NCBI GenBank assembly: GCA_021777835.1
Contig: JAJYDC010000001.1
Location: 62,001 to 126,000 of the forward strand
Length of the DNA: 64,000 nt
Source: Bacteroidota bacterium
GTDB taxonomy: Bacteria; Bacteroidota; Ignavibacteria; Ignavibacteriales; Ignavibacteriaceae
Direction of reading: 5' to 3'
This document shows, one piece after another, positions 1 through 64,000 of the stretch (the stretch's first letter is position 1; each line of letters opens with the position of its first letter). The notes under the pieces are model-generated. The model saw nothing but the letters and a program-made list of their open reading frames with translations, searched no databases and was not told where the DNA came from. The translations under genes and the position numbers were made by a program.

Positions 1-2
1 AC

Positions 3-404
3 GAGTTAACTGTTTATGAAAATGTTGAGCTTCCTCTTCTTTACCTTGGCATTTCTTCAAATGAAAGAAATAAAATGGTTACAAATGTATTGGAAAGAAT
101 GCAGATAATGCACCGCAAAGACCATTTCCCGCAGCAACTTTCAGGTGGGCAGCAGCAGCGTGTTGCCGTTTCGAGAGCAGTTGTTGCAAAACCTAAATTA
201 ATTCTTGCTGATGAACCTACCGGAAATCTTGATTCTGCAAACGGCGAAGAAGTAATGAACATTTTAACTCAGCTTAACGAAGAGGGAACTACCATCGTTA
301 TGGTGACCCACTCACCACATGATTCGGAGTTCGCTCATCGCATTATACATCTTTTTGACGGTCACGTAGTAACTGAAAATTACAAGGAAAAATTTCATGT
401 TTAA
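3..404 (+). CDS. ABC transporter ATP-binding protein, LolD/MacB type (5' end outside window)
   Basis: The reading frame is open from base 3, so the start and the Walker A motif lie upstream of the window. Visible are the Q-loop-side segment [14 protein letters not shown], the ABC signature LSGGQQQRV, Walker [14 protein letters not shown] and the switch histidine in VMVTHS. These are typical of the LolD/MacB/FtsE branch, which powers mechanotransmission-type exporters rather than classic importers. The two FtsX-fold permeases directly downstream on the same strand are its probable partners. The first ATG inside the window (75) is internal to the domain, not a start. Confidence 0.93.
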
Positions 405-486
405 GAATCTTTGTGCCTAAGCGTCTCTGGGTATGACAACATCAGCATAAAGGTGCATACGGAAAATACATTAAAAGGGTATAATA

Positions 487-2889
487 ATGTTAAAAAATAA
501 TATACGCATCGCAATTAGAAACTTGAGGAAGTATAAAGCTTTTTCATTCATAAATATTATCGGACTTGCAGTCGGAGTGGCATGTGTTGTGCTCATTCTG
601 CTTTATGTGCTTGATGATTTGAGCTATGAGAATTTTAACCGCAACGCAGGTCGAATCTATAGAGTATATTCTAGTGCAAGAATTGAAGGAGGGGAAATGA
701 AAATGGCAGTTACTCCTCCTCCTCTTGGTGCTACTCTTGTGCGGGAGTTTCCTGAAGTTAAACAATACACTAGAGTTATGCCGACTGCCAATATGCTTAT
801 CCGATATAAAAACAATGTTTTCAACGAAACTAGATTTTTCTGGGCTGATTCAACATTGTTTGATGTTTTTACTATGTCATTTATCAAAGGAAATCCCCGT
901 ACTGCTTTAAATGAGCCCCATACAGTCATACTTACTGAATCACTGGCTAAAAAATATTTCGGTAATGAAGATCCGATTGATCAAGTTATGAACTTTGAGG
1001 ACGGTACTCCGTATACGGTTAAGGGTGTAATTAAAGACTGTCCTGTAAACTCTCATTTCCATTACGATATGTTTGCATCAATGGCGAGTATTGATGTAAG
1101 CAAAGCTAACTTTTGGCTTAATGATATTTTTTATACTTATATAGTTCTTAAAAAGGGAGCTTCACCAACCGTGCTGGAGGCCAAATTTCCTGAATTAATT
1201 AAAAAATATGCTGGACCTCAATTGTATCAGGCTTTGGGCATTACTATGGATGATTGGAGGAAAAAAGGTTACGCGTACGGAATGCATCTGCAGTCTTTAA
1301 ATTCCATCCACCTGTACTCTCATCTTGAAAACGAGATGGAGCCAAACAGTGATATTAAATACGTATATATTTTCTCGGTGATTGCAATATTTATTTTATT
1401 GATTGCGTGCATAAATTTTATGAACCTTGCAACAGCACGCTCAGTAATGCGCTCAAAGGAAGTAGGCGTGAGGAAAGTCCTTGGCTCAAATAGAGCGCAG
1501 CTTATTATACAGTTTCTTCTTGAATCAATTATGCTCACGTTTTTTTCTATTATGCTAGCTATAGTGTTGGTAGAAATTTGTCTGCCTTATTTTAGTGATT
1601 TGTCAGGAAAGCAATTGCATTCCGCATACTTCAATAATCTATTTACGATACCTTCATTAATTCTTACAGTATTAATTGTAGGAATAATTGCAGGTAGCTA
1701 CCCTGCATTTTTCCTTTCATCGTTTCGGCCCGTTAAAGTATTAAAAGGAAAAGCTATAGCTGAAAAAGGAAGTTGGTTTAGAAGCGGTTTAGTCGTTTTT
1801 CAATTCTCAATTTCGATTATTCTTTTCATCGGAACATTTATTATAGACAATCAATTGAATTATATCCAGAAAGCAAAATTGGGGTTTAACAAAGAACAAG
1901 TTCTAGTTGTAAAGAGAGCATGGGCTCTTGAGAATCATGCACAAACATTTAAGGAAGCACTGCTCAAGAATCACAATATAATAAATGCTTCCTGCACAAA
2001 TGATCTTCCTGGTCAAATATACAGCCAAACTCTTTTCAAGCCTGAAAATGCTTCGTCCTCTCAGCAATATCTTCTTGCAACAATGTTTTCTGATTATGAT
2101 TTTATAAAAACATTGGACATAAAATTGGCAAGCGGAAGATATTTTTCAAAGAAGTATCCATCCGATAGCCTTGCTGTTGTGTTAAATCAAAAAGCTGTTC
2201 AAATGTTAGATATAAAAGACCCTATTGGAAAGAGATTGTCTTTTTCAGGGTCGAATATTTCATATCAAATAATAGGAATTGTTAAAGACTTTAACTTTGA
2301 ATCACTTCATCAAAGTATTAGACCGTTGGTTTTATTGTTAAATAGAGGGCAATCTTCATATATGCCAATAAAGATCAGCTCTAAAAATATTAGTGAATCC
2401 GTTTCGTTTATTAAAAATGAATGGAAAAGGTTTGTCCCGAATAAACCTTTTGAATACTTCTTCCTTGATGATGAATTTAGCAAACTATATTTATCAGAGC
2501 AAAAGACTAGCGAAATATTTACGGCATTTTCGGTGCTTGCAATATTTATTGCAAGTCTAGGCTTGTTCGGCTTGGCTGCATTCACTGCCGAAAGAAGAAC
2601 AAAAGAAATCGGAATACGAAAAGCTTTAGGTGCCTCTATATCCAATATAATTTTACTACTATCAAAAGAATTTACAAAATGTGTTTTAATTGCTAATGTA
2701 ATAGCGTGGCCGGTTGCCTATTATTTTATGAATAATTGGCTGAAGGATTTTGCCTATAGAATACATATAAGCTTATGGACATTTATTCTTGCGGGGTGTC
2801 TAGCATTAATAATAGCATTATTGACAGTAACGCTGCATGCAATTAAAGCCGCAATGGCAAATCCAATTAAATCATTGAGATACGAATGA
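487..2889 (+). CDS. MacB/FtsX-family ABC transporter permease (first of tandem pair)
   Basis: 800 residues. An N-terminal membrane span (about residues 20-42) is followed by a MacB-type extracytoplasmic domain (about 45-240). Three spans then surround the FtsX core, with the motif ARSVMRSKEVGVRKVLGS near 317-335. A second extracytoplasmic domain and a second FtsX core follow, with AERRTKEIGIRKALGAS near 700. This duplicated layout is the usual Bacteroidota form of the family. Such permeases move lipoproteins, peptides or drugs, or transmit signals across the envelope; the substrate cannot be read from sequence. It starts 82 nt after the ATPase stop and ends 22 nt before its paralogue. Confidence 0.93.
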   Translation: MLKNNIRIAIRNLRKYKAFSFINIIGLAVGVACVVLILLYVLDDLSYENFNRNAGRIYRVYSSARIEGGEMKMAVTPPPLGATLVREFPEVKQYTRVMPTANMLIRYKNNVFNETRFFWADSTLFDVFTMSFIKGNPRTALNEPHTVILTESLAKKYFGNEDPIDQVMNFEDGTPYTVKGVIKDCPVNSHFHYDMFASMASIDVSKANFWLNDIFYTYIVLKKGASPTVLEAKFPELIKKYAGPQLYQALGITMDDWRKKGYAYGMHLQSLNSIHLYSHLENEMEPNSDIKYVYIFSVIAIFILLIACINFMNLATARSVMRSKEVGVRKVLGSNRAQLIIQFLLESIMLTFFSIMLAIVLVEICLPYFSDLSGKQLHSAYFNNLFTIPSLILTVLIVGIIAGSYPAFFLSSFRPVKVLKGKAIAEKGSWFRSGLVVFQFSISIILFIGTFIIDNQLNYIQKAKLGFNKEQVLVVKRAWALENHAQTFKEALLKNHNIINASCTNDLPGQIYSQTLFKPENASSSQQYLLATMFSDYDFIKTLDIKLASGRYFSKKYPSDSLAVVLNQKAVQMLDIKDPIGKRLSFSGSNISYQIIGIVKDFNFESLHQSIRPLVLLLNRGQSSYMPIKISSKNISESVSFIKNEWKRFVPNKPFEYFFLDDEFSKLYLSEQKTSEIFTAFSVLAIFIASLGLFGLAAFTAERRTKEIGIRKALGASISNIILLLSKEFTKCVLIANVIAWPVAYYFMNNWLKDFAYRIHISLWTFILAGCLALIIALLTVTLHAIKAAMANPIKSLRYE

Positions 2890-2911
2890 AAAATGGAAAA
2901 TCGGAGAAGTT

Positions 2912-5329
2912 ATGTTTATAAATTATATTAAAGTAGCAATTAGAAATATTATGAAGAATAAAGTATATTCTTTTATTAATATACTGGGCCTAGCCGTAGG
3001 AATTGCCTGTTGCATCGCAATATTACTTTATGTGCGCGATGAATTAAGCTATGATAAATTCAATACTAACGGAAACCAAATTTACCGATTGTGCATAAAC
3101 GTTAAAGTGGGCAACACCGAAGCTCACAGCCCCAAAAGTCCTCCTCTCATGGGAGCCGCACTACTTCATGATATACCGGAAGTTTTAAGTTTTACACGTA
3201 TCCGGAATTTCGGATACCCTGTACTAAGATATAAAGACAAAACTTTCAGCGAAGAAAGGTTTTTTGATGTTGACTCAACCTTTTTTAATATATTCACTGT
3301 TAAATTTTTAGAAGGAGATCCTAAAGTAGCCTTGACACAACCATATAACGTTGTAATAACCGAGTCAATGGCAAAAAAATATTTCGGTAATGAAGACCCC
3401 ATGGGAAAAATACTTAACGCAGATCACAAAAATGACTGGATAGTTACCGGAGTTGTGCAAGATGTACCTAAAAATTCTCATTTCCATTATGATTTCCTAG
3501 GCTCCCTTACAAGCAGTGCCGATAGCAGAAGTACCTCCTGGCTGAGCAATAATTATTATACGTATTTACTTATCCGGAAAGGAACAGATACTGAAGTCCT
3601 TCAGAAAAAGATAAATTCGGATATTCTAAAATATATAAGCCCTCAAATAAGTGCGATAACAGGAGCGACTCTCAATCAGTTACGAAAACAGGGTGATAAA
3701 TATGAATTCTTTATTCAACCGCTGTATTCTATTCATCTTTTTTCACATCTTGACTATGAGTTTGAATCAAACAGTGATATAAGCTATATATATATCTTTT
3801 CAATAATTGCTGCAGTAATTTTACTTATAGCTTGCATAAATTTTGTGAATCTGGAAACTGCAAGATCTGAAAAGAGAGCAAAGGAAGTAGGGATAAGAAA
3901 AACTCTTGGCTCAAATCGATCGCAAATTATTGGCCAGTTTATTGCAGAAGCTGTTTTGATGAGCATGCTTGCAGTACTGCTTGCAGTTGTTTTAGATGAA
4001 ATATTCCTTCCTCTGTTCAACAATATTGCAGGAAAGGAAATGAGTTCCGGAATTTTTGAAAATATATATTCTATCCCTTTGTTAATAATCTTTTCTATTT
4101 TTGTCGGTATTATGGCTGGAAGCTATCCCGCATTTTATCTTTCATCTTTCCAGCCAGTAAAAGTATTAAAAAGTGAATTAAGAAGAGGAAATAGGAAATC
4201 GGTTTTAAGAAGCGGTTTGGTGATATTCCAATTTGCAGTATCTATTGCTTTATTTATAGGTACATTCATAATAAATAATCAACTAAAATACATTCAAACT
4301 AAGAATCTCGGTTTTAACAAGGAACAAGTAATCATTATTAGCAAAACAGATGATTTAGGAAGTCAGATTCAATCATTTGAAAAAGGTTTATTGACTAACC
4401 CGGATGTGCTTAAAGTAAGTAACTCATCCGCAATTCCAGGCAACCAGGGTGGCGATTCCGGGTGCAGTCTTAAAGATACCCCGGGTAATCAACTGCAGGA
4501 TGCAAGGATAATGACATGTGATGAAAACTTTGCTGGAACCTACAAATTGAAAATGAAGCAAGGACGGTTCTTTTCAGATGAGCATCCATCGGATACAGCA
4601 GCCATCGTTGTTAATGAAGCTCTTACTAAAGCTTTTGGGGTAAAGAATATTGTCGGTAAATATCTTGTATTCCCGGGTGACGTTCAGACCTTCACTTATC
4701 AAATTATAGGAGTAGTAAAGAATTTCAATTATGAGTCTTTGCATAAGGAAATTCGTCCGCTCGTAATACGTTTATACCCCGATAAAGGATTTGGTCAGTT
4801 TGTTTCGGTTAGGATTGCTCCAAATAATTATAAGAATACTATTTCTTTTCTCGAAACTACCTGGAAAAGGTACGCTGGAAATGAAGCATTTGAATATAAT
4901 TTTTTGGACAAAGACTTGGCAAATTTATATCTAAATGAACAACGTACAAGCAATATTGCTACTATTTTTTCTATACTTGCAATATTTATTGCTTGCCTTG
5001 GTCTGTTAGGTCTAGCTGCTTTTGTTACGGAACAAAGGACAAAAGAAATAGGTATAAGGAAATCATTAGGTGCATCAGTTCCGGAGATTGTTATTCTTCT
5101 TTCAAAGGAATTTACCAAATGGGTCCTTATTGCAAATGCAATAGCATGGCCTCTTGCCTATTTTATCATGAATAATTGGCTTAGGAATTTTGCATACAGA
5201 ATAAATCTTACTCCATGGGTTTTCATTGTGTCCGGTATTTTAGCACTTTTGATTGCATTATTAACAGTTAGCATTCATGCTATTAGAGCAGCAACGGCTA
5301 ATCCAATTCTGTCATTAAGGTACGAATGA
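2912..5329 (+). CDS. MacB/FtsX-family ABC transporter permease (second of tandem pair)
   Basis: 805 residues, with the same architecture as the preceding gene and clear full-length similarity. Shared features include the N-terminal NILGLAVGIACC-type span, AKEVGIRKTLGS in the first FtsX core and TKEIGIRKSLGAS in the second, and both proteins end in NPI.SLRYE. It is therefore a tandem duplicate that has diverged mainly in the extracytoplasmic domains. A single upstream ATPase probably serves a heterodimer of the two permeases (inference). No membrane-fusion protein or TolC gene is visible in the window, though one could lie before base 1. Confidence 0.93.
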   Translation: MFINYIKVAIRNIMKNKVYSFINILGLAVGIACCIAILLYVRDELSYDKFNTNGNQIYRLCINVKVGNTEAHSPKSPPLMGAALLHDIPEVLSFTRIRNFGYPVLRYKDKTFSEERFFDVDSTFFNIFTVKFLEGDPKVALTQPYNVVITESMAKKYFGNEDPMGKILNADHKNDWIVTGVVQDVPKNSHFHYDFLGSLTSSADSRSTSWLSNNYYTYLLIRKGTDTEVLQKKINSDILKYISPQISAITGATLNQLRKQGDKYEFFIQPLYSIHLFSHLDYEFESNSDISYIYIFSIIAAVILLIACINFVNLETARSEKRAKEVGIRKTLGSNRSQIIGQFIAEAVLMSMLAVLLAVVLDEIFLPLFNNIAGKEMSSGIFENIYSIPLLIIFSIFVGIMAGSYPAFYLSSFQPVKVLKSELRRGNRKSVLRSGLVIFQFAVSIALFIGTFIINNQLKYIQTKNLGFNKEQVIIISKTDDLGSQIQSFEKGLLTNPDVLKVSNSSAIPGNQGGDSGCSLKDTPGNQLQDARIMTCDENFAGTYKLKMKQGRFFSDEHPSDTAAIVVNEALTKAFGVKNIVGKYLVFPGDVQTFTYQIIGVVKNFNYESLHKEIRPLVIRLYPDKGFGQFVSVRIAPNNYKNTISFLETTWKRYAGNEAFEYNFLDKDLANLYLNEQRTSNIATIFSILAIFIACLGLLGLAAFVTEQRTKEIGIRKSLGASVPEIVILLSKEFTKWVLIANAIAWPLAYFIMNNWLRNFAYRINLTPWVFIVSGILALLIALLTVSIHAIRAATANPILSLRYE

Positions 5330-5450
5330 GATAGCGGTCAACATTATTCAAAAGCTGATCGCTAATAAGAAAGGGCGTGGTAAGATCATTTATTTTAATA
5401 AATTCAGAATTACAGTATTATTAAATTTAATACTTACTGTAGTCTTTATA

Positions 5451-6788
5451 TTGGGTGGGATTTTTGTATTGTACAATTATAACATGAAGGTTACTTCACT
5501 GTTATTTTTTGCTGCTGGTCTGTATAGTTTAATCTCTCTATTCAAATATATCGATAGAATAAGCCGCGACCTAAAACGATTTATGTCATCATTAAAATAT
5601 TCCGATTTCAATCAAACTTATTTATTTAAGAATTTCGGTTCTATGTATACCGAGCTTTACAAATCCATAGCTAACACTTATAACGAACTTTCTTCTAATC
5701 GGATTATGGCGGAAGAGAATCTGCAGTATCTAAATACGCTTATCCAGCAAATACCTTCCGGTATCATATCCTTTAAAGAAAATGGAGCAGTAGAGCTTAT
5801 AAATGAAGCTGCAAAAAATATCTTAGGAGTAGAAAGCCTTACAAACATAAATTCATTAAAAGTGAATAAAGAATACATTAAATCCCTTTTAGATAACTCA
5901 GAGATAGGGGAGGAAAAAATAATAAAATATGGTCTAGGTAATAAGGGGAAGAATATTTCTGTTTTCAAGTCCAACTTCAAATTAAGAAATAATCTTTATA
6001 CTCTTATCACATTAAAAGACATGGAGAATGAACTTGAGAAAGAGCGTTTAGAAAATGAATTGCATATTGCTCAAAACGTTCAAACTAGCTTACTACCCAA
6101 AGAAATACCCTCATTTAATAATTATGATATATCTGTCTTATTTAAACCTGCTAAAAGAGTCGGCGGAGACTTTTATGACTTCTTTGATCTTGGCAATAAT
6201 AAACTTGGAATAATTATAGGAGATGTTTCGGGGAAGGGACTTGGCGCTGCAATTTATACGACGCTCTTAAAAGGAATATTTCAAACGCTTGCCTTTGAAT
6301 ATTCCTCGACAGTTGAACTTCTTATAAAAGCTAATTCGCTTCTTTATCAAATGCTTGACAAGAAATCTTTTATTACCGCTATTTATGCAGTCCTTGATAC
6401 GTCTACTAATAAACTCGTGTTTTCACGAGCGGGTCATGAACCATTGATTGTTTATGAAATGAAAGAGTCGGGCTTTAGAACTTATAAGCAAAAAGGTCTG
6501 GGGCTTGGCTTGGAGAAAGGGGAGGTATTAAAATCTAACCTAATAGAACAAATGGTTCAAATAAATACAAATGATATAATATTGTTTTATACAGATGGTT
6601 TGGTCGACCTAAAGAATTATTCCGGTGAGGAAGACTCACTTGAAAATATTAAGAGAATTATATCCGCTAATCATGCACATAATACAAAAGAAATTCTGCT
6701 GATATTGGAAAATGAAATAAATAATTATTTACAAAACTTCGAACAATATGATGATATTACCGCTCTTCTGATTAAAAAGAAATCATGA
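5451..6788 (+). CDS. Membrane-bound PAS-like/SpoIIE (PP2C) protein phosphatase
   Basis: The C-terminal half is a SpoIIE/RsbU-type PP2C phosphatase: VGGDFYDFF, IIGDVSGKGLGAA, FSRAGHEP, FYTDGLVDL and DDITALLIKK carry the metal-binding aspartates. Before it is a PAS-like segment (LIQQIPSGIISFKENG) resembling NtrY-type sensors, and at the front a hydrophobic membrane region. The listed TTG start cuts into the first hydrophobic helix, and the frame stays open without a stop back to the end of the previous gene. Real translation may begin upstream at a non-ATG codon, for example around 5385-5391 after AAGGGCGTGG. Expected role: dephosphorylating an anti-anti-sigma factor or Ser/Thr-phosphorylated proteins. 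It sits next to the large kinase array, but on the opposite strand. Confidence 0.85.
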   Translation: MGGIFVLYNYNMKVTSLLFFAAGLYSLISLFKYIDRISRDLKRFMSSLKYSDFNQTYLFKNFGSMYTELYKSIANTYNELSSNRIMAEENLQYLNTLIQQIPSGIISFKENGAVELINEAAKNILGVESLTNINSLKVNKEYIKSLLDNSEIGEEKIIKYGLGNKGKNISVFKSNFKLRNNLYTLITLKDMENELEKERLENELHIAQNVQTSLLPKEIPSFNNYDISVLFKPAKRVGGDFYDFFDLGNNKLGIIIGDVSGKGLGAAIYTTLLKGIFQTLAFEYSSTVELLIKANSLLYQMLDKKSFITAIYAVLDTSTNKLVFSRAGHEPLIVYEMKESGFRTYKQKGLGLGLEKGEVLKSNLIEQMVQINTNDIILFYTDGLVDLKNYSGEEDSLENIKRIISANHAHNTKEILLILENEINNYLQNFEQYDDITALLIKKKS

Positions 6789-6865
6789 ACTTATATACTT
6801 TTTTGAGATCACACGAAGTTGTCTGCCCCTTCCTCAGTAATAAATGTACACACAATATTATTCCA

Positions 6866-7204
6866 CTAATTTTGGTTGTAATTATGGAAAATAAATATCT
6901 TTTTAATTCTACTTGTAACTAAATTGTTACCAAATTCAAGAAAAAGGTTTCGTGCCGCTATAATATCAGTCTTAATTACGCTTCCGCCCCAAGTACATCC
7001 TTTAATTGTAATTCTAAGCGGAGAAAGATTATTATAATCAAACCAGCCGCCTGAAACTAGATATGTTCCGTCAATATCTACTTTTATTGTGTAAATTGAA
7101 TTGTGCGTCTTTAATACAACTTGATCACCAGTTTTCAATTGATCTTTTTTAATTTCATCAAGATAGTCGCTTTGACATATTATATTGTTCAATTCAAAAT
7201 TCAT
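6866..7204 (-). CDS. Small conserved-looking protein of unknown function
   Basis: 112 residues with no signal peptide or membrane span. The centre is rich in beta-type sequence: GDQVVLKTHNSIYTIKV, GTYLVSGGWFD, then ITIKGCTWGGSVIKTDIIAA and LEFGNNLVTS. The compact Gly/Trp/Cys-rich motif GCTWGGS suggests a folded, selected protein rather than a chance ORF. I have the impression of related short bacterial hypotheticals but cannot name a family. It is convergent with the phosphatase gene (77 nt between stops). A weak purine-rich AAAGGACTATT precedes the ATG. Confidence 0.7.
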   Translation of the reverse strand: MNFELNNIICQSDYLDEIKKDQLKTGDQVVLKTHNSIYTIKVDIDGTYLVSGGWFDYNNLSPLRITIKGCTWGGSVIKTDIIAARNLFLEFGNNLVTSRIKKIFIFHNYNQN

Positions 7205-7536
7205 AATAATAGTCCTTTCTATTCAGATTCACTTTAGCAGCTGAATTATGTATAAATTCATATTTAATCCATTGCTAAATTATTTCCTATTAGCAGTCTT
7301 TGTACATTATTTAATTATCTTTTGTCGAATATAATCTATTTCAAACTATCATTTGATGTATTCTACATACCGAATAAATTATTATCCTGTAAACTGAATA
7401 TAAATATAAATATAAATGATCCTAATCCATCCGTTAAAGCACCGTGTCTGTTTTTGGGCGATATTTTCTATATCTAGTTTCCGTTATTAAGCTATATATC
7501 ATACAAGTGGAATACTCTAGTCGAAATTCACATATC
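7205..7536. other. Intergenic region, AT-rich
   Basis: 332 nt between the small protein's start and the stop of the last kinase gene. It holds a short tandem run of the unit AATATA (about 7396-7421) and otherwise featureless AT-rich sequence. I see no hairpin with a T-tract, no kinase remnant and no clear promoter. Confidence 0.5.
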
Positions 7537-9672
7537 CTATTTATTTTTCATCAGTTCTAAATATCCTGGCTCATTTTTTATATTTTCAAGATCAGGATCT
7601 CTTTTTATCCATTCAAAATTTGCAAACCCGGCAGCTATAATTCTGTTTAAGACATCGATTGCCTCCTTTTTCTCATCCATCCTTGAATACATGCATGCCG
7701 CATTATATTGCATAACATTATCATCGGGACTTAAATCCAGTGCAACATTGATCTCTTCTTTTGCAATTTCCTTTTTGCCTCCTAATAATAATTGTTGTGC
7801 ATAAAAAATATGAGCCCTCGAATCTTCAGGTATTTTATTTAAATATTTAGGGAAAAAATCTAGCGCAGACTGCACTAATTCATCATGCTTTTGCCTTTCA
7901 CCCAGACGCTCGTATATCATCCTTAAATCACTGAAGGCTGTATAGAAATCTGGATTTAATTCGAGTACTTTTTTAAATGGCTGAACTGCTTCTGAAATTC
8001 TGTCAGTCGTAAAATATATTCTACCTAATATCCAATAACCGAAAAAATTGTTAGGATCTAATTCAAGAGATTTATTTACAGCGGTTAATGCTTCATCAAT
8101 AGATGATTTATAAAAATAGGCTAACGCAAGAGCAGCGTAAGCCTCAGAAAGTGTTGAGTCGTACATAATCGCTTTTAAACTTAATTCCAACGCTTTTTCA
8201 AGCCATTCATCTTTTCTATCGAAGTAAGCATACTTTATCGCGTAAGCTTCTGCTAGACCTGCATAAGCTTCGGCATAGCGTGAGTCGAGAGAAATAGCTT
8301 TGTCAAAAAATTGTATTGCAAACTGAATATTATTTTTTGTCTGAAGATAAAGATAATTTCTAGCCCGCAGGTTAAAATCGTAGGCTTCGGCATTTAATGT
8401 AGGGCGTTTAGTCAATTCTACTTTTTCAGTAGGCGTTAGTTTTACCATTAAAGCATCTACAATTTGCTTAGCTACTTTTTCTTGTATATCAAAAATATCA
8501 GAAAGCTTCCCTTTATAAGTTTCAGCCCAAAGCTGCTCATCACTATCAACGTCAATTAACTGTGCAGTAATTCTCAAATCATCATGAAATTTTCTTACGC
8601 TTCCTTCCATTATATATCTTGCGCCAAGCTCTTTCCCGATAGTTTGAATATCCTTTTTAGTGTCTTTATACTGCATTGAAGTAGTTCTTGAAATCACCCT
8701 CATTTCTTTAAGCCTTGATAAATTAGCAATAAGCTCTTCGGTTAAACCGTCTCCGAAATATTCGTTCTCTTTATCCGAACTTATATTATCGAAAGGTAAA
8801 ACGGCTATTGCTTTTCGTTTTTGAGTATTAGATGTTCTATCCATTTCTTCTTTTACCTCGCCAAGAGAGGTTAAGAGGCTGTCAATATTCTGATATCTAA
8901 AACCCAGATCTTTTGAAAGCATTTTCTTTACAATTAAATCTATTTGAATTGGGATTTTTCTGTCTAACAGGCTCGGTGCAGGCGGTTCCTCATTAACAAT
9001 TAGATATAATAATGCAGCTTCATGCTCTGCTTTAAATAAAGTTTCACCGGTTAACATCTCATAAAATACTACTCCAAGCGACCAAATATCGGATCTATGA
9101 TCTGCGGGTAAGCCCTGAGCTTGTTCGGGGGACATATAAGATAAAGTACCAAGCGAGGTGCCTGTCTTTGTCAAACCTGAGTTTCCCTGTAATTTAGCCA
9201 ATCCGAAGTCCATTATTTTTAGCTGACCGTCATTTGTAATCATTATATTTTCGCTCTTAATATCGCGATGAATAATGTTTTTATCATGAGCGGCTTTAAG
9301 TCCCTGCCCAATTTGGATTAACCATTCAGTAGCTTTGATATACGGAATTCCGGATCCTGATTTAATATTGTAAATGTATGATTTAAGAGTCTCTCCCTCA
9401 ATAAATTCCATTACTATAAACAATGATCCGTCTTGCTCATCAATTTCATAAATACTTAAAATATTCGGATGATTTAAAGCAGCGGCAGCTTTTGCCTCTT
9501 GAAGAAATCTTGATTTATTCTCAACAGAAGAGGCAAGATGCGGGGGTAAAAACTTTATTGCAACACTTCTTCCCAACTTCATATCCTCTGCTTTATAAAC
9601 CACACCCATTCCGCCTTCACCGATTTTATTTTTTATCTCGTAATGTGATATTGATTTACCAACTATGTTCAT
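7537..9672 (-). CDS. Ser/Thr protein kinase with COG5616 domain and TPRs (array member 8, last)
   Basis: Eukaryotic-like kinase domain (about 270 residues): glycine loop GEGGMGVVYKAED, VAIK lysine, HRDIKSEN catalytic loop, DFG and GTLSYMSPEQ activation segment, so it should be active. No membrane span follows. Instead there is a COG5616 (TolB N-terminal-like) domain, from IAVLPFDNISSDKENEYF to FDIQEKVAKQIVDAL, then TPRs to the end. A frame extension begins at a TTG (9690), but the ATG at 9672 has TTGAAGGG about 10 nt upstream and gives the N-terminus MNIVGKSISHY that matches the paralogues, so I chose it. Cytosolic sensor/scaffold kinase; targets unknown. The tail motif EWIKRDPDL is shared with array members 7 and 2. 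Confidence 0.93.
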   Translation of the reverse strand: MNIVGKSISHYEIKNKIGEGGMGVVYKAEDMKLGRSVAIKFLPPHLASSVENKSRFLQEAKAAAALNHPNILSIYEIDEQDGSLFIVMEFIEGETLKSYIYNIKSGSGIPYIKATEWLIQIGQGLKAAHDKNIIHRDIKSENIMITNDGQLKIMDFGLAKLQGNSGLTKTGTSLGTLSYMSPEQAQGLPADHRSDIWSLGVVFYEMLTGETLFKAEHEAALLYLIVNEEPPAPSLLDRKIPIQIDLIVKKMLSKDLGFRYQNIDSLLTSLGEVKEEMDRTSNTQKRKAIAVLPFDNISSDKENEYFGDGLTEELIANLSRLKEMRVISRTTSMQYKDTKKDIQTIGKELGARYIMEGSVRKFHDDLRITAQLIDVDSDEQLWAETYKGKLSDIFDIQEKVAKQIVDALMVKLTPTEKVELTKRPTLNAEAYDFNLRARNYLYLQTKNNIQFAIQFFDKAISLDSRYAEAYAGLAEAYAIKYAYFDRKDEWLEKALELSLKAIMYDSTLSEAYAALALAYFYKSSIDEALTAVNKSLELDPNNFFGYWILGRIYFTTDRISEAVQPFKKVLELNPDFYTAFSDLRMIYERLGERQKHDELVQSALDFFPKYLNKIPEDSRAHIFYAQQLLLGGKKEIAKEEINVALDLSPDDNVMQYNAACMYSRMDEKKEAIDVLNRIIAAGFANFEWIKRDPDLENIKNEPGYLELMKNK

Positions 9673-9749
9673 AATTGTTATACCCTTCAATATTTAGTTT
9701 AATGACAAGTACCGTAAGCAATATTCTTATATGCTTACTATTTAAAATT

Positions 9750-11888
9750 CTATTTGCCTTCAATTAATTTCAGATATTCAGGTTCATTCCTTATTGAATC
9801 CAGGTCAGGATCTCTTTTCATCCACTCATAATTTTCCCAGCCGGTATGTATCGCTTTTTCAAGAAATTCTATAGCCAATTTCTTTTCATCTAACCTAGCA
9901 TAGAAACAAGCGCCATTATATTGCATAAGGGCATCATCCGGACTTAATTCAAGTGCCTTAGCGCCATTTAACTTTCCTTCTTCTATTCTGCCAAGTTGGA
10001 CTAAAACAGTTGCAAAGAATATATATGCTCTCGCATCGTCAGGATGCTGCGACAAATGTCGCGGATATGCTTCTGCTGATTTCATAAGAATATTATTGTA
10101 TTCATCTTTTAACTCTAATTTTTCGTATGATGCACAAAGATCCATATATGCAGAATAAAAATCAGGATTTAAAACAATCACCTTTTTGTAAAGTTCAATA
10201 GCTTCTTTATCTCTATCAGTACTATGATAAATTCTGCCTAATATCCATATCCCGGTGAAATTATTTGGATCAAGTTCTATTGCTTTTTCCCCCGCTGTTG
10301 TTGCTTCGGCAAGAGAATTTCCGTTGTAATGTGCTAGTGCTAATGCTGCGTACGCTTCAGAAAGAGTTGCATCATACATCATAGCTTTCAAACTTGCTTC
10401 AATAGCTTTATCAAGTAAAGTTTTATTCCTTTCAAAATAGAGAAACAAATAAGCATAGGATTCGCTTAAACCTGCATAAGCTGATGCATAACGAGGATCG
10501 ACTGTAATTGCCTTTTGAAAAAGCTGAATTGCAAAATGAATATTAGTCTTCGTCATTCTATACAGAAAATCCCTGGCACGCAAATACAAATCAAATGCTT
10601 CAGAATTAAGAGTAGAACGTTTTTCTAGCACAACCTTTTCAGTTGGCGATAGTTTGATTCTTAGTGCATCAACGATTTCTTTTGATACTTTTTCCTGTAT
10701 ATCAAAAACATCGGATAATTTTCCTTTGAACGTCTCTGCCCAAAGCTGGGAATCTTTATCTACATCAATAAGTTCTACTGTTATACGAAGATTGTCCTGA
10801 AATTTTCTGACACTGCCTGCAAGTATATAACGTGTCCCTAATTCTCTGCCTATAGTTTTAATATCTTTATTTGTACCTTTATATCTCATGGATGTCGTTC
10901 GGGGAACAAGCCTAATGTTTTTAAGCTTTGATAGGCTGGCAATTAATTCCTCAGTTAATCCATCTGTAAAATAATCACTGTCTGCGTCGGGGCTAATATT
11001 ATCAAACGGAAGAACAACTATGGCTTTATCTTTTTCATCACTGCCGGTATTTTGGATGTCAAGTTTAACAGCATCTAAAGATTTTAATAATTCATTAACA
11101 TTTTGAAATCTTTTGTCCGGATCTTTTTCTAACATTTTCATTACAAGACCATCAATTTGATGAGGGACTTTTTTATTCATCAAATTCGGTGCTGTAGGCG
11201 TTTCATTTGCAATAATATAAAATAATCCAGCTTCATGTTCCGATTTAAACGGAAGTTCACCAGTTAATATCTCGTAAAATACTACTCCTAGCGACCAGAT
11301 ATCAGATCTATTATCGGCTGGCAAACCATGTGATTGTTCCGGAGACATATAAGACAATGTCCCTAATGATGTCCCGGTTTTTGTTATTCCTGCATGATCC
11401 ATAAGTTTTGCAAGTCCGAAATCCATTATTTTCATTCTTCCGTCTTTAGTTATCATTATGTTTTCTGTTTTAATATCTCGATGGATGATATTCATATTAT
11501 GAGCTGTTTTTAATCCATTAGCTATTTGTTCAATCCAATCAATTGCCTGTACAACCGGCAAACCGGTTCCTTTGGTCACTTTAGGCAGGTAAGACTTTAA
11601 CGTTTCGCCGTCCACGTATTCCATAACTATAAAAAGATCTGAGTCTTCTTCGTCTATTTCATAAATACCCAGAATATTAGGATGATTAAGTGAAGCAACA
11701 GATTTCGCTTCTCTCATAAATCTTGCTTTGCTTTCTTCTGAGGAAGCAAGATGAGATGGCAGAAATTTTATAGCTACTGCTCGGCCAAGTTTTAGATCTT
11801 CAGCTTTATAAACTATACCCATTCCGCCTTCACCAAGTTTCCCTATAATACTATAATGAGAAATTTTTTGTCCTATTATCTCTTTCAT
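9750..11888 (-). CDS. Ser/Thr protein kinase with COG5616 domain and TPRs (array member 7)
   Basis: 712 residues, same order as the kinase downstream: kinase domain 1-270 (GEGGMGIVYKAED, VAIK, HRDIKTEN, DFG, MSPEQ), a COG5616-like domain beginning IVVLPFDNISPDADSDYF, then a TPR superhelix with NPDFYSAYMDLCASYEKL-type helices. No membrane span, so it is probably cytosolic. The Shine-Dalgarno GAAAGGA lies just upstream of the ATG. The gap to the next gene is 77 nt. TPRs usually bind proteins, so partner recruitment is the likely job of the tail (inference). The C-terminus EWMKRDPDL is nearly the same as in its neighbours. Confidence 0.94.
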   Translation of the reverse strand: MKEIIGQKISHYSIIGKLGEGGMGIVYKAEDLKLGRAVAIKFLPSHLASSEESKARFMREAKSVASLNHPNILGIYEIDEEDSDLFIVMEYVDGETLKSYLPKVTKGTGLPVVQAIDWIEQIANGLKTAHNMNIIHRDIKTENIMITKDGRMKIMDFGLAKLMDHAGITKTGTSLGTLSYMSPEQSHGLPADNRSDIWSLGVVFYEILTGELPFKSEHEAGLFYIIANETPTAPNLMNKKVPHQIDGLVMKMLEKDPDKRFQNVNELLKSLDAVKLDIQNTGSDEKDKAIVVLPFDNISPDADSDYFTDGLTEELIASLSKLKNIRLVPRTTSMRYKGTNKDIKTIGRELGTRYILAGSVRKFQDNLRITVELIDVDKDSQLWAETFKGKLSDVFDIQEKVSKEIVDALRIKLSPTEKVVLEKRSTLNSEAFDLYLRARDFLYRMTKTNIHFAIQLFQKAITVDPRYASAYAGLSESYAYLFLYFERNKTLLDKAIEASLKAMMYDATLSEAYAALALAHYNGNSLAEATTAGEKAIELDPNNFTGIWILGRIYHSTDRDKEAIELYKKVIVLNPDFYSAYMDLCASYEKLELKDEYNNILMKSAEAYPRHLSQHPDDARAYIFFATVLVQLGRIEEGKLNGAKALELSPDDALMQYNGACFYARLDEKKLAIEFLEKAIHTGWENYEWMKRDPDLDSIRNEPEYLKLIEGK

Positions 11889-12051
11889 TTATTTTCCTTT
11901 CATTTACTCGAAAATTCATTTATCTCGCCGATACTTTCCAAATCAATGTCACACCATATTCATTCATGTTCTTTCTAACTCGAAGATATGGTACATTTTA
12001 TTGTGAACGAATCTTTATTTTATATAGCATAACTCCAAGTTGTTTAATAGT

Positions 12052-12144
12052 CTAATTTGTGTCCTGGGCTTTATAGAGAGCGCCCAAGCCACCTTCGCCG
12101 AGCTTCTCAATAATTTTATAATTTAGTATTGTCTCTCCTGTCAT
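12052..12144 (-). pseudogene. Kinase N-terminal remnant micro-ORF (30 codons)
   Basis: Reads [19 protein letters not shown], continues LGALYKAQDTN, then a TAG stop. This is an unmistakable copy of the first 30 residues of the array kinases (glycine loop and KAQDT), ending exactly where LDRFVALK should follow. Its ATG overlaps the stop of the micro-ORF at 12141-12242 as ATGA. No kinase sequence is visible in the roughly 160 nt after it. Confidence 0.85.
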
Positions 12145-12242
12145 ACGACACCTTTTATATTGTGTTGATGGCTTCGGCGGGACGGTTCGCCTTCACAAAG
12201 CTTCTCTACAATTTTATAATGTAATATCGTTTCACTAATCAT
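12141..12242 (-). pseudogene. Kinase N-terminal remnant micro-ORF (33 codons)
   Basis: Reads MISETILHYKIVEKLCEGE and then leaves the kinase homology as PSRRSHQHNIKGVV before TGA. The switch coincides with a GC-rich 23-nt block (12169-12191, plus strand beginning TGGCTTCGGCGGG) that recurs, altered, in the remnant at 25175. The stop overlaps the next remnant's ATG (ATGA at 12141-12144). Confidence 0.8.
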
Positions 12243-12300
12243 CTTGACCTCATATCGTCAAAGCCTTTTAGCTTTCTTGCAATTTTTTATTTCCATTTTT

Positions 12301-14589
12301 TCACAACGGCAGATTCATCTTTTTCATAAATGCTGCGTAACGCGAGTCTTTAACTATGTTACGCATTAGCGGATCACCTACCATTTCCGAAAGACCGCTA
12401 TCTCTCAGATTGTAAGACTTTTCCAGCCATTTGAATGCACTGTCCTTCTCTCCACGGTAAGCATATATTTCTGCAATCTCGTATGCACCGCGGTTCACGT
12501 AATTTTTAATTAAATCTGCTAATTCAGCATCTGCTTCTTTTTTTCTGCCCAGCGTGTAATCAACAATTGCAAGTCCTTGAATTTTCCAGAAGGGATCTTG
12601 TTCTTTTTCAATCTCAGTCATTGCCGAGTCTGGCATCCCTTTCTCAAGATAAACAAGACCGATTAGTACATGCGCATCCGGAAATTGCGGGCTCAGCTCC
12701 AGGCATTTTCTAAAGGCACCAATTGCCACATCAGGTAAGCCTTTATACCATGTTGAAAGACCAAGATTAAGGTATCCATCAATATCCACCGGGTCAATCT
12801 CAATTGAACGGCGCTCGAGTTTTATTGCCTTATCAAAGTGTCCTAGTGTGTGCGCCAAGAGAGCGGCACCGTTAATAACATCTGAATTTCCCGGCTCTAG
12901 TTCTAATCCCTTTTTTAATGCTTCATCCGCGGCTTTCCAGTTCCAGTGATAGTTTTTCTCTATCCATGCCATTTGAGAGTAGGCTTCTGCAAGTTTCGGG
13001 TCAAGTTCAATTGCCTTCTCTGATTCCTTGAGCGCTAGGGTGTTAGCTTCATCCACGGGTACGTATCCATTATTAGCCATGTCACTATGAAGTTCTGACA
13101 ACCCAACCCACGCCGGCGCATAGCTGGAATCAATAGAGAGCGCCTTCTGATAATAACTTTCTGCTTTCTCAGAATTTTCTTTACCGTACAAATCAGAAAA
13201 ATGATTCCCAAGCAGATAATTGTTGTAAGCTTCGGGGTTCGTATTCTGTTCCGGCGCTGCACCTTCTTTACCAAACAGTGCTGCATTTAATGCCTCTGCC
13301 ACATTTCCTGATATTGAATCCTGCAGCGCAAATATGTTGTTCAGTGTTCCATCATAAGTTTTTGACCATAGCGTTGCGTCAGTCTTAACATTAACAAGGT
13401 CTGCCGATATGCGGAGATTGTTGCCAGCCTTTTGAACGCTGCCTTCAAGTATATTCTTCACGTTTAGTTTTGCTGCTATGGTTTTAATATCAAGCCCTTT
13501 CCCCCTGAAAGAAAATGACGATGTCTTGGCTGTAACACGAAGATTTGGATTCCTTGAAAGTACGTTTATAAATTCTTCTGTCAATCCGTCGGAAAAATAT
13601 CCCTGGTCTTTCTTCGGACTAAGGTCATCAAATGGAAGCACGGCTATCGTCTTTACTCCTACTGTTGTTTTCCCTCCTCCTTTTGATAAAGGTATAAAAA
13701 GATAGAATGTTATTGCAATTAGTATTACCGCTGCTCCGGCAACAATCAAAGGAAGCTTTGACTGCTTTATCTGAGCTCTCTTTACCTCTCCGCCTTGGCT
13801 TATTGTTATCAGTTCTTCTGCAATTTCTCTTGCCGTCTGGTATCTCTCATCAGGATTCTTTGCCAGAGATTTGCCGATTATATGTGTTAATCCTTCATCA
13901 TATTCAGTAACCGGATCGAGTTCTTCATTGAGAATAGAGTATATTATTGCCTGGTCATAATCTCCCTTAAATGGCATTTTTCCAGTCAGCATCTCATAGA
14001 CTACAACACCCAATGACCATATATCTGTTCTGTGGTCAACCTCATCACCCCTGGTCTGTTCAGGGGACATATAAGCAACCGTTCCTATTGTAGAGCCTAT
14101 CTGTGTTAGCTGTGAACCTCCTTTTACTTTAGCCAACCCAAAATCCATTATCTTTACTTTGCCTTCATTGGTAATCATAATGTTCTGAGATTTTATATCT
14201 CTATGTACAATTCCTTTTTTATGTGCGGCTTCCAATCCTTCCGCTATTTGTATTGCTATATTTAGCAATTCTTTAGTAGAAATCGTACCGGATTTGACTT
14301 TATCTTTTAGTTCTATTCCATCAATAAACTCCATCACTATAAATACATTATCGCCCTCTTTTTCAATAGCATGGATTATAGTAATATTGGAATGATTCAA
14401 AGCTGCTGCCGCCTGTGCTTCAATTTCAAAGCGTTTTCTCTCATCAGAGCCTGCCGATATTTGTTTAGGCAAAAACTTTATAGCGACCTGCCGTTTTAAT
14501 TTTGTATCCTCAGCAAGGTAAACTACTCCCATCCCGCCCCGTCCCAATTCCTTAATGATCTTATAATGTAGAATAGTTTCACCTATCAT
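12301..14589 (-). CDS. Membrane Ser/Thr protein kinase with COG5616 domain and TPRs (array member 6)
   Basis: 762 residues. Kinase domain with a slightly altered glycine loop GRGGMGVVYLAED, plus VAIK, HRDIKSQN, DFG and YMSPEQ. Unlike the other TPR kinases it has a transmembrane helix near residue 290 (LPLIVAGAAVILIAITFYLF). The COG5616 domain (IAVLPFDDLSPKKDQGYF) and TPRs should then lie on the far side of the inner membrane, which would make it a receptor-type kinase. The ATG overlaps the stop of the 85-residue ORF upstream (ATGA, 14586-14589), and there is only a weak ribosome site, so translational coupling is plausible. The C-terminus differs from the EWIKRDPD tail of the other TPR members. 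Confidence 0.93.
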   Translation of the reverse strand: MIGETILHYKIIKELGRGGMGVVYLAEDTKLKRQVAIKFLPKQISAGSDERKRFEIEAQAAAALNHSNITIIHAIEKEGDNVFIVMEFIDGIELKDKVKSGTISTKELLNIAIQIAEGLEAAHKKGIVHRDIKSQNIMITNEGKVKIMDFGLAKVKGGSQLTQIGSTIGTVAYMSPEQTRGDEVDHRTDIWSLGVVVYEMLTGKMPFKGDYDQAIIYSILNEELDPVTEYDEGLTHIIGKSLAKNPDERYQTAREIAEELITISQGGEVKRAQIKQSKLPLIVAGAAVILIAITFYLFIPLSKGGGKTTVGVKTIAVLPFDDLSPKKDQGYFSDGLTEEFINVLSRNPNLRVTAKTSSFSFRGKGLDIKTIAAKLNVKNILEGSVQKAGNNLRISADLVNVKTDATLWSKTYDGTLNNIFALQDSISGNVAEALNAALFGKEGAAPEQNTNPEAYNNYLLGNHFSDLYGKENSEKAESYYQKALSIDSSYAPAWVGLSELHSDMANNGYVPVDEANTLALKESEKAIELDPKLAEAYSQMAWIEKNYHWNWKAADEALKKGLELEPGNSDVINGAALLAHTLGHFDKAIKLERRSIEIDPVDIDGYLNLGLSTWYKGLPDVAIGAFRKCLELSPQFPDAHVLIGLVYLEKGMPDSAMTEIEKEQDPFWKIQGLAIVDYTLGRKKEADAELADLIKNYVNRGAYEIAEIYAYRGEKDSAFKWLEKSYNLRDSGLSEMVGDPLMRNIVKDSRYAAFMKKMNLPL

Positions 14590-14843
14590 TTCAGACCTGC
14601 ATCAAATTTTTCTGTAATAAGTTCCTTAAAGATGCTCATTTGGCTAAACTTGATCTTAAAGTTTAAGTAACCTCTTGTTTGTTTTCTATTTTGGGCTCTT
14701 TCTGGTTTTCTAAACCAATTTGAAGCTTCCAATGTGTGATTTGAAACTTCCCTGGAATTATTGGAAATCTTCCGGAATTCACTGGAAACTTCCCGGTCTC
14801 TCTTCCTGATGCTTCGTAACAAAAAGAGAATTTCACCAATCAT
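14586..14843 (-). CDS. 85-residue ORF between two kinases, possibly a decayed kinase start
   Basis: It begins MIGEILFLL, close to the MIGETILHYK start of neighbouring kinases, then runs into charged sequence without kinase motifs. The DNA at 14715-14794 is four degenerate units of about 20 nt, each carrying GGAAG.TTTC on the minus strand (as in GGAAGTTTCCAGTGAATTCC). It overlaps the upstream kinase stop by ATGA (14840-14843) and the downstream kinase start by ATGA (14586-14589). It could therefore act as a translated spacer. No known family; it may not make a functional protein. Confidence 0.45.
   Translation of the reverse strand: MIGEILFLLRSIRKRDREVSSEFRKISNNSREVSNHTLEASNWFRKPERAQNRKQTRGYLNFKIKFSQMSIFKELITEKFDAGLK
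14715..14794 (-). repeat. Four degenerate ~20-nt tandem units
   Basis: On the minus strand successive units start GGAAGTTTCC, GGAAGATTTCC, GGAAGTTTC and GGAAGCTTC, spaced 20-22 nt and partly separated by AATTCC. They lie inside the 85-codon ORF and explain its unusual SSEFRKISNNSREVS composition. Confidence 0.6.
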
Positions 14844-17593
14844 TTATTAGTCTCCACTTCCTTCTGCCAGTTATCTACTAAGGTAATTGATGGCTGGGCC
14901 ATTTGCCCGTTTGGTATTGATGCAGTTATTTCAGTACCTGTTTTATTTATATCAAAGATATTTATTATATTTGAATTTCCTGGGGTAAAAACTAAGTAAG
15001 GTTTTCCGGGTGAAATTGATGAGCCTGTTTCATTTATATCTACTCCCATTATTTTTTTATCAGGAGTATCAAAATAGATGCTCTTTCCGTTATTCATCCA
15101 TTTGCCGTTCATCCCACCATCAACAGAGATTTGCCATTTACCGCTAGCGTTTACAGTCGGATTATTTGGATTAAATGGAATCACATAAATTTGATATTTT
15201 CCCGATTCATCCGATTGATAAACAATCCACTTCATGTTAGGTGAGAATACTCCATCAAATTCATTAAAATTAGTAGCCGCTATAGAGACAGGTTTTTTAT
15301 CTCCCTGTGTGGGCAGTAGAAATACATCAAAGCCGCTAGTGCTGCTGGCAAAATCTATTCCCGTGTACAAGATATATTTACCATCTGAGGAAATGCTGGT
15401 TGCAACATTAGTATAGTCTGATTTACATAATAGTGCTGCATCGCCTGAACCATCAGCATTTTTAATATATGCATTGAAACCACTACTTTTATTGTTAGAG
15501 CTGTACGTGATCTGCTTTCCATCATTTGTCCAGCGAGGCACTATATCGCCTTGGTCAAATGTAAGTCTTGTCCAAACACTTCTGCTTAAATCATAAACCC
15601 AGATATTATATTTCTTTTCACTCGGGTCGTATAAGTCGCAAACAATTTTATTTCCATCAGGCGAAAACTCTGCACTGTTATACGGAACCATATTCGATAA
15701 TTTCCTTAATTCACTCCCGTCTTTATTTAATATCACTAAGTTGCCATTTTTCTGATTTCCTTCAAGATATACCAGTTTCCCGTTTTGTGAAACGGCAAAA
15801 GTCCCGGAGATTCTTGAATCCCAATACTGGATATTTTCTGCAACAGGCATTGCCTCTCCTTCAAGCTTTAATTTGTCTGAATCAAATTTCTGTGCTAATA
15901 GAATAGACTGTCTCACGAACAATAAATATCCGTTTGCATACTGGCAGTTTGACGACGTAACCATAAGCTTTTCCGGTTTGGGGCTTTCCAAAGAAGCGAG
16001 AAAGACAGCATCTGTCGGAGTAGAACCAGTATAACTATTTTCAGTAGAATAGATAAAATGTTTTCCGTCAGGTAAAAAGTATGCCCACCTCAAGCTTTGA
16101 GACGGTATTGAAGTATCTTTCTTTATAATTACTTCCGGCTTTCCGCCTGAAGAGGGAACCTCATAAAGACTGCCGGATGGAGTTGGAGAAAAAACAATTG
16201 TTCCATTCGTACTCCATGATCCACCTCTGCCTGAAGATGCATCGCATATAGGAAGTGAAGTCCCTGCTTCAAGAGAAATCTTCATCAACTTGCCTCTATT
16301 AAAGTATGCTATGGTTTTACTGTCCGGCGACCAGAATGGATATGCTTCGTTAGTTGCAACTGTTAAGGGTCTTGCAGTTAATGAATTTATCGGTCGAACC
16401 CATAGTTTATCTACGCCTGAAGAATCAGCCCCGACAAACGAGATATATTGACCGTCTGGAGAGATTGTCAAATTGCTTCCGAAACTATTATCGAAATTGA
16501 TACCGTGCGGAGTCAGAATTGTTGCTTTAATTTCCTGTACTTCAACTTTTGTTTTGTTGAATTCTGAAAAAACAAGCAATAAAATAACTGCTATAAAAAG
16601 TACTCCGGCAGCAGACCAAAATAGTTTAGGATTATAAAAAACGTTTTTGAATATATTTTTTACCTGCATATCTCCTATAGAAGATTTAGTAGGTGTATTA
16701 ACGACTTTTGTTTGTCCGCTAGGAGTATTGAATGATTGAGTATTAACGCTGTACATTCTGCTTGTTCGTCCGGAAGTTAATGCACGCTGTATCTTTCTTA
16801 AATTTTTTGCAAGTTCTTTTGCCGACTGAATTCTTTCATCTTTATCTTTTTCCAAACATTCAAGTATGATTCCGTCAATCTGCGGATCAATTCCTTCTTT
16901 AATCAATGAAATAGGGGAGGGGTCTACATTTACAATTTCATACATAATTGCAGTCTCGTGTATTCCCTTAAATGGTGATTCTCCTGTAAACATTTCATAA
17001 AGCACTACGCCTAGTGAAAATATATCCGTTCTATGGTCTACATCTAATCCCTGGACCTGTTCAGGTGACATGTAACCCATCGTACCCATTGTTGTACCCG
17101 CTTTAGTCAATCTTGAAACCTCGGAAGTCTCTCTAAGCTTTGCCAACCCGAAATCCATTATCTGTACTATCCCGTCTTTGCGAATCATTATGTTTTCAGG
17201 TTTTATATCCCTATGTACTATTCCTTTTTCATGTGCCGCGGCTAATCCTTCAGCAACTTGAACTCCGATATCAAGTATCCTTTTTTCAGAAAGGTTCTGC
17301 TTATTATTACGGAGTGTAATACCGTCAATGAATTCCATTGCAATAAACAACTGGTTATTGTATTTCTCAATGGAATATATAGTGCAGACATTAGGATGAT
17401 TCATCGCAGATGCGGCTTTAGCTTCCTGAATAAATCTTGCTTTGCCATCTTCTGAAGCTGTTAATTGAGTGGGGAGAAATTTAAGAGCGACAAAGCGATC
17501 GAGTTTTGTATCTTGCGCTTTGAAAACTTCACCCATGCCACCTTCGCCGAGTTTCTCAATAATTTTATAATGTAGAATTGTTTCGCCAATCAT
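14840..17593 (-). CDS. Membrane Ser/Thr protein kinase with TolB-like beta-propeller (array member 5)
   Basis: 917 residues. Kinase domain 1-270: [13 protein letters not shown] at 16-28, VALK, HRD at 127-129, DFG at 147-149 and MGYMSPEQ. A linker of about 50 residues and a transmembrane helix near 320-345 (LFWSAAGVLFIAVILLLVF) follow. The rest is WD40-like/PD40 (TolB) repeats of the form SPDGQYISFVG, SPDSKTIAYF, SPDGNKIVCDL and SSDGKYILYTG. The propeller should be outside the cytoplasm and act as a ligand- or protein-binding sensor. The start follows GAGGATTTAA. Codons 3-254 are nearly identical at DNA level to those of the next upstream kinase (recent gene conversion). Confidence 0.95.
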   Translation of the reverse strand: MIGETILHYKIIEKLGEGGMGEVFKAQDTKLDRFVALKFLPTQLTASEDGKARFIQEAKAASAMNHPNVCTIYSIEKYNNQLFIAMEFIDGITLRNNKQNLSEKRILDIGVQVAEGLAAAHEKGIVHRDIKPENIMIRKDGIVQIMDFGLAKLRETSEVSRLTKAGTTMGTMGYMSPEQVQGLDVDHRTDIFSLGVVLYEMFTGESPFKGIHETAIMYEIVNVDPSPISLIKEGIDPQIDGIILECLEKDKDERIQSAKELAKNLRKIQRALTSGRTSRMYSVNTQSFNTPSGQTKVVNTPTKSSIGDMQVKNIFKNVFYNPKLFWSAAGVLFIAVILLLVFSEFNKTKVEVQEIKATILTPHGINFDNSFGSNLTISPDGQYISFVGADSSGVDKLWVRPINSLTARPLTVATNEAYPFWSPDSKTIAYFNRGKLMKISLEAGTSLPICDASSGRGGSWSTNGTIVFSPTPSGSLYEVPSSGGKPEVIIKKDTSIPSQSLRWAYFLPDGKHFIYSTENSYTGSTPTDAVFLASLESPKPEKLMVTSSNCQYANGYLLFVRQSILLAQKFDSDKLKLEGEAMPVAENIQYWDSRISGTFAVSQNGKLVYLEGNQKNGNLVILNKDGSELRKLSNMVPYNSAEFSPDGNKIVCDLYDPSEKKYNIWVYDLSRSVWTRLTFDQGDIVPRWTNDGKQITYSSNNKSSGFNAYIKNADGSGDAALLCKSDYTNVATSISSDGKYILYTGIDFASSTSGFDVFLLPTQGDKKPVSIAATNFNEFDGVFSPNMKWIVYQSDESGKYQIYVIPFNPNNPTVNASGKWQISVDGGMNGKWMNNGKSIYFDTPDKKIMGVDINETGSSISPGKPYLVFTPGNSNIINIFDINKTGTEITASIPNGQMAQPSITLVDNWQKEVETNK

Positions 17594-17607
17594 TTAAATC
17601 CTCACTT

Positions 17608-20295
17608 TTAATTTCTTTTTAAATATCCCATCCAGATATCAGATTGTTTATCTTCTTCAATAAAATAGATCGCTTTATTGTCCGGTGAGAATGTATATTG
17701 CCAATGCTCCGTTAACTTCGTTGGTGGATCATAGACAACACGACTCTTCTTTGAATCGATATCTATAACATTAAATTTGCCGTTATCTATGTACAATATT
17801 CTTCTCGAGTCACTGAACCAATAAGCGCCGTTACCTGAGTTCGAAAGCGTCGTATATTCTTTCCCGGAATTGGAATATAATACAATACCTTTTCCGGCTC
17901 CAGTAACTTGATCCTCCCGGTAGCCAGCGATGTATTTGCCGTCCGGGGAAACTGAGTTGGCAATGAAAAACATCCCTTTGTCTTTAAGGTAGGGTAGATA
18001 ATCAAGCTTTTGTGTTGCTGCAGAATCAGGGCTGAACATTACTGTGGCTTTTGAACCCGGCATAGTGCTTATAATTAAATGCCCGTTAGGAAACCAAACA
18101 GGGTTATAGATTTGGCCTGAAGTGCTAGTCAATTGTCTTAGGTTACTTCCGTCGGTATTTATTTCCCAGATCTCATATTTGCCAGTTCTATCCGAATAAA
18201 ATGTTAGACTCTTACCATCCGGCGACCAATTTGGACCTCTGTCCTTAAATTTGTCATTTGTCAATTTCGAAATTTCGGTACCGTCCGTACTCATTATATA
18301 TATATCCTCTTGCTGTCCGGTGCTGGATGAAGCAATCCATTTATTATCCGGTGAAATACTTGGATAAAGGTATTGCTTGGTCCCATTGGTCACTGGTATC
18401 GGAAGCCCTACCGTCTTTTCAGCATTGGGGTCAAACACTACTTTATAAACATTATCTCTTAGTTCGCTAGAGACATATATAATCTTCTTTCCATCGTTTG
18501 AGAACCTCGCCATCTGACAAAAGAGAGAAGGTGTAATGACGGGTTCCAGACCCGAAACGGGTTTCCCAGATCCCCCATCTATTCTTACTCTCCATAAGTT
18601 CATGCTGCCCCCGCGGTTACTCGAAAAGTAAAGGTACTTATTATCAGGCGGCCACGTCGGACTCCAATTAATATATTCATCATTTGTAATCATTTCCGGT
18701 TTACCTCCAGAAGACGAGATTATATATATGACCCTTTTACCAGTTCCTAAGGGGAGTCCCCAATAAGCAATCCATTTCCCATTAGGCGACCAAGAGGGCT
18801 GAACCGCATCCCCATCATAAATCTTTTCCAGCTTACCTGCATCAATATCCATCGTCCAGAGTTGGCTTCTTGTTAACCTTGAATACGGATGCATCACCGA
18901 TTCAGTGGCAAATAGGACTTTTTTGCCGTCGGGAGACCAGACTGGGTTGAAGCCAAAGTTGGTTAACCTGCGTACAGATTCCCCGGTTGAACCCATCAAG
19001 AAAATTCCCCCGCCATCACGTTCAGAACGGAAAACAATCAATTCTCCGTTCGGAGAAAACGAAGACTGGTAATTGTCATATTGTGAATCTTTTGTCAAAT
19101 CGATTGCAATTCCACCACCTACTCTCTGAAGAAGAATGTGCATATATCCGTTTACAGACTTCGTGTATATAATGTAATTTCCGTCGTGGGAAATATCGGG
19201 AAACAATTCCTGACCGGACTGTTCCGTTAACTGCTGGAACTTTACAAAACTTTCTGATGACGAGTTGTTTTTATTCAACCATAAAACGACAATAACTGCT
19301 AAAAAGATTATTGAAACAATCCATGGTAAATATTTCAGTTTGAATAATTTTGTTAAATCAAATCTATGATTTAATACTTCAACAGAAAATGAACCTGAAG
19401 ATTTTGAAATCTGAGATTGACTATCGCTCGATTTTATAGAAGCGTTGTCAACATTATAAATTCTACTTTTTCTTGTTCCAGTTGAATTCTTTATTTTCCT
19501 TAAATCTTTAGATAGCTCTTTTGCAGACTGTCTTCTCTCATCTTTATCTTTTTCCAAACATTCAAGTATGATTCCGTCAATCTGCGGATCAATTCCTTCT
19601 TTAATCAATGAAATAGGGGAGGGGTCAACATTTACAATTTCATACATAATTGCAGTCTCGTGTATTCCCTTAAATGGTGATTCTCCTGTAAACATTTCAT
19701 AAAGCACTACGCCTAGTGAAAATATATCTGTTCTATGGTCTACATCTAATCCCTGGACCTGTTCAGGTGACATGTAACCCATCGTACCCATTGTTGTACC
19801 CGCTTTAGTCAATCTTGAAACCTCGGAAGTCTCTCTAAGCTTTGCCAACCCGAAATCCATTATCTGTACTATCCCGTCTTTGCGAATCATTATGTTTTCA
19901 GGTTTTATATCCCTATGTACTATTCCTTTTTCATGTGCCGCGGCTAATCCTTCAGCAACTTGAACTCCGATATCAAGTATCCTTTTTTCAGAAAGGTTCT
20001 GCTTATTATTACGGAGTGTAATACCGTCAATGAATTCCATTGCAATAAACAACTGGTTATTGTATTTCTCAATGGAATATATAGTGCAGACATTAGGATG
20101 ATTCATCGCAGATGCGGCTTTAGCTTCCTGAATAAATCTTGCTTTGCCATCTTCTGAAGCTGTTAATTGAGTGGGGAGAAATTTAAGAGCGACAAAGCGA
20201 TCGAGTTTTGTATCTTGCGCTTTGAAAACTTCACCCATGCCACCTTCGCCGAGTTTCTCAATAATTTTATAATGTAGAATTGTTTCGCCAACCAT
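17608..20295 (-). CDS. Membrane Ser/Thr protein kinase with TolB-like beta-propeller (array member 4)
   Basis: 895 residues. The kinase domain is identical in protein sequence to array member 5 over residues 3-254. The sequence then diverges at once: a different linker, a transmembrane helix (YLPWIVSIIFLAVIVVLWL), and a propeller with its own blades (FPDISHDGNYIIYTKS, FSPNGELIVFRSERDG, WSPDGKKVLFATES, WSPDGKSLTFYSDRTGKYE). The kinase module is thus shared while the sensor is private, so two inputs may feed the same substrates (inference). The gap to member 5 is 14 nt, which is operon-like. An AAGGTT sequence precedes the ATG. Confidence 0.95.
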   Translation of the reverse strand: MVGETILHYKIIEKLGEGGMGEVFKAQDTKLDRFVALKFLPTQLTASEDGKARFIQEAKAASAMNHPNVCTIYSIEKYNNQLFIAMEFIDGITLRNNKQNLSEKRILDIGVQVAEGLAAAHEKGIVHRDIKPENIMIRKDGIVQIMDFGLAKLRETSEVSRLTKAGTTMGTMGYMSPEQVQGLDVDHRTDIFSLGVVLYEMFTGESPFKGIHETAIMYEIVNVDPSPISLIKEGIDPQIDGIILECLEKDKDERRQSAKELSKDLRKIKNSTGTRKSRIYNVDNASIKSSDSQSQISKSSGSFSVEVLNHRFDLTKLFKLKYLPWIVSIIFLAVIVVLWLNKNNSSSESFVKFQQLTEQSGQELFPDISHDGNYIIYTKSVNGYMHILLQRVGGGIAIDLTKDSQYDNYQSSFSPNGELIVFRSERDGGGIFLMGSTGESVRRLTNFGFNPVWSPDGKKVLFATESVMHPYSRLTRSQLWTMDIDAGKLEKIYDGDAVQPSWSPNGKWIAYWGLPLGTGKRVIYIISSSGGKPEMITNDEYINWSPTWPPDNKYLYFSSNRGGSMNLWRVRIDGGSGKPVSGLEPVITPSLFCQMARFSNDGKKIIYVSSELRDNVYKVVFDPNAEKTVGLPIPVTNGTKQYLYPSISPDNKWIASSSTGQQEDIYIMSTDGTEISKLTNDKFKDRGPNWSPDGKSLTFYSDRTGKYEIWEINTDGSNLRQLTSTSGQIYNPVWFPNGHLIISTMPGSKATVMFSPDSAATQKLDYLPYLKDKGMFFIANSVSPDGKYIAGYREDQVTGAGKGIVLYSNSGKEYTTLSNSGNGAYWFSDSRRILYIDNGKFNVIDIDSKKSRVVYDPPTKLTEHWQYTFSPDNKAIYFIEEDKQSDIWMGYLKRN

Positions 20296-20312
20296 AAAAG
20301 TTAACCTTATGC

Positions 20313-23003
20313 TTATTGGTTTAATTTATTCTTAAGTTCTTTCTTCCAATTCATAATAATATTGATTCCATTATGAACTTCATGTTGTGTATTCCTTATG
20401 ACAAATATAAATCTCTTCCCATCAGGTGAAATATCATAAGCGTCTCCCAATGCATCTTGCAAGGATATGCTTGATACATCAAATAAAACTTTTGGGTTTC
20501 CAATAATTAGGGATGGCTTGGTAATTATTGAAACTGAAACTAATTTGTTTTGTGGATTTATATAATAAATTTCATTCCCTTTTGGTGACCAAATAGGATC
20601 CAAACCGTTTCCGTTTGAAACTTGCCATTTGCCTTTTAAATCAGGGTATGATTTCAAGTACACTACTAAGTCTTCTGTTTCATTTGACGAATACAAAAGC
20701 CATTTTCCATCCGGTGATACTTCGCCATTTACTTCGTTATACCTTGTCGACATCAATGTATCCAACTTATAATCAACAAGGTTTAGCCGTAATATATCTC
20801 CTTGTGTTTTGCCGGAAAACGTATTAAGTATCAAATTCTTAGAGTCGGGCGTTATTGCTTGAGGGTAAATTAGATTCTTATCAGGATAAATCATTTGTGG
20901 CGATTCTGAACCATCGGCAGGTCTCATTAAAATTCCTTCTGAACCGCTCATTCCTGAGGCATAATAAATATATTTGCCGTTTTTACTCCAGAATGGATTA
21001 TAATTTCCTTCGCCGAATGTAAACCTGCTTAGCGAATTTTCTTTTAAATCATATATCCATATATCGCCGTCGTTTTCTGGAACTTTTCCAATCGTTAATG
21101 CTATCTTACTCCCGTCTGGTGAAAAGCGAGGATTTTGATAATAAGCATTATTTGTTTTCAGCGGATCTATTTTCCCATTCATATCAACTAATGCAAGGCT
21201 AAAGTTATTTTCTCCGGCTCCGGGCAAAAATATTAAACTACCGCTTTCCGAAATATCAAAATATGAAACTCCGCTGCTTGGATTTCCTTTTACGTTTTGA
21301 AGAATAGTTACCTGAGGGGATATACTATTTGGATCATTGGGGTTAAATTTTGAAGCGTATAGATTGCCGTTCCTTGATATAATTAGAATTCCTGGTTCGA
21401 TGTACTTGACCATATCACCGCGAACATTTAAAATGTATCGCTTATTATTAACCAGGGACTGCATCGCGATTAAAGAATTATCGTATGAATTTACATTACT
21501 TTGATCTCCGATTGTATATAATATCCATTTACTTCCGGGCAGTACCTGGCACCAGCGATGCGTCCTTTCACTTTTCAATGAATCCAATTCTGTTACCACT
21601 TTCTCACTTCCTCCATCAGAGGGTATTTCCATAATTCCGGAAGCATAATTTGGGGAAAAATATATATTACCGTTATCTGCCCATGAACCCCCTCTATCGC
21701 CAGGAGCATCACATAGTGTTTCCGGTGTTCCGCCGTTTACCGAAATCTTTTTAAGTTTCCCATTTGAAAAGTACGCAATCCATTTCCCGTCAGGTGAAAA
21801 AAACGGATTATCCGCTCCTTCAGTACCTTCAAGAGGAGTCATATTAAAGTCAGTCATCGATCTTAAAAATATCTGTGAGCTTCCATCTTTCGTCCCAATA
21901 TAAGCAATATGCTTACCATCGGGAGAAATAGAAATAATCTGGTTATCGGTTAAAAACGGTGGATTATCTTGAGGAATGATAGCGCTTAACTTTGTATTAT
22001 CCTGTTCATTACCATTATTACTGTTTAAAAAGAAAATTAAGAATATGGAAATAAGTATTACAATTCCTGTAACAATCCACGGAATCTGCTTTGTTATCCT
22101 TGACGATTTCTTTTGTACAGATGAAAACATTCTAGTCTGAGATGAAATCCTTGTAGTTAAACTTCCGGATTTTAATTCAATAGTTCTCAAATCTGCAGGT
22201 ATTTCATCAATATGCTGGTAACGCATCCCCGGATCTTTAGCCAATGCTTTTGATATCACTCCGTCAAGTAAAATTGGAACGCCGGTTCTCATTGCAGTTA
22301 GAGGTTCCGGCTCTTCATTCATTATAGCATACATTAAGGCTTGTTCATAGTCATTCTTAAATGGAAGCTGCCCGCTAATCATTTCGTACATTACAACTCC
22401 AAGCGACCATATATCTGTTCTATGGTCAACCTTTTCACCTATTGCTTGTTCCGGCGACATATAAGCCGCAGTTCCCATAGTTGTCCCAAGCTTGGTTACT
22501 TTCGTTCCGCCGGCTAGCTTTGCAAGACCAAAGTCCATTATCTTTATCTGTTCTTTTCCATTCACCATAATATTAGCTGATTTAATATCACGATGAACGA
22601 TTCCTTTTTCGTGTGCAGCCTGTAGTCCATCCGCAATTTGAATTGTATAATTTATAGCAGCTTTTAACTGAAGCGGCGAACCTCCTTTCGAATGAATTAT
22701 TTCTTCAAGAGTCTTTCCTTCAATATATTCCATTGCAATAAACATCTGCTTACTGCCGTTTTCATCTTTTACTTCATCAATTTCATAAATGTGTGCTATG
22801 TTCTGGTGATTTAGCGAAGCAGCAGCTTTTGCCTCTCTTATGAATCTTTCTTTATCCTCACTATTTGAAAGAGCATGGGCAGGTAGAAATTTAAGTGCAA
22901 CTATGCGGTCAAGCTTTGTATCCTGAGCCTTGTAGACAACGCCCATTCCGCCTTCGCCTAATTTCTCTAAAATATTATAATGAAGAATAGTTTTCTCTGT
23001 CAT
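20313..23003 (-). CDS. Membrane Ser/Thr protein kinase with TolB-like beta-propeller (array member 3)
   Basis: 896 residues beginning MTEKTILHYNILEKLGEGG. It has VALK, HRDIKSAN, DFG and AAYMSPEQ, with a slightly longer hinge region (EIDEVKDENGSKQMFIAMEY) than its neighbours. The transmembrane helix is IPWIVTGIVILISIFLIFF. The propeller blades include SPDGKHIAYIGTKDG, FSPDGKWIAYFSNG, FSPDGSKIALTIG and VSPDGKWLLYSSNETE, and the C-terminus is SPDGKRFIFVIRN followed by WKKELKNK. It ends 17 nt before the next gene. The ribosome site is weak. Confidence 0.95.
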   Translation of the reverse strand: MTEKTILHYNILEKLGEGGMGVVYKAQDTKLDRIVALKFLPAHALSNSEDKERFIREAKAAASLNHQNIAHIYEIDEVKDENGSKQMFIAMEYIEGKTLEEIIHSKGGSPLQLKAAINYTIQIADGLQAAHEKGIVHRDIKSANIMVNGKEQIKIMDFGLAKLAGGTKVTKLGTTMGTAAYMSPEQAIGEKVDHRTDIWSLGVVMYEMISGQLPFKNDYEQALMYAIMNEEPEPLTAMRTGVPILLDGVISKALAKDPGMRYQHIDEIPADLRTIELKSGSLTTRISSQTRMFSSVQKKSSRITKQIPWIVTGIVILISIFLIFFLNSNNGNEQDNTKLSAIIPQDNPPFLTDNQIISISPDGKHIAYIGTKDGSSQIFLRSMTDFNMTPLEGTEGADNPFFSPDGKWIAYFSNGKLKKISVNGGTPETLCDAPGDRGGSWADNGNIYFSPNYASGIMEIPSDGGSEKVVTELDSLKSERTHRWCQVLPGSKWILYTIGDQSNVNSYDNSLIAMQSLVNNKRYILNVRGDMVKYIEPGILIISRNGNLYASKFNPNDPNSISPQVTILQNVKGNPSSGVSYFDISESGSLIFLPGAGENNFSLALVDMNGKIDPLKTNNAYYQNPRFSPDGSKIALTIGKVPENDGDIWIYDLKENSLSRFTFGEGNYNPFWSKNGKYIYYASGMSGSEGILMRPADGSESPQMIYPDKNLIYPQAITPDSKNLILNTFSGKTQGDILRLNLVDYKLDTLMSTRYNEVNGEVSPDGKWLLYSSNETEDLVVYLKSYPDLKGKWQVSNGNGLDPIWSPKGNEIYYINPQNKLVSVSIITKPSLIIGNPKVLFDVSSISLQDALGDAYDISPDGKRFIFVIRNTQHEVHNGINIIMNWKKELKNKLNQ

Positions 23004-23073
23004 AGTTATCCGCTTTTATATTTTAGAATAGTTTAGCATTATTTAAGAAAAATTCATTAAAAAACTTATTCAA

Positions 23074-25185
23074 TTACTTACCTTTCATTAACTCTATATA
23101 GCCCTGTTCATTTCGTATATTATCAAAGTCAGGGTCACGCTTAATCCATTCAAAATTTTCATAACCTTTATCTATTGCTTCTTTTAATAATTCCACTGCT
23201 TTGGTTCTCTGATTTAGGTATGAATACAAGTTTGCCCCGTAGTACATCATTATCGGATCGTTTGGACTTAAATCTAATGCTTTTTCACCTTCAAATTTTG
23301 CCTCTTCATATCTTTTTAGCTTTGCTAAAGTAACTGCGTAAGACATACGCCTGTATGTATCCTCTGGATGCTGTGCCAGGTATTTGGGTACTACCATTAT
23401 AATAGTATCAAGCGTGCTATAATACTTTTCTTTGTCACCAAGTCGAAGGCTGCACATTTCCAGGTCATCATATGCCTGAAAGAAGTTTGGGTTCAATAAT
23501 ATTGTCTTCTCCAAAACTTCAGTTGCCTCTGCATCCTTTCCGGTTGATTGATATATCCGCGAAAGTATCCAATAAGCGTTAATATTATTTGGATCAAGAT
23601 CAATGGCCTTTTTGCTTGCAGTTAATGCTTCGTCTAAAGAATTTTTCCCGAAATAAGCTAAGCCTAATGATGTGTAAGCTTCTGATAATGTGGGGTCATA
23701 CATCAAAGCTTTTAAGCTTACTTCTAAAGCATTATCAAGCCACTTCTCTTGTCTATCAAAATCTCTATAGATTATTGCGAATGCTTCGCCGAGTCCGGCA
23801 AATGCAGATGCAAATCGAGAGTCAAGTTCTACTGCTTTTTGGAAAAGTAAAATCGCAAAGTCTATATTATTTCTAGTCCTGTTCGATAAGAAGTTCCTTC
23901 CTCGTAAATAATAATCATATGCCTCTGCATTTAAAGTAGGTCGCTTTGTTAATTCCACTTTTTCTACCGGCGAAAGCTTAACCATTAATGCATCTACAAT
24001 TTCCTTAGATACTTTTTCTTGAATATCGAATATATCGGCTAACTTTCCTTTGTAAGTCTCTCCCCAAATCTGAAGGCTCTTTATTGCCTCGATTAGCTGA
24101 ACCGAGATTCTTAAATCGTCTCTGAATTTTCTAACGCTGCCGACCATTAAATATTGCACACCCAGTTCTGTTCCTATAGTCTTTAAATCTTTTTTCGTTT
24201 CCTTATACTGAAATGTATTAGCTCGTGCTATTACCTTAACTTCTTTTATCTTTGATAAGTTTATTATTAATTCTTCTGCTAATCCGTCGGCAAAGTAGTC
24301 TGTTTCCTTATCAGGACTAATATTCTCAAACGGCAGAACAGCAACTGTCTTCTCAATATCATTCTTTGATTCTTTTTTATTCTTGATCTCTTTCAAATCT
24401 TCTATTAATTCATCAGCATTCTGATACCTATGCCCGGGATCTTTAATTAAAGCTTTTCGCACCAATTGTTCTAGTTTGATTGGAATCCCGCTTTTAATGG
24501 AAGTTATTGATTCAGGATCTTCATTCAATATCGAATATATTACTGCTTGCTCAAATTCTCCTTTGAATGGAAGTCTTCTAGTCAGCATTTCATAAATTAT
24601 TACGCCTAAAGACCATATATCTGTTCTTTTGTCGACATGCTCTCCCTTAGCTTGTTCAGGCGACATATAGGCTGTAGTCCCTAATGTTGTACCTACTTTA
24701 GTGATATGGCTTGTGCCTCCAATTTTAGCTAAGCCAAAGTCCATTATCTTAATTTGAAAGGCTGAGTTGAGCATAATGTTGCTGCTTTTAATATCCCGGT
24801 GCACAATACCTTTTTGATGAGCAGCTTTTAATCCTTCTGCAGCCTGCAAGATTAATTCGATGCAGTCATCCAGATCAGGAATCCCTTTATTTATTTTTTC
24901 TTTCAATTCAATGCCGTCTATATATTCCATCACTATAAAGATTTCTTTATCCGTTTCTTCAATAGCATAAATTGTGGCAATATTAGGATGATTTAAAGCA
25001 GCAGCAGCCTGTGCTTCTATTTCAAACCTGCGGCGCTCCTCTGTGTTGGATAGTATCTGATGAGGCAAAAACTTAATGGCTACTTCGCGATTTAATTTTG
25101 TGTCTTCAGCCTTATATACTACTCCCATTCCTCCTTCGCCGAGTTTCTCTATAATTTTATAGTGAAGTATTGTTTCACCGATCAT
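23074..25185 (-). CDS. Ser/Thr protein kinase with COG5616 domain and TPRs (array member 2)
   Basis: 703 residues: kinase (GEGGMGVVYKAED, VAIK, HRDIKSSN, DFG, YMSPEQ), no membrane span, a COG5616 domain starting VAVLPFENISPDKETDYF, and TPRs with the EWIKRDPDFDNIRNE tail also seen in members 7 and 8. Its kinase part is closest to the membrane TPR kinase (RRRFEIEAQAAAALNHPNI), while its rear resembles members 7 and 8, which suggests module shuffling within the array. A GAGGTG site precedes the ATG. The start codon lies inside the end of a remnant micro-ORF (25175-25279). Confidence 0.94.
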   Translation of the reverse strand: MIGETILHYKIIEKLGEGGMGVVYKAEDTKLNREVAIKFLPHQILSNTEERRRFEIEAQAAAALNHPNIATIYAIEETDKEIFIVMEYIDGIELKEKINKGIPDLDDCIELILQAAEGLKAAHQKGIVHRDIKSSNIMLNSAFQIKIMDFGLAKIGGTSHITKVGTTLGTTAYMSPEQAKGEHVDKRTDIWSLGVIIYEMLTRRLPFKGEFEQAVIYSILNEDPESITSIKSGIPIKLEQLVRKALIKDPGHRYQNADELIEDLKEIKNKKESKNDIEKTVAVLPFENISPDKETDYFADGLAEELIINLSKIKEVKVIARANTFQYKETKKDLKTIGTELGVQYLMVGSVRKFRDDLRISVQLIEAIKSLQIWGETYKGKLADIFDIQEKVSKEIVDALMVKLSPVEKVELTKRPTLNAEAYDYYLRGRNFLSNRTRNNIDFAILLFQKAVELDSRFASAFAGLGEAFAIIYRDFDRQEKWLDNALEVSLKALMYDPTLSEAYTSLGLAYFGKNSLDEALTASKKAIDLDPNNINAYWILSRIYQSTGKDAEATEVLEKTILLNPNFFQAYDDLEMCSLRLGDKEKYYSTLDTIIMVVPKYLAQHPEDTYRRMSYAVTLAKLKRYEEAKFEGEKALDLSPNDPIMMYYGANLYSYLNQRTKAVELLKEAIDKGYENFEWIKRDPDFDNIRNEQGYIELMKGK

Positions 25186-25279
25186 TTGGCACCTCTAATA
25201 TTATCCCGATATGACTACGGCGGGCAGGTCCACCGAGCTTTTCTAAAAATTTATAATGATGTATATCTTCGTTAACCAT
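25175..25279 (-). pseudogene. Kinase N-terminal remnant micro-ORF (34 codons)
   Basis: Reads MVNEDIHHYKFLEKLGG, then PARRSHIGIILEVPNDR and TGA. HHYKFLEKLG matches the kinase N-terminus. The tail PARRSH matches PSRRSH of the remnant at 12141-12242, encoded by a related GC-rich 23-nt block at 25212-25234 (plus strand TGACTACGGCGGGCAGG). It overlaps the start of the next kinase by 11 nt. Confidence 0.75.
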
Positions 25280-25320
25280 TGATCACCTAATTTTTAAACC
25301 ATTTTAATTATTGAAAATAA

Positions 25321-28074
25321 TCAATGCCCAGTTTCATTGATTAATCCTTTCCAATTCTGCACGTATGTCAGCGGAGGAATTGTCGTTCTGCTTACCGGTC
25401 GTGCAGCCAGAAATTCACTACCGTCCTTTGAAATATCATCTAGCCCGAATAAATTCTTATCCTGCAGGCTGAATAAGAATTGAGAGGTACCTACAATAAA
25501 ATTATTTCCTGAACTGTTAACATTTACCTTATATACTTTCTTATCCGTAGTTACATATATTATGGCTTTATCGTTATCTACCCACCAACCGCTTTGTCCA
25601 CTTTCAGGGGATACCTGCCACATCCCGTTTTCATTATTAACTGGTCTGACATATAAATGAAACATTCCGGATTGAGATGAAGCATATAGTACCCATCTCA
25701 TATCTTTAGAAAATTTCCCGTTGACAATTATATCCCTGTTATCAGATAAAAATACTTTTGAATTTTTATCTTTCACGTTTACCATTATAAGCTTCCAGCC
25801 TGTTTCCGGTTGCAAATCGTTTATTAATAGCCAGTTTCCATCCGATGACCAGTCTTCGGTAACTTTATAATATGAAGAGTCATCTTTGTATATTAATTCT
25901 TTATTCCCGGTGCCGTCGGTATTTTTAATATAAATATTTTTCCCCGATGTAAACGCGACCAGCTTACCGTCAGGCGACCAGCATGGTCCGCCGTTTAGAG
26001 TTGGATCAAAAGTTATCTTAGTATTTATTTTTGTAGGGATATCATATTCCCAAAGATCAGTGATTCCTGGCTCATTTCCTTGACATGAATAAAGTATCTT
26101 TCTGCCATCCGGTGACTGCTGAGCTTCTATAGTATTAACAATTATCGACCCGATTCCGTTGCTCTTAATCGGCAGATCGGTTTGCTCACCATTATTGTTT
26201 ATTAAAACAAGTGTTGAAGTAACCTGGAAACTATGCTCGTATACTAGGCTTCTCGCATTTGATACTGAAATAGAAGCTTTAATTCTCGAATCAGCATAAT
26301 TTATATTTCCTGCAATGGTTTGAATATCGCCGCTAAGCTTAAAATTATCCGGATCAAATTTCTGACATAATAAAGCGAATTGTTTTGAAAAGAATAAATA
26401 TCCCCCGGCGTATTCCGCGTTAGTAGACGAATTCAAAAGTGTTTTATCAATATCAGAATTAGTTGAACCTATTTTTACAACATCTGTTGGACTTGATCCG
26501 GTAAAACTGTTTTCGATAGAGTATAAAAAATGTTTCCCATCAGGAAGGAAAAATGGAAAGCGGAGACTTTGATCATGATTAGTTGTATCGCTTTTGACTA
26601 TTTCTTTAGGTGTGCCGCCGTTTGAGGAAACTAAATAAATTCCTCCTATGGCGCCGGGCGCAAAAACTATATCCCCATTTTTATTCCAGCTTCCGCCTCT
26701 ACCTTGAGCAGCGGGACAGATTTCAGTCGCTAATCCTGTTGAGAGTTCAACCTTCATCAATTTACCCTCATTTGTAAAATACGCAACATATTTATCATCA
26801 TAAGACCAGAAGGGATAATTTGCATTTTCAGTACCCGGAAGTGGTTTTGCATACTCCGAAGTTAAAGGTCTAAGCCATAACTCCGTATTTCTCGCAGAAT
26901 CAGTGCCTACGAATACTATTGCTTTTCCGTTGTGCGAAATTTCAAAGTCGCCGGGGTCTGCGTTGTTTCCGGCATAATCCACGTTGGGAGGTGAATTTAT
27001 AGATGCAATAAAAGTTGTCAATTTTTGATCATCACTTCTTCCTGATATTGCAAAATAAATAGCTGTGATTGCAAGTATTACGATAAAGCCCCAGCGAAAA
27101 TAATTTGAGTTAAAAACCTTTAGTAGATCAATTCTTTTGTTTGAAACTTCTATTGTAAATGAACCTGAAGATTTTGAAGCTTGACCTTGTTCTGTTTTTG
27201 CTTGTAATGCAGAAGTATTAACATTATAAATTCTGCTTTTTTTATTGCCGGTTGATTTTTTTACTTTCCTTAAATCTTTTGCCAGCTCCTTTGCTGACTG
27301 ACATCTTTCATCTTTATCTTTCTCTAAACATTCAAGAATTATATTATCAAGCTCAAGTTCAATTCCTTCTTTTACTGTTGAGATTGGCGCTGGATCAACA
27401 TTTACGATTTCATACATAATTGCAGTTTCATGCACTCCCTTAAATGGGGATTCGCCTGCGAGCAATTCATATAACACAACACCGAGTGAAAATATATCTG
27501 TTCGATGATCAACATCTAATCCCTGTACTTGTTCGGGTGACATGTAGCCAAGTGTCCCCATTGTTGTGCCGACTTTTGTCAGTCTTGATACATTCCCGGA
27601 AGTGTAAAGTTTTGCAAGTCCAAAATCCATGATCTGTACTATCCCGTCTTTTCGGATCATTATATTTTCAGGCTTAATATCACGGTGAACAATTCCTTTC
27701 TCGTGCGCAGCTGCTAAACCTTCGGCTACTTGAACTCCAATATCAAGTATCCTTTTTTCAGTAAGAGTCTGTTTGTTATTTCTTAGGGTTACTCCGTCAA
27801 TAAATTCCATTACAATGAATAGCTGTCCATTATGCTCTTGTATATCATAGATAGTACAGACATTTGGATGATTCATTGCGGATGCAGCTTTTGCTTCCTG
27901 AACAAATCGTGCTTTTTCATCTTCGGATGCAGATACCTGAGAAGGGAGGAACTTAAGAGCGACAAAGCGATCGAGTTTTGTATCTTGTGCTTTGAAAACT
28001 TCACCCATGCCGCCTTCGCCGAGTTTCTCAATTATCTTATAATGAAGAATTGTTTGGTCAACAAAGGAATTCAT
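25321..28074 (-). CDS. Membrane Ser/Thr protein kinase with TolB-like beta-propeller (array member 1)
   Basis: About 917 residues from the ATG at 28074. The frame also opens at 28092 (MEGKYYMNSF), but GGAAGGG sits 9 nt before the 28074 ATG and is itself part of the longer reading, so the shorter start is preferred. Kinase: [36 protein letters not shown]. The membrane helix is FRWGFIVILAITAIYFAIS. Propeller blades include FEISHNGKAIVFVGTD, SYDDKYVAYFTNEG and WSPDGKLVAFTSGK. It is similar to members 4 and 5 throughout, but the DNA has many synonymous changes, so it escaped their recent conversion. Confidence 0.94.
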   Translation of the reverse strand: MNSFVDQTILHYKIIEKLGEGGMGEVFKAQDTKLDRFVALKFLPSQVSASEDEKARFVQEAKAASAMNHPNVCTIYDIQEHNGQLFIVMEFIDGVTLRNNKQTLTEKRILDIGVQVAEGLAAAHEKGIVHRDIKPENIMIRKDGIVQIMDFGLAKLYTSGNVSRLTKVGTTMGTLGYMSPEQVQGLDVDHRTDIFSLGVVLYELLAGESPFKGVHETAIMYEIVNVDPAPISTVKEGIELELDNIILECLEKDKDERCQSAKELAKDLRKVKKSTGNKKSRIYNVNTSALQAKTEQGQASKSSGSFTIEVSNKRIDLLKVFNSNYFRWGFIVILAITAIYFAISGRSDDQKLTTFIASINSPPNVDYAGNNADPGDFEISHNGKAIVFVGTDSARNTELWLRPLTSEYAKPLPGTENANYPFWSYDDKYVAYFTNEGKLMKVELSTGLATEICPAAQGRGGSWNKNGDIVFAPGAIGGIYLVSSNGGTPKEIVKSDTTNHDQSLRFPFFLPDGKHFLYSIENSFTGSSPTDVVKIGSTNSDIDKTLLNSSTNAEYAGGYLFFSKQFALLCQKFDPDNFKLSGDIQTIAGNINYADSRIKASISVSNARSLVYEHSFQVTSTLVLINNNGEQTDLPIKSNGIGSIIVNTIEAQQSPDGRKILYSCQGNEPGITDLWEYDIPTKINTKITFDPTLNGGPCWSPDGKLVAFTSGKNIYIKNTDGTGNKELIYKDDSSYYKVTEDWSSDGNWLLINDLQPETGWKLIMVNVKDKNSKVFLSDNRDIIVNGKFSKDMRWVLYASSQSGMFHLYVRPVNNENGMWQVSPESGQSGWWVDNDKAIIYVTTDKKVYKVNVNSSGNNFIVGTSQFLFSLQDKNLFGLDDISKDGSEFLAARPVSRTTIPPLTYVQNWKGLINETGH

Positions 28075-28163
28075 ATAATATTTCCCTTCCATGAGGTCAA
28101 TGCAATCCCAATCGTTTCAACAATTTTATATTGTATAATAATGTCACTAGTAAATTCATTCAT
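28071..28163 (-). pseudogene. Kinase N-terminal remnant micro-ORF (30 codons)
   Basis: Reads MNEFTSDIIIQYKIVETIG, then IALTSWKGNII and TGA. IIIQYKIVETIG aligns with TILHYKIIEKLG. The stop overlaps the ATG of the following kinase as ATGA (28071-28074), so a ribosome ending here could restart on the kinase gene. Confidence 0.6.
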
Positions 28164-28285
28164 TTTTATTCACCATCTCAATTTGGTTAAGACTGGCTTC
28201 GGCTAACCTAAAAAATAGCATGTAATTCTCTGGTATATTAACGGTCATTTAGCACCCTTAATGATATTGATATTTCACTATTCAT
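28156..28285 (-). pseudogene. Further degraded N-terminal remnants upstream of the array
   Basis: Two more chained micro-ORFs: MNSEISISLRVLNDR (28285-28238) and MTVNIPENYMLFFRLAEAS continuing to a stop at 28156. Each overlaps the start of the next. Similarity to [18 protein letters not shown] is weak (position-matched E, Y, L and E), but the plus-strand stretch TGGCTTCGGC (28194-28203) is identical to the start of the GC-rich block at 12169. I treat them as probable decayed copies. Confidence 0.35.
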
Positions 28286-28343
28286 CTTAGTTCTCAATCG
28301 GATAATTAAACCAACCAGCTTAACGATTTTACTACCATCTGCC

Positions 28344-31300
28344 TTATTCCGAAAAAATTATATGCTTAGCCGTTTCAGAAGGTATCCTTATAATCTGCAA
28401 TTCTTTTTTCTTTATTTCTATGTTTAACTTTTCTAGATCATTCAATTTTATTTCAGCCCACTGCTTTTGAGCTTTAGAAAGTTCATTCTTGAGATATTTA
28501 TATCCCGAAAACATAGGTTCGGTCGGTTCTCTATCTGCACTCAATACCGCGCGTTGCAATTCTGATAGTAGGGGAATATCTATTCCCTTCTTAATTGTAT
28601 CAACTTCCTTCTCCGTAGTATTTAACATCCTAATCAATTGTTTATCTTGAATTGTTTTATTCAGCATCCTATTTATTTGATCGCTTACTGAATCAACAGA
28701 TAATTTCAATTTGTTTTTATCAGCCGAAGAATTCCAAATTGATAGAGCTAGTTGTAATTGATCAGTTAGTGCTTTGTTAGTGACTTTTACTCTCGGATCC
28801 ATTACTACTTTTAATTTCCGACTAAATGATTTGTTACCCACAGTTAAAGTAATTTTATATTCTCCCGGCAAAACCAAGGGTCCTTCGGGTCTTTCAGCCG
28901 GTCCATTACCTGAATTGTACCTTAGATTCCACACAAATCTATTAAGTCCTGCATGTTTTGTTAAAGCTCTAAATTTTGGAAGCCATCTCGTCATAAAATA
29001 CAGTTGCTCAGAATTTACATTAGACTTATCATTACTCGAAAAATGACGAATAAGATTTCCCTTCTGATCAAAAATATCTAAAGTTATTGCTTTGTGAGAT
29101 TCTGATTTCAAATAGTAATCAATTATTGCTCCTGTCGGTGGATTTTTACCATGAGGAATCTCCGGGGGAAGGGGAGTATCCTTATTTTCACTCTTTCGAA
29201 TTCGAATAGCCGTCTCTGGTTGGAACAGGAATCCAGTTGTGTCTATAATATTTTCTGTTATCTGCCTTAATGGAGTTAAATCATCCAATACCCAGAATGC
29301 ACGACCATGTGTAGCAGCAATAAGATCATTTTTATGAACTGCTAAATCTCTAACAGAAACAGTCGGCAAATTAAGCTGTAATGGCTGCCAATTTGTACCG
29401 TCATCAAATGATACATAAACTCCGGTTTCTGTGCCCGCATAAAGTAGTCCTTTTTTATATGGATCAGTTCGAATTACATTTACGTATGAAAGATTTTTAA
29501 TCCCATTATTAATTCTTACCCAATGCTGTCCGTTGTCTTTCGTTTGATATATATATGGTGAAAAATCATCTAGTCTATGCCTATCAACTGCAATATATGC
29601 CGTCTTAGAATCAAAAGGCGAAGTTTCAATATTACTGATCTTACTCCAAGGAGCAAGATTAGCAGGTGTTACATTTTCCCAATTTTTACCATTGTCTTGA
29701 GTTAAATGTAGTAATCCATCATCTGAACCTACCCAAATCATTCCTTTTTGTATCTGAGAAAAAGCGAAAGTATATATAACACCCCAGCCCTGATTTAATA
29801 CGTCTTTTGGCTTTGTACCATTTTCCTTTTCTTTTACAGCTTCAGGGTTTCCATAGGTTAAATCTGGACTAACTTTCTCCCAATGAAGTCCTCCATCGAT
29901 TGTTCGTAATAAGAATTGCGATCCAAAGTATAATGCATGATTGTTATGTGAATCAAAATCAATAGGAGATGTCCAGGTAAAACGATATTTCCGTTTATCC
30001 ATCGGTTCATTAAATTCTGATAACAACCAGGGCGAAATAACCTGAGACTGTCCGGTTAAATGATCATAACGGAATAAACCACCATACGTATCTCCTCCAT
30101 AAACAATATTAGGATTAACTGGATCCGGGGCTATATAACCGCTTTCACCAGCGCCAATTGGATACCAATCCCTAAACGTGATTTCCCCATAGTCGCTTCG
30201 ACTTATAATCGAAACTGTACCGGCATCTTGTTGAGCTCCATAAATTCTAAAAGGAAATTGATTATCTGTTTTTACATGATACATTTGACCGGTTGGTTGA
30301 TTATACCAGCTGCTCCATGTTGCTCCATTATCAAGACTAACACATGTACCTTGATCGCTTGCTACTATCATTGAATGATCATTTTGCGGATCAACCCAAA
30401 GAAAATGATAATCATCTCCTCCGGGTTCTCCTTTTATTATACTAAATGTTTTACCGCCGTCTTCCGATCTTAGAAGAGACCGATTTGGGATATACACAAT
30501 TTGTGAATTTATAGGATCAGTAAATACTTCCCCGAAATACCACATCCTGGTTATTATATTAGCTTCATTATTTTTTAATATCCAATTTTTACCCCCGTTA
30601 TCTGTATAATAGAGACCAGATCCCTTTGAGTTTGACTGAACAAGTGCGTAAACTATTTCACCTTGCGACCCGTTAGCCACTGCTATCCCAATTCGACCAA
30701 GATCCTTTTGCGGAAGTCCATTCCCAATAATTTCACTCCAGGTATTTCCCTCATCAGTAGATTTATATAAACCGCTTCCAGGTCCTTCATCGGGAGGATA
30801 TTGACTCCATGGCGTACGTTTAGCTTGCCATAATGAAGCATAAATTATCTTAGGATCTTTAATGTCCCACGATAAATCTATCGCTCCTGTCTCAGCATTT
30901 TTATATAATACTTTTTCCCACGATTTTCCTCCGTCTGTAGTCTTAAAAACTCCTCGTTCTTTGTTTGATCCATATGCATGACCTAAAGCAGCCACTAACA
31001 CTATATCTGGATTCCGTGGATCAATTAAGATTTTACCAATTTGACGTGAATCAGTTAGTCCAATATTTTTCCAATGCATTCCACCATCGGTAGATTTGTA
31101 AACTCCGTCACCATAAGTAATATCAGATCGCATGTCAGCTTCACCTGTACCAATATATATTGTCTTGTCATCTGAAGGTGCTATAGCCAATGCGCCTATT
31201 GAAGGATTGGTTTGCCCGTCGGATATTTGATCCCATGTTAATCCTGAATTCGTAGTTTTCCATACGCCTCCATCTACAGACCCAAAATAAAATGTTGTCG

Positions 31301-31505
31301 AATTTCCCGGTATTCCGGCAGCAGCAAGTGCACGACCTCCTCGAAATGGTCCCACTAAACGCCAGCGCATTGCATTAGAAGCGCTATCCGAGAATGAAAG
31401 GAAATTTGCGCTATTGCCATATCCTTTATTTAAAAGCGGCTGCTTTGTTTGAGCGAACATTGTTGTTAAGATTAATAAGATATTTAGAATTAAGAATCGA
31501 GTCAT
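28344..31505 (-). CDS. Secreted BNR/sortilin-like repeat protein (glycosyl hydrolase-like propeller)
   Basis: 1053 residues with a signal peptide (residues 1-18, ILLILTTMFAQ). Many BNR/Asp-box repeats follow: SVDGGVWKTTNSGLTW, GVYKSTDGGMHW, GVFKTTDGGKSW, GLYKSTDEGNTW, GLYYTDNGGKNW and LLRTIDGGLHW. These form a large VPS10/sortilin-like propeller, then an immunoglobulin-like segment with the helper motif LVLPGEYKITLTVG and a helical C-terminus. The family is widespread in Acidobacteria and Bacteroidota and is often labelled glycosyl hydrolase without activity data. A good AAAAGGAG site lies before the ATG. It precedes the kinase array on the same strand, 250 nt ahead, so it may be co-transcribed. 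Confidence 0.88.
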   Translation of the reverse strand: MTRFLILNILLILTTMFAQTKQPLLNKGYGNSANFLSFSDSASNAMRWRLVGPFRGGRALAAAGIPGNSTTFYFGSVDGGVWKTTNSGLTWDQISDGQTNPSIGALAIAPSDDKTIYIGTGEADMRSDITYGDGVYKSTDGGMHWKNIGLTDSRQIGKILIDPRNPDIVLVAALGHAYGSNKERGVFKTTDGGKSWEKVLYKNAETGAIDLSWDIKDPKIIYASLWQAKRTPWSQYPPDEGPGSGLYKSTDEGNTWSEIIGNGLPQKDLGRIGIAVANGSQGEIVYALVQSNSKGSGLYYTDNGGKNWILKNNEANIITRMWYFGEVFTDPINSQIVYIPNRSLLRSEDGGKTFSIIKGEPGGDDYHFLWVDPQNDHSMIVASDQGTCVSLDNGATWSSWYNQPTGQMYHVKTDNQFPFRIYGAQQDAGTVSIISRSDYGEITFRDWYPIGAGESGYIAPDPVNPNIVYGGDTYGGLFRYDHLTGQSQVISPWLLSEFNEPMDKRKYRFTWTSPIDFDSHNNHALYFGSQFLLRTIDGGLHWEKVSPDLTYGNPEAVKEKENGTKPKDVLNQGWGVIYTFAFSQIQKGMIWVGSDDGLLHLTQDNGKNWENVTPANLAPWSKISNIETSPFDSKTAYIAVDRHRLDDFSPYIYQTKDNGQHWVRINNGIKNLSYVNVIRTDPYKKGLLYAGTETGVYVSFDDGTNWQPLQLNLPTVSVRDLAVHKNDLIAATHGRAFWVLDDLTPLRQITENIIDTTGFLFQPETAIRIRKSENKDTPLPPEIPHGKNPPTGAIIDYYLKSESHKAITLDIFDQKGNLIRHFSSNDKSNVNSEQLYFMTRWLPKFRALTKHAGLNRFVWNLRYNSGNGPAERPEGPLVLPGEYKITLTVGNKSFSRKLKVVMDPRVKVTNKALTDQLQLALSIWNSSADKNKLKLSVDSVSDQINRMLNKTIQDKQLIRMLNTTEKEVDTIKKGIDIPLLSELQRAVLSADREPTEPMFSGYKYLKNELSKAQKQWAEIKLNDLEKLNIEIKKKELQIIRIPSETAKHIIFSE

Positions 31506-31564
31506 ACTAACTCCTTTTCAACGCCATTCAATATGAATTAAGAAATATGCATAATTGGACAAAT

Positions 31565-32035
31565 CTACTTTTCGAAATACAAAATAGTTTTTTCAGTATA
31601 ATTATTAATCAAACCATCTGGTGCCCAGGTAGATCTTGTCCCGCCATTAATTGAAACTTGTATTTTACTACGCGCATTGTTAAACGGAATTACATAAACT
31701 TCATTTCTTCCTGATTCATCTGAAACGTATGCAATGTATTTATCATTTGGTGAAAATGCAGAGAACCATTCATCATATTGGGTTCTTACAATAGATTCCG
31801 GTTTAGCTCCTTCTTTTAATTCCATAACTGCTAAATCTGCAATAGATCGGGAAATGGAATCTGTTTCACTATAAGCTAAATACTTATTATCTTCAGTAGT
31901 TGTCAATTGAATAGGAAGGAATTTAAGAGCGACAAATCGATCGAGTATTATATCTTGTGCTTTGAATACTTCACCCATTCCGCCTTCGCCTAGCTTTTCG
32001 ATAATGCGGTAATGTAAGATTGTTTTATCGATCAT
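31565..32035 (-). pseudogene. Collapsed kinase: glycine-loop fragment fused to propeller fragment
   Basis: 156 residues. Residues 1-49 match the array kinases ([32 protein letters not shown]). The sequence then jumps, after LTTTED, into a C-terminal propeller blade ([37 protein letters not shown]) and stops inside the next blade (TILYFEK). HRD, DFG, activation segment and membrane helix are all missing, so it cannot be a kinase. The join falls where ED-G-K of the kinase and SDGKY of a blade resemble each other, fitting a short-homology deletion of roughly 600 codons. The start and its GGGAG ribosome site are intact, so a small protein may still be made. Confidence 0.85.
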
Positions 32036-32212
32036 ATAATATATCTCCCGCGTTTAATGAATCTCCTAAGCATTATAAAATCTGAAATAGAAACAAGAAT
32101 CATTAATAGCTCATTAATATTGGATTAAAAGTATTTACAGATTAAAATGTCACATTTGAAATCATACAAAACAACACTAGTCCCTTTACGATTCAATTTA
32201 TCAATTGAATAT

Positions 32213-32974
32213 CTATATAAAGCTCTTGCCTGTAACTATGTCATAATGTCCGACATTCATATCGTCGGTAGTTTTAACCGTACTGCCGTATTCCTTTTCA
32301 AGAGACATCCCCCATAAGTAAATTTGAGAAAATGTATGCTTTACCTTATCTATCATTTCATTGTATTCTTTACTTAATTCGTAATCATTTGCTGAATTAC
32401 TGTTGTCCCAGATTGAAACTGAAATGAAATCATTATCTTGACTTACACTTTTATTTAAGAATGCATTCATGCAGCCTTTTGCTTTTTGGAAAGAGGGAAT
32501 TACAACTTCTCCGTATAGCTTCTCAAACTCATCCATTTTATCCTCTTCTATTTTCAATGAGACTATCCTCAGGAACATTCGCTCGCTTTGTTTTGCAAGG
32601 CTTTCATCTCCGCTCTTTTGAACTAATGTGCTGTATTTCTTTATAGATGGTTCATCCGGCGAAGTTGAATATTGAATTTCCATATTTTCTGTTAGTTGAA
32701 TTTTCCACTCATCGCTGTTTTCAGAGAAGAATGGCTTTGATTGTTCAATCATACTCTTAAATACTGGTCCATTCTCATAGCTCTCAGCTTGCCGCTTCGT
32801 TTTCCAAAACGTTAGCGAAATGTATTCATCTATTTTAGGTTTCCCTTTTATTAGGCTGGCAAATAAGCAACCGTCAACTTGTTGCAGGCGAGGGGAGACT
32901 GTTTCCTCGTAAAACTTCTTAAACTCCCGTGTATATTCCGGGTTTAATCTTAGTTGAAGAATTCTCATGAACAT
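32213..32974 (-). CDS. Tandem antibiotic-biosynthesis-monooxygenase (ABM) domain protein
   Basis: 253 residues holding two ferredoxin-like ABM domains. The first is about residues 1-100 (MRILQLRLNPEYTREFKKFY, VDGCLFASLIKG, YISLTFWKTKRQAESYE). The second is about 130-235 (RMFLRIVSLKIEEDKMDEFE, AKGCMNAFLNKS, FISVSIWDNSNSANDYE). The pattern of conserved W and of domain edges is typical of the family, whose members range from quinol monooxygenases and heme degraders to non-catalytic proteins. The catalytic status is unknown. A strong AAGGAGGG lies 7 nt before the ATG. It is 52 nt downstream of the GAF-phosphatase gene, so the two probably share a transcript. Confidence 0.8.
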   Translation of the reverse strand: MFMRILQLRLNPEYTREFKKFYEETVSPRLQQVDGCLFASLIKGKPKIDEYISLTFWKTKRQAESYENGPVFKSMIEQSKPFFSENSDEWKIQLTENMEIQYSTSPDEPSIKKYSTLVQKSGDESLAKQSERMFLRIVSLKIEEDKMDEFEKLYGEVVIPSFQKAKGCMNAFLNKSVSQDNDFISVSIWDNSNSANDYELSKEYNEMIDKVKHTFSQIYLWGMSLEKEYGSTVKTTDDMNVGHYDIVTGKSFI

Positions 32975-33026
32975 AATCTTTCCCTCCTTATGAAGTGGGG
33001 AATATTGTTACTTAAAAAATTTTCTA

Positions 33027-34328
33027 CTATTCTCTTTTAATCACTATAATTGTCATATCATCCATTTGTTCCTGTCCCTTTGAAAAATTATTAACCTCTT
33101 TAAATATTAAGTCAATAATTTCTCCGGAATTCTTGTCCTTATTTTTTGTAATTAGTTCCAACAACCTGGGCTCATCAAATTCTTCCTGCTTTTCATTCAT
33201 TGCTTCTGTAATACCATCAGAAAATATTACTAATACATCACCTTGCTTTAATGCAATTATCGCTTCATCGTAAGGTACTGATGGGGCAATACCTATTATC
33301 AAGCCTCCTATATCCGGTCTTATAATTTTATCATCTGATGAAATTAGTATAGGATTGTTATGCCCGGCATTGCAATAAACAAATTCATTATTAAAGCTGT
33401 CTAAGATTCCATAAAATAGTGTTGCAAACTTATTCGGTGCGGTATTGTAATATAAAAGATCATTTGAAAATGAAACACAATCCTTGCATGATTTTGAAAG
33501 TAATGTCTGTCCCCTTAATGTAGCCTGAAGGTTTGACATCAGGATTGCTGCAGGCATTCCTTTACCTGTAATATCTGCTAAACAAAAAGCTAATTTACTT
33601 TCATTAAGTGGAATGAAATCAAAATAATCACCGCCTACTTCCTTGGCTGGTATACTTCTTCCAGAAATGGAATACCCCGGGACATTAGGCATTGTCTTTG
33701 GCAAAAGGTCAACCTGTATTTCGTATGCATGACGCATTTCCTCCTGTAACCTTATCAATGCTTGCTCATTCTGATAAAGTCGTGCAGTTTCAATCACGTG
33801 AGCTGATTGTGCCGCAATTATACCTAGCAGCCTTTGATCGTTATTTGTAAATCCCGTATCACCTTGCTTATTAAAAATTGTAACTAAACCAATCATTTTC
33901 CCTTTAAGAAGCATCGGAACGCTAAGTAAGGATTTAATTGGAAACTCTGCCTCTTTAAGTACAATGAATCTTTTGTCTGTCTGAAAATCATTGATTAGAA
34001 GGGGAGCTTTGTTCATTAACATCCAACCTGTTAACTGTGTATCTAATCTGAAGGGAAGAATGTTAGTTGTGCTGTCCTGCTTCCTTATCATTGTATGAAA
34101 TGGGTTCTGCTGATCCTTCTCATCGAGAAGCATTACAACCCCTTGTTCAACTTTGATGTGCTTAACGCATTTGCGGACTATGAGGTCTACTATTCTCTCA
34201 ATTGATTGCGTAGAAGTTATAGCTATCGCAATTTCATTTAGTACAGAAAGCTCCTCAACTGCAATACGAAGTTTTTTATTTTCATCCTGAAGACGGTTAA
34301 TGATTAAAGAATCTTGTTGCGTTTCCAT
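33027..34328 (-). CDS. GAF-domain SpoIIE (PP2C) protein phosphatase
   Basis: 433 residues. A short coiled-coil start (IINRLQDENKKLRIAVEELSV) precedes a GAF domain (about 25-190, with SLLSVPMLLKGKMIGLVTIF) and a linker helix leading to the SpoIIE phosphatase (about 210-433): VGGDYFDFIPL, CLADITGKGMPAA, YCNAGHNNP, IFSDGITEAMN and DDMTIIVIKR. All metal-site aspartates are in place. It is cytosolic, with the GAF domain sensing a small ligand or partner. Being upstream of the kinase array on the same strand, it could reverse the kinases' phosphorylation or act on a STAS/anti-sigma switch (inference). No anti-sigma or STAS gene is in the window. Confidence 0.9.
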   Translation of the reverse strand: METQQDSLIINRLQDENKKLRIAVEELSVLNEIAIAITSTQSIERIVDLIVRKCVKHIKVEQGVVMLLDEKDQQNPFHTMIRKQDSTTNILPFRLDTQLTGWMLMNKAPLLINDFQTDKRFIVLKEAEFPIKSLLSVPMLLKGKMIGLVTIFNKQGDTGFTNNDQRLLGIIAAQSAHVIETARLYQNEQALIRLQEEMRHAYEIQVDLLPKTMPNVPGYSISGRSIPAKEVGGDYFDFIPLNESKLAFCLADITGKGMPAAILMSNLQATLRGQTLLSKSCKDCVSFSNDLLYYNTAPNKFATLFYGILDSFNNEFVYCNAGHNNPILISSDDKIIRPDIGGLIIGIAPSVPYDEAIIALKQGDVLVIFSDGITEAMNEKQEEFDEPRLLELITKNKDKNSGEIIDLIFKEVNNFSKGQEQMDDMTIIVIKRE

Positions 34329-34510
34329 ACAACTCCTAACTCAGAATAAAAGCTTAAATAAAATAGAAATGATTGTAGAATATATACTCACATTATTTGA
34401 TTTAATGTGTGCAACATAACACGTAAGCCAATATTTTTTAGGGAAATACGGAAACCAAACTCTAAAGGATTTTCTTAAGATCCAAAACATTGCATCTACC
34501 TTATAATAAC

Positions 34511-34548
34511 AAAAACCTCCAAGGTTTTCCTTTACCTTGGAGGTTTTC
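34511..34548 (-). terminator. Strong rho-independent terminator
   Basis: A perfect 13-bp stem (arms 34512-34524 and 34535-34547, AAAACCTCCAAGG with its complement) and a 10-nt loop. Read on the minus strand it is followed by TTTTTGTTATTAT, so it ends the transcript of the C1 peptidase. The 34329-34635 gap holds nothing else obvious. Confidence 0.85.
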
Positions 34549-34635
34549 TAATAACAGCTGCAATACTTATTAGATCATCTCAAATCAATTCTTTGCATAA
34601 CAACATTTTAGCATGATGTTGATTCGATCTTGTCT

Positions 34636-35772
34636 TTATATCCCCAACTTATCTCTTAAATCCTTCGGAATTGCATTCTTATTCACCATAATTGCAATAG
34701 TTCTTAATTTTACAAATGGTTCGGACATATACCAATATCCGCCGTACTTCTTATCCTTTGTACCCCAAGAATTCTTGGTATAATAAAATGTTGTCCCGGC
34801 TTGATCTTTTGCAACTCCTGTAATTTGCATAAGATGATCGTCTGTCGTTGCATAATCATCAAATGCTTTTTGCCTCAACTGCTGCGTTACGTCTAGCTCC
34901 TTCTCGGCTCCGGTAGTAGATGTGTCTCCTTCAATTGGCACTACGGCATAATCTGCTTTCCTGTAAAAATTATTCTTCCCGACGGCGCCGTCCCATGCTA
35001 CTGAATAATCGTTAGATATTGCATTGTCTATTATACGAATTAAATCCTTTAAAGGAACATTATAATATTCTCCTTGCTCCCAGTTATCTGGCACTTCCAA
35101 AACAAACTTTGAATAAAAAGGATGATGCGTGAAAGAAGTAATTTCAACGTAGTCCTTTGTGTTAATTCCCAAACTCTCTGCAAATGTTTTAGGAGTATAC
35201 TCCTTACCCTTATACTCAAACGTTTTTGGAACTTTCCCAAGATAAACATCACAAATTGCATTTACTAATGCTTCATAATGATCTGAAATTCTGTTCCTAT
35301 TTACTATTGTTTTAAGAGCTGCTTTAAGTACAGCATCCATCTCTGTATTATCATATAGGGTGTCGCCTGGTTCTAATCCCGGATATACTGAATTAGGTAC
35401 CGCGCCGTACTTATCAAATATTGTTAATACATCATGGGCTTGTCCGCCTTCGCCGAATTGGTATTTACCATGGTATCTTACATATCTTTCTGCTTTTAAC
35501 GGATATGTATATCTAACATTGAACATCTCTGAAAGATTATACCTTCCTTTGCCCATTCTCATCAACTCACTTTCTAAAAACGACTGAGTTGCAAAGTCCC
35601 AGCAAGTACCCGTCCTAGCTTGATTCTTTACCGATGTAGCGCCGATTTCATGGATCATTGTAAAGAAATGTCTATCGCTCTTTTCATTTTTCTTTGCTTC
35701 GTCTTGTGCATGCAATGCGAAAATAAAAAATGTAAAAAGGATTAAAGTGTAAAGAGGAATTCTAAATTTCAT
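34636..35772 (-). CDS. Secreted papain-like (C1, aminopeptidase C/bleomycin hydrolase-like) cysteine peptidase
   Basis: 378 residues with a signal peptide (residues 1-22, ending ALHAQ). The catalytic triad is visible as C57 in RTGTCWDFA, H313 in TDDHLMQITG and N334 in TKNSWGT, with Q51 in the oxyanion position. The long insertion between cysteine and histidine is like that of the C1B (PepC/bleomycin hydrolase) family. Members of that family are usually cytosolic; the exported form is common in Bacteroidota. An AAGGAAC site precedes the ATG. It has its own terminator, so it is separate from the phosphatase gene downstream. Confidence 0.9.
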   Translation of the reverse strand: MKFRIPLYTLILFTFFIFALHAQDEAKKNEKSDRHFFTMIHEIGATSVKNQARTGTCWDFATQSFLESELMRMGKGRYNLSEMFNVRYTYPLKAERYVRYHGKYQFGEGGQAHDVLTIFDKYGAVPNSVYPGLEPGDTLYDNTEMDAVLKAALKTIVNRNRISDHYEALVNAICDVYLGKVPKTFEYKGKEYTPKTFAESLGINTKDYVEITSFTHHPFYSKFVLEVPDNWEQGEYYNVPLKDLIRIIDNAISNDYSVAWDGAVGKNNFYRKADYAVVPIEGDTSTTGAEKELDVTQQLRQKAFDDYATTDDHLMQITGVAKDQAGTTFYYTKNSWGTKDKKYGGYWYMSEPFVKLRTIAIMVNKNAIPKDLRDKLGI

Positions 35773-35915
35773 TTTTGTTCCTTAAATAAATTTAAATTAT
35801 TACGCCTTAATTAAATAATTGGCGCACAATATAAAAAAAAATATAATAAATTGTATCTTCAGTATTAGAGTTAATCCGATTTCAAAAAAAAGTATCCCCA
35901 CTTTTTATCCCCGTA

Positions 35916-35936
35916 GCACAGACTATTAGTCTGTGC
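35916..35936. repeat. REP-like palindrome, copy 1
   Basis: GCACAGACTA-T-TAGTCTGTGC is a perfect inverted repeat with a 1-nt centre, flanked by ATCCCC on the left and CT on the right. Such short dispersed palindromes are often linked to REP-associated (RAYT) transposases; none is present here. Confidence 0.75.
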
Positions 35937-36018
35937 CTCTCTTATTTATGCTTTTCCCATCAGTATAAAAGTCAACCTTATTTCAATAAAAAAGTTTTCT
36001 CAGCCTTCTCATCCCCTA

Positions 36019-36039
36019 GCACAGACTATCAGTCTGTGC
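36019..36039. repeat. REP-like palindrome, copy 2
   Basis: The same palindrome as copy 1 with one base change that leaves a single mismatch in the stem, and with the same ATCCCC left flank. The two copies are 103 bp apart in direct orientation. Confidence 0.75.
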
Positions 36040-36296
36040 CTTACCTTCTATTACTCCCTCCCTCTTCAATCCCATTCAAATGATCCACTATGAACTAAAA
36101 CCTCACAAAATAATCAAGCAATTCGATACCACCACAGTAAGCAATATTCAACCTAGACATAAGCAAACTTATTAAAAGCTTAAAGCAGTTGTTGATAATA
36201 TTTGAATAAAGATATACCTTTATTTTGCTTAAACAATCTTTATTGTAAGCTTTTGTCCAAAACATCTTACAAAATAAAAATCGAAAGGGAATGAGA

Positions 36297-36749
36297 ATGA
36301 AAAACCTCTTACTATTATTTCTAACACTATTACTAATTTCAGGATGTGGAGATCCAATTAAAACAGACCTTACAGAATACACTAGATCAATCCAGCCACT
36401 TACAAAAATAGAAGAAAGCGTAATTACTAGATGGAACTCAGTCTCAGGCAAGAGTTATGTCAATGATAACTATATGTACCAAGCTCTTGATGAATTTATA
36501 ATTGAAAACTACACTCAATTCGTAGATGGGCTTAAAAAAATAAAACCCATGACAAATGAAGTCAAATCATTAAATGAACTCTATGTTAATGCTGCCGAAA
36601 AACAACTTAAAGGTTACGAGATGATGAAGGCAGGTTTAGAAAAAAGGGATAAAGATACAATGAATAACGCCTATAAATTACTTACAGACGGCAGAGCAGA
36701 GGAAAATAGCTGGGCTGGTAAATTAGAAGACTTAATGAAAAAGCACTAA
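36297..36749 (+). CDS. Small lipoprotein of unknown function
   Basis: About 150 residues. It has a lipoprotein signal with lipobox LISGC, so it should be anchored in the membrane after SPase II cleavage. The mature part is mostly helical (YTRSIQPLTKIEESV, EKQLKGYEMMKAGLEK), without a family I recognise. An ATG also exists at 36291, but AAAGGGA abuts it; the ATG at 36297 has proper 6-nt spacing and gives MKNLLLLFLTLLL, so it is preferred. It stands alone and is convergent with the cytochrome gene. Confidence 0.75.
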   Translation: MKNLLLLFLTLLLISGCGDPIKTDLTEYTRSIQPLTKIEESVITRWNSVSGKSYVNDNYMYQALDEFIIENYTQFVDGLKKIKPMTNEVKSLNELYVNAAEKQLKGYEMMKAGLEKRDKDTMNNAYKLLTDGRAEENSWAGKLEDLMKKH

Positions 36750-36778
36750 GTCATAGCCTAAGAATATTAAATAATAGA

Positions 36779-36853
36779 AAGCCATTTTATCCTTTCCAAT
36801 AGTTCATTAAAATCAGTTATCTATATGAACAATGTGTCAGGATAAAATGGCTT
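36779..36853. terminator. Long inverted repeat between convergent genes
   Basis: Perfect 14-nt arms (36779-36792 and 36840-36853, AAGCCATTTTATCC and complement) enclose 47 nt. Inside these, GTTCAT (36802-36807) and ATGAAC (36825-36830) can pair again. The position between the stops of the lipoprotein and cytochrome genes fits a shared transcription end. There is no T-run as in a classic terminator. Confidence 0.5.
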
Positions 36854-36859
36854 ACTTAC

Positions 36860-37849
36860 CTAATTATCCCGCGTAAACCAAACAACAGAATTGTGTATCG
36901 GTTTAACTGTCCTTAAATAAGTATAAATAGCTGCAAGATCGTGATCGGTCATGCCCGCAAATTGAGTCAGAGGCATAGGAGTATTAAACTGATTCGGCCT
37001 CATTGCAATATTCTTCATGCTGTCAGAAGCAAAGGACTTAATATAATTTATAAACATTGCTTCGCTCCATGAACCTATTCCTGTTGCGGAGTCAGGCGTA
37101 ATATTCGCTGATCTTACTACACCTCCCGACATATGAAATTCAAAACCCCCCGCATATTCCATACCTTTAACAGGCTGTCCCTTTATCATTTGAGTATGAC
37201 AAGTTATGCATGATGCAATTCCAACAAGGTATTTACCATAAGCTAACATATTCGATGTATCAGGCTCAGGCTGCGGTGTATAAGATCTTAAAGGCATTGT
37301 TTTCACAATAAAGTTTAACGGAAAATCAAGCGTCCTTTTCGGAACGTCATTCTTTATCGGCTTTAATGTTCTTAGGTAAGCAACGATTGAATAAAGGTCC
37401 TCTTTAGATAATTTATTGAAAGGCATATATGGCATAAGAGGGAATAGAGCTTCTCCGCTCTTATTTACTCCGCAGGTTATTGCTTTTATTATCTCGCCGT
37501 CTGTCCAGTTGCCTAGGTTCGCCGGAGTAATATTATAGGCGTATAATGCTCCCGGAACACCATCAGTCTGCTTGTCAAATACTTCTCCTCCTTTACCCAA
37601 AGTCCCCGGCATCACCGGAGCAGCATATTTCGTCCAATCCCTTTCAGAGTGACAAGCAATGCAGCCTGCAACATGGTTCGCAAGATACTTACCCCTTGCT
37701 ATTCGAGCCTGAGTTATGTCAACCTTTATATCCGGTGCACGATCAACTTTTGGAAATGTTGTATTGAAATAAATTATCCCCATTAATAACAAAACAACGA
37801 ACGAGCCAGTAACGTAAGCCAGTATTTTGAAGAACTTTCTCACATGCAC
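36860..37849 (-). CDS. Membrane-anchored diheme cytochrome c
   Basis: 329 residues. An N-terminal membrane anchor (FVVLLLMGIIYF) is followed by two class I cytochrome c domains, each with a CxxCH heme site: CIACH at residues 63-67 and CITCH at 214-218. Distal methionines are likely in MPYMPFNKL and PNQFNTPMPLTQFAGM. The spacing and the GKYLANHVAGC / GKYLVGIASC openings match the two-domain cytochromes that accept electrons in alcohol or sugar dehydrogenase systems. No dehydrogenase is adjacent, so the partner is unknown. AGAGGTGC precedes the ATG. Confidence 0.9.
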   Translation of the reverse strand: MHVRKFFKILAYVTGSFVVLLLMGIIYFNTTFPKVDRAPDIKVDITQARIARGKYLANHVAGCIACHSERDWTKYAAPVMPGTLGKGGEVFDKQTDGVPGALYAYNITPANLGNWTDGEIIKAITCGVNKSGEALFPLMPYMPFNKLSKEDLYSIVAYLRTLKPIKNDVPKRTLDFPLNFIVKTMPLRSYTPQPEPDTSNMLAYGKYLVGIASCITCHTQMIKGQPVKGMEYAGGFEFHMSGGVVRSANITPDSATGIGSWSEAMFINYIKSFASDSMKNIAMRPNQFNTPMPLTQFAGMTDHDLAAIYTYLRTVKPIHNSVVWFTRDN

Positions 37850-38185
37850 CTCTTCTTATTATTATTGAAAATAGAAATTATAGTTCCCTTAATATTTAAT
37901 ATGTCAATAACAGTAGGCTTGATTATTTTAATTATAAACTAAGTAGGAAGAAAGAAAATAATTAAATGAATATATGAAGTTCATTAATCTTGAGTCAACA
38001 AGAATAGCGGCGATGTTATACCTATCACATACACTTTTGTTATTATGAAATTAAAGCTTAAAACTTGCTTATTTATAAGTTTCTTACGAAATGAGCTTTC
38101 AAGCAAACTTATTACGTGTATTCCAAAGCAAGTAATTATTTTATTTAAGTGTCTATTTTATCTGTGAAAACTGAAAGGACTTACG
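37850..38185. other. Intergenic region
   Basis: 336 nt between the divergent cytochrome and cupredoxin genes. Both promoters must lie here, but I could not pick a clear one. The only definite signal is the ribosome site AAAGGACTTACG before the cupredoxin ATG. Confidence 0.4.
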
Positions 38186-38845
38186 ATGGAAACAAAAGCT
38201 ACTTCCAAATTATTAAAGCGATTATCGCTTTTTTGTGCAATAGCACTTATCTTCACAGCCTCTTCTGCATATGCTACCACTCATGTTATCCAGTTCGGTG
38301 GTTCTCTAGGAATAGTATATTCTCCAAATTCAATTAATGTATCCGTAGGGGATACCATCACTTGGGAAGGCGATTTTAATATGCACCCACTAAGTTCTAC
38401 CAGCGTGCCTACCGGAGCCAATAGTTTTAGTAATTTATCCGGTAGCGGATCTTTTTCCTATGTTGTCCAATTAGCGGGCACTTACAGTTACCAATGTAAT
38501 ATACATTATTCTTTAGGCATGGTCGGTTCGTTTACTGCTTTAACAACTGGAATAAAAAATAATCCTATATCATCTCTACCTCATGCTTTCAGCCTCGCAC
38601 AGAATTATCCAAATCCATTCAACCCAACAACCACTATAAGATTTAATATTCCAAGCCAGGGCTTTGTATCGTTAAAAATATATGATATAACAGGAAGTAA
38701 AGTTGCAACTATTGTGAATGGGAATTTGCAAGCAGGAAGTTACTCCTATATATGGAATGCCGATTATTTATCATCTGGAGTATATTTTTATCAGCTTAAG
38801 GCAGGATCGCTCGTTGAGACAAAGAAACTTGTACTGCTAAAGTAA
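38186..38845 (+). CDS. Secreted plastocyanin-like (cupredoxin) protein with type IX sorting domain
   Basis: 219 residues. A signal peptide (1-30, ending SSAYA) is followed by a cupredoxin domain (32-118) with type 1 copper ligands H67 (NMHPL), C104 and H107 (YQCNIHY) and M112. From about 134 the C-terminus is a type IX secretion sorting domain (FSLAQNYPNPFNP, then a GVYFYQLKAG.LVETKKLVLLK ending). It is therefore exported through the type IX system and surface-attached or released, carrying a copper electron-transfer site outside the cell. It sits 336 nt from the diheme cytochrome c, divergently; a shared redox role is possible but unproven. Confidence 0.92.
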   Translation: METKATSKLLKRLSLFCAIALIFTASSAYATTHVIQFGGSLGIVYSPNSINVSVGDTITWEGDFNMHPLSSTSVPTGANSFSNLSGSGSFSYVVQLAGTYSYQCNIHYSLGMVGSFTALTTGIKNNPISSLPHAFSLAQNYPNPFNPTTTIRFNIPSQGFVSLKIYDITGSKVATIVNGNLQAGSYSYIWNADYLSSGVYFYQLKAGSLVETKKLVLLK

Positions 38846-38916
38846 GGATTTTGGGACTGAAAATTATAACGTCTTGGTAGGTTAGACCAAAAATGTCTGT
38901 AGCATTTAAAATAAAA

Positions 38917-38952
38917 AAATGGTAGGTACATACTATATTGTGCCTGCCATTT
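38917..38952 (+). terminator. Probable terminator of the cupredoxin gene
   Basis: 14-bp stem (38917-38930 with 38939-38952, starting AAATGG and ending CCATTT, two G-U pairs) with an 8-nt loop, flanked by A-rich and T/A-rich sequence. The rest of the gap up to 39168 shows nothing recognisable. Confidence 0.6.
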
Positions 38953-39168
38953 ATTTAAAATCAATTACCCGGAATTATATTCCAACCAAATAATATTATT
39001 TCATAAACACTAATTTTCTAGTCTCAACAAAACTTCGCGTCCATAATCTATAAAAATAAATTCAAATTGAAAGGTTGTTTGCTTTTCATAAACGTACGGT
39101 GAATATCCGTTAATTTTAGCATAAGTACTTATCATATTGATTGAATAGTCCAAATCTCAATATAACGA

Positions 39169-39203
39169 AAAAGCCTTGTAACTTCTAAAATTACAAGGCT
39201 TTT
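39169..39203 (-). terminator. Terminator of the tRNA-Asp transcript
   Basis: Perfect 13-bp stem (AAAAGCCTTGTAA at 39169-39181 with its complement at 39191-39203), 9-nt loop, followed on the minus strand by T-rich sequence. It lies 9 nt beyond the tRNA 3' end. Confidence 0.85.
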
Positions 39204-39212
39204 ATCCTTTAG

Positions 39213-39286
39213 CGGGGCCGACGAGACTCGAACTCGCGACCTCCTGCGTGACAGGCAGGCGTTCTAACCAACTGAACTACGACCCC
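39213..39286 (-). tRNA. tRNA-Asp (anticodon GTC)
   Basis: 74 nt. The acceptor arms GGGGTCG and CGGCCCC pair (one T-G), with a D-arm GTTCAGTTGGTTAGAAC, an anticodon stem CCTGC/GCAGG around loop CTGTCAC giving anticodon GTC, and a T-arm GCGAGTTCGAGTCTCGT. The discriminator is G. The CCA end is not encoded and must be added by the CCA enzyme. Confidence 0.97.
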
Positions 39287-39388
39287 GGCTATCTTTAAAT
39301 CATTATTTCAAATTTGAATATCAAATATAAATTTAACACTCTCCAAAATCAATATTCAAAATAAAATATTTGCATTAATATTTGCCTC

Positions 39389-40489
39389 TTATTCCCCAAA
39401 TGAAATTCCTACAGCTTTCGCGGCAAACACTGCTTGTGTATCTGGCTGGACTAACTTCTGACGCGAAATAGCATCTTCTATCCTAACATTCTTTACTTCG
39501 CTGCCTTTTAATGCTACCATACGTCCAAACTTTTTATTGGCTGCTAGTTGTATAGCAAATGCTCCAAATTTTGTTGATAATATCCTATCAAATGGAGTTG
39601 GACTTCCGCCGCGCTGCAAATGCCCAAGTACAGTTACCCTTGTCTCTCTATTTGTGTTTTCTTCTATCCTCTTTGCTACTAATTCACCTATTCCGCCAAG
39701 CTGCACCGGATCATGTCTCTTTATGTCCTGTCCCTTGACAACCATCTCTCCGTCCATCGGTTTAGCTCCTTCTGAAACACAAACCAAACTGAATTTTTTC
39801 CCCATAAGCTCTCTCTTCAATATCTTATCGTAAACTTTATCCCACGAAAAAGGAATTTCCGGGATCAATATAATATCTGCGCCGCCTGCTAATCCGCCGT
39901 TTAATGCTATCCAACCTGCGTACCTGCCCATTACCTCTACTACAATTACTCTGTGATGCGAAGAAGCCGTAGTATGCAGTCTATCTAACGCTTCGGCTAC
40001 TACGTATACTGCAGAATCATGCCCGAATGTTAAGTCCGTAGCTTCAAGATCATTATCTATCGTTTTCGGTACACCAATCATATTCATTCCCATTTCACCA
40101 AGCTTTTTGCAAATATGCATTGTTCCGTCTCCGCCTATTGCAATCAATGCATCCAAATTCCATGCTTGATAATTCCTTAATGCCGCCTCTGATTTATTCG
40201 CAATCTCTATCTTACCGTCCTTTTGAATTGGCCAGTGAAATGGATCTCCTTTATTTGAAGAGCCTAAAATTGTACCGCCTCGAGCTAATATTCCCGATAC
40301 GTCATCGTTCTTTAATTCTCTTGCTCTACCTTCAACTAATCCTTCAAACCCGTCAATAATACCTAGCACTGACATTCCGTAATCCTGCGCCGGTTTAGTT
40401 ACCCCTCTTATTACTGCATTTAATCCTGGGCAATCACCGCCTCCGGTTAATAATCCTATTCTTTTTACTTTTGAACTTGTAGCCATCAT
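39389..40489 (-). CDS. pfkA: 6-phosphofructokinase
   Basis: 366 residues; phosphorylates fructose 6-phosphate in glycolysis. Motifs: GGGDCPGLNAVIRG, IGGDGTMH (119-122 GGDG), GVPKTIDNDLEATDLTFG, EVMGRYAGWIA and LGHLQRGGSPTPFDR. Glycine at position 122 (E. coli 104) favours ATP, while lysine at 142 (E. coli 124, in PKTIDND) is typical of PPi and group III enzymes. This mixed pair is found in group III PFKs that use ATP, so ATP is the likelier donor but not certain. Two ATGs lie in tandem (40489 and 40486) after AAAGGATAG; the second has better spacing. Confidence 0.94.
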   Translation of the reverse strand: MMATSSKVKRIGLLTGGGDCPGLNAVIRGVTKPAQDYGMSVLGIIDGFEGLVEGRARELKNDDVSGILARGGTILGSSNKGDPFHWPIQKDGKIEIANKSEAALRNYQAWNLDALIAIGGDGTMHICKKLGEMGMNMIGVPKTIDNDLEATDLTFGHDSAVYVVAEALDRLHTTASSHHRVIVVEVMGRYAGWIALNGGLAGGADIILIPEIPFSWDKVYDKILKRELMGKKFSLVCVSEGAKPMDGEMVVKGQDIKRHDPVQLGGIGELVAKRIEENTNRETRVTVLGHLQRGGSPTPFDRILSTKFGAFAIQLAANKKFGRMVALKGSEVKNVRIEDAISRQKLVQPDTQAVFAAKAVGISFGE

Positions 40490-40536
40490 CTATCCTTTTA
40501 TTTTTTCAATTATTATTACGCCATTCTTAAGGCGTT

Positions 40537-41445
40537 CTAAACTATCTTTGCGGTTGTCTTAAAATGTAGCTTAACTAAATCACTTAGCTTTGCAGTTCCG
40601 TATATCTTGTTTATTTGACTGGCTGCCTCATTAACCGCACTCGAAGCACCCTTTGGCAATTTAATCGTTAATAGACTATTCTGAACATCAAACCATTCTA
40701 CCAATTTTTCCCTAGCAAGAATCGAAGCCGCAGCTACTGCAGTATACTTTTCAGCTTTAGTAAATTGATGAAGTACAATATTTTTTCCTTTTTCCTGTAA
40801 TGAATTTCTTATAAGACTTTCATCACCGAACTTATCGCTGATCGCTTCTTTTGCGGAACATCGAATAAGCAAATTTTCTAGTACTTTAGCATGCCCCCAG
40901 CCTAATATTTTATTCACGTTCTTTATCTTACTGTGAAGTTCGTTATACTTTTTTGGTGTTATTAGTATAATCTCGTAATTATCTTTAACAATTTTTTTTA
41001 TTTCTCCTGCGATAAGCTTAATCGACCTATCGGATAATTCCTTGCTGTCCTTTACCCCGATTGCCCGTAAAAGTTTAATGCTATTTCCATCGGCAAATAC
41101 TCCTGCTATTACTAGCGGACCAAAATAATCACCTTTGCCGGATTCATCAGTACCAATGTAATTATTCGGTTCTGCAAATTCTTCCTTATCGTTAAAAAGA
41201 CTATCTCCGTATATTAAACTGTTTATTTGCTTGTATAACAAAGTATCCTTATTACCTTGCAACACAGTTTTTACTCCGCTTTTGCCGAAGTAAACAAGCA
41301 ATACTATCTTATCCTTCCCTTTGTAGATTACAGTTTCGTAATTATACTTTTTCTTTTCAACTTCTGAAACATTAACAGATAGTCCAATTAATTTCTTCTT
41401 GTACTCTTCAATAACTTTTAAAGCAGAAATTTCTATCGAATTCAC
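40537..41445 (-). CDS. rnhC: Ribonuclease HIII
   Basis: 302 residues. An N-terminal TBP-like substrate-binding domain (about 1-85) precedes the RNase H2/H3 core, with GTDESGKGDYFGPLV (catalytic Asp-Glu), IGVKDSKELSD and AAASILARE. The DESGKGD signature and the extra N-terminal domain separate HIII from HII. It removes RNA from RNA/DNA hybrids. The start codon is GTG (41445): the ATG two bases upstream reads ATG-TGA. No good ribosome site is visible. It lies 47 nt upstream of pfkA, possibly in one transcript. Confidence 0.93.
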   Translation of the reverse strand: MNSIEISALKVIEEYKKKLIGLSVNVSEVEKKKYNYETVIYKGKDKIVLLVYFGKSGVKTVLQGNKDTLLYKQINSLIYGDSLFNDKEEFAEPNNYIGTDESGKGDYFGPLVIAGVFADGNSIKLLRAIGVKDSKELSDRSIKLIAGEIKKIVKDNYEIILITPKKYNELHSKIKNVNKILGWGHAKVLENLLIRCSAKEAISDKFGDESLIRNSLQEKGKNIVLHQFTKAEKYTAVAAASILAREKLVEWFDVQNSLLTIKLPKGASSAVNEAASQINKIYGTAKLSDLVKLHFKTTAKIV

Positions 41446-41961
41446 ATTAAAAATTTATTATTATTCTACAAAAATACTTATTTCTTAAGTAATACTAAAA
41501 TCCATTTATAATTTATTTCTGCGCTTCGGCCCGTGATAATCTTATACGAAGTCTCTAAAGAAGATAATTCCCATTTGAGAAATTCAAAATAAAGAAGCGC
41601 GCAGTTCTTAAAATCGATTATATTGCAATTCTTAATTAACAAAATAGACCTTAATACATTGAGTTAGTTAAACATTATTTCTTTTATAATGCATCAAAGG
41701 TTTACTTAAAATCAACAAAGTGGGCGATTATATCCAAGTACTATGCTTATTCAGTAAGAATTTTTCAAGATATTGCAAAAGATTCCTTTAACCTTATTCA
41801 TCCTATTTAGAAATCTAGCCTCTTTGGATTCTTTAACAACACCTAGAAGACTCTTAAGCAGCTTTTAATTCAGCTTTAAAAATATTACATAACAATGGCA
41901 TAACATCAATTTTAAGTATATTTAAGCAACAAAATATCATCAATTAGGAAAAAATTATATT
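41446..41961. other. Intergenic region between divergent genes
   Basis: 516 nt separating rnhC (minus) and the ABC exporter genes (plus). It is AT-rich. I find no ORF with coding character, no RNA gene, no strong hairpin and no clear promoter. AGGAAAAAATT before 41962 is a weak ribosome site. Confidence 0.45.
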
Positions 41962-42909
41962 ATGGCTTTTAATTCGATAGAAACAACCGGGTTAACTAAG
42001 GTTTACTCTACTTCATTCGGCAGGAAAAAGGTAGAGGCTCTTACCGGCTTAAATCTCAATGTCTCACCGGGTACTATTTTTGGTTTTCTTGGTCCAAACG
42101 GAGCAGGCAAAACTACTCTGGTAAAATTGCTTCTAGGCATCACCTTCCCAACCTCAGGAAGTGCCAAAATATTAGGGGAAGATATTTCCGGTTATAAAAT
42201 AAAATCACGTATCGGATATCTGCCCGAAAATCATAAGTATCCACCCTATCTTACTGGGGGAGAAGTACTTGATTTTTTCGGTAAACTTTCGGGAATGGAA
42301 GGGGATCCTCTGAGTAAGAAAATCGATGAACTATTAGAATTAGTGAATCTTTCAAAATGGAAGAAGACAAAAGTAAAGAATTATTCTAAAGGAATGATGC
42401 AAAGACTAGGTCTTGCTCAAGCCTTAATAAATGATCCTGAATTGATTTTTCTTGATGAACCAACTGATGGGGTTGACCCAATCGGACGTAAAGATATAAG
42501 AGATATACTGACAGAATTAAAAACAAGATCTAAAACAATTTTCCTTAATAGCCATCTTTTGTCGGAAGTTGAATTAATCACCGACCGTGTTGGAATACTA
42601 AATAGAGGTAAATTAATTCGCGAAGGTACGGTTAAGGAACTAACTCAAAAAGGTGAAGAGTATAAATTGAATCTTGAAGGAAGTTCTGTAGAAAGCTTCA
42701 TCAAACAATACCAGGATAATTTTCAAATTTCAAAGTTAAATGACGGATATTTTACACTAAAAGTTTCACATGCTAACGAACTTAATAGTATCCTTGATAA
42801 GCTGCGCAGTGAAGGAATAATGGTTAAGGAAATGGTGCAGCAGAAAAACTCTCTCGAAGATATATTTATATCACTTATAAGCGAATCTGAAAAAGGCGGT
42901 GCGAAATGA
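41962..42909 (+). CDS. ABC-2 type exporter, ATP-binding protein
   Basis: 315 residues. Walker A GPNGAGKTT, Q-loop ILGYLPEN-like (RIGYLPENHKYPPYL), signature YSKGMMQRLGLAQAL, Walker B LIFLDEPTDGVDP, H-loop NSHLLSE. A C-terminal extension of about 80 residues is typical of NatA/CcmA-like exporters (DrrA type). It overlaps the permease start by ATGA, so the two form one transporter. The substrate is unknown. Confidence 0.93.
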   Translation: MAFNSIETTGLTKVYSTSFGRKKVEALTGLNLNVSPGTIFGFLGPNGAGKTTLVKLLLGITFPTSGSAKILGEDISGYKIKSRIGYLPENHKYPPYLTGGEVLDFFGKLSGMEGDPLSKKIDELLELVNLSKWKKTKVKNYSKGMMQRLGLAQALINDPELIFLDEPTDGVDPIGRKDIRDILTELKTRSKTIFLNSHLLSEVELITDRVGILNRGKLIREGTVKELTQKGEEYKLNLEGSSVESFIKQYQDNFQISKLNDGYFTLKVSHANELNSILDKLRSEGIMVKEMVQQKNSLEDIFISLISESEKGGAK

Positions 42910-43715
42910 AAAATATTTGGACAGTTACCTGGTACTCACTACGTGAAGCTTTAGCAAGGAAAGTATTTATATTCTTCTTCGTCATTTCAATCTTGACGAT
43001 AGTATTTGTAGCGCTTATTCTAAACTTGACTGGCATTGAAAAAGTATTTGCACCGGGAGTGCAGCCTGATTTATTCAATGCGGTAAACACTCTCGAAATG
43101 ATGTTCATATCGCCGATTACTCTTATTTGCCTTTTGCTTTCAATATTTTCAAGCGCAAGTTTTATCCCGATTATGCTGGAAAAAGGAAATATAGATTTGC
43201 TGCTGTCAAAACCTATTTCCAGGGAACAATTGCTTTTGGGTAAATTCTTTGGCGGCATTCTAGTTGTTCTCTTAAATATTGCATTCTTAATAATTGGCGT
43301 GTGGTTGATCTTTTCATTTAAGTTCTCAATCTGGAATTTTGAATTTCTAATAACCATTTTTACGATTACTTTTATTTTCTCAATCCTTTACTCGATAATT
43401 GTCTTCTTCGGAATAATAACAAAGAGTTCAACGCTTGGCATGATGATTGCCTACTTATTATTCTTAATTGTAAGTCCGGCTTTGTATACAGCAAAATATA
43501 AGTTTGCTCTTTTCATACAGAACAATATTATAAAAGGAGTAATTGACTTTGCTTACTACATTTTACCGAAAACTTCCGAGTTAATGGGAAAAACTAATTA
43601 TGACTTGGCTTCCGGGCATGGTATTACAAATTATCAGCCGGTATTAACTTCCTTGTTGTTCTTAGTTCTAACATTGGGAATTTCGGTTGCCATTTTTAGG
43701 AAAAAGGACTTCTAA
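42906..43715 (+). CDS. ABC-2 type exporter, permease
   Basis: 269 residues with about six membrane spans: VFIFFFVISILTIVFVALIL, ISPITLICLLLSIFSS, the conserved EKGNIDLLLSKPISREQLLLGKF after the second span, ILVVLLNIAFLIIGVWLIF, FTITFIFSILYSIIVFFGI, MIAYLLFLIVSPAL and VLTSLLFLVLTLGISVAIF. The elbow motif LLLSKPISR is characteristic of ABC-2 permeases. Its start codon lies in the stop of the ATPase gene. Confidence 0.9.
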   Translation: MKNIWTVTWYSLREALARKVFIFFFVISILTIVFVALILNLTGIEKVFAPGVQPDLFNAVNTLEMMFISPITLICLLLSIFSSASFIPIMLEKGNIDLLLSKPISREQLLLGKFFGGILVVLLNIAFLIIGVWLIFSFKFSIWNFEFLITIFTITFIFSILYSIIVFFGIITKSSTLGMMIAYLLFLIVSPALYTAKYKFALFIQNNIIKGVIDFAYYILPKTSELMGKTNYDLASGHGITNYQPVLTSLLFLVLTLGISVAIFRKKDF

Positions 43716-43763
43716 AGAATAAAATAATTTGATTCAAAGTGGAACTATTTAGGGTTAATTTTA

Positions 43764-44717
43764 ATGCAAAATGAAAATATTAAGCTAGAAGATCTTTTAA
43801 GTAAAACTAAATCAGTACAGACTGATATTGGAAATATAAATAGTGTTGCTATTATTGGTGCCGGGGTTATGGGGCAGGGAATAGCTCACACCATTGCTGC
43901 CGCCGGTATGGATGTGCTAATGATCGAAAAGGACGCCGCGCATTTACAAAAGTCAAAGGCAGATTTAGCCGAGTCTATCGACCGTGAAATTAAACGATGG
44001 GCTATGACTAAAACGGAAAAGAAATCTATTCTGAGCCGTATAAAATGGGAACTATCACTTAATTCAGTTAATGAGTATGACTTGATAATTGAAGCAGTCG
44101 ATGAGGATTTCAACCTCAAACAGCTTATCTTTATGGAGCTAGACTCAATTGCAAAAAAGGAAACTATCTTTGTCTCTAATACTTCTACATTAAGCCTTAC
44201 GAAATTATCTGAAACAACTAGCAGACCGGAGAAAATTATTGGAATGCACTTCCTCCATCCCGTTCCAAAAATTCCAATGGTTGAATTAGTAAAATGTCTG
44301 CACACTTCAAACAAAACTGTAGAATTAGTTAAAGCATTTGCAGCCAAGATTGGCAAGACCCCTGTTGAAGTTTATGAATACCCCGGTTTTGTGACTACTC
44401 GCGCTATTGTACCCCTTTTAAATGAAGCAATGTATATATTACTTGAAGGCGTAGCTACCGCACCCGATATTGACACCGCAATGAGACTTGGTTATAACTT
44501 CCAGTATGGCCCTCTTGAAATGGCTGATATGATGGGACTTGATGAAGTACTTGCCTGGATGGAAACTTTATGGAAGACTCTCGGAGAGCCTCGTTATCGT
44601 GCTTGCCCTATTCTTAGAAAGCTAGTAAGAGAAAGAAAGCTTGGTAAGAAAACTGGCGAAGGCTTTTATAAGTACGATGATAACGGGAAAATTATATCTG
44701 ATAAAATTGCAGAATAA
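43764..44717 (+). CDS. 3-hydroxyacyl-CoA (3-hydroxybutyryl-CoA) dehydrogenase
   Basis: 317 residues. NAD-binding motif VAIIGAGVMGQGIA, then EAVDEDFNLKQLIF, SNTSTLSLTKLSE, the catalytic His-Glu pair region GMHFLHPVPKIPMVELV, and the C-terminal helical domain (DIDTAMRLGYNFQYGPLEMAD, KTGEGFYKYD). It carries about 27 extra N-terminal residues before the Rossmann strand. It oxidises 3-hydroxybutyryl-CoA or reduces acetoacetyl-CoA. With acetate kinase 33 nt downstream, it points to acyl-CoA and acetate metabolism. Confidence 0.92.
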   Translation: MQNENIKLEDLLSKTKSVQTDIGNINSVAIIGAGVMGQGIAHTIAAAGMDVLMIEKDAAHLQKSKADLAESIDREIKRWAMTKTEKKSILSRIKWELSLNSVNEYDLIIEAVDEDFNLKQLIFMELDSIAKKETIFVSNTSTLSLTKLSETTSRPEKIIGMHFLHPVPKIPMVELVKCLHTSNKTVELVKAFAAKIGKTPVEVYEYPGFVTTRAIVPLLNEAMYILLEGVATAPDIDTAMRLGYNFQYGPLEMADMMGLDEVLAWMETLWKTLGEPRYRACPILRKLVRERKLGKKTGEGFYKYDDNGKIISDKIAE

Positions 44718-44750
44718 AATTATAAACTTAAAATTAGTATAGATAATTAT

Positions 44751-45968
44751 ATGAAAATCCTTGTTCTAAATTGCGGAAGCTCATCAATTAAATATCAATT
44801 TATTGACACTAAAGAAAAAGTTGCTCTTGCCAAAGGAGTCGTTGAAAGAATCGGTATGAGTAGCGCAGTGCTTTCGCATTCTCGCTACGACGGTGATGGT
44901 ATAAAAATAGTCGGCGAAATACTCGACCATACAATTGCCATTGAATATGTCCTTGGAGTTATGCTAAGTAAGAACCATGGCGTTATTGACGATAAAGAAG
45001 ATATTGAAGCAGTCGGGCATAGAGTAGTTCACGGCGGTGAAACTTTCTCTGACTCTGTCTTAATTACTGATGAAGTTATGCAGGCTCTTCAAGATAATAT
45101 CGAATTAGCACCTCTTCATAATCCTCCAAATATTAAAGGTATCCAAGCAGTAAAAAGAATTTTACCTAACGTACCCCAATGCGCCGTTTTTGATACAGCA
45201 TTCCACACGAAAATGCCTCCTAAGGCATTCTTATATGGAATCCCTTATGAACTTTATAAGAAGCATAAAATTAGGAAGTATGGCTTTCATGGAACTTCTC
45301 ATTCTTATGTTGCTCATAAAGCTGCAGAGGTATTAGGAAAGGATATTAAAGAGCTGAAAATAGTTACTGCTCATCTTGGAAATGGATGCAGCATGTCAGC
45401 CGTTCAAAATGGCGTTTCAGTTGACACGACTATGGGATTTACTCCTCTTGAAGGCTTGATTATGGGAACTAGAAGCGGTGACGCTGATCCATCTCTTATC
45501 CTTTATATAATGGGCAAGGAAGGTCTCTCATTAAGCGAAGCTGGAACTCTCCTAAACAAGCATAGCGGCTTAATCGGAATAAGCGGTGTAAGCAGCGATA
45601 TGCGTGAATTAGTGGCAGCCGTTAAAGAAGGAAATAAGCGTGCTAAATATGCTTTTGATATATTCTGCTATAGAATAAAGAAATATCTTGGCTCCTACGC
45701 AGCAGCTATGGGCGGACTTGATGCATTCGTTTTTACCGGCGGTATTGGAGAGAATTCTTCAGAGGTAAGAGCGGAAGTATGCGCCGATCTACAATTCTTA
45801 GGAATTGAACTAGATGAAAATAAGAATAATTCAAGTGCCGAAATCATTTCCAAACCTTCATCTAAGATCCCAGTGTTACGGATACCGACCAATGAAGAGC
45901 TTGTTATTGCTATCGATACAGGTCGAATAGTTGAAGGCTTAAAACATTCAAACCCGCTAACTAATTGA
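44751..45968 (+). CDS. ackA: Acetate kinase
   Basis: 405 residues. ASKHA-fold motifs: VLNCGSSSIKYQF, HRVVHGGE, FDTAFH, RKYGFHGTSHSYV, HLGNGCSMSAV (ATP site), TMGFTPLEGLIMGTRSGDADP and FTGGIGENSSEVR. It makes ATP and acetate from acetyl phosphate. No phosphotransacetylase is seen beside it. It lies 33 nt after the hydroxyacyl-CoA dehydrogenase, with a poor ribosome site, so co-transcription is likely. Confidence 0.96.
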   Translation: MKILVLNCGSSSIKYQFIDTKEKVALAKGVVERIGMSSAVLSHSRYDGDGIKIVGEILDHTIAIEYVLGVMLSKNHGVIDDKEDIEAVGHRVVHGGETFSDSVLITDEVMQALQDNIELAPLHNPPNIKGIQAVKRILPNVPQCAVFDTAFHTKMPPKAFLYGIPYELYKKHKIRKYGFHGTSHSYVAHKAAEVLGKDIKELKIVTAHLGNGCSMSAVQNGVSVDTTMGFTPLEGLIMGTRSGDADPSLILYIMGKEGLSLSEAGTLLNKHSGLIGISGVSSDMRELVAAVKEGNKRAKYAFDIFCYRIKKYLGSYAAAMGGLDAFVFTGGIGENSSEVRAEVCADLQFLGIELDENKNNSSAEIISKPSSKIPVLRIPTNEELVIAIDTGRIVEGLKHSNPLTN

Positions 45969-46087
45969 TTACCATCAAGGTCTTTCACCGATTTTAGAGG
46001 TTTTAATTTAACTTCCTATTATATTTGTAACCGTATAATTATTCCGTATTCAATAATCTTTTACAATTCAAAGTTGACTAGTATCCA

Positions 46088-46687
46088 ATGAACCTTGAAC
46101 TCTTTCTTCTATCCTTCATTCCATTATTTGTAGCGATTGATATAATCGGTACTGTCCCGATTTTCCTTGGTTATACTCATGGAATTGAAGTAAAGAAAAT
46201 CAGAAAGCTAGTGCTTGAAGCGCTTATAACAGCTTTTATAGTTGCAAATCTTTTTTTAATAAGCGGAAATCTAATACTCACATTTCTCGGTATAACCATT
46301 GACGATTTTAGAATTGCAGGGGGCATTATTCTGCTCATCCTTTCAATAACTGATATTCTTTCTTCTTCTGAAAGTAGAAGAAATCCGAATACTGATATCG
46401 GAATCGTTCCTTTGGGGGTTCCACTTATAATGGGTCCGGCTGCCCTGACAACGATAATAGTCCTTGTTAATAACTATGGATATCTTGCTACAATTATCTC
46501 TATGGCATTAAATCTTTTAATAGTTGGCATTATTTTATTCAATGCAAGATGGTTGATTAAATTGATAGGCGACGGTGGAGCAAAAGCTTATGCTAAACTA
46601 TCATCTCTATTCCTGGCTGCTATTGCAGTGATGATGATTAGAGTTGGAGTAGTTCACATTATCAGCTTAATGAAGTGGACACACTAG
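46088..46687 (+). CDS. MarC family membrane protein
   Basis: 199 residues, six membrane helices in two sets of three. Family motifs: FVAIDIIGTVPIFLGYT, LGITIDDFRIAGGIILL, then IVPLGVPLIMGPAALTTIIVL. The MarC/NAAT family has been linked to amino-acid export in Thermococcus, but its function in most bacteria, including E. coli MarC, is unsettled. It stands in a run of same-strand genes with no obvious functional link. Confidence 0.9.
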   Translation: MNLELFLLSFIPLFVAIDIIGTVPIFLGYTHGIEVKKIRKLVLEALITAFIVANLFLISGNLILTFLGITIDDFRIAGGIILLILSITDILSSSESRRNPNTDIGIVPLGVPLIMGPAALTTIIVLVNNYGYLATIISMALNLLIVGIILFNARWLIKLIGDGGAKAYAKLSSLFLAAIAVMMIRVGVVHIISLMKWTH

Positions 46688-46812
46688 ATCTCTTTTTTCT
46701 ACACTCAAATTTCTATCTATTTACTTCAGTCAGTCTAGCACTACTTCCTTTTTCCAAAGATTATTTGCTATTAAATATTTATCTTTAAAATAATAAAAAT
46801 CTGAGGGATGAG

Positions 46813-47601
46813 ATGGACTTAGGTATAAAAGGAAAAGTCGCTTTAGTAACAGCATCAAGCAAGGGAATCGGCAAAGCAGTTGCAGATGAATTAGCTAGCG
46901 AGGGATGTATTGTTGCTATTTGCTCTAGGAACAAAGAAGATCTTATTAATGCTGCTTCGGATATTAAAAGAAAATTCAACGTCGAACCCTTTTGGGCTGT
47001 TTGTGATCTTAATAAACAAAAAGATATTGAAAATACTGTTGAGTCTGTTACAAAGCAGTTTGGAAAGATAGATATACTTGTAAATAACTGCGGCGGCCCG
47101 GAAGCAGGTAATTTTAGAGACCTTACTGATATTAATTGGCAATCTGCATTTGAACAGGTACTCTTGAGCACCGTGAGATTTTGTAATCTGATTGTCCCGG
47201 AAATGATTCTGCGTGAATGGGGGAGAGTTATCAATATAACTTCACTTACTGTATTGCAGCCGGTTGATAACTTGATGCTCTCAAATTCGTTGCGCACCGG
47301 ACTTATTGGATTTGCAAAATCCCTTAGCAACGAAGTAGCAAAGTATAATATAACCGTAAACAATATTGCCCCGGGTTATACTTTAACTAACCGTTTATAT
47401 GACCTTGCTGTTCATAACGGAAAGAAAAGCGGCAAGTCTCATGAAGAAATACTAGCGGACATGGCTAAAGAAATTCCGATGAATAGATTGGCTAGTCCGG
47501 ATGAAATTGCTTCAAGTGTTCTCTTCTTGGCTTCGAAACAAGCAAGTTATATTACAGGAAATACAATTCACGTTGACGGCGGTTTAATTAAAGGCATTTA
47601 A
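46813..47601 (+). CDS. Short-chain dehydrogenase/reductase (BKR-like) with altered catalytic residues
   Basis: 262 residues, a full SDR fold: VTASSKGIG cofactor loop (TG replaced by TA), NNCGGPEAG in place of NNAG, WGRVINITSLTVLQP, the C-terminal PMNRLASPDEIASSVLFLAS, and YITGNTIHVDGG. The catalytic serine is at 144, but the tyrosine expected at 157 is serine and the lysine at 161 is arginine (LMLSNSLRTG). This matches a known BKR-like SDR subgroup that lacks the standard tetrad. It is often named FabG, but that activity should not be assumed. AGGGATGAG precedes the ATG. Confidence 0.88.
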   Translation: MDLGIKGKVALVTASSKGIGKAVADELASEGCIVAICSRNKEDLINAASDIKRKFNVEPFWAVCDLNKQKDIENTVESVTKQFGKIDILVNNCGGPEAGNFRDLTDINWQSAFEQVLLSTVRFCNLIVPEMILREWGRVINITSLTVLQPVDNLMLSNSLRTGLIGFAKSLSNEVAKYNITVNNIAPGYTLTNRLYDLAVHNGKKSGKSHEEILADMAKEIPMNRLASPDEIASSVLFLASKQASYITGNTIHVDGGLIKGI

Positions 47602-47707
47602 TATAAGTTGATTTGTATAATATTAACTTCCAAAGTTCAAATAATATAAACTTTCTTTACGAATTGAATAAATAATCATTGAATAACTGTTTACACAAAC
47701 TAAGTAT

Positions 47708-49261
47708 ATGATTGTAAGACGTGATTTATCAATACCTCCTGAATTCATAAATACTAAGGAGTTTCTATATAAAGCCGCTGCCCAAAAACTTGGACTGGCT
47801 ATAGAGGAAATATCTGCAGTAATTATACAACGACGATCCATTGATGCTCGTAAACGTGAACCCGTATTCTTTGTACAAGCGGATATATTTGTAAATGAAT
47901 TACCATCAGAGGTAAAAGATGAAATTACTTATAAACCAATTACTAATGATAAAGAAGTAATAATTATTGGCTCTGGACCTGCCGGGATGTTTGCAGCTTT
48001 ACGATGCATTGAGCTGGGTATAAAACCAATTATCTTTGAACGAGGCAAAGACGTTAGGGAACGAAGAAGAGATCTTCGTGCAATTCAACAAAACCATATA
48101 GTTAATCCTGATTCAAATTATTGCTTTGGCGAAGGCGGAGCAGGTACTTATAGTGATGGTAAACTTTATACGCGGGCGACTAAACGAGGCAATGTTAAAA
48201 AAATACTAAACGTGTTTGTCTATCATGGCGCAGATAAAGATATACTTATCGACGCACATCCTCATATCGGTTCTAATAAATTGCCTAATATTGTCACAGC
48301 GATTAGAAACACAATAATTAATAACGGCGGCGAGTTTCACTTTAATTCTCGAGTGACAGATTTAATTGTGAAAGACGCAGTAATAATTGGAGTCAAAATA
48401 AATGATGTAAATGAATATTATGCCAAAGCCGTTATCTTAGCAACTGGCCACTCCGCTCGCGATATTTATAGCCTGTTAAATGAAAAGAATATATTAATTG
48501 AGCCAAAATCATTTGCAATGGGAGTTCGAATTGAACATCCGCAATCTTTAATTGATGAAATTCAATATCATACAAAACATAAGAACGAAAATTTACCTCC
48601 GGCTGCTTATAATGCTGCTTGTAACATAGGCGAAAGGGGAGTATACTCTTTTTGCATGTGCCCTGGAGGTATTATTGTACCTGCTGCTACTGCTCCCGGA
48701 GAAATTGTTTTGAATGGTATGTCCCTTTCAAAAAGGGATTCTCCTTTCGCCAATTCAGGATTTGTTGTAACTGTTAGCCCTAATGATTGGAAAAGTTATA
48801 ATAAATATTCCCCATTATCAGCTTTAATGTTTCAAAAAGATTTGGAGAGCTTAGCATTTAAATTAGGTAATAATTCTCAATCAGCTCCTGCTCAAAGAGT
48901 AACTGACTTTGTAAATAAAAAAAACTCATCGGCATTACCGAAAACTTCCTATATACCAGGTGTAATTTCTGTCCCGTTGCATGAAGCCCTGCCTGAATTT
49001 ATATCTGCTGCTTTACGAAATGGAATTCTTGAGTTTGAAAAAAAAATGAGGGGGTATTATTCAGAAGAAGCTGTTGTGCTCGCTGTAGAAAGCAGGACTA
49101 GCTCACCGTTGAGAATTCCGCGTGAAAATGAAAACCTAATGCATCTTCAGATTAAAGGTCTATTCCCGGCTGGAGAAGGCGCCGGATATGCTGGAGGTAT
49201 AGTCTCCGCAGCAATTGATGGGGAAAATTGTGCGGATGCTGCAGCAAAATACATTTATTAA
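47708..49261 (+). CDS. FAD-dependent dehydrogenase of COG2509 type
   Basis: 517 residues. An N-terminal domain (about 1-75, KLGLAIEEISAVIIQRRSIDARKREPVFF) precedes the FAD site IIIGSGPAGMFAALRC. It is followed by FERGKDVRERRRD, NYCFGEGGAGTYSDGKLYTR, VILATGHSARDIY, PKSFAMGVRIEHPQ and a C-terminal LFPAGEGAGYAGGIVSAAIDG. These mark the COG2509 group of flavoproteins, whose substrate is unknown. Convergent with the GH13 gene (54 nt between stops). Confidence 0.9.
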   Translation: MIVRRDLSIPPEFINTKEFLYKAAAQKLGLAIEEISAVIIQRRSIDARKREPVFFVQADIFVNELPSEVKDEITYKPITNDKEVIIIGSGPAGMFAALRCIELGIKPIIFERGKDVRERRRDLRAIQQNHIVNPDSNYCFGEGGAGTYSDGKLYTRATKRGNVKKILNVFVYHGADKDILIDAHPHIGSNKLPNIVTAIRNTIINNGGEFHFNSRVTDLIVKDAVIIGVKINDVNEYYAKAVILATGHSARDIYSLLNEKNILIEPKSFAMGVRIEHPQSLIDEIQYHTKHKNENLPPAAYNAACNIGERGVYSFCMCPGGIIVPAATAPGEIVLNGMSLSKRDSPFANSGFVVTVSPNDWKSYNKYSPLSALMFQKDLESLAFKLGNNSQSAPAQRVTDFVNKKNSSALPKTSYIPGVISVPLHEALPEFISAALRNGILEFEKKMRGYYSEEAVVLAVESRTSSPLRIPRENENLMHLQIKGLFPAGEGAGYAGGIVSAAIDGENCADAAAKYIY

Positions 49262-49315
49262 TCTCCGTTATCCAAGATGGTTCTGATTTCTTCTAATGTT
49301 GTGAGTTAAAAGAGT

Positions 49316-52300
49316 TTATCGTGTTTTCTTATTACTCTTTTTAATTTTCGCAGTCTTCTCTTGTTTTTTCTTTGTCGCTATTTTCTTAATTGAAGTCCTT
49401 TTCTCAACCACTTTTGTGGATAACAACTCCTTAAAGGTAATTAATTTATAACCTGATTCCTTAGATTTATCCTTTAATCCTTGAAGCGTATCTAATGCTG
49501 TTTCAAGCCCATTACTTACTTTAACTCCCGTATCTTTCAACTTGGATCGCGATATCTTTTGCTTTGGCGCTAATGATCCCGCCGATTCAATGTGATTCTT
49601 AGATTCTTCAGCTATTATAGAAAGAATAAATATCCAATTAACAAGCTTATCGAAGCGTTCTTTATTAAAATATATTGTCTCATTGAATTCATTTAGCATA
49701 AGATAAGCGTATACTTCACGGTTATTTATCAACTCTGAAATAAAAGTACTTTCTTTACCCTTAGAAGTTATTTCTTTGCTCTGAATAAGATTACTCTTTG
49801 TTAGTAGTGCTTTAATTAAAGTTGATTCTTCAAAAAGTTTGTCAACACTATGTCCCGCTTCTTTAAATATATTTATCAATTCCTTATCAAATAATAGTTC
49901 TTCAAACAACAACCCGGCATTGTTTCTTGATTGCACAGAGTATAAAGTGTTTTTCAAAATAAAGTATGTAAATAAAACTTCATCTTCCTTGTGATGGTTA
50001 TCTTTTGAAAGAATTAAATCTGAGAGTGGCAATCCAATTAACCTTGATTGCTTTTTCGTATTTTGCAAATGACTATAAGCATGGTTTATCCCGATTAAGT
50101 CCTTTATAAGCCCGCTTACTACCTCATTAATGTCGATAGTAATATTTCTTAACGTTTTAATTTCAGTAAGTGTTCTATTAAATCTTTCTCTTAGTACAGT
50201 AGAAATCTTTACCTCGGGATAACCTATTTTAGCCACATCGTATTCAAAACATACAATATTAAGTTCTGCAAATGTCTCTTTGCATAGTAGATAATTAAGT
50301 GACTCATGTAATGGAGAAAGTTTCATTTCTTCTAACCTTTGTGAGATTGAAAAAACTCCTTCTCCTTTAATTAATTGGAATAATTTCGCATAATCTCCTG
50401 TTATATCATAAATTTCATTAAAATTAATTAGTGCTCTATATTCGTAACCTGAAAGGGAAACGTAAATCCCGTTTTCATATATTTCAGAACCGGACAATAA
50501 ATACTCTAGCCCTGTTTTGTGATCTTTACAGGAATAATAATAAGGATGTTCTGTCTTTAGTTGCAATGCTTCAGAGAGTTTTACGATTCTTTTATTAGAA
50601 CCATTGCTATTATTATTTTTAATTACTGAGTGATTTATAGTGCCGCTGCATTGATCGTATGCATTGTTATATATGACTAGAGCTCTTTCGTTTCCTTCGC
50701 GATTTGTATAGGCAAATACGTTTTCATTTACTCCGCCCGTATCTACATTAAAATCATAAAATTCAAAGTTAGCTACTTGACTGAATAAGGATCTCCTTTT
50801 CATCAAAGGAAATATTTCCGCTTCATGTCGCCTTATTAAATTCTCGTCAACTAGTTCATCATAATATGCTTTTTTATATTCCATACCGTATTTTTCAGAA
50901 AACCCTTCAATTTGCCCATGTGCAAACATCGGAAGCCCGGGAAGCGTAATCATTAATATTACTACACCAAAATATTTATCTCCTTTTCCAAATTGATTAA
51001 CTGCAGTTTCTTCATCTGGATTGCTCATGAAATTAACATATCGCTTTAGGATTTCTGGGTTAAAATCTAATGTATTTTTAATAAGCTCACGGTATTTACT
51101 GTTTTCTTCTTTCATCAGCATATGCATGAAAGCACTGTTGTAAACTCTATGCATGCCTAGTGTACGAACGAAGTATCCTTCCATTAACCAAAATGCTTCA
51201 GCGAGTAGCAGCGTGTTCGGCATTTCGGAATTAATGCGATCAACTACTTCACGCCAAAATTCCCCCGGCATTGCTTCATCAAATGCTTGTCTGGTCATTC
51301 CATAATCAGAACGGGAAGGAATTGCACCACCGGTACCGGGCTCAGGGAACCATAGTCTCTGATAATGCTTCTTTGATAATGTCATTGCCGCATCAAAGCG
51401 AATTATCGGAAACTTTTTTGCCACATGAAGTATCGTTTGAATCAAAGACTCCCTAACTTCCGGATTAAGCAAATTAAGTTGCGCCGTATCATTCCAGGGC
51501 ATGTGTGTTCCGTCGTTGCCATGATAAATGTATTTTACGGAACCAGTCAAATTGTCGCGCCGTTGAAATACAACTGCAGCATCTTCTCGGGAATAGTATT
51601 TGTCTTCTATCCTTATCTCAACCCGGCTGTCATCTGATAAATTTGGACTGTAAAATGTATAATTTGGATATGGAGAGACGTCAGTCTGTATAAAATATTC
51701 AGGTTTCTCTATTACCCATTTTGAATATGTACCTGTATGATTAGGTACCATATCGCTGGCTAATCGAATACCGCGAAGTCCGGCTCTATATTTAAGATTT
51801 TGAAATGAGTCTTCTCCTCCTAGATCACTAGCAATTACATAATCGAATAATGAGTATGCAGATGATGCAGCTTCAGGATTCCCCGTTAGCTGTTTTATTT
51901 TACGCGATGCACTGCTTCTTTCCCATATTCCGATTAACCATAATGCTGAAAAGTTCCATTTGACTAGTGAGTCTAATTCTTCATCAGGAATTTGATCCAG
52001 CCGAACGATCTGCCTTTTGTATTTCTTAGAAAGCTGATCCAGCCATACATAACTGTTTTTGGCTATCATTACAACCTTCGGCATCCAGTCAATATCTTGT
52101 GTGAATTTTTCAATCTCAGAATTATAGTATTCTCTTTCTATTTCAGATAATTTATCTCCTGCAGCAAGTCTTGATTTAAGCTTATTCAAATAATCAAGGT
52201 CAAATTCGTAAACAGGTACAGGCGGAGTTGGTTTGTCGAATCCGCCATGCTGTATAAATAATCTAAAATCCTCTAATATTAAATCTCTACCGCTCAATAA

Positions 52301-53059
52301 ACGATCTAGAAATTTTTTTTTAATATAAATACTCCATCTCTCACGTATAAATTCTAATTGACCTTCTATACTGTGCGGACTCTCATTTATAGGCTCTTTT
52401 AGAAATGATATTAACGTAAGGTTACCTTTTCCAAATGGTTTTTCTCTTAAAAAATATTGTTCTATCGAGGCAATAAATTCCTTATATCTTGTCTTGTCTA
52501 TTAAGGTTTTATCTGAATAAAGTTCTTCAAGCGAAACAATGGCGGGGTTGCTATTTTCCAAATGAAGCAGAAGTAGTTCTTCTAATATAATTTCTTTGTT
52601 TGGCTTATTGTCTGTGTAGCCTTCAAGGTATTCTTCCGCTGTTGCTTTTCGATTATAAACAAGTAGAGGCGAAAATTCTTTCACAAATTGTAGCAGTACC
52701 TCATCTAAATTCTGACTACCTATCTCTTGAGATATATAATCAATGCCCCGTGCTAGTACACCTGGGTTTTCAATATCTTCATATATCCTTATTAAAAAAT
52801 GGCATATCTCGTGAATCAAACCAAGTGCATTTAGCTGCCCTGCCGAAGTAAGTTGTCTATGGTTGCCTTCTCTTTTTCTCGTCTCATTTATTTGCGATGC
52901 AAGAATTCTTGCCCGGTGAAAGTTTGCAATAATCAAATCTCCTGTTATTGAAAACAGAGATTCATCAATATGATATTTGCTCCGTGACTTATTAGAAACA
53001 TGAAAATCATACTTGATATTTTCACAAAACAAAGAGTCCAAGGAATTATTATTTTTCAT
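49316..53059 (-). CDS. Large GH13 (alpha-amylase family) protein, last gene of the amidoligase operon
   Basis: 1247 residues. A mostly helical N-terminal region (about 1-330) has no family I can name. The GH13 barrel follows (about 350-800) with DMVPNHTG, the nucleophile D556 in IIRFDAAMTL, the acid/base E621 in LLLAEAFW and D682 in FMSNPDEETA. The acid-to-nucleophile spacing (65 residues) is longer than in classic amylases. Next come a beta-rich segment and a helical C-terminal region (about 900-1200), ending in a lysine-rich tail. There is no signal peptide, so it should act in the cytoplasm on glycogen-like glucan or a sugar phosphate. It lies 71 nt downstream of the ATP-grasp-like gene on the same strand. 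The exact substrate or product is unknown. Confidence 0.85.
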   Translation of the reverse strand: MKNNNSLDSLFCENIKYDFHVSNKSRSKYHIDESLFSITGDLIIANFHRARILASQINETRKREGNHRQLTSAGQLNALGLIHEICHFLIRIYEDIENPGVLARGIDYISQEIGSQNLDEVLLQFVKEFSPLLVYNRKATAEEYLEGYTDNKPNKEIILEELLLLHLENSNPAIVSLEELYSDKTLIDKTRYKEFIASIEQYFLREKPFGKGNLTLISFLKEPINESPHSIEGQLEFIRERWSIYIKKKFLDRLLSGRDLILEDFRLFIQHGGFDKPTPPVPVYEFDLDYLNKLKSRLAAGDKLSEIEREYYNSEIEKFTQDIDWMPKVVMIAKNSYVWLDQLSKKYKRQIVRLDQIPDEELDSLVKWNFSALWLIGIWERSSASRKIKQLTGNPEAASSAYSLFDYVIASDLGGEDSFQNLKYRAGLRGIRLASDMVPNHTGTYSKWVIEKPEYFIQTDVSPYPNYTFYSPNLSDDSRVEIRIEDKYYSREDAAVVFQRRDNLTGSVKYIYHGNDGTHMPWNDTAQLNLLNPEVRESLIQTILHVAKKFPIIRFDAAMTLSKKHYQRLWFPEPGTGGAIPSRSDYGMTRQAFDEAMPGEFWREVVDRINSEMPNTLLLAEAFWLMEGYFVRTLGMHRVYNSAFMHMLMKEENSKYRELIKNTLDFNPEILKRYVNFMSNPDEETAVNQFGKGDKYFGVVILMITLPGLPMFAHGQIEGFSEKYGMEYKKAYYDELVDENLIRRHEAEIFPLMKRRSLFSQVANFEFYDFNVDTGGVNENVFAYTNREGNERALVIYNNAYDQCSGTINHSVIKNNNSNGSNKRIVKLSEALQLKTEHPYYYSCKDHKTGLEYLLSGSEIYENGIYVSLSGYEYRALINFNEIYDITGDYAKLFQLIKGEGVFSISQRLEEMKLSPLHESLNYLLCKETFAELNIVCFEYDVAKIGYPEVKISTVLRERFNRTLTEIKTLRNITIDINEVVSGLIKDLIGINHAYSHLQNTKKQSRLIGLPLSDLILSKDNHHKEDEVLFTYFILKNTLYSVQSRNNAGLLFEELLFDKELINIFKEAGHSVDKLFEESTLIKALLTKSNLIQSKEITSKGKESTFISELINNREVYAYLMLNEFNETIYFNKERFDKLVNWIFILSIIAEESKNHIESAGSLAPKQKISRSKLKDTGVKVSNGLETALDTLQGLKDKSKESGYKLITFKELLSTKVVEKRTSIKKIATKKKQEKTAKIKKSNKKTR

Positions 53060-53130
53060 GTATTCTTGATAAATTTTCTTAATGTTATTGCACTTTATCT
53101 AAAATTCATCCCCTGCGGCGGATTCAAAAT

Positions 53131-54315
53131 TCAATAAACTATCGGGTGGTATGCTAAACTTGATCCAACCCAGGATTTGTCCTTGTTATGATCTACGCCC
53201 ATCATTTTACCTTTGCTTAACCTTACTAAGTTATTAACCAATATCGGGATATCCTGCCAAACGAACATCATTCGTATCTCTGCTTTAGAAAAGCCGTCAG
53301 GTGTTTTTATAATCGGTGCATATTCAACTTTAGCTTGAAGTATATAATTTGACCTATCTTTAATTTCATCAAGCAAATCCGGTGTCAAATTCAATTCAAC
53401 TCCATGACCTGCAAATGAGTAAAGCGGCTTTAATATAAAATTCTCTAAATCTACTGGGTATTCATCTAACTCATTCAAGAAATAGGTCTCCGGAACAAAT
53501 TCACCGGAAAGGTAGGGAAGTGAATGTTTGCTGATTCTATAAAACCAATTCGGATGACCGACCCACTCTACCTCCAGGTCTGATTGATAATTAAAACTAA
53601 ATTCAGTCTTCTTCCTTTTAAGCTCATCTAAAATAACTCTATTGTATATCCTTTTAATCGGGATTTCACGTTTGCCCGATTTATAAAATAGTTGATTCTT
53701 CTTTTGTATGACTTTTGATATACAAACTGAATTAACTCCCAACAATTTTTCAGTTGCAGCAAAATCAATTCGGGTCTTTTGTTTCTCAGGTTCTATATCA
53801 AGTAGTATTACATTTTCAGGGTCACAGTCACGCACAATTGTATCTTTAAGGATTGTAACATATGATTCTCTATCAATATCATTAAAATAAGGAGAATAAT
53901 TCTTTGGAATCTTTGAATGTTTTCTTGTTATTTTATCCAAATAGTATTGAAATCCATAAAGCGTAGGAAATCCTTGAAGTTCAATTAGCATTGGCAGCAG
54001 TTTTCCGTCATCATCCTGTGATATTGCAAAATCCACTTGAAGAAAATTGGGGTGGTCACCTTCGTTTGGTACTCTTAAATTATCCGGAATGGCGGATTGC
54101 GAAATTTCTAGAAAGTCAGGAGACATTACTTGATTTACAATTTCATGAGAGTAATTAATTAAATCAATAGTTAATGACTCTGTAAGGAATATAGGTGTTT
54201 CGGCTATCCTGAAATCAGCCGGATATTTTAAAGCTGAGTTTATATCGTCTATAAACGATTTGTAATTCTCTTCATTAAACTCTGAATTGAATTTGTCTCT
54301 TAATTTCGTATTCAT
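53131..54315 (-). CDS. ATP-grasp-like ligase, second of the operon
   Basis: 394 residues, no export signal. The C-terminal third has ATP-grasp features: FILKPLYSFAGHGVEL (phosphate-binding lysine and glycine-rich loop), YILQAKVEYAPII, and a strand pair KAEIRMMFVW before NNLVRLSKGKMMGV. The order resembles circularly permuted ATP-grasp enzymes such as the glutathionylspermidine synthase/COG2308 group, but I assign only the fold. The N-terminal half contains FLQVDFAISQDDDGKLLPMLIELQGFP, which may supply metal-binding acids. It probably forms an amide bond on a product of its neighbours. It follows the amidotransferase by 29 nt. Confidence 0.6.
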   Translation of the reverse strand: MNTKLRDKFNSEFNEENYKSFIDDINSALKYPADFRIAETPIFLTESLTIDLINYSHEIVNQVMSPDFLEISQSAIPDNLRVPNEGDHPNFLQVDFAISQDDDGKLLPMLIELQGFPTLYGFQYYLDKITRKHSKIPKNYSPYFNDIDRESYVTILKDTIVRDCDPENVILLDIEPEKQKTRIDFAATEKLLGVNSVCISKVIQKKNQLFYKSGKREIPIKRIYNRVILDELKRKKTEFSFNYQSDLEVEWVGHPNWFYRISKHSLPYLSGEFVPETYFLNELDEYPVDLENFILKPLYSFAGHGVELNLTPDLLDEIKDRSNYILQAKVEYAPIIKTPDGFSKAEIRMMFVWQDIPILVNNLVRLSKGKMMGVDHNKDKSWVGSSLAYHPIVY

Positions 54316-54344
54316 TTTCTCTCGTAATTTTTTATTTGTTTGAT

Positions 54345-55172
54345 CTATGAACTTAGCGCCTTTATAGCTAACTCTAAAAATGTAGGCAGCACTGTTCTTC
54401 TTGTTAGTTTTAACTTATCCGGGTCTTCAAGATAAGAAAGCATTTCAGCATATTTATCAACTCCGTATTTCTCGGAAACATATTTCTTGCGCTCTTCTTG
54501 ATCTAAATGATAAACCATACTGGTTGGATCTGCTTCCGGATGAAATTGGGTGCCAGCAATTTCATCAGAAATCCTAACCGCCATTATAGCGCTTGCATGC
54601 TTCTTCTCTTTATCTTCAAGTTCTAACGCCAGTATTTTACCTCCAAGTTCGTCCAATACTCTCTGATTCTTTTCAATAACTTCGAATTGCCTAAAATCAG
54701 CCGCGTAAAATGGATCCGGCAAATTACTCAATATAGGGTCTCTTTTCCCGTCTTCAGTCCTTCGAAAGGGATGTACCCCAAATGATTTCTCATATCGCTC
54801 TTTTACTTCTGCAAATTTAAAATATCTTGCCATCATTTGAAACGAATGACATATAAAGAAAATATACTTTTTTTTCTCTTTTTCTCTTTGATTATTATTC
54901 CAGATTTTATCTACTATTGAAAAGTAATCATGTTCCCACTTTTGATCAACACCGGCAAAAGGACTACCTGGTCCGCCTGATGAAATAAATATATCATAAC
55001 TCATATCAGGAACTTCATTCTTATATCTGGTATCAAATATATCGTAACTAACATTTGTTGAACTTATATCCTTATTTGACTCTGTAATAATGTCCTTTAT
55101 ACATCTGATTCCTTCATTAATTTCATTGTTATAAAGGTCAATAACTGCAACTTTAATTTCCTTTTTTCTCAT
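54345..55172 (-). CDS. Class I glutamine amidotransferase
   Basis: 275 residues. Triad residues C108 (FFICHSFQMM), H211 and E213 (GTQFHPEADP), with oxyanion-side GGPGSP at 66-71. These fit the GATase1 fold. The nucleophile elbow ICHSFQ departs from the usual GxCxGxQ. It either releases ammonia from glutamine for a neighbouring ligase or hydrolyses a gamma-glutamyl amide, as PuuD-like members do. It lies 10 nt after the GCS2 gene and 29 nt before the second ATP-grasp gene, so a shared pathway is very likely. Confidence 0.88.
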   Translation of the reverse strand: MRKKEIKVAVIDLYNNEINEGIRCIKDIITESNKDISSTNVSYDIFDTRYKNEVPDMSYDIFISSGGPGSPFAGVDQKWEHDYFSIVDKIWNNNQREKEKKKYIFFICHSFQMMARYFKFAEVKERYEKSFGVHPFRRTEDGKRDPILSNLPDPFYAADFRQFEVIEKNQRVLDELGGKILALELEDKEKKHASAIMAVRISDEIAGTQFHPEADPTSMVYHLDQEERKKYVSEKYGVDKYAEMLSYLEDPDKLKLTRRTVLPTFLELAIKALSS

Positions 55173-55182
55173 ATTGCTCTAA

Positions 55183-56295
55183 TCAAATATTCAATCCAAG
55201 TTTTGTCTCTTTAATTATATAATCAACCACCTTTTTCAAATCACCGGATTCTTCCCAAATCTTTAATTGCCTGTCTGCGCCGGTGCCCATTTCCATAATA
55301 TTGTTAATGTAGTTTATTTCCTTACGTGAATCTAATTCATCAACTACATCATCGACAAACTCAATTAACTCTTGTGCCAAAATAGAGTAATCAACTTCTT
55401 CCTGCTTCCCGAAGTCTATTAGTTTACCGCTTATCCCGTAACGGGCTGCGCGCCATTTATTTTCTGATATTAGAAGTCTGCGGTATAGTCTGAAACCAAG
55501 ATTTTGCTTTAGAAGTTTATAAAGTTTAGCCACAACAGCCTGGCACAGTGCTGCCAATGCTATTGTCTCATCTATGCGCATAGGAATATCGCAAATTCTA
55601 AACTCTAAAGTATCGTAAAATGGATGAACCCTTATGTCCCACCATACTTTCTTTGCGTTATCTATGCAATTGGTCTTAACCAGAAGGTTAATGTAATTAT
55701 CGTACTCTGCAACACTTCCAAAATGATCTGGAATGCCGGTACGCGGAAACCTGTCAAATACTTTGCTTCTATAAGATTTAAAACCTGTGTTTCTTCCTAA
55801 CCAAAAAGGGGAGTTGGTTGATAGGGCAAAAATATGAGGAAGAAAATATCTGGCAGCATTCATAATGTGAATTGCTGTTTCTCTATTATCTACTCCTATA
55901 TGTACATGAAGTCCGAATATTAAGTTTGCCCTTGCTACTTGCTGCATGTCCGTTACAATTTCTTTATATCGCGGATGTTCCGTTATCTTTTGATCATGCC
56001 AATGAGAAAAAGGATGTGTCCCCGAAGCACCAATTTCAAGGTTATTTTTTATTGCTAGTCTTGTAAGGTTTGTTCTTAACTCGGTTACCTCATCTCTTGC
56101 TGCTTGAATATTTCCGCAGATACCGGTGCCCATTTCTACTACTGACTGATGCATTTCTGCTCTTGCGTTTTCGGATAAGGTCGATTTACCGTCTTCTAAT
56201 ATTTGCTGAATATGAGATCTTAATTCGCGTGTCTCAGGATCTATGATCTGAAATTCTTCTTCAATGCCAAGTGTAAATAATTTTTTCTTTTCCAT
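55183..56295 (-). CDS. Carboxylate-amine ligase, GCS2/YbdK family (COG2170)
   Basis: 370 residues. The family's opening TLGIEEEFQIID (metal-binding glutamates 12-14) is present. Further motifs are MHQSVVEMGTGIC, GASGTHPFSHW, ANLIFGLHVHIGV, the histidine/aspartate-rich WWDIRVHPFYDTLEFRICD and ENKWRAARYG. It is a glutamine-synthetase-fold enzyme that joins a carboxylate, classically glutamate's gamma-carboxyl, to an amine using ATP; E. coli YbdK has weak gamma-glutamylcysteine ligase activity. The ATG overlaps the stop of the ATP-grasp gene by one base (TAATG), so the two are coupled. No glutathione synthetase of the usual kind is adjacent. Confidence 0.92.
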   Translation of the reverse strand: MEKKKLFTLGIEEEFQIIDPETRELRSHIQQILEDGKSTLSENARAEMHQSVVEMGTGICGNIQAARDEVTELRTNLTRLAIKNNLEIGASGTHPFSHWHDQKITEHPRYKEIVTDMQQVARANLIFGLHVHIGVDNRETAIHIMNAARYFLPHIFALSTNSPFWLGRNTGFKSYRSKVFDRFPRTGIPDHFGSVAEYDNYINLLVKTNCIDNAKKVWWDIRVHPFYDTLEFRICDIPMRIDETIALAALCQAVVAKLYKLLKQNLGFRLYRRLLISENKWRAARYGISGKLIDFGKQEEVDYSILAQELIEFVDDVVDELDSRKEINYINNIMEMGTGADRQLKIWEESGDLKKVVDYIIKETKLGLNI

Positions 56296-57248
56296 TATAA
56301 ATTTTCATTCTTTACAAATGAATTTACAAATGTTCCCCATGTAAGATTATTTTTTCCCGGAATATGACTCTCTGCTTTGCTGATTGCCATTCGGGTTGAA
56401 GCATTTACTATCCATTCAAAATTGTCTTCGCCTACAGATTTTACATCAGCATCAGGTGCCGGATTACAGAAATCAATTGCATATGGTACTCCGTCTCTAA
56501 CTGCAAATTCTACCGTATTAAAATCATATCCAAGTCCTATGTTTAGCTTTAACACCCCTTCTTTGATTTTCTTTAATAGTTTCTTTTCAACTTCCATTGC
56601 ACCTCTTACGTATCTTAAATGATGCGGCAGCCTTGGATCGTATTGCATGATGTGAACTTCTTTTCTATCAATGCAATAGCATCTGAAATATTCAGTAAAG
56701 ATAATTTCTTCCTGTAGCATCATTACCAGTTGACCGGTTTCACTATATGCCTTAAAAAATTCATCCTCATTATTCAATCTGTAAACGTTCTTCCAACCTC
56801 CGCCTGAAAATGGCTTGAAATAAGCAGGGAAGCCTATGTATGAAAATATTCCTTCCCAATCTAAGGGATATGAAAGATTCCTGAATGAATTTGAAGTTGT
56901 ATCAGGTGGATGCTGATTTGATGGGAGTAAAACAGTCTTTGGCACTTTTACTTTTAGCTTTGTTGCTAATGCATTATTAAAAAACTTTTCATCGGCACTC
57001 CACCAGAAAGGATTATTAATTACTGCAGTTCCGTTTAGCGCTGCATTCTTTAAATAGCTTCTGTAAAATGGTACATCTTGAGATATCCTATCAATAATTA
57101 CATCATATTCACAAGGCTCTCCTTGTATCACTTTATTGATTTTTACTATTTCTGCAATGATATCATTTCTTTTATGTGAATTAATTCTATCAACGAATGC
57201 TTGTGGAAAAGTATTTTCCTGACCGAACAGAATGCCAATCTTTTTCAT
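56295..57248 (-). CDS. RimK-like ATP-grasp ligase, first of the operon
   Basis: 317 residues. N-terminal Rossmann-like segment (KKIGILFGQENTFPQAFV), then a central ATP-grasp core: FPAYFKPFSGGGWKNVYRL (lysine and glycine loop), QLVMMLQEEIIFTEYFR (adenine and hinge side), and the metal site YDFNTVEFAVRDGVPYAIDF followed by NPAPDAD. This is the layout of RimK/glutathione-synthetase-type ligases, which activate a carboxylate as an acyl phosphate for attack by an amine. It starts 66 nt after the esterase and is coupled to the GCS2 gene by a one-base overlap. Confidence 0.88.
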   Translation of the reverse strand: MKKIGILFGQENTFPQAFVDRINSHKRNDIIAEIVKINKVIQGEPCEYDVIIDRISQDVPFYRSYLKNAALNGTAVINNPFWWSADEKFFNNALATKLKVKVPKTVLLPSNQHPPDTTSNSFRNLSYPLDWEGIFSYIGFPAYFKPFSGGGWKNVYRLNNEDEFFKAYSETGQLVMMLQEEIIFTEYFRCYCIDRKEVHIMQYDPRLPHHLRYVRGAMEVEKKLLKKIKEGVLKLNIGLGYDFNTVEFAVRDGVPYAIDFCNPAPDADVKSVGEDNFEWIVNASTRMAISKAESHIPGKNNLTWGTFVNSFVKNENL

Positions 57249-57314
57249 GTAAAACTCGTAAATATTTAATTATGTCTGTATGGAGGACAAAATTATGACC
57301 AAAAATAGAGCGCA

Positions 57315-58037
57315 TTATTCATGAATTTTTTCAATATAATCTGAGAACATTTCTCGCCACCATTGCCAATCATGCCCAGCACCGGCACGTATGTCTAACC
57401 AATGGTTTATTCCTTTTTGATTTAGAATATTTGAAAGCCTTTTGTTTTCATCCAAACACATGTCCCATTCACCGGTGCCAAGTATTATACCCATTTCACG
57501 AATTCTATCGAGAAACCATTTATCTTCTAAATTAGGTAAATAATCGGGTGGATTATTGAAATAGCAGTTATCATCATAATAACCTGAAATAAATTGCTTT
57601 ATGTCGAAGCAGCCTCCCATGCTAAAAAGATATCCTATTTTTCCGGGATTACGAAATGCTATATTGGCAGCATGGTAACCGCCTAAACTGCATCCCGCAA
57701 GTCCTACCTTCTCTCGCCCTGTCTCATGCTTTGCAAATTCTATTACGTCATATAATATTACATGCTCATAACCCATGTGCGATTTTACTCTATCTGCCGG
57801 GTGAATCGAATAATTGTACCAGCTTTCAGAATCAATGCTGTCAGGACAGTAAATCTTAATTTTTCCTTCATTAATCAGTCTTTCCGCAGCCCCAATCATT
57901 CCAAAGTCTTTATTCTCATGGAAATTTCCTTTGGATGTCGGAAACAAAATAACAGGATATCCATCGTGCCCAAAAACAAGCATTTCAAATTCACGCTCGT
58001 AATACTGCGAGTGCCATTTATGATATTCTTCTTTCAC
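57315..58037 (-). CDS. Alpha/beta-hydrolase esterase (COG4947-like), first gene of the operon
   Basis: 240 residues, cytosolic. Nucleophile S117 in GLAGCSLGGYHAAN, D192 in GTGEWDMCLDEN and H222 in GAGHDWQWWREMF form a clean triad. FPTSKGNFHENKDFG and the CPDSIDSESWYN segment are typical of the COG4947 esterases related to feruloyl esterase D. In this context it may cleave an ester or thioester of the operon's product, or proof-read it (inference). It is the promoter-proximal gene, divergent from mutS. Confidence 0.85.
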   Translation of the reverse strand: MKEEYHKWHSQYYEREFEMLVFGHDGYPVILFPTSKGNFHENKDFGMIGAAERLINEGKIKIYCPDSIDSESWYNYSIHPADRVKSHMGYEHVILYDVIEFAKHETGREKVGLAGCSLGGYHAANIAFRNPGKIGYLFSMGGCFDIKQFISGYYDDNCYFNNPPDYLPNLEDKWFLDRIREMGIILGTGEWDMCLDENKRLSNILNQKGINHWLDIRAGAGHDWQWWREMFSDYIEKIHE

Positions 58038-58102
58038 TTTTGCAACTCAATTAGTTATTAAATTGAACTAAATATAGCCGGCTTAATGCGGGTTCTCAAA
58101 TG

Positions 58103-58133
58103 CAAATATAAAAAATTAAATACTCTTTACAAG
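58103..58133 (-). promoter_or_regulatory. Bacteroidota-type promoter of the amidoligase operon
   Basis: On the minus strand TTG (58130-58132) is followed, after 19 nt, by TATATTTG (58103-58110). This fits the -33 TTTG / -7 TAnnTTTG pattern of the primary sigma factor of this phylum. The expected start near 58096 leaves a leader of about 60 nt before the esterase ATG. Confidence 0.6.
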
Positions 58134-58246
58134 TTGCTCGAATTTCCTTATAATTTTCTTTTGTAATTGATTATCTCATTATTTTAATTCCTCAAATTGA
58201 TATTCTTTTCATAATAAGGTATTTTTAATACCTTAAATTGGATTAT

Positions 58247-60865
58247 ATGCAACAAACCCCTTTAATGTCGCAATACGGTAAGATTAAAGCCGCACATCCG
58301 GATACAGTTTTACTATTTAGGATGGGTGATTTTTTCGAGACTTTTGACGATGATGCTAAAATTGCTTCAAAAGTGTTGGGAATTACTTTAACTAAAAGAG
58401 CTAACGGCGCTGCTGAAGACGTTCCGCTAGCCGGCTTTCCGCACCATGCTCTCGATGTTTACCTTCCAAAATTGGTTAGAGCTGGATACCGTGTCGCTGT
58501 CTGTGAACAAATGGAAAATCCCAAGTTTGCTAAAGGAATCGTCAAACGTGAGGTGATAGAAATTATTACTCCTGGCGTTGCTTTTTCGGATAAGCTCCTT
58601 GATCATAAAAAGAATAATTATTTATTAAGTATTTATGTTAAAGATAATATTGCAGGTATCTCTTTCTGCGATATCTCTACTGGCGAATTTTATTCATTTG
58701 AAATTCCTGCAGATAATATTAGTCAGCAGATAGAATCGATTTCTCCTTCAGAAATATTAATCCAGAAAAAAGATAAAGACTGGCTATCGCAAAAAATTCA
58801 AAAGATAAATCCCTCAATTAGAATTACTAAAGTCGACGATTGGATATTTAATTACGAATATGCAAAAGAATTGCTTGTAATGCAGTTTAAGACTGTTAAC
58901 CTTAAAGGCTTTGGTATTGATAACTTATTTTCGGGCATTACCGCCGCTGGTGCCGTCTTGAGTTATTTGCAGGAAACTCAAAAACAAAATCTTTCACACC
59001 TAAATAAAATTTCCGAATATAATCCGTCTGATTATATGTCGCTTGATTATTCAACTAAAAGAAATTTAGAAATCACTTTCTCTATGAACGACGGCGCAAG
59101 GGAAGGCTCTCTTATTTCTTTCCTTGATAAAACAGAAACGGCTATGGGCGGCAGATTACTTAAGAAATGGGTCTCTACTCCGCTTAGACGATTGGACCAG
59201 ATTCAGAAAAGACAAAGCAGCGTTGAAGAGCTTTTTAATAATAAGTCATTAAGAAAAACTCTCTTAAATGAACTTAAAGAAATTGGCGACCTCGAAAGGT
59301 TGATCTCAAAAATCTGCACCGGAAGGGCAAACCCCCGTGAAGTTGTTGCTTTGAAGTTTTCTTTAATGAAGCTTCCTCTTATAAAAGATAAATTATCTCA
59401 AGTATCGGTCAATACCTTATTGAGCATAAAAGACAATATTTCTCCTTTAGAAAATCTTGTTAATAAAATTCATAATTCAATAGTTGATTCTCCTCCTCTT
59501 AGCCTTAATGACGGCGGCGTTATTAAAAATGGCTTTAGTGCGGAACTTGATGAACTTAGAAACATCTCTCTCCACGGAAAAGATTGGATTGCTAATCTTC
59601 AGAAAACAGAACGGGAAAGAAGCGGTATATCTTCCCTTAAAGTTAGCTATAATAAAGTCTTCGGCTATTATATTGAAATTAGTCACGCGAATAAAGAAAA
59701 AGTTCCTTCTGATTATCTCCGCAAACAGACTTTGGTTAATTCAGAAAGATATATTACCCCTGATCTTAAAGACTATGAAGACAAAATTCTTAATGCTGAG
59801 GAAAAAATATACGAGCTTGAATCACAGTTGTTTAATGAAATAAGATTACTTATTGCCCACGAGGCAGAAGCAATTCAACAAAATGCGAAAATGATAGCCA
59901 TGCTCGATTGCTTCTTGTCCTTTGCTGAATGTGCAGAGGATTATAATTACATTAAGCCAATTCTTAGCGAAGATAATGAAATTGAAATTGTCGATGGAAG
60001 ACATCCGGTAGTTGAAAGAATTCTTTCCCCGGGCGAAAGATATACTTCTAACAATTGCTCACTTGATGGTGAAAAAAATCAAATTATAATTCTCACTGGT
60101 CCTAATATGGCAGGGAAGTCTGTCTATCTTAGACAAATAGGACTAATAGTCTTGCTCGCTCAAATAGGATCTTTCGTACCGGCAAAAAGCGCTAAGATTG
60201 GATTAGTCGATCGAATATTTACTAGAGTCGGCGCTAGCGATAATATCTCCGCAGGCGAAAGTACTTTCCTGGTCGAGATGCAGGAAGCTGCTAATATCCT
60301 AAACAATGCTACGTCCAAAAGTTTAATTTTACTCGATGAAATAGGAAGAGGGACCAGCACCTTTGACGGGATCTCAATTGCCTGGGCTATTACTGAATAC
60401 CTTCACGAAAACCCCGATGTGCGCGCTAAGACTTTGTTTGCTACTCATTATCACGAACTGAACGAAATGGCTGAAATTTTCCCAAGGGTTAAAAATTATA
60501 AAGTTGAAGTTAGAGAACTTGATGATAAGGTGATATTCCTCCATAGAGTCTCTCAAGGTGGCGCTGATCATAGCTACGGCATCCAGGTAGCTCAAATGGC
60601 AGGTCTCCCGCAATTTGTAACTAATCGCGCAAAAGAAATCCTGCAGAATCTTGAAAGTAAAGAATTAACCCCTTATGAAATCAAAAAGGAAAAACTTAAA
60701 AAAATTAAAGATGAAAATGATTCTCAAATTAGTATGTTCGAGTTTAGAGATGACAAGATTAGAAAAGAAATTGATGATATTCAGCTAAATAATATTACAC
60801 CTATTGATGCACTTAATATGCTGAACGATCTTAAGAAAAGGGTAAAAGATGATGCCAAAACATAG
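58247..60865 (+). CDS. mutS: DNA mismatch repair protein MutS
   Basis: About 872 residues. Mismatch-binding GDFFETF (Phe-x-Glu) near residue 32; connector and lever domains; clamp segment; ATPase with Walker A GPNMAGKSVYLRQ, then the ST motif SAGESTFLVEMQE, Walker B LILLDEIGRGTSTFDG and ATHYHELNEMAE; the C-terminal helix-turn-helix and a short tail follow. The frame also opens at a TTG (58238), but the ATG at 58247 gives MQQTPLMSQYGKIK, the usual MutS beginning, and neither has a strong ribosome site. The 3' end overlaps the next gene by 17 nt. Confidence 0.97.
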   Translation: MQQTPLMSQYGKIKAAHPDTVLLFRMGDFFETFDDDAKIASKVLGITLTKRANGAAEDVPLAGFPHHALDVYLPKLVRAGYRVAVCEQMENPKFAKGIVKREVIEIITPGVAFSDKLLDHKKNNYLLSIYVKDNIAGISFCDISTGEFYSFEIPADNISQQIESISPSEILIQKKDKDWLSQKIQKINPSIRITKVDDWIFNYEYAKELLVMQFKTVNLKGFGIDNLFSGITAAGAVLSYLQETQKQNLSHLNKISEYNPSDYMSLDYSTKRNLEITFSMNDGAREGSLISFLDKTETAMGGRLLKKWVSTPLRRLDQIQKRQSSVEELFNNKSLRKTLLNELKEIGDLERLISKICTGRANPREVVALKFSLMKLPLIKDKLSQVSVNTLLSIKDNISPLENLVNKIHNSIVDSPPLSLNDGGVIKNGFSAELDELRNISLHGKDWIANLQKTERERSGISSLKVSYNKVFGYYIEISHANKEKVPSDYLRKQTLVNSERYITPDLKDYEDKILNAEEKIYELESQLFNEIRLLIAHEAEAIQQNAKMIAMLDCFLSFAECAEDYNYIKPILSEDNEIEIVDGRHPVVERILSPGERYTSNNCSLDGEKNQIIILTGPNMAGKSVYLRQIGLIVLLAQIGSFVPAKSAKIGLVDRIFTRVGASDNISAGESTFLVEMQEAANILNNATSKSLILLDEIGRGTSTFDGISIAWAITEYLHENPDVRAKTLFATHYHELNEMAEIFPRVKNYKVEVRELDDKVIFLHRVSQGGADHSYGIQVAQMAGLPQFVTNRAKEILQNLESKELTPYEIKKEKLKKIKDENDSQISMFEFRDDKIRKEIDDIQLNNITPIDALNMLNDLKKRVKDDAKT

Positions 60866-61502
60866 TACTGCCGTTAAGTATAGAGTAATTGAACATTCCT
60901 TATTCATTTTTTTGTTTTTACTCCAATTTAGCTTCAACTCATGCGGTAAAAAGTATTCTCCTGAACAACTAGCTTATATCAACGGTATTGAAAAATTAAG
61001 GAAGGAAAAGGATAATGATATGAAAAATGATCCCGATTCTCCTTTCCAGCGCGATAAGAATGTTCCGTTTCATAATCTTAATTATTTTCCGGTTGACCCC
61101 AATTATGTTTTCCATAGTAAACTATATTTATACAAAAACCAGGATACAGTAAGTATTTTCGGTACAAAAGGAGAAGAAAGAAAAATTGTTAGGTATGGAT
61201 ATGTTACTTTTAATCTGAATAATACAAGTTATAAATTAAACGTTTATAAAGGTATATCAAGCAGCGGATCAATTTATTATACAATATGGTTTACTGATAA
61301 AACAACAAATGTCGAAACCTATGGCGTAGGGCGCTATCTTGATTTTGATTTGAGCCCTGATACAAATTATATTTATACAATAGATTTTAATATGGCTTAC
61401 AATCCCTACTGCGCATACACCCCGATGTATTCCTGCGCTATCCCTCGGAAAGAGGATCATATTGATGCGGCAATTGAAGCCGGAGAAAAGAAATTTCATT
61501 AA
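60849..61502 (+). CDS. DUF1684 lipoprotein
   Basis: 217 residues. An N-terminal hydrophobic stretch (FIFLFLLQFSF) ends in a lipobox-like FNSC with C32, so it is probably a lipoprotein. The remainder matches the DUF1684 pattern: FHNLNYFPVDPNYVF, GTKGEERKIVRYG, FNLNNTSYKLNVYK, YGVGRYLDFDL, DFNMAYNPYCAYTP and CAIPRKEDHIDAAIEAGEK. The family has conserved acidic and Tyr/Asn residues but no known activity. It overlaps mutS by 17 nt and precedes the DAHP synthase gene by 15 nt, so it shares their transcript. Confidence 0.85.
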   Translation: MMPKHSTAVKYRVIEHSLFIFLFLLQFSFNSCGKKYSPEQLAYINGIEKLRKEKDNDMKNDPDSPFQRDKNVPFHNLNYFPVDPNYVFHSKLYLYKNQDTVSIFGTKGEERKIVRYGYVTFNLNNTSYKLNVYKGISSSGSIYYTIWFTDKTTNVETYGVGRYLDFDLSPDTNYIYTIDFNMAYNPYCAYTPMYSCAIPRKEDHIDAAIEAGEKKFH

Positions 61503-61517
61503 ATAGAAGGAGCTAAT

Positions 61518-62531
61518 GTGGTAGTAGTACTCGAAAAAAATGTATCCGATAAACAAATAGAAAATGTAATTAAACACCTTGAAGACTTCGGATTTGCTGT
61601 CCATAAATCAACTGGCGTTGAACAAATTATCCTGGGCGCTATTGGTGTTAAACCTGATTTCGATACACGTAATATAAAAGTCCTTGATGGAGTAGCTGAG
61701 GTTTATCGTATTACCGAGCCCTTTAAGCTTGCAAGTAGAACTTTTAAAAATGACGATACTCTGATTAAAATTAAAGATGTCGTAGTAGGCGGTAATGAAG
61801 TTGTAATGATGGCTGGTCCTTGTTCTGTTGAAAATGAAGATCAAATATTTGCAATTGCAGAGATAGTCGCCAAATCAGGCGCCAAAATATTAAGAGGCGG
61901 GGCATTCAAACCTAGAACTTCTCCTTATTCATTCCAGGGCCTCGGCGAAGAAGGACTAAAACTATTAAGAAAGGCTGCAGATAAATATAACCTCTTGGTT
62001 ATAACTGAAGTAATGGAATCTGCCCAAATTAAATTGATCGAAGAGTATACAGATATCTTCCAGGTAGGTGCTCGTAATATGCAAAACTTTTCCTTGCTCC
62101 GGGACTTAGGAAAAACATCTACTCCTATAATGCTAAAACGAGGCTTGTCAGCAACTGTAGAAGATTGGCTAATGTCCGCTGAATATATCTTGGCTAATGG
62201 AAATAAAGATGTAATGCTATGTGAAAGAGGTATACGTACATTTGAAACTTTTACCCGCAACACATTTGATCTTTCGGCAATTCCTGTAGTTCATAAAAGA
62301 AGTCATTTACCCGTTATCGCTGATCCATCACATGCTACTGGACTTCGCGACAAGGTATTGCCTATGGCGCGTGCCGCTGTTGCTGCAGGCGCAGATGGTC
62401 TTATGGTGGAAGTTCATAATGATCCAGAAAAAGCCTTGTCTGATGGACCTCAAGCATTATTGCCTGAACAATACACTGATCTTATGAAACAAGTAAAAAT
62501 GATTGCAGAAGTAATCGGTAGAAAAATGTAA
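61518..62531 (+). CDS. aroF: 3-deoxy-7-phosphoheptulonate (DAHP) synthase, type I-beta with N-terminal ferredoxin-like domain
   Basis: 337 residues; first step of aromatic amino-acid synthesis from PEP and erythrose 4-phosphate. N-terminal ferredoxin-like regulatory domain (1-70, MVVVLEKNVSDKQIENVIKH), then the TIM barrel: MAGPCSVE, KPRTSPYSFQGLG, QVGARNMQNF, LKRGLSATVEDW, CERGIRTFE, VIADPSHATG and GLMVEVHNDP. The start is GTG at 61518 with AGAAGGAG five bases upstream; the nearby ATG at 61516 is followed by TAG. The N-terminal domain is the site of feedback inhibition by Tyr or Phe in relatives. The I-beta class naming (aroF or aroG) is uncertain. Confidence 0.95.
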   Translation: MVVVLEKNVSDKQIENVIKHLEDFGFAVHKSTGVEQIILGAIGVKPDFDTRNIKVLDGVAEVYRITEPFKLASRTFKNDDTLIKIKDVVVGGNEVVMMAGPCSVENEDQIFAIAEIVAKSGAKILRGGAFKPRTSPYSFQGLGEEGLKLLRKAADKYNLLVITEVMESAQIKLIEEYTDIFQVGARNMQNFSLLRDLGKTSTPIMLKRGLSATVEDWLMSAEYILANGNKDVMLCERGIRTFETFTRNTFDLSAIPVVHKRSHLPVIADPSHATGLRDKVLPMARAAVAAGADGLMVEVHNDPEKALSDGPQALLPEQYTDLMKQVKMIAEVIGRKM

Positions 62532-62618
62532 TTCCTACTTCTTGACTTCTTCGCGCAGTTCCGCTAATCCTTAGCGTCCTCCGTTGAAGCATGCAAGACA
62601 ATAACATAAAGGTCTGAT

Positions 62619-63695
62619 TTGTCAACAAGCAAAATATCAATTATCGGCTTAGGCTTAATAGGCGGCTCCATAGCAAAGTCATTAAAGAATAATGATCCGG
62701 CACTCAATATAAGCGCCTATGACATAAAAGAAGTCATAACTTCCGCCAAGAACCTTAATATAATTGATGAAGGACTGCAGAACTTAAAAGATTCTAAAAG
62801 CGCGGACATTATATTCCTTTGCCTCCCGACTGACCTTTCCCTGAAGGCTCTAACTGAGTTGGCTCCTCTTGTCAAAGAAAATACAATAATAACAGACGTT
62901 GCCGGAGTAAAAGGCGTATTCGAGAAGAAATGGAAAAAACTCAAAAGCAAAGGGACATATATTGGCGGACATCCAATGACCGGGAAAGAGCAGGGAGGTT
63001 TTGCGAATTCTGATCCGTTATTGTTTGAGAATTCAACTTATATATTATCAGATACCTATAAAGATGATTCACAACCATTGGTTGAACTTTTGAAAATTCT
63101 CGGCGCACGAATAAAATTTCTTAACCCAAAGCTTCACGATAAAATAGTTGCACGAGTAAGCCACTTACCTCAACTTTTAGCCGTTAATTTAGTTAATTCT
63201 CTACCGGATCAAACAAAGGATATCAACTACCTCGATTTTGCAGCCGGTGGCTTTAGAGATATGACCCGGATAGCCTCAAGTAACTTCGATATATGGCAAC
63301 CAGTTATTGACCTAAACAAGGAGAACATTATCTCGTCAATAAAAGTGATCCAAAAAGAACTTACCGGTTTAGAAAAATTCATAAGAAAAGAAGATTGGAC
63401 TAGACTAGAAACCCTATTTGAAAATGCTCGTTTGAAGCGTAACGAAATCCCTAAAAACAACAAAGGCTTCATTAACCCCCTGTATGACATCTATGTCTTT
63501 GTCAATGACCAACCGGGTGTATTAAGTAAACTGACAACTCTGCTGTTTAATGACGGAATAAATATTAAAGACATAGAATTACTTAAGATTCGAGAGGGGA
63601 CAGGAGGTACTTTCAGAATCTCCTTTGACTCAGAAATATCCTCAAAAAAAGCCCAATCGCTTATTGAAAAATCAGGCTTCTCTGTTAAAAATTAA
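62619..63695 (+). CDS. tyrA: Prephenate dehydrogenase with C-terminal ACT domain
   Basis: 358 residues; turns prephenate into 4-hydroxyphenylpyruvate for tyrosine. NAD motif IIGLGLIGGSIAKSL, ITDVAGVKG, the active-site GGHPMTGKEQGGFANSD, VSHLPQLLAVNLV and AAGGFRDMTRIASSNFDIW, then an ACT domain from about residue 285 (YDIYVFVNDQPGVLSKLTTL, GINIKDIEL). The start is TTG at 62619 after AAAGG. It is 87 nt after the DAHP synthase and likely in its operon; tyrosine probably binds the ACT domain as inhibitor (family knowledge). Confidence 0.94.
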   Translation: MSTSKISIIGLGLIGGSIAKSLKNNDPALNISAYDIKEVITSAKNLNIIDEGLQNLKDSKSADIIFLCLPTDLSLKALTELAPLVKENTIITDVAGVKGVFEKKWKKLKSKGTYIGGHPMTGKEQGGFANSDPLLFENSTYILSDTYKDDSQPLVELLKILGARIKFLNPKLHDKIVARVSHLPQLLAVNLVNSLPDQTKDINYLDFAAGGFRDMTRIASSNFDIWQPVIDLNKENIISSIKVIQKELTGLEKFIRKEDWTRLETLFENARLKRNEIPKNNKGFINPLYDIYVFVNDQPGVLSKLTTLLFNDGINIKDIELLKIREGTGGTFRISFDSEISSKKAQSLIEKSGFSVKN

Positions 63696-63821
63696 AGCAA
63701 TTATTTAAATTTAACTCATCCTAATTCAGCGTATATTATCATTCATGTAATATTATCTAACCCATGGTTATTCAACAATATAACGGCATTATATCAAAAT
63801 TATTCGAATAGTAATAACTAA

Positions 63822-63854
63822 AAGAAGATCATTCTTATTATTAATGATTTTTTT
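63822..63854 (+). terminator. Likely terminator of the mutS-tyrA transcript
   Basis: 6-bp stem ATCATT (63828-63833)/AATGAT (63843-63848), extendable by A/G-T pairs, with a 9-nt loop and a T-run at 63849-63854. Weak stem but good position. Confidence 0.45.
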
Positions 63855-63898
63855 AGGCTCGCATTGCACGCTTATACCTTTGCAATTCCACCTAATTA

Positions 63899-63930
63899 TT
63901 TGAATTATAAGCGATGATTTTATATATTTG
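63899..63930 (+). promoter_or_regulatory. Bacteroidota-type promoter near the window end
   Basis: TTTG (63899-63902), 20 nt, then TATATTTG (63923-63930), the phylum's -33/-7 arrangement. It would drive a gene beyond base 64000 on the plus strand. Behind it, ATTATCAG (63940-63947) and CTGATAAT (63971-63978) form an inverted repeat in the presumed leader, 23 nt apart. Apart from this and the terminator, 63696-64000 holds nothing recognisable. Confidence 0.45.
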
Positions 63931-64000
63931 CCAATGACAATTATCAGTTTTTCCCCCGTTCATATTGAATCTGATAATAGCCTTATTATATTTCAAAAAT

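Follow-up and report, generated by a model that had tools for sequence, protein, structure and literature searches.

A synthetic version of the short upstream ORF that delivers a ribosome to the gene behind it is reportedly known, and palindromic elements are found within coding genes in Rickettsia. Delivery of the ribosome to a downstream gene by short upstream ORFs is described in PMC12548453, and the same source describes the mycobacterial interspersed repetitive unit (MIRU), in which a short ORF lies beside a gene and is coupled to it with -4 spacing (the stop overlapping the start), and whose insertion disturbs expression little. Gene pairs overlapping in ATGA are presented as coupled by termination-reinitiation in PMC6728339. 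The short ORFs treated here begin like a kinase and lie before kinases in tandem arrays, and literature searches of open-licence papers found no precedent for such a kinase-start leader. These leaders would be a variant of the already known translation-coupling short ORFs, the new part being their apparent origin from the kinase start. On the best reading, the closest known kind is the MIRU, and the leaders would work like MIRUs without being members.

The window, which is the whole stretch of DNA that was analysed (64,000 nucleotides of contig JAJYDC010000001.1 from a member of the Ignavibacteriaceae), contains an array of kinases on the minus strand, from about 32035 to 7537, each with TPR or beta-propeller (PD40-like) parts. 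Pfam was applied to three of the array kinases and to a 156-aa remnant. The original prediction placed two micro-ORFs between two intact kinases, and this arrangement was confirmed, both flanking kinases being full-length by Pfam Pkinase. The features of this place are as follows.

14589..12301, minus strand: intact kinase with a TPR part, 762 aa, upstream of ORF1; Pfam Pkinase E 3.5e-57; 94% DNA identity to its orthologue in G001
12242..12141, minus strand: ORF1, putative kinase-start leader, 33 aa, MISETILHYKIVEKLCEGEPSRRSHQHNIKGVV; 19 kinase-start codons, linker and short spacer, with the stop within the ATGA of ORF2
12216..12217, minus strand: site of 60 bp (in frame, with palindromic parts) carried by G001 and G009 and not by the window
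12171..12185, minus strand: ORF1 linker ccgtcccgccgaagc, a divergent version of the CCTGTCCGCCGWAGC linker
12144..12052, minus strand: ORF2, probable kinase stub of 30 codons, 30 aa, with an intact kinase at the equivalent place in G001
11889..12051, minus strand: 163-nt gap from the ORF2 stub to the next kinase
11888..9750, minus strand: intact kinase with a TPR part, 712 aa, next after ORF2; Pfam Pkinase E 6.1e-59

As had been claimed, both micro-ORFs restart like a kinase and the first stops on the start of the second, the TGA of ORF1 lying inside the ATGA that opens ORF2. A 41-aa kinase-start query matched ORF2 with E 1.6e-11 and ORF1 with E 0.0018, and the kinase-start likeness of both is, judged from these matches, not chance. 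A query with the catalytic loop served as a control for N-terminal bias: in 25 genomes, contig ends included, it gave zero matches with an open frame below 160 aa (the lowest was 167), and the kinase-start query gave six such short frames in the same genomes, contig ends again included. The six are ORF1, ORF2, a leader in G004, a 104-aa internal-deletion ORF in G001, one in G012 and one in G014.

The two micro-ORFs do not have the same history. In G001, a sister species of the same genus, the start of ORF2 at the equivalent place opens an intact kinase of 898 aa (L028 15494..18190), and the homology of the window to this kinase stops after about 30 codons. In G009, a long kinase from a different subfamily starts at the equivalent place. 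Between the stop of ORF2 and the next kinase lie 163 nt, with no coupling of the two, and for the gap itself no match is listed in the compared pieces of G001 and G004. Because the intact counterpart exists in G001, ORF2 is read as a deletion stub, or gene-loss scar, and it would be the remnant of a kinase lost in the lineage of the window after its split from G001. With the kinase behind ORF1 lost, the ORF1 leader would now feed a stub.

An intact counterpart in a relative, as found for ORF2, was not found for ORF1. ORF1 is present and open in G000 (the genome of the window), G001 and G009, it is short in all three, and none of them has an intact kinase in its place. In the alignment, ORF1 and ORF2 together are 88% identical to the orthologous place in G001 over 162 bp. 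The ORF1 frame closes inside the ATGA of the following start in each of the three genomes, and what stands behind it is different in each: this leader (leader c) precedes a stub in G000, and in G001 and G009 it precedes kinases of different subfamilies. Similarly, leader a, found in G001 and G004, has different kinases behind it in the two genomes. Since leader c is common to three genomes and leader a to two, both would predate the species splits. The core of the 60-bp extra piece in the ORF1 of G001 and G009, with at most 3 mismatches allowed, matches 16 sites, which belong to 6 of the 13 genus genomes, these two included. By these comparisons, ORF1 is the older and shared one, and of the retained-leader kind. 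It is read as a retained leader because other kinases of the family and the class are preceded by this architecture too and because its frame is kept above shuffles.

The recurrent architecture, seen directly in the sequences, consists of the first ~19 kinase codons, cut at the glycine loop, a palindromic linker, about 8 further codons and the kinase ATG. The linker is often CCTGTCCGCCGWAGC ("PVRRS"), and the distance from leader ATG to kinase ATG is often 95-98 nt. The kinase set comprised 127 kinase starts from 41 genomes, 126 of which had enough upstream sequence, and the 300 nt upstream of each were surveyed with an HMM of kinase starts. Leaders were found before 31 of these 126 family kinases, in 17 genomes, with the ORF2 stub before a 32nd, and this is no prevalence, since the loci were partly picked by the linker (L129-L137) or by similarity to the window's own region (L028-L031), and the additional kinase regions are part of the places among the matches listed. 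The reversed-sequence control of this HMM gave 0 matches, and 95 kinases of the set have no leader. The subset made of the window, L028-L032 and L153-L212 holds 18 leaders, of which 16 are open to the kinase start, with distances distributed 13:4:1 modulo 3.

Pattern searches gave the same picture. The linker pattern occurs at 13 places in 10 of 80 family genomes, all 13 being kinase-start micro-ORFs before kinases (reversed control, 0 matches). When the linker was combined with ATGAT and the kinase start was left out of the pattern, 14 places in 10 of the 80 genomes appeared, 13 directly before a kinase and the remaining one, in G056, before the second leader of a chain; chains of leaders exist in G056 and G094. 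At the class level, the linker matched in 14 of 391 genomes, of which 7 are outside the family and belong to four other families (f5, f7, f14 and f19), again with 0 matches in the reversed control. Of 11 listed class-level places 10 were read; each has a leader-like ORF followed by a kinase start, and 9 of the 10 stop in its ATGA. Damage to the kinase behind is seen in L216 and L225, and a frame shift of it in L217. Absence of the remnants from all other arrays was to speak against the original prediction, and such remnants are present in other arrays.

Some observations stand beside this survey. L216 and L225 both belong to G323, and L216 has a further kinase start behind its damaged kinase; judged from these sequences, the G323 leaders before damaged kinases are a case of heavy turnover in another family. 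A short palindrome-like in-frame insert occurs inside the kinase start both in leaders (MIGKTIRRGGLHYK) and in intact kinases (MIGKTIRHGGSHYK); such inserts were seen in L032, L133 (G024), L169 (G056), L171 (G055) and L162 (G045).

The frame was analysed in 32 proximal leaders, that is, the 31 leaders and ORF1, with mononucleotide shuffles. The leader frame runs open through linker and spacer as far as the kinase ATG in 26 of 32 cases, against 13 and 8 for the other two frames, and in 2000 shuffles of linker and spacer the mean number open was 13.7 and the maximum 23. Grouped into 23 spacer clusters, the leader frame scores 19.35 against 9.4 and 6.2, with a null of 9.9 (sd 2.1) and 0 of 3000 shuffles reaching the observed value. 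Under a looser rule, by which a stop in the last 17 nt before the ATG is tolerated, the leader frame is open in 31 of 32 and the others in 27 and 16, the shuffles having a mean of 18.5 and a maximum of 27; since the second frame reaches 27 of 32, mononucleotide shuffles are an incomplete description of these sequences. In addition, the leaders are related, so that the shuffle tests overstate the significance. An exact ATGA stop-start overlap is seen in 18 of 32 leaders. The overlap alone is weak evidence, because the kinase start itself supplies the ATGA and stops the other frames: starts of the form ATGATnGGTGA or ATGATnGGTAA, read from the sequences, close both within 11 nt.

The distance from leader to kinase is informative as well. 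It is 93-98 nt in 21 of 32 and ranges from 85 to 164 nt (for u6 and u8 it was counted from the aligned part, giving 98 nt; from the ATG it is 158 nt). Modulo 3, 22 distances equal 2, and the other classes hold 8 and 2; by spacer cluster the split is 16:6:1, and with one leader per genome the skew is weaker, 11:4:2 of 17. Ten distances, from insert-bearing leaders, fall at 116-164 nt, and 8 of these are 2 modulo 3, the other two being 124 nt and both from G087.

It can be argued that the leaders are non-functional scars, young debris of kinase turnover whose frame is open only through recency and coding origin. ORF2 is such a scar, remnants of internal deletion lie in the arrays (window 31565-32035 and the 104-aa ORF of G001), and some leader copies are broken, the frame being interrupted near the start in 2 of 32 (u4 and u13) and the stop lying 10-17 nt early in 4 of 32. 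The leader starts are also as kinase-like in their N/S ratio as kinases are. For the first 13 codons, pN/pS is 0.12 between leaders and their nearest kinase (23 leaders, 9 of 32 family leaders being left out for indels or inserts), 0.16 for class-level leaders (n=10) and 0.14 among kinases themselves (n=124), and these low values fit young copies as well as constraint. However, the linker and spacer are not recognisably kinase and yet lack stops more frequently in the leader frame than in the other two, the distances are skewed 22:8:2, and leaders c and a appear to predate species splits. We therefore consider debris an unlikely explanation of the set, though one that keeps appreciable weight. 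The kinase-start short ORFs look like retained translation-coupling leaders, not like random debris, and for ORF1 in particular we estimate the probability that it is a translationally coupled leader ORF born in the array at roughly 0.6. A kept frame is supported by the sequence comparisons; a conserved peptide sequence is not claimed.

Start signals are commoner than in shuffles. An SD-like motif precedes 18 of 26 leader ATGs (shuffled mean 4.6, maximum 11) and 21 of 31 kinase ATGs behind leaders (shuffled mean 7.8, maximum 16), and it also precedes 53 of 95 leaderless kinases. The upstream ORF ends at the leader ATG or within 25 nt of it in 15 of 30 cases, a share not above that of leaderless kinases, 37 of 86. 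These counts fit, without proving it, the leaders being additional small cistrons within chains in which coupling is common.

A leader peptide or RNA could instead have a specific regulatory job, as a decoy of the kinase start, an attenuator or a hairpin. Indeed, GGCGGA-CCTG-TCCGCC of the linker can pair as a hairpin, its six pairs being formed in 32, 32, 28, 30, 33 and 24 of 34 linkers. A two-sided change that still pairs was found among these 34 linkers in one sequence at one pair (pair 6) only, and therefore there is no real covariation; moreover, insert-bearing leaders have other linkers, and linker conservation is overstated because the linker was the search key in the pattern surveys. 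As for the peptide, the 162-bp piece (the second part of ORF1 with ORF2) differs from G001 by 12%, close to the pS of 0.148 of the upstream kinase against the same genome (pN 0.032), and of two pairs of orthologous leaders one has 6 N and 1 S differences and the other 4 N and 4 S, two comparisons that are too few to decide. A specific job of the peptide or RNA is thus judged improbable. Of the two origins first offered for the micro-ORFs, a scar of exchange at the 5' end suits ORF2, whose counterpart is intact in G001, and a retained leader suits ORF1 by recurrence and kept frame; the support is for the frame and not for a conserved leader peptide. At the position of the first loop glycine, 124 of 124 kinases have G, and ORF1 and u32 have another residue, a contrast given little weight because the kinase set was picked by an expression containing these glycines. 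An Rfam search of window positions 7000-33000 returned two matches, both far below the gathering score and to eukaryotic or viral families, neither at ORF1.

In phage T4 gene 60, ribosomes carry out programmed bypassing, and a hop from the leader Gly codon to the same kinase codon, yielding one joint protein, could be imagined here as well, given the possible hairpin after the leader Gly codons and the recurrence of the same codons downstream, often 95-98 nt on. Against this, the distance varies from 85 to 164 nt, and a hop is not needed because the kinase has its own ATG, often with an SD-like motif. Bypassing is accordingly regarded as highly implausible, and coupling through a retained leader is still the preferred reading.

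The rest of the array contributes three further features.

25279..25175, minus strand: further kinase-start leader MVNEDIHHYKFLEKLGGPARRSHIGIILEVPNDR, 94 nt ahead of the ATG of kinase 25185..23074
14843..14590, minus strand: 254-bp insert where two kinases meet in ATGA, opening with a near copy of the kinase start; 85-aa ORF 14843..14586; absent in G001
31565..32035, minus strand: 156-aa ORF, a kinase start joined to a PD40 part, probably an internal-deletion kinase derivative

The junction of kinases 17593..14840 and 14589..12301 is a plain ATGA overlap in G001 and carries the additional 254 bp in the window. The length of this insert is 2 modulo 3, with ATGA at each end, and its 84 codons contain 0 in-frame stops against 4 and 9 in the other frames (a proportion of 0.0004 of 5000 shuffles is open). 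As far as the sequence can tell, it is a direct case of a frame-keeping insertion. No further copy was found in the fetched loci, to which the comparison was limited. Its payload carries repeated ggaa/ttcc motifs.

Other rearrangements were noticed in the arrays. The 104-aa ORF of G001 (L028 5218-5532, plus strand) joins the start and the C-terminus of a kinase that is intact in G004 (865 aa), and the join lies at a KQF stretch found at both places. In the window, two neighbouring kinases (20295-19489 and 17593-16787, minus strand) share 98% DNA identity over their first 807 bp only, a pattern that points to the kinase domain having been exchanged or converted recently.

Two sources were considered and rejected. 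The leaders do not as a rule stem from a local copy of the start of the kinase behind them, as similarity averages 0.73 to the own downstream kinase and 0.71 to other kinases of the genome (means, 21 leaders), though individual cases such as G046 (0.90) fit. A palindromic repeat spread through the genome was considered as the source of the linker; CTGTCCGCCGAAGC, with at most 1 mismatch, occurs 0-5 times per genome in the 13 genus genomes and is therefore not abundant in the genus. One copy of a palindromic repeat having the CTGTCCGCCGAAGC half was found in G009 (C59).

Taken with the retained-leader reading of ORF1, the following course is proposed. A tandem array of Hanks-type kinases would turn over by recombination and deletion, and some events would leave, before the next kinase, only the first ~19 kinase codons, fused to a palindromic linker at the codons of the glycine loop (GGCGAAGGCGGA). 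These codons resemble an arm of the palindromic linker, and recombination or deletion may have taken place at this short match. The stub would be kept if its frame runs to the next ATG, selection for coupling being the putative cause. A ribosome starting on the leader would terminate at or beside the kinase ATG and reinitiate there, so that the chain of coupled cistrons would stay unbroken. A bolder version holds that the arrays make their own coupling cassettes: the kinase 5' end, cut at the glycine loop by palindromic repeats resembling its codons, would turn into a leader running from ATGA to ATGA. Such a leader would be retained, would be common to related species, would grow by in-frame repeats and would serve again when another kinase takes the place behind it. 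This version is offered tentatively, at somewhat less than even odds.

The likeness to MIRUs, judged from their description, lies in the putative mode of working, a short ORF at the start codon with -4 coupling. The stop overlaps the next start in exact ATGA form in 18 of 32 leaders, and 26 of 32 reach the kinase start. For mobility with insertion at a start codon, a trait of MIRUs, there is a single candidate, the 254-bp insert at the ATGA junction that G001 lacks. Unlike MIRUs, the leaders combine a start taken from the very gene family that they precede with a palindromic linker, and dispersal at unrelated genes was not seen, since all 14 linker-ATGAT places in the 80 genomes are at kinases (13 directly, 1 by way of a second leader) and not at varied genes, for the one linker type searched. 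Because they are built from a kinase start and found at kinases, the leaders are not filed as MIRUs. With ATGA-overlapping gene pairs they share an equal stop-start overlap and an SD-like motif inside the upstream ORF (21 of 31), but a leader is a truncated copy of a kinase start and not a normal gene. As in short upstream ORFs, frame and stop position would matter in the leaders, not the peptide, and an open frame extends to the downstream start or its immediate neighbourhood in 26 of 32 and, at the class level, in 9 of 10; the difference is that leaders recur at one gene family and apparently derive from it. The palindrome-like inserts of leaders, mostly of frame-keeping length, recall the Rickettsia elements by description, but their place is in leader ORFs, in most cases at the codons of the glycine loop.

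These findings suggest that a gene start may be reused as a translation-coupling leader, and that with leaders of this kind tandem arrays may lose or swap members while the chain of coupled cistrons remains intact. The leaders form a recurrent and testable set of short ORFs, smaller than gene finders usually keep, and they suggest a case in which the frame, perhaps not the peptide sequence, is selected. If the cassette version is true, a gene family would be building a MIRU-like control element from itself.
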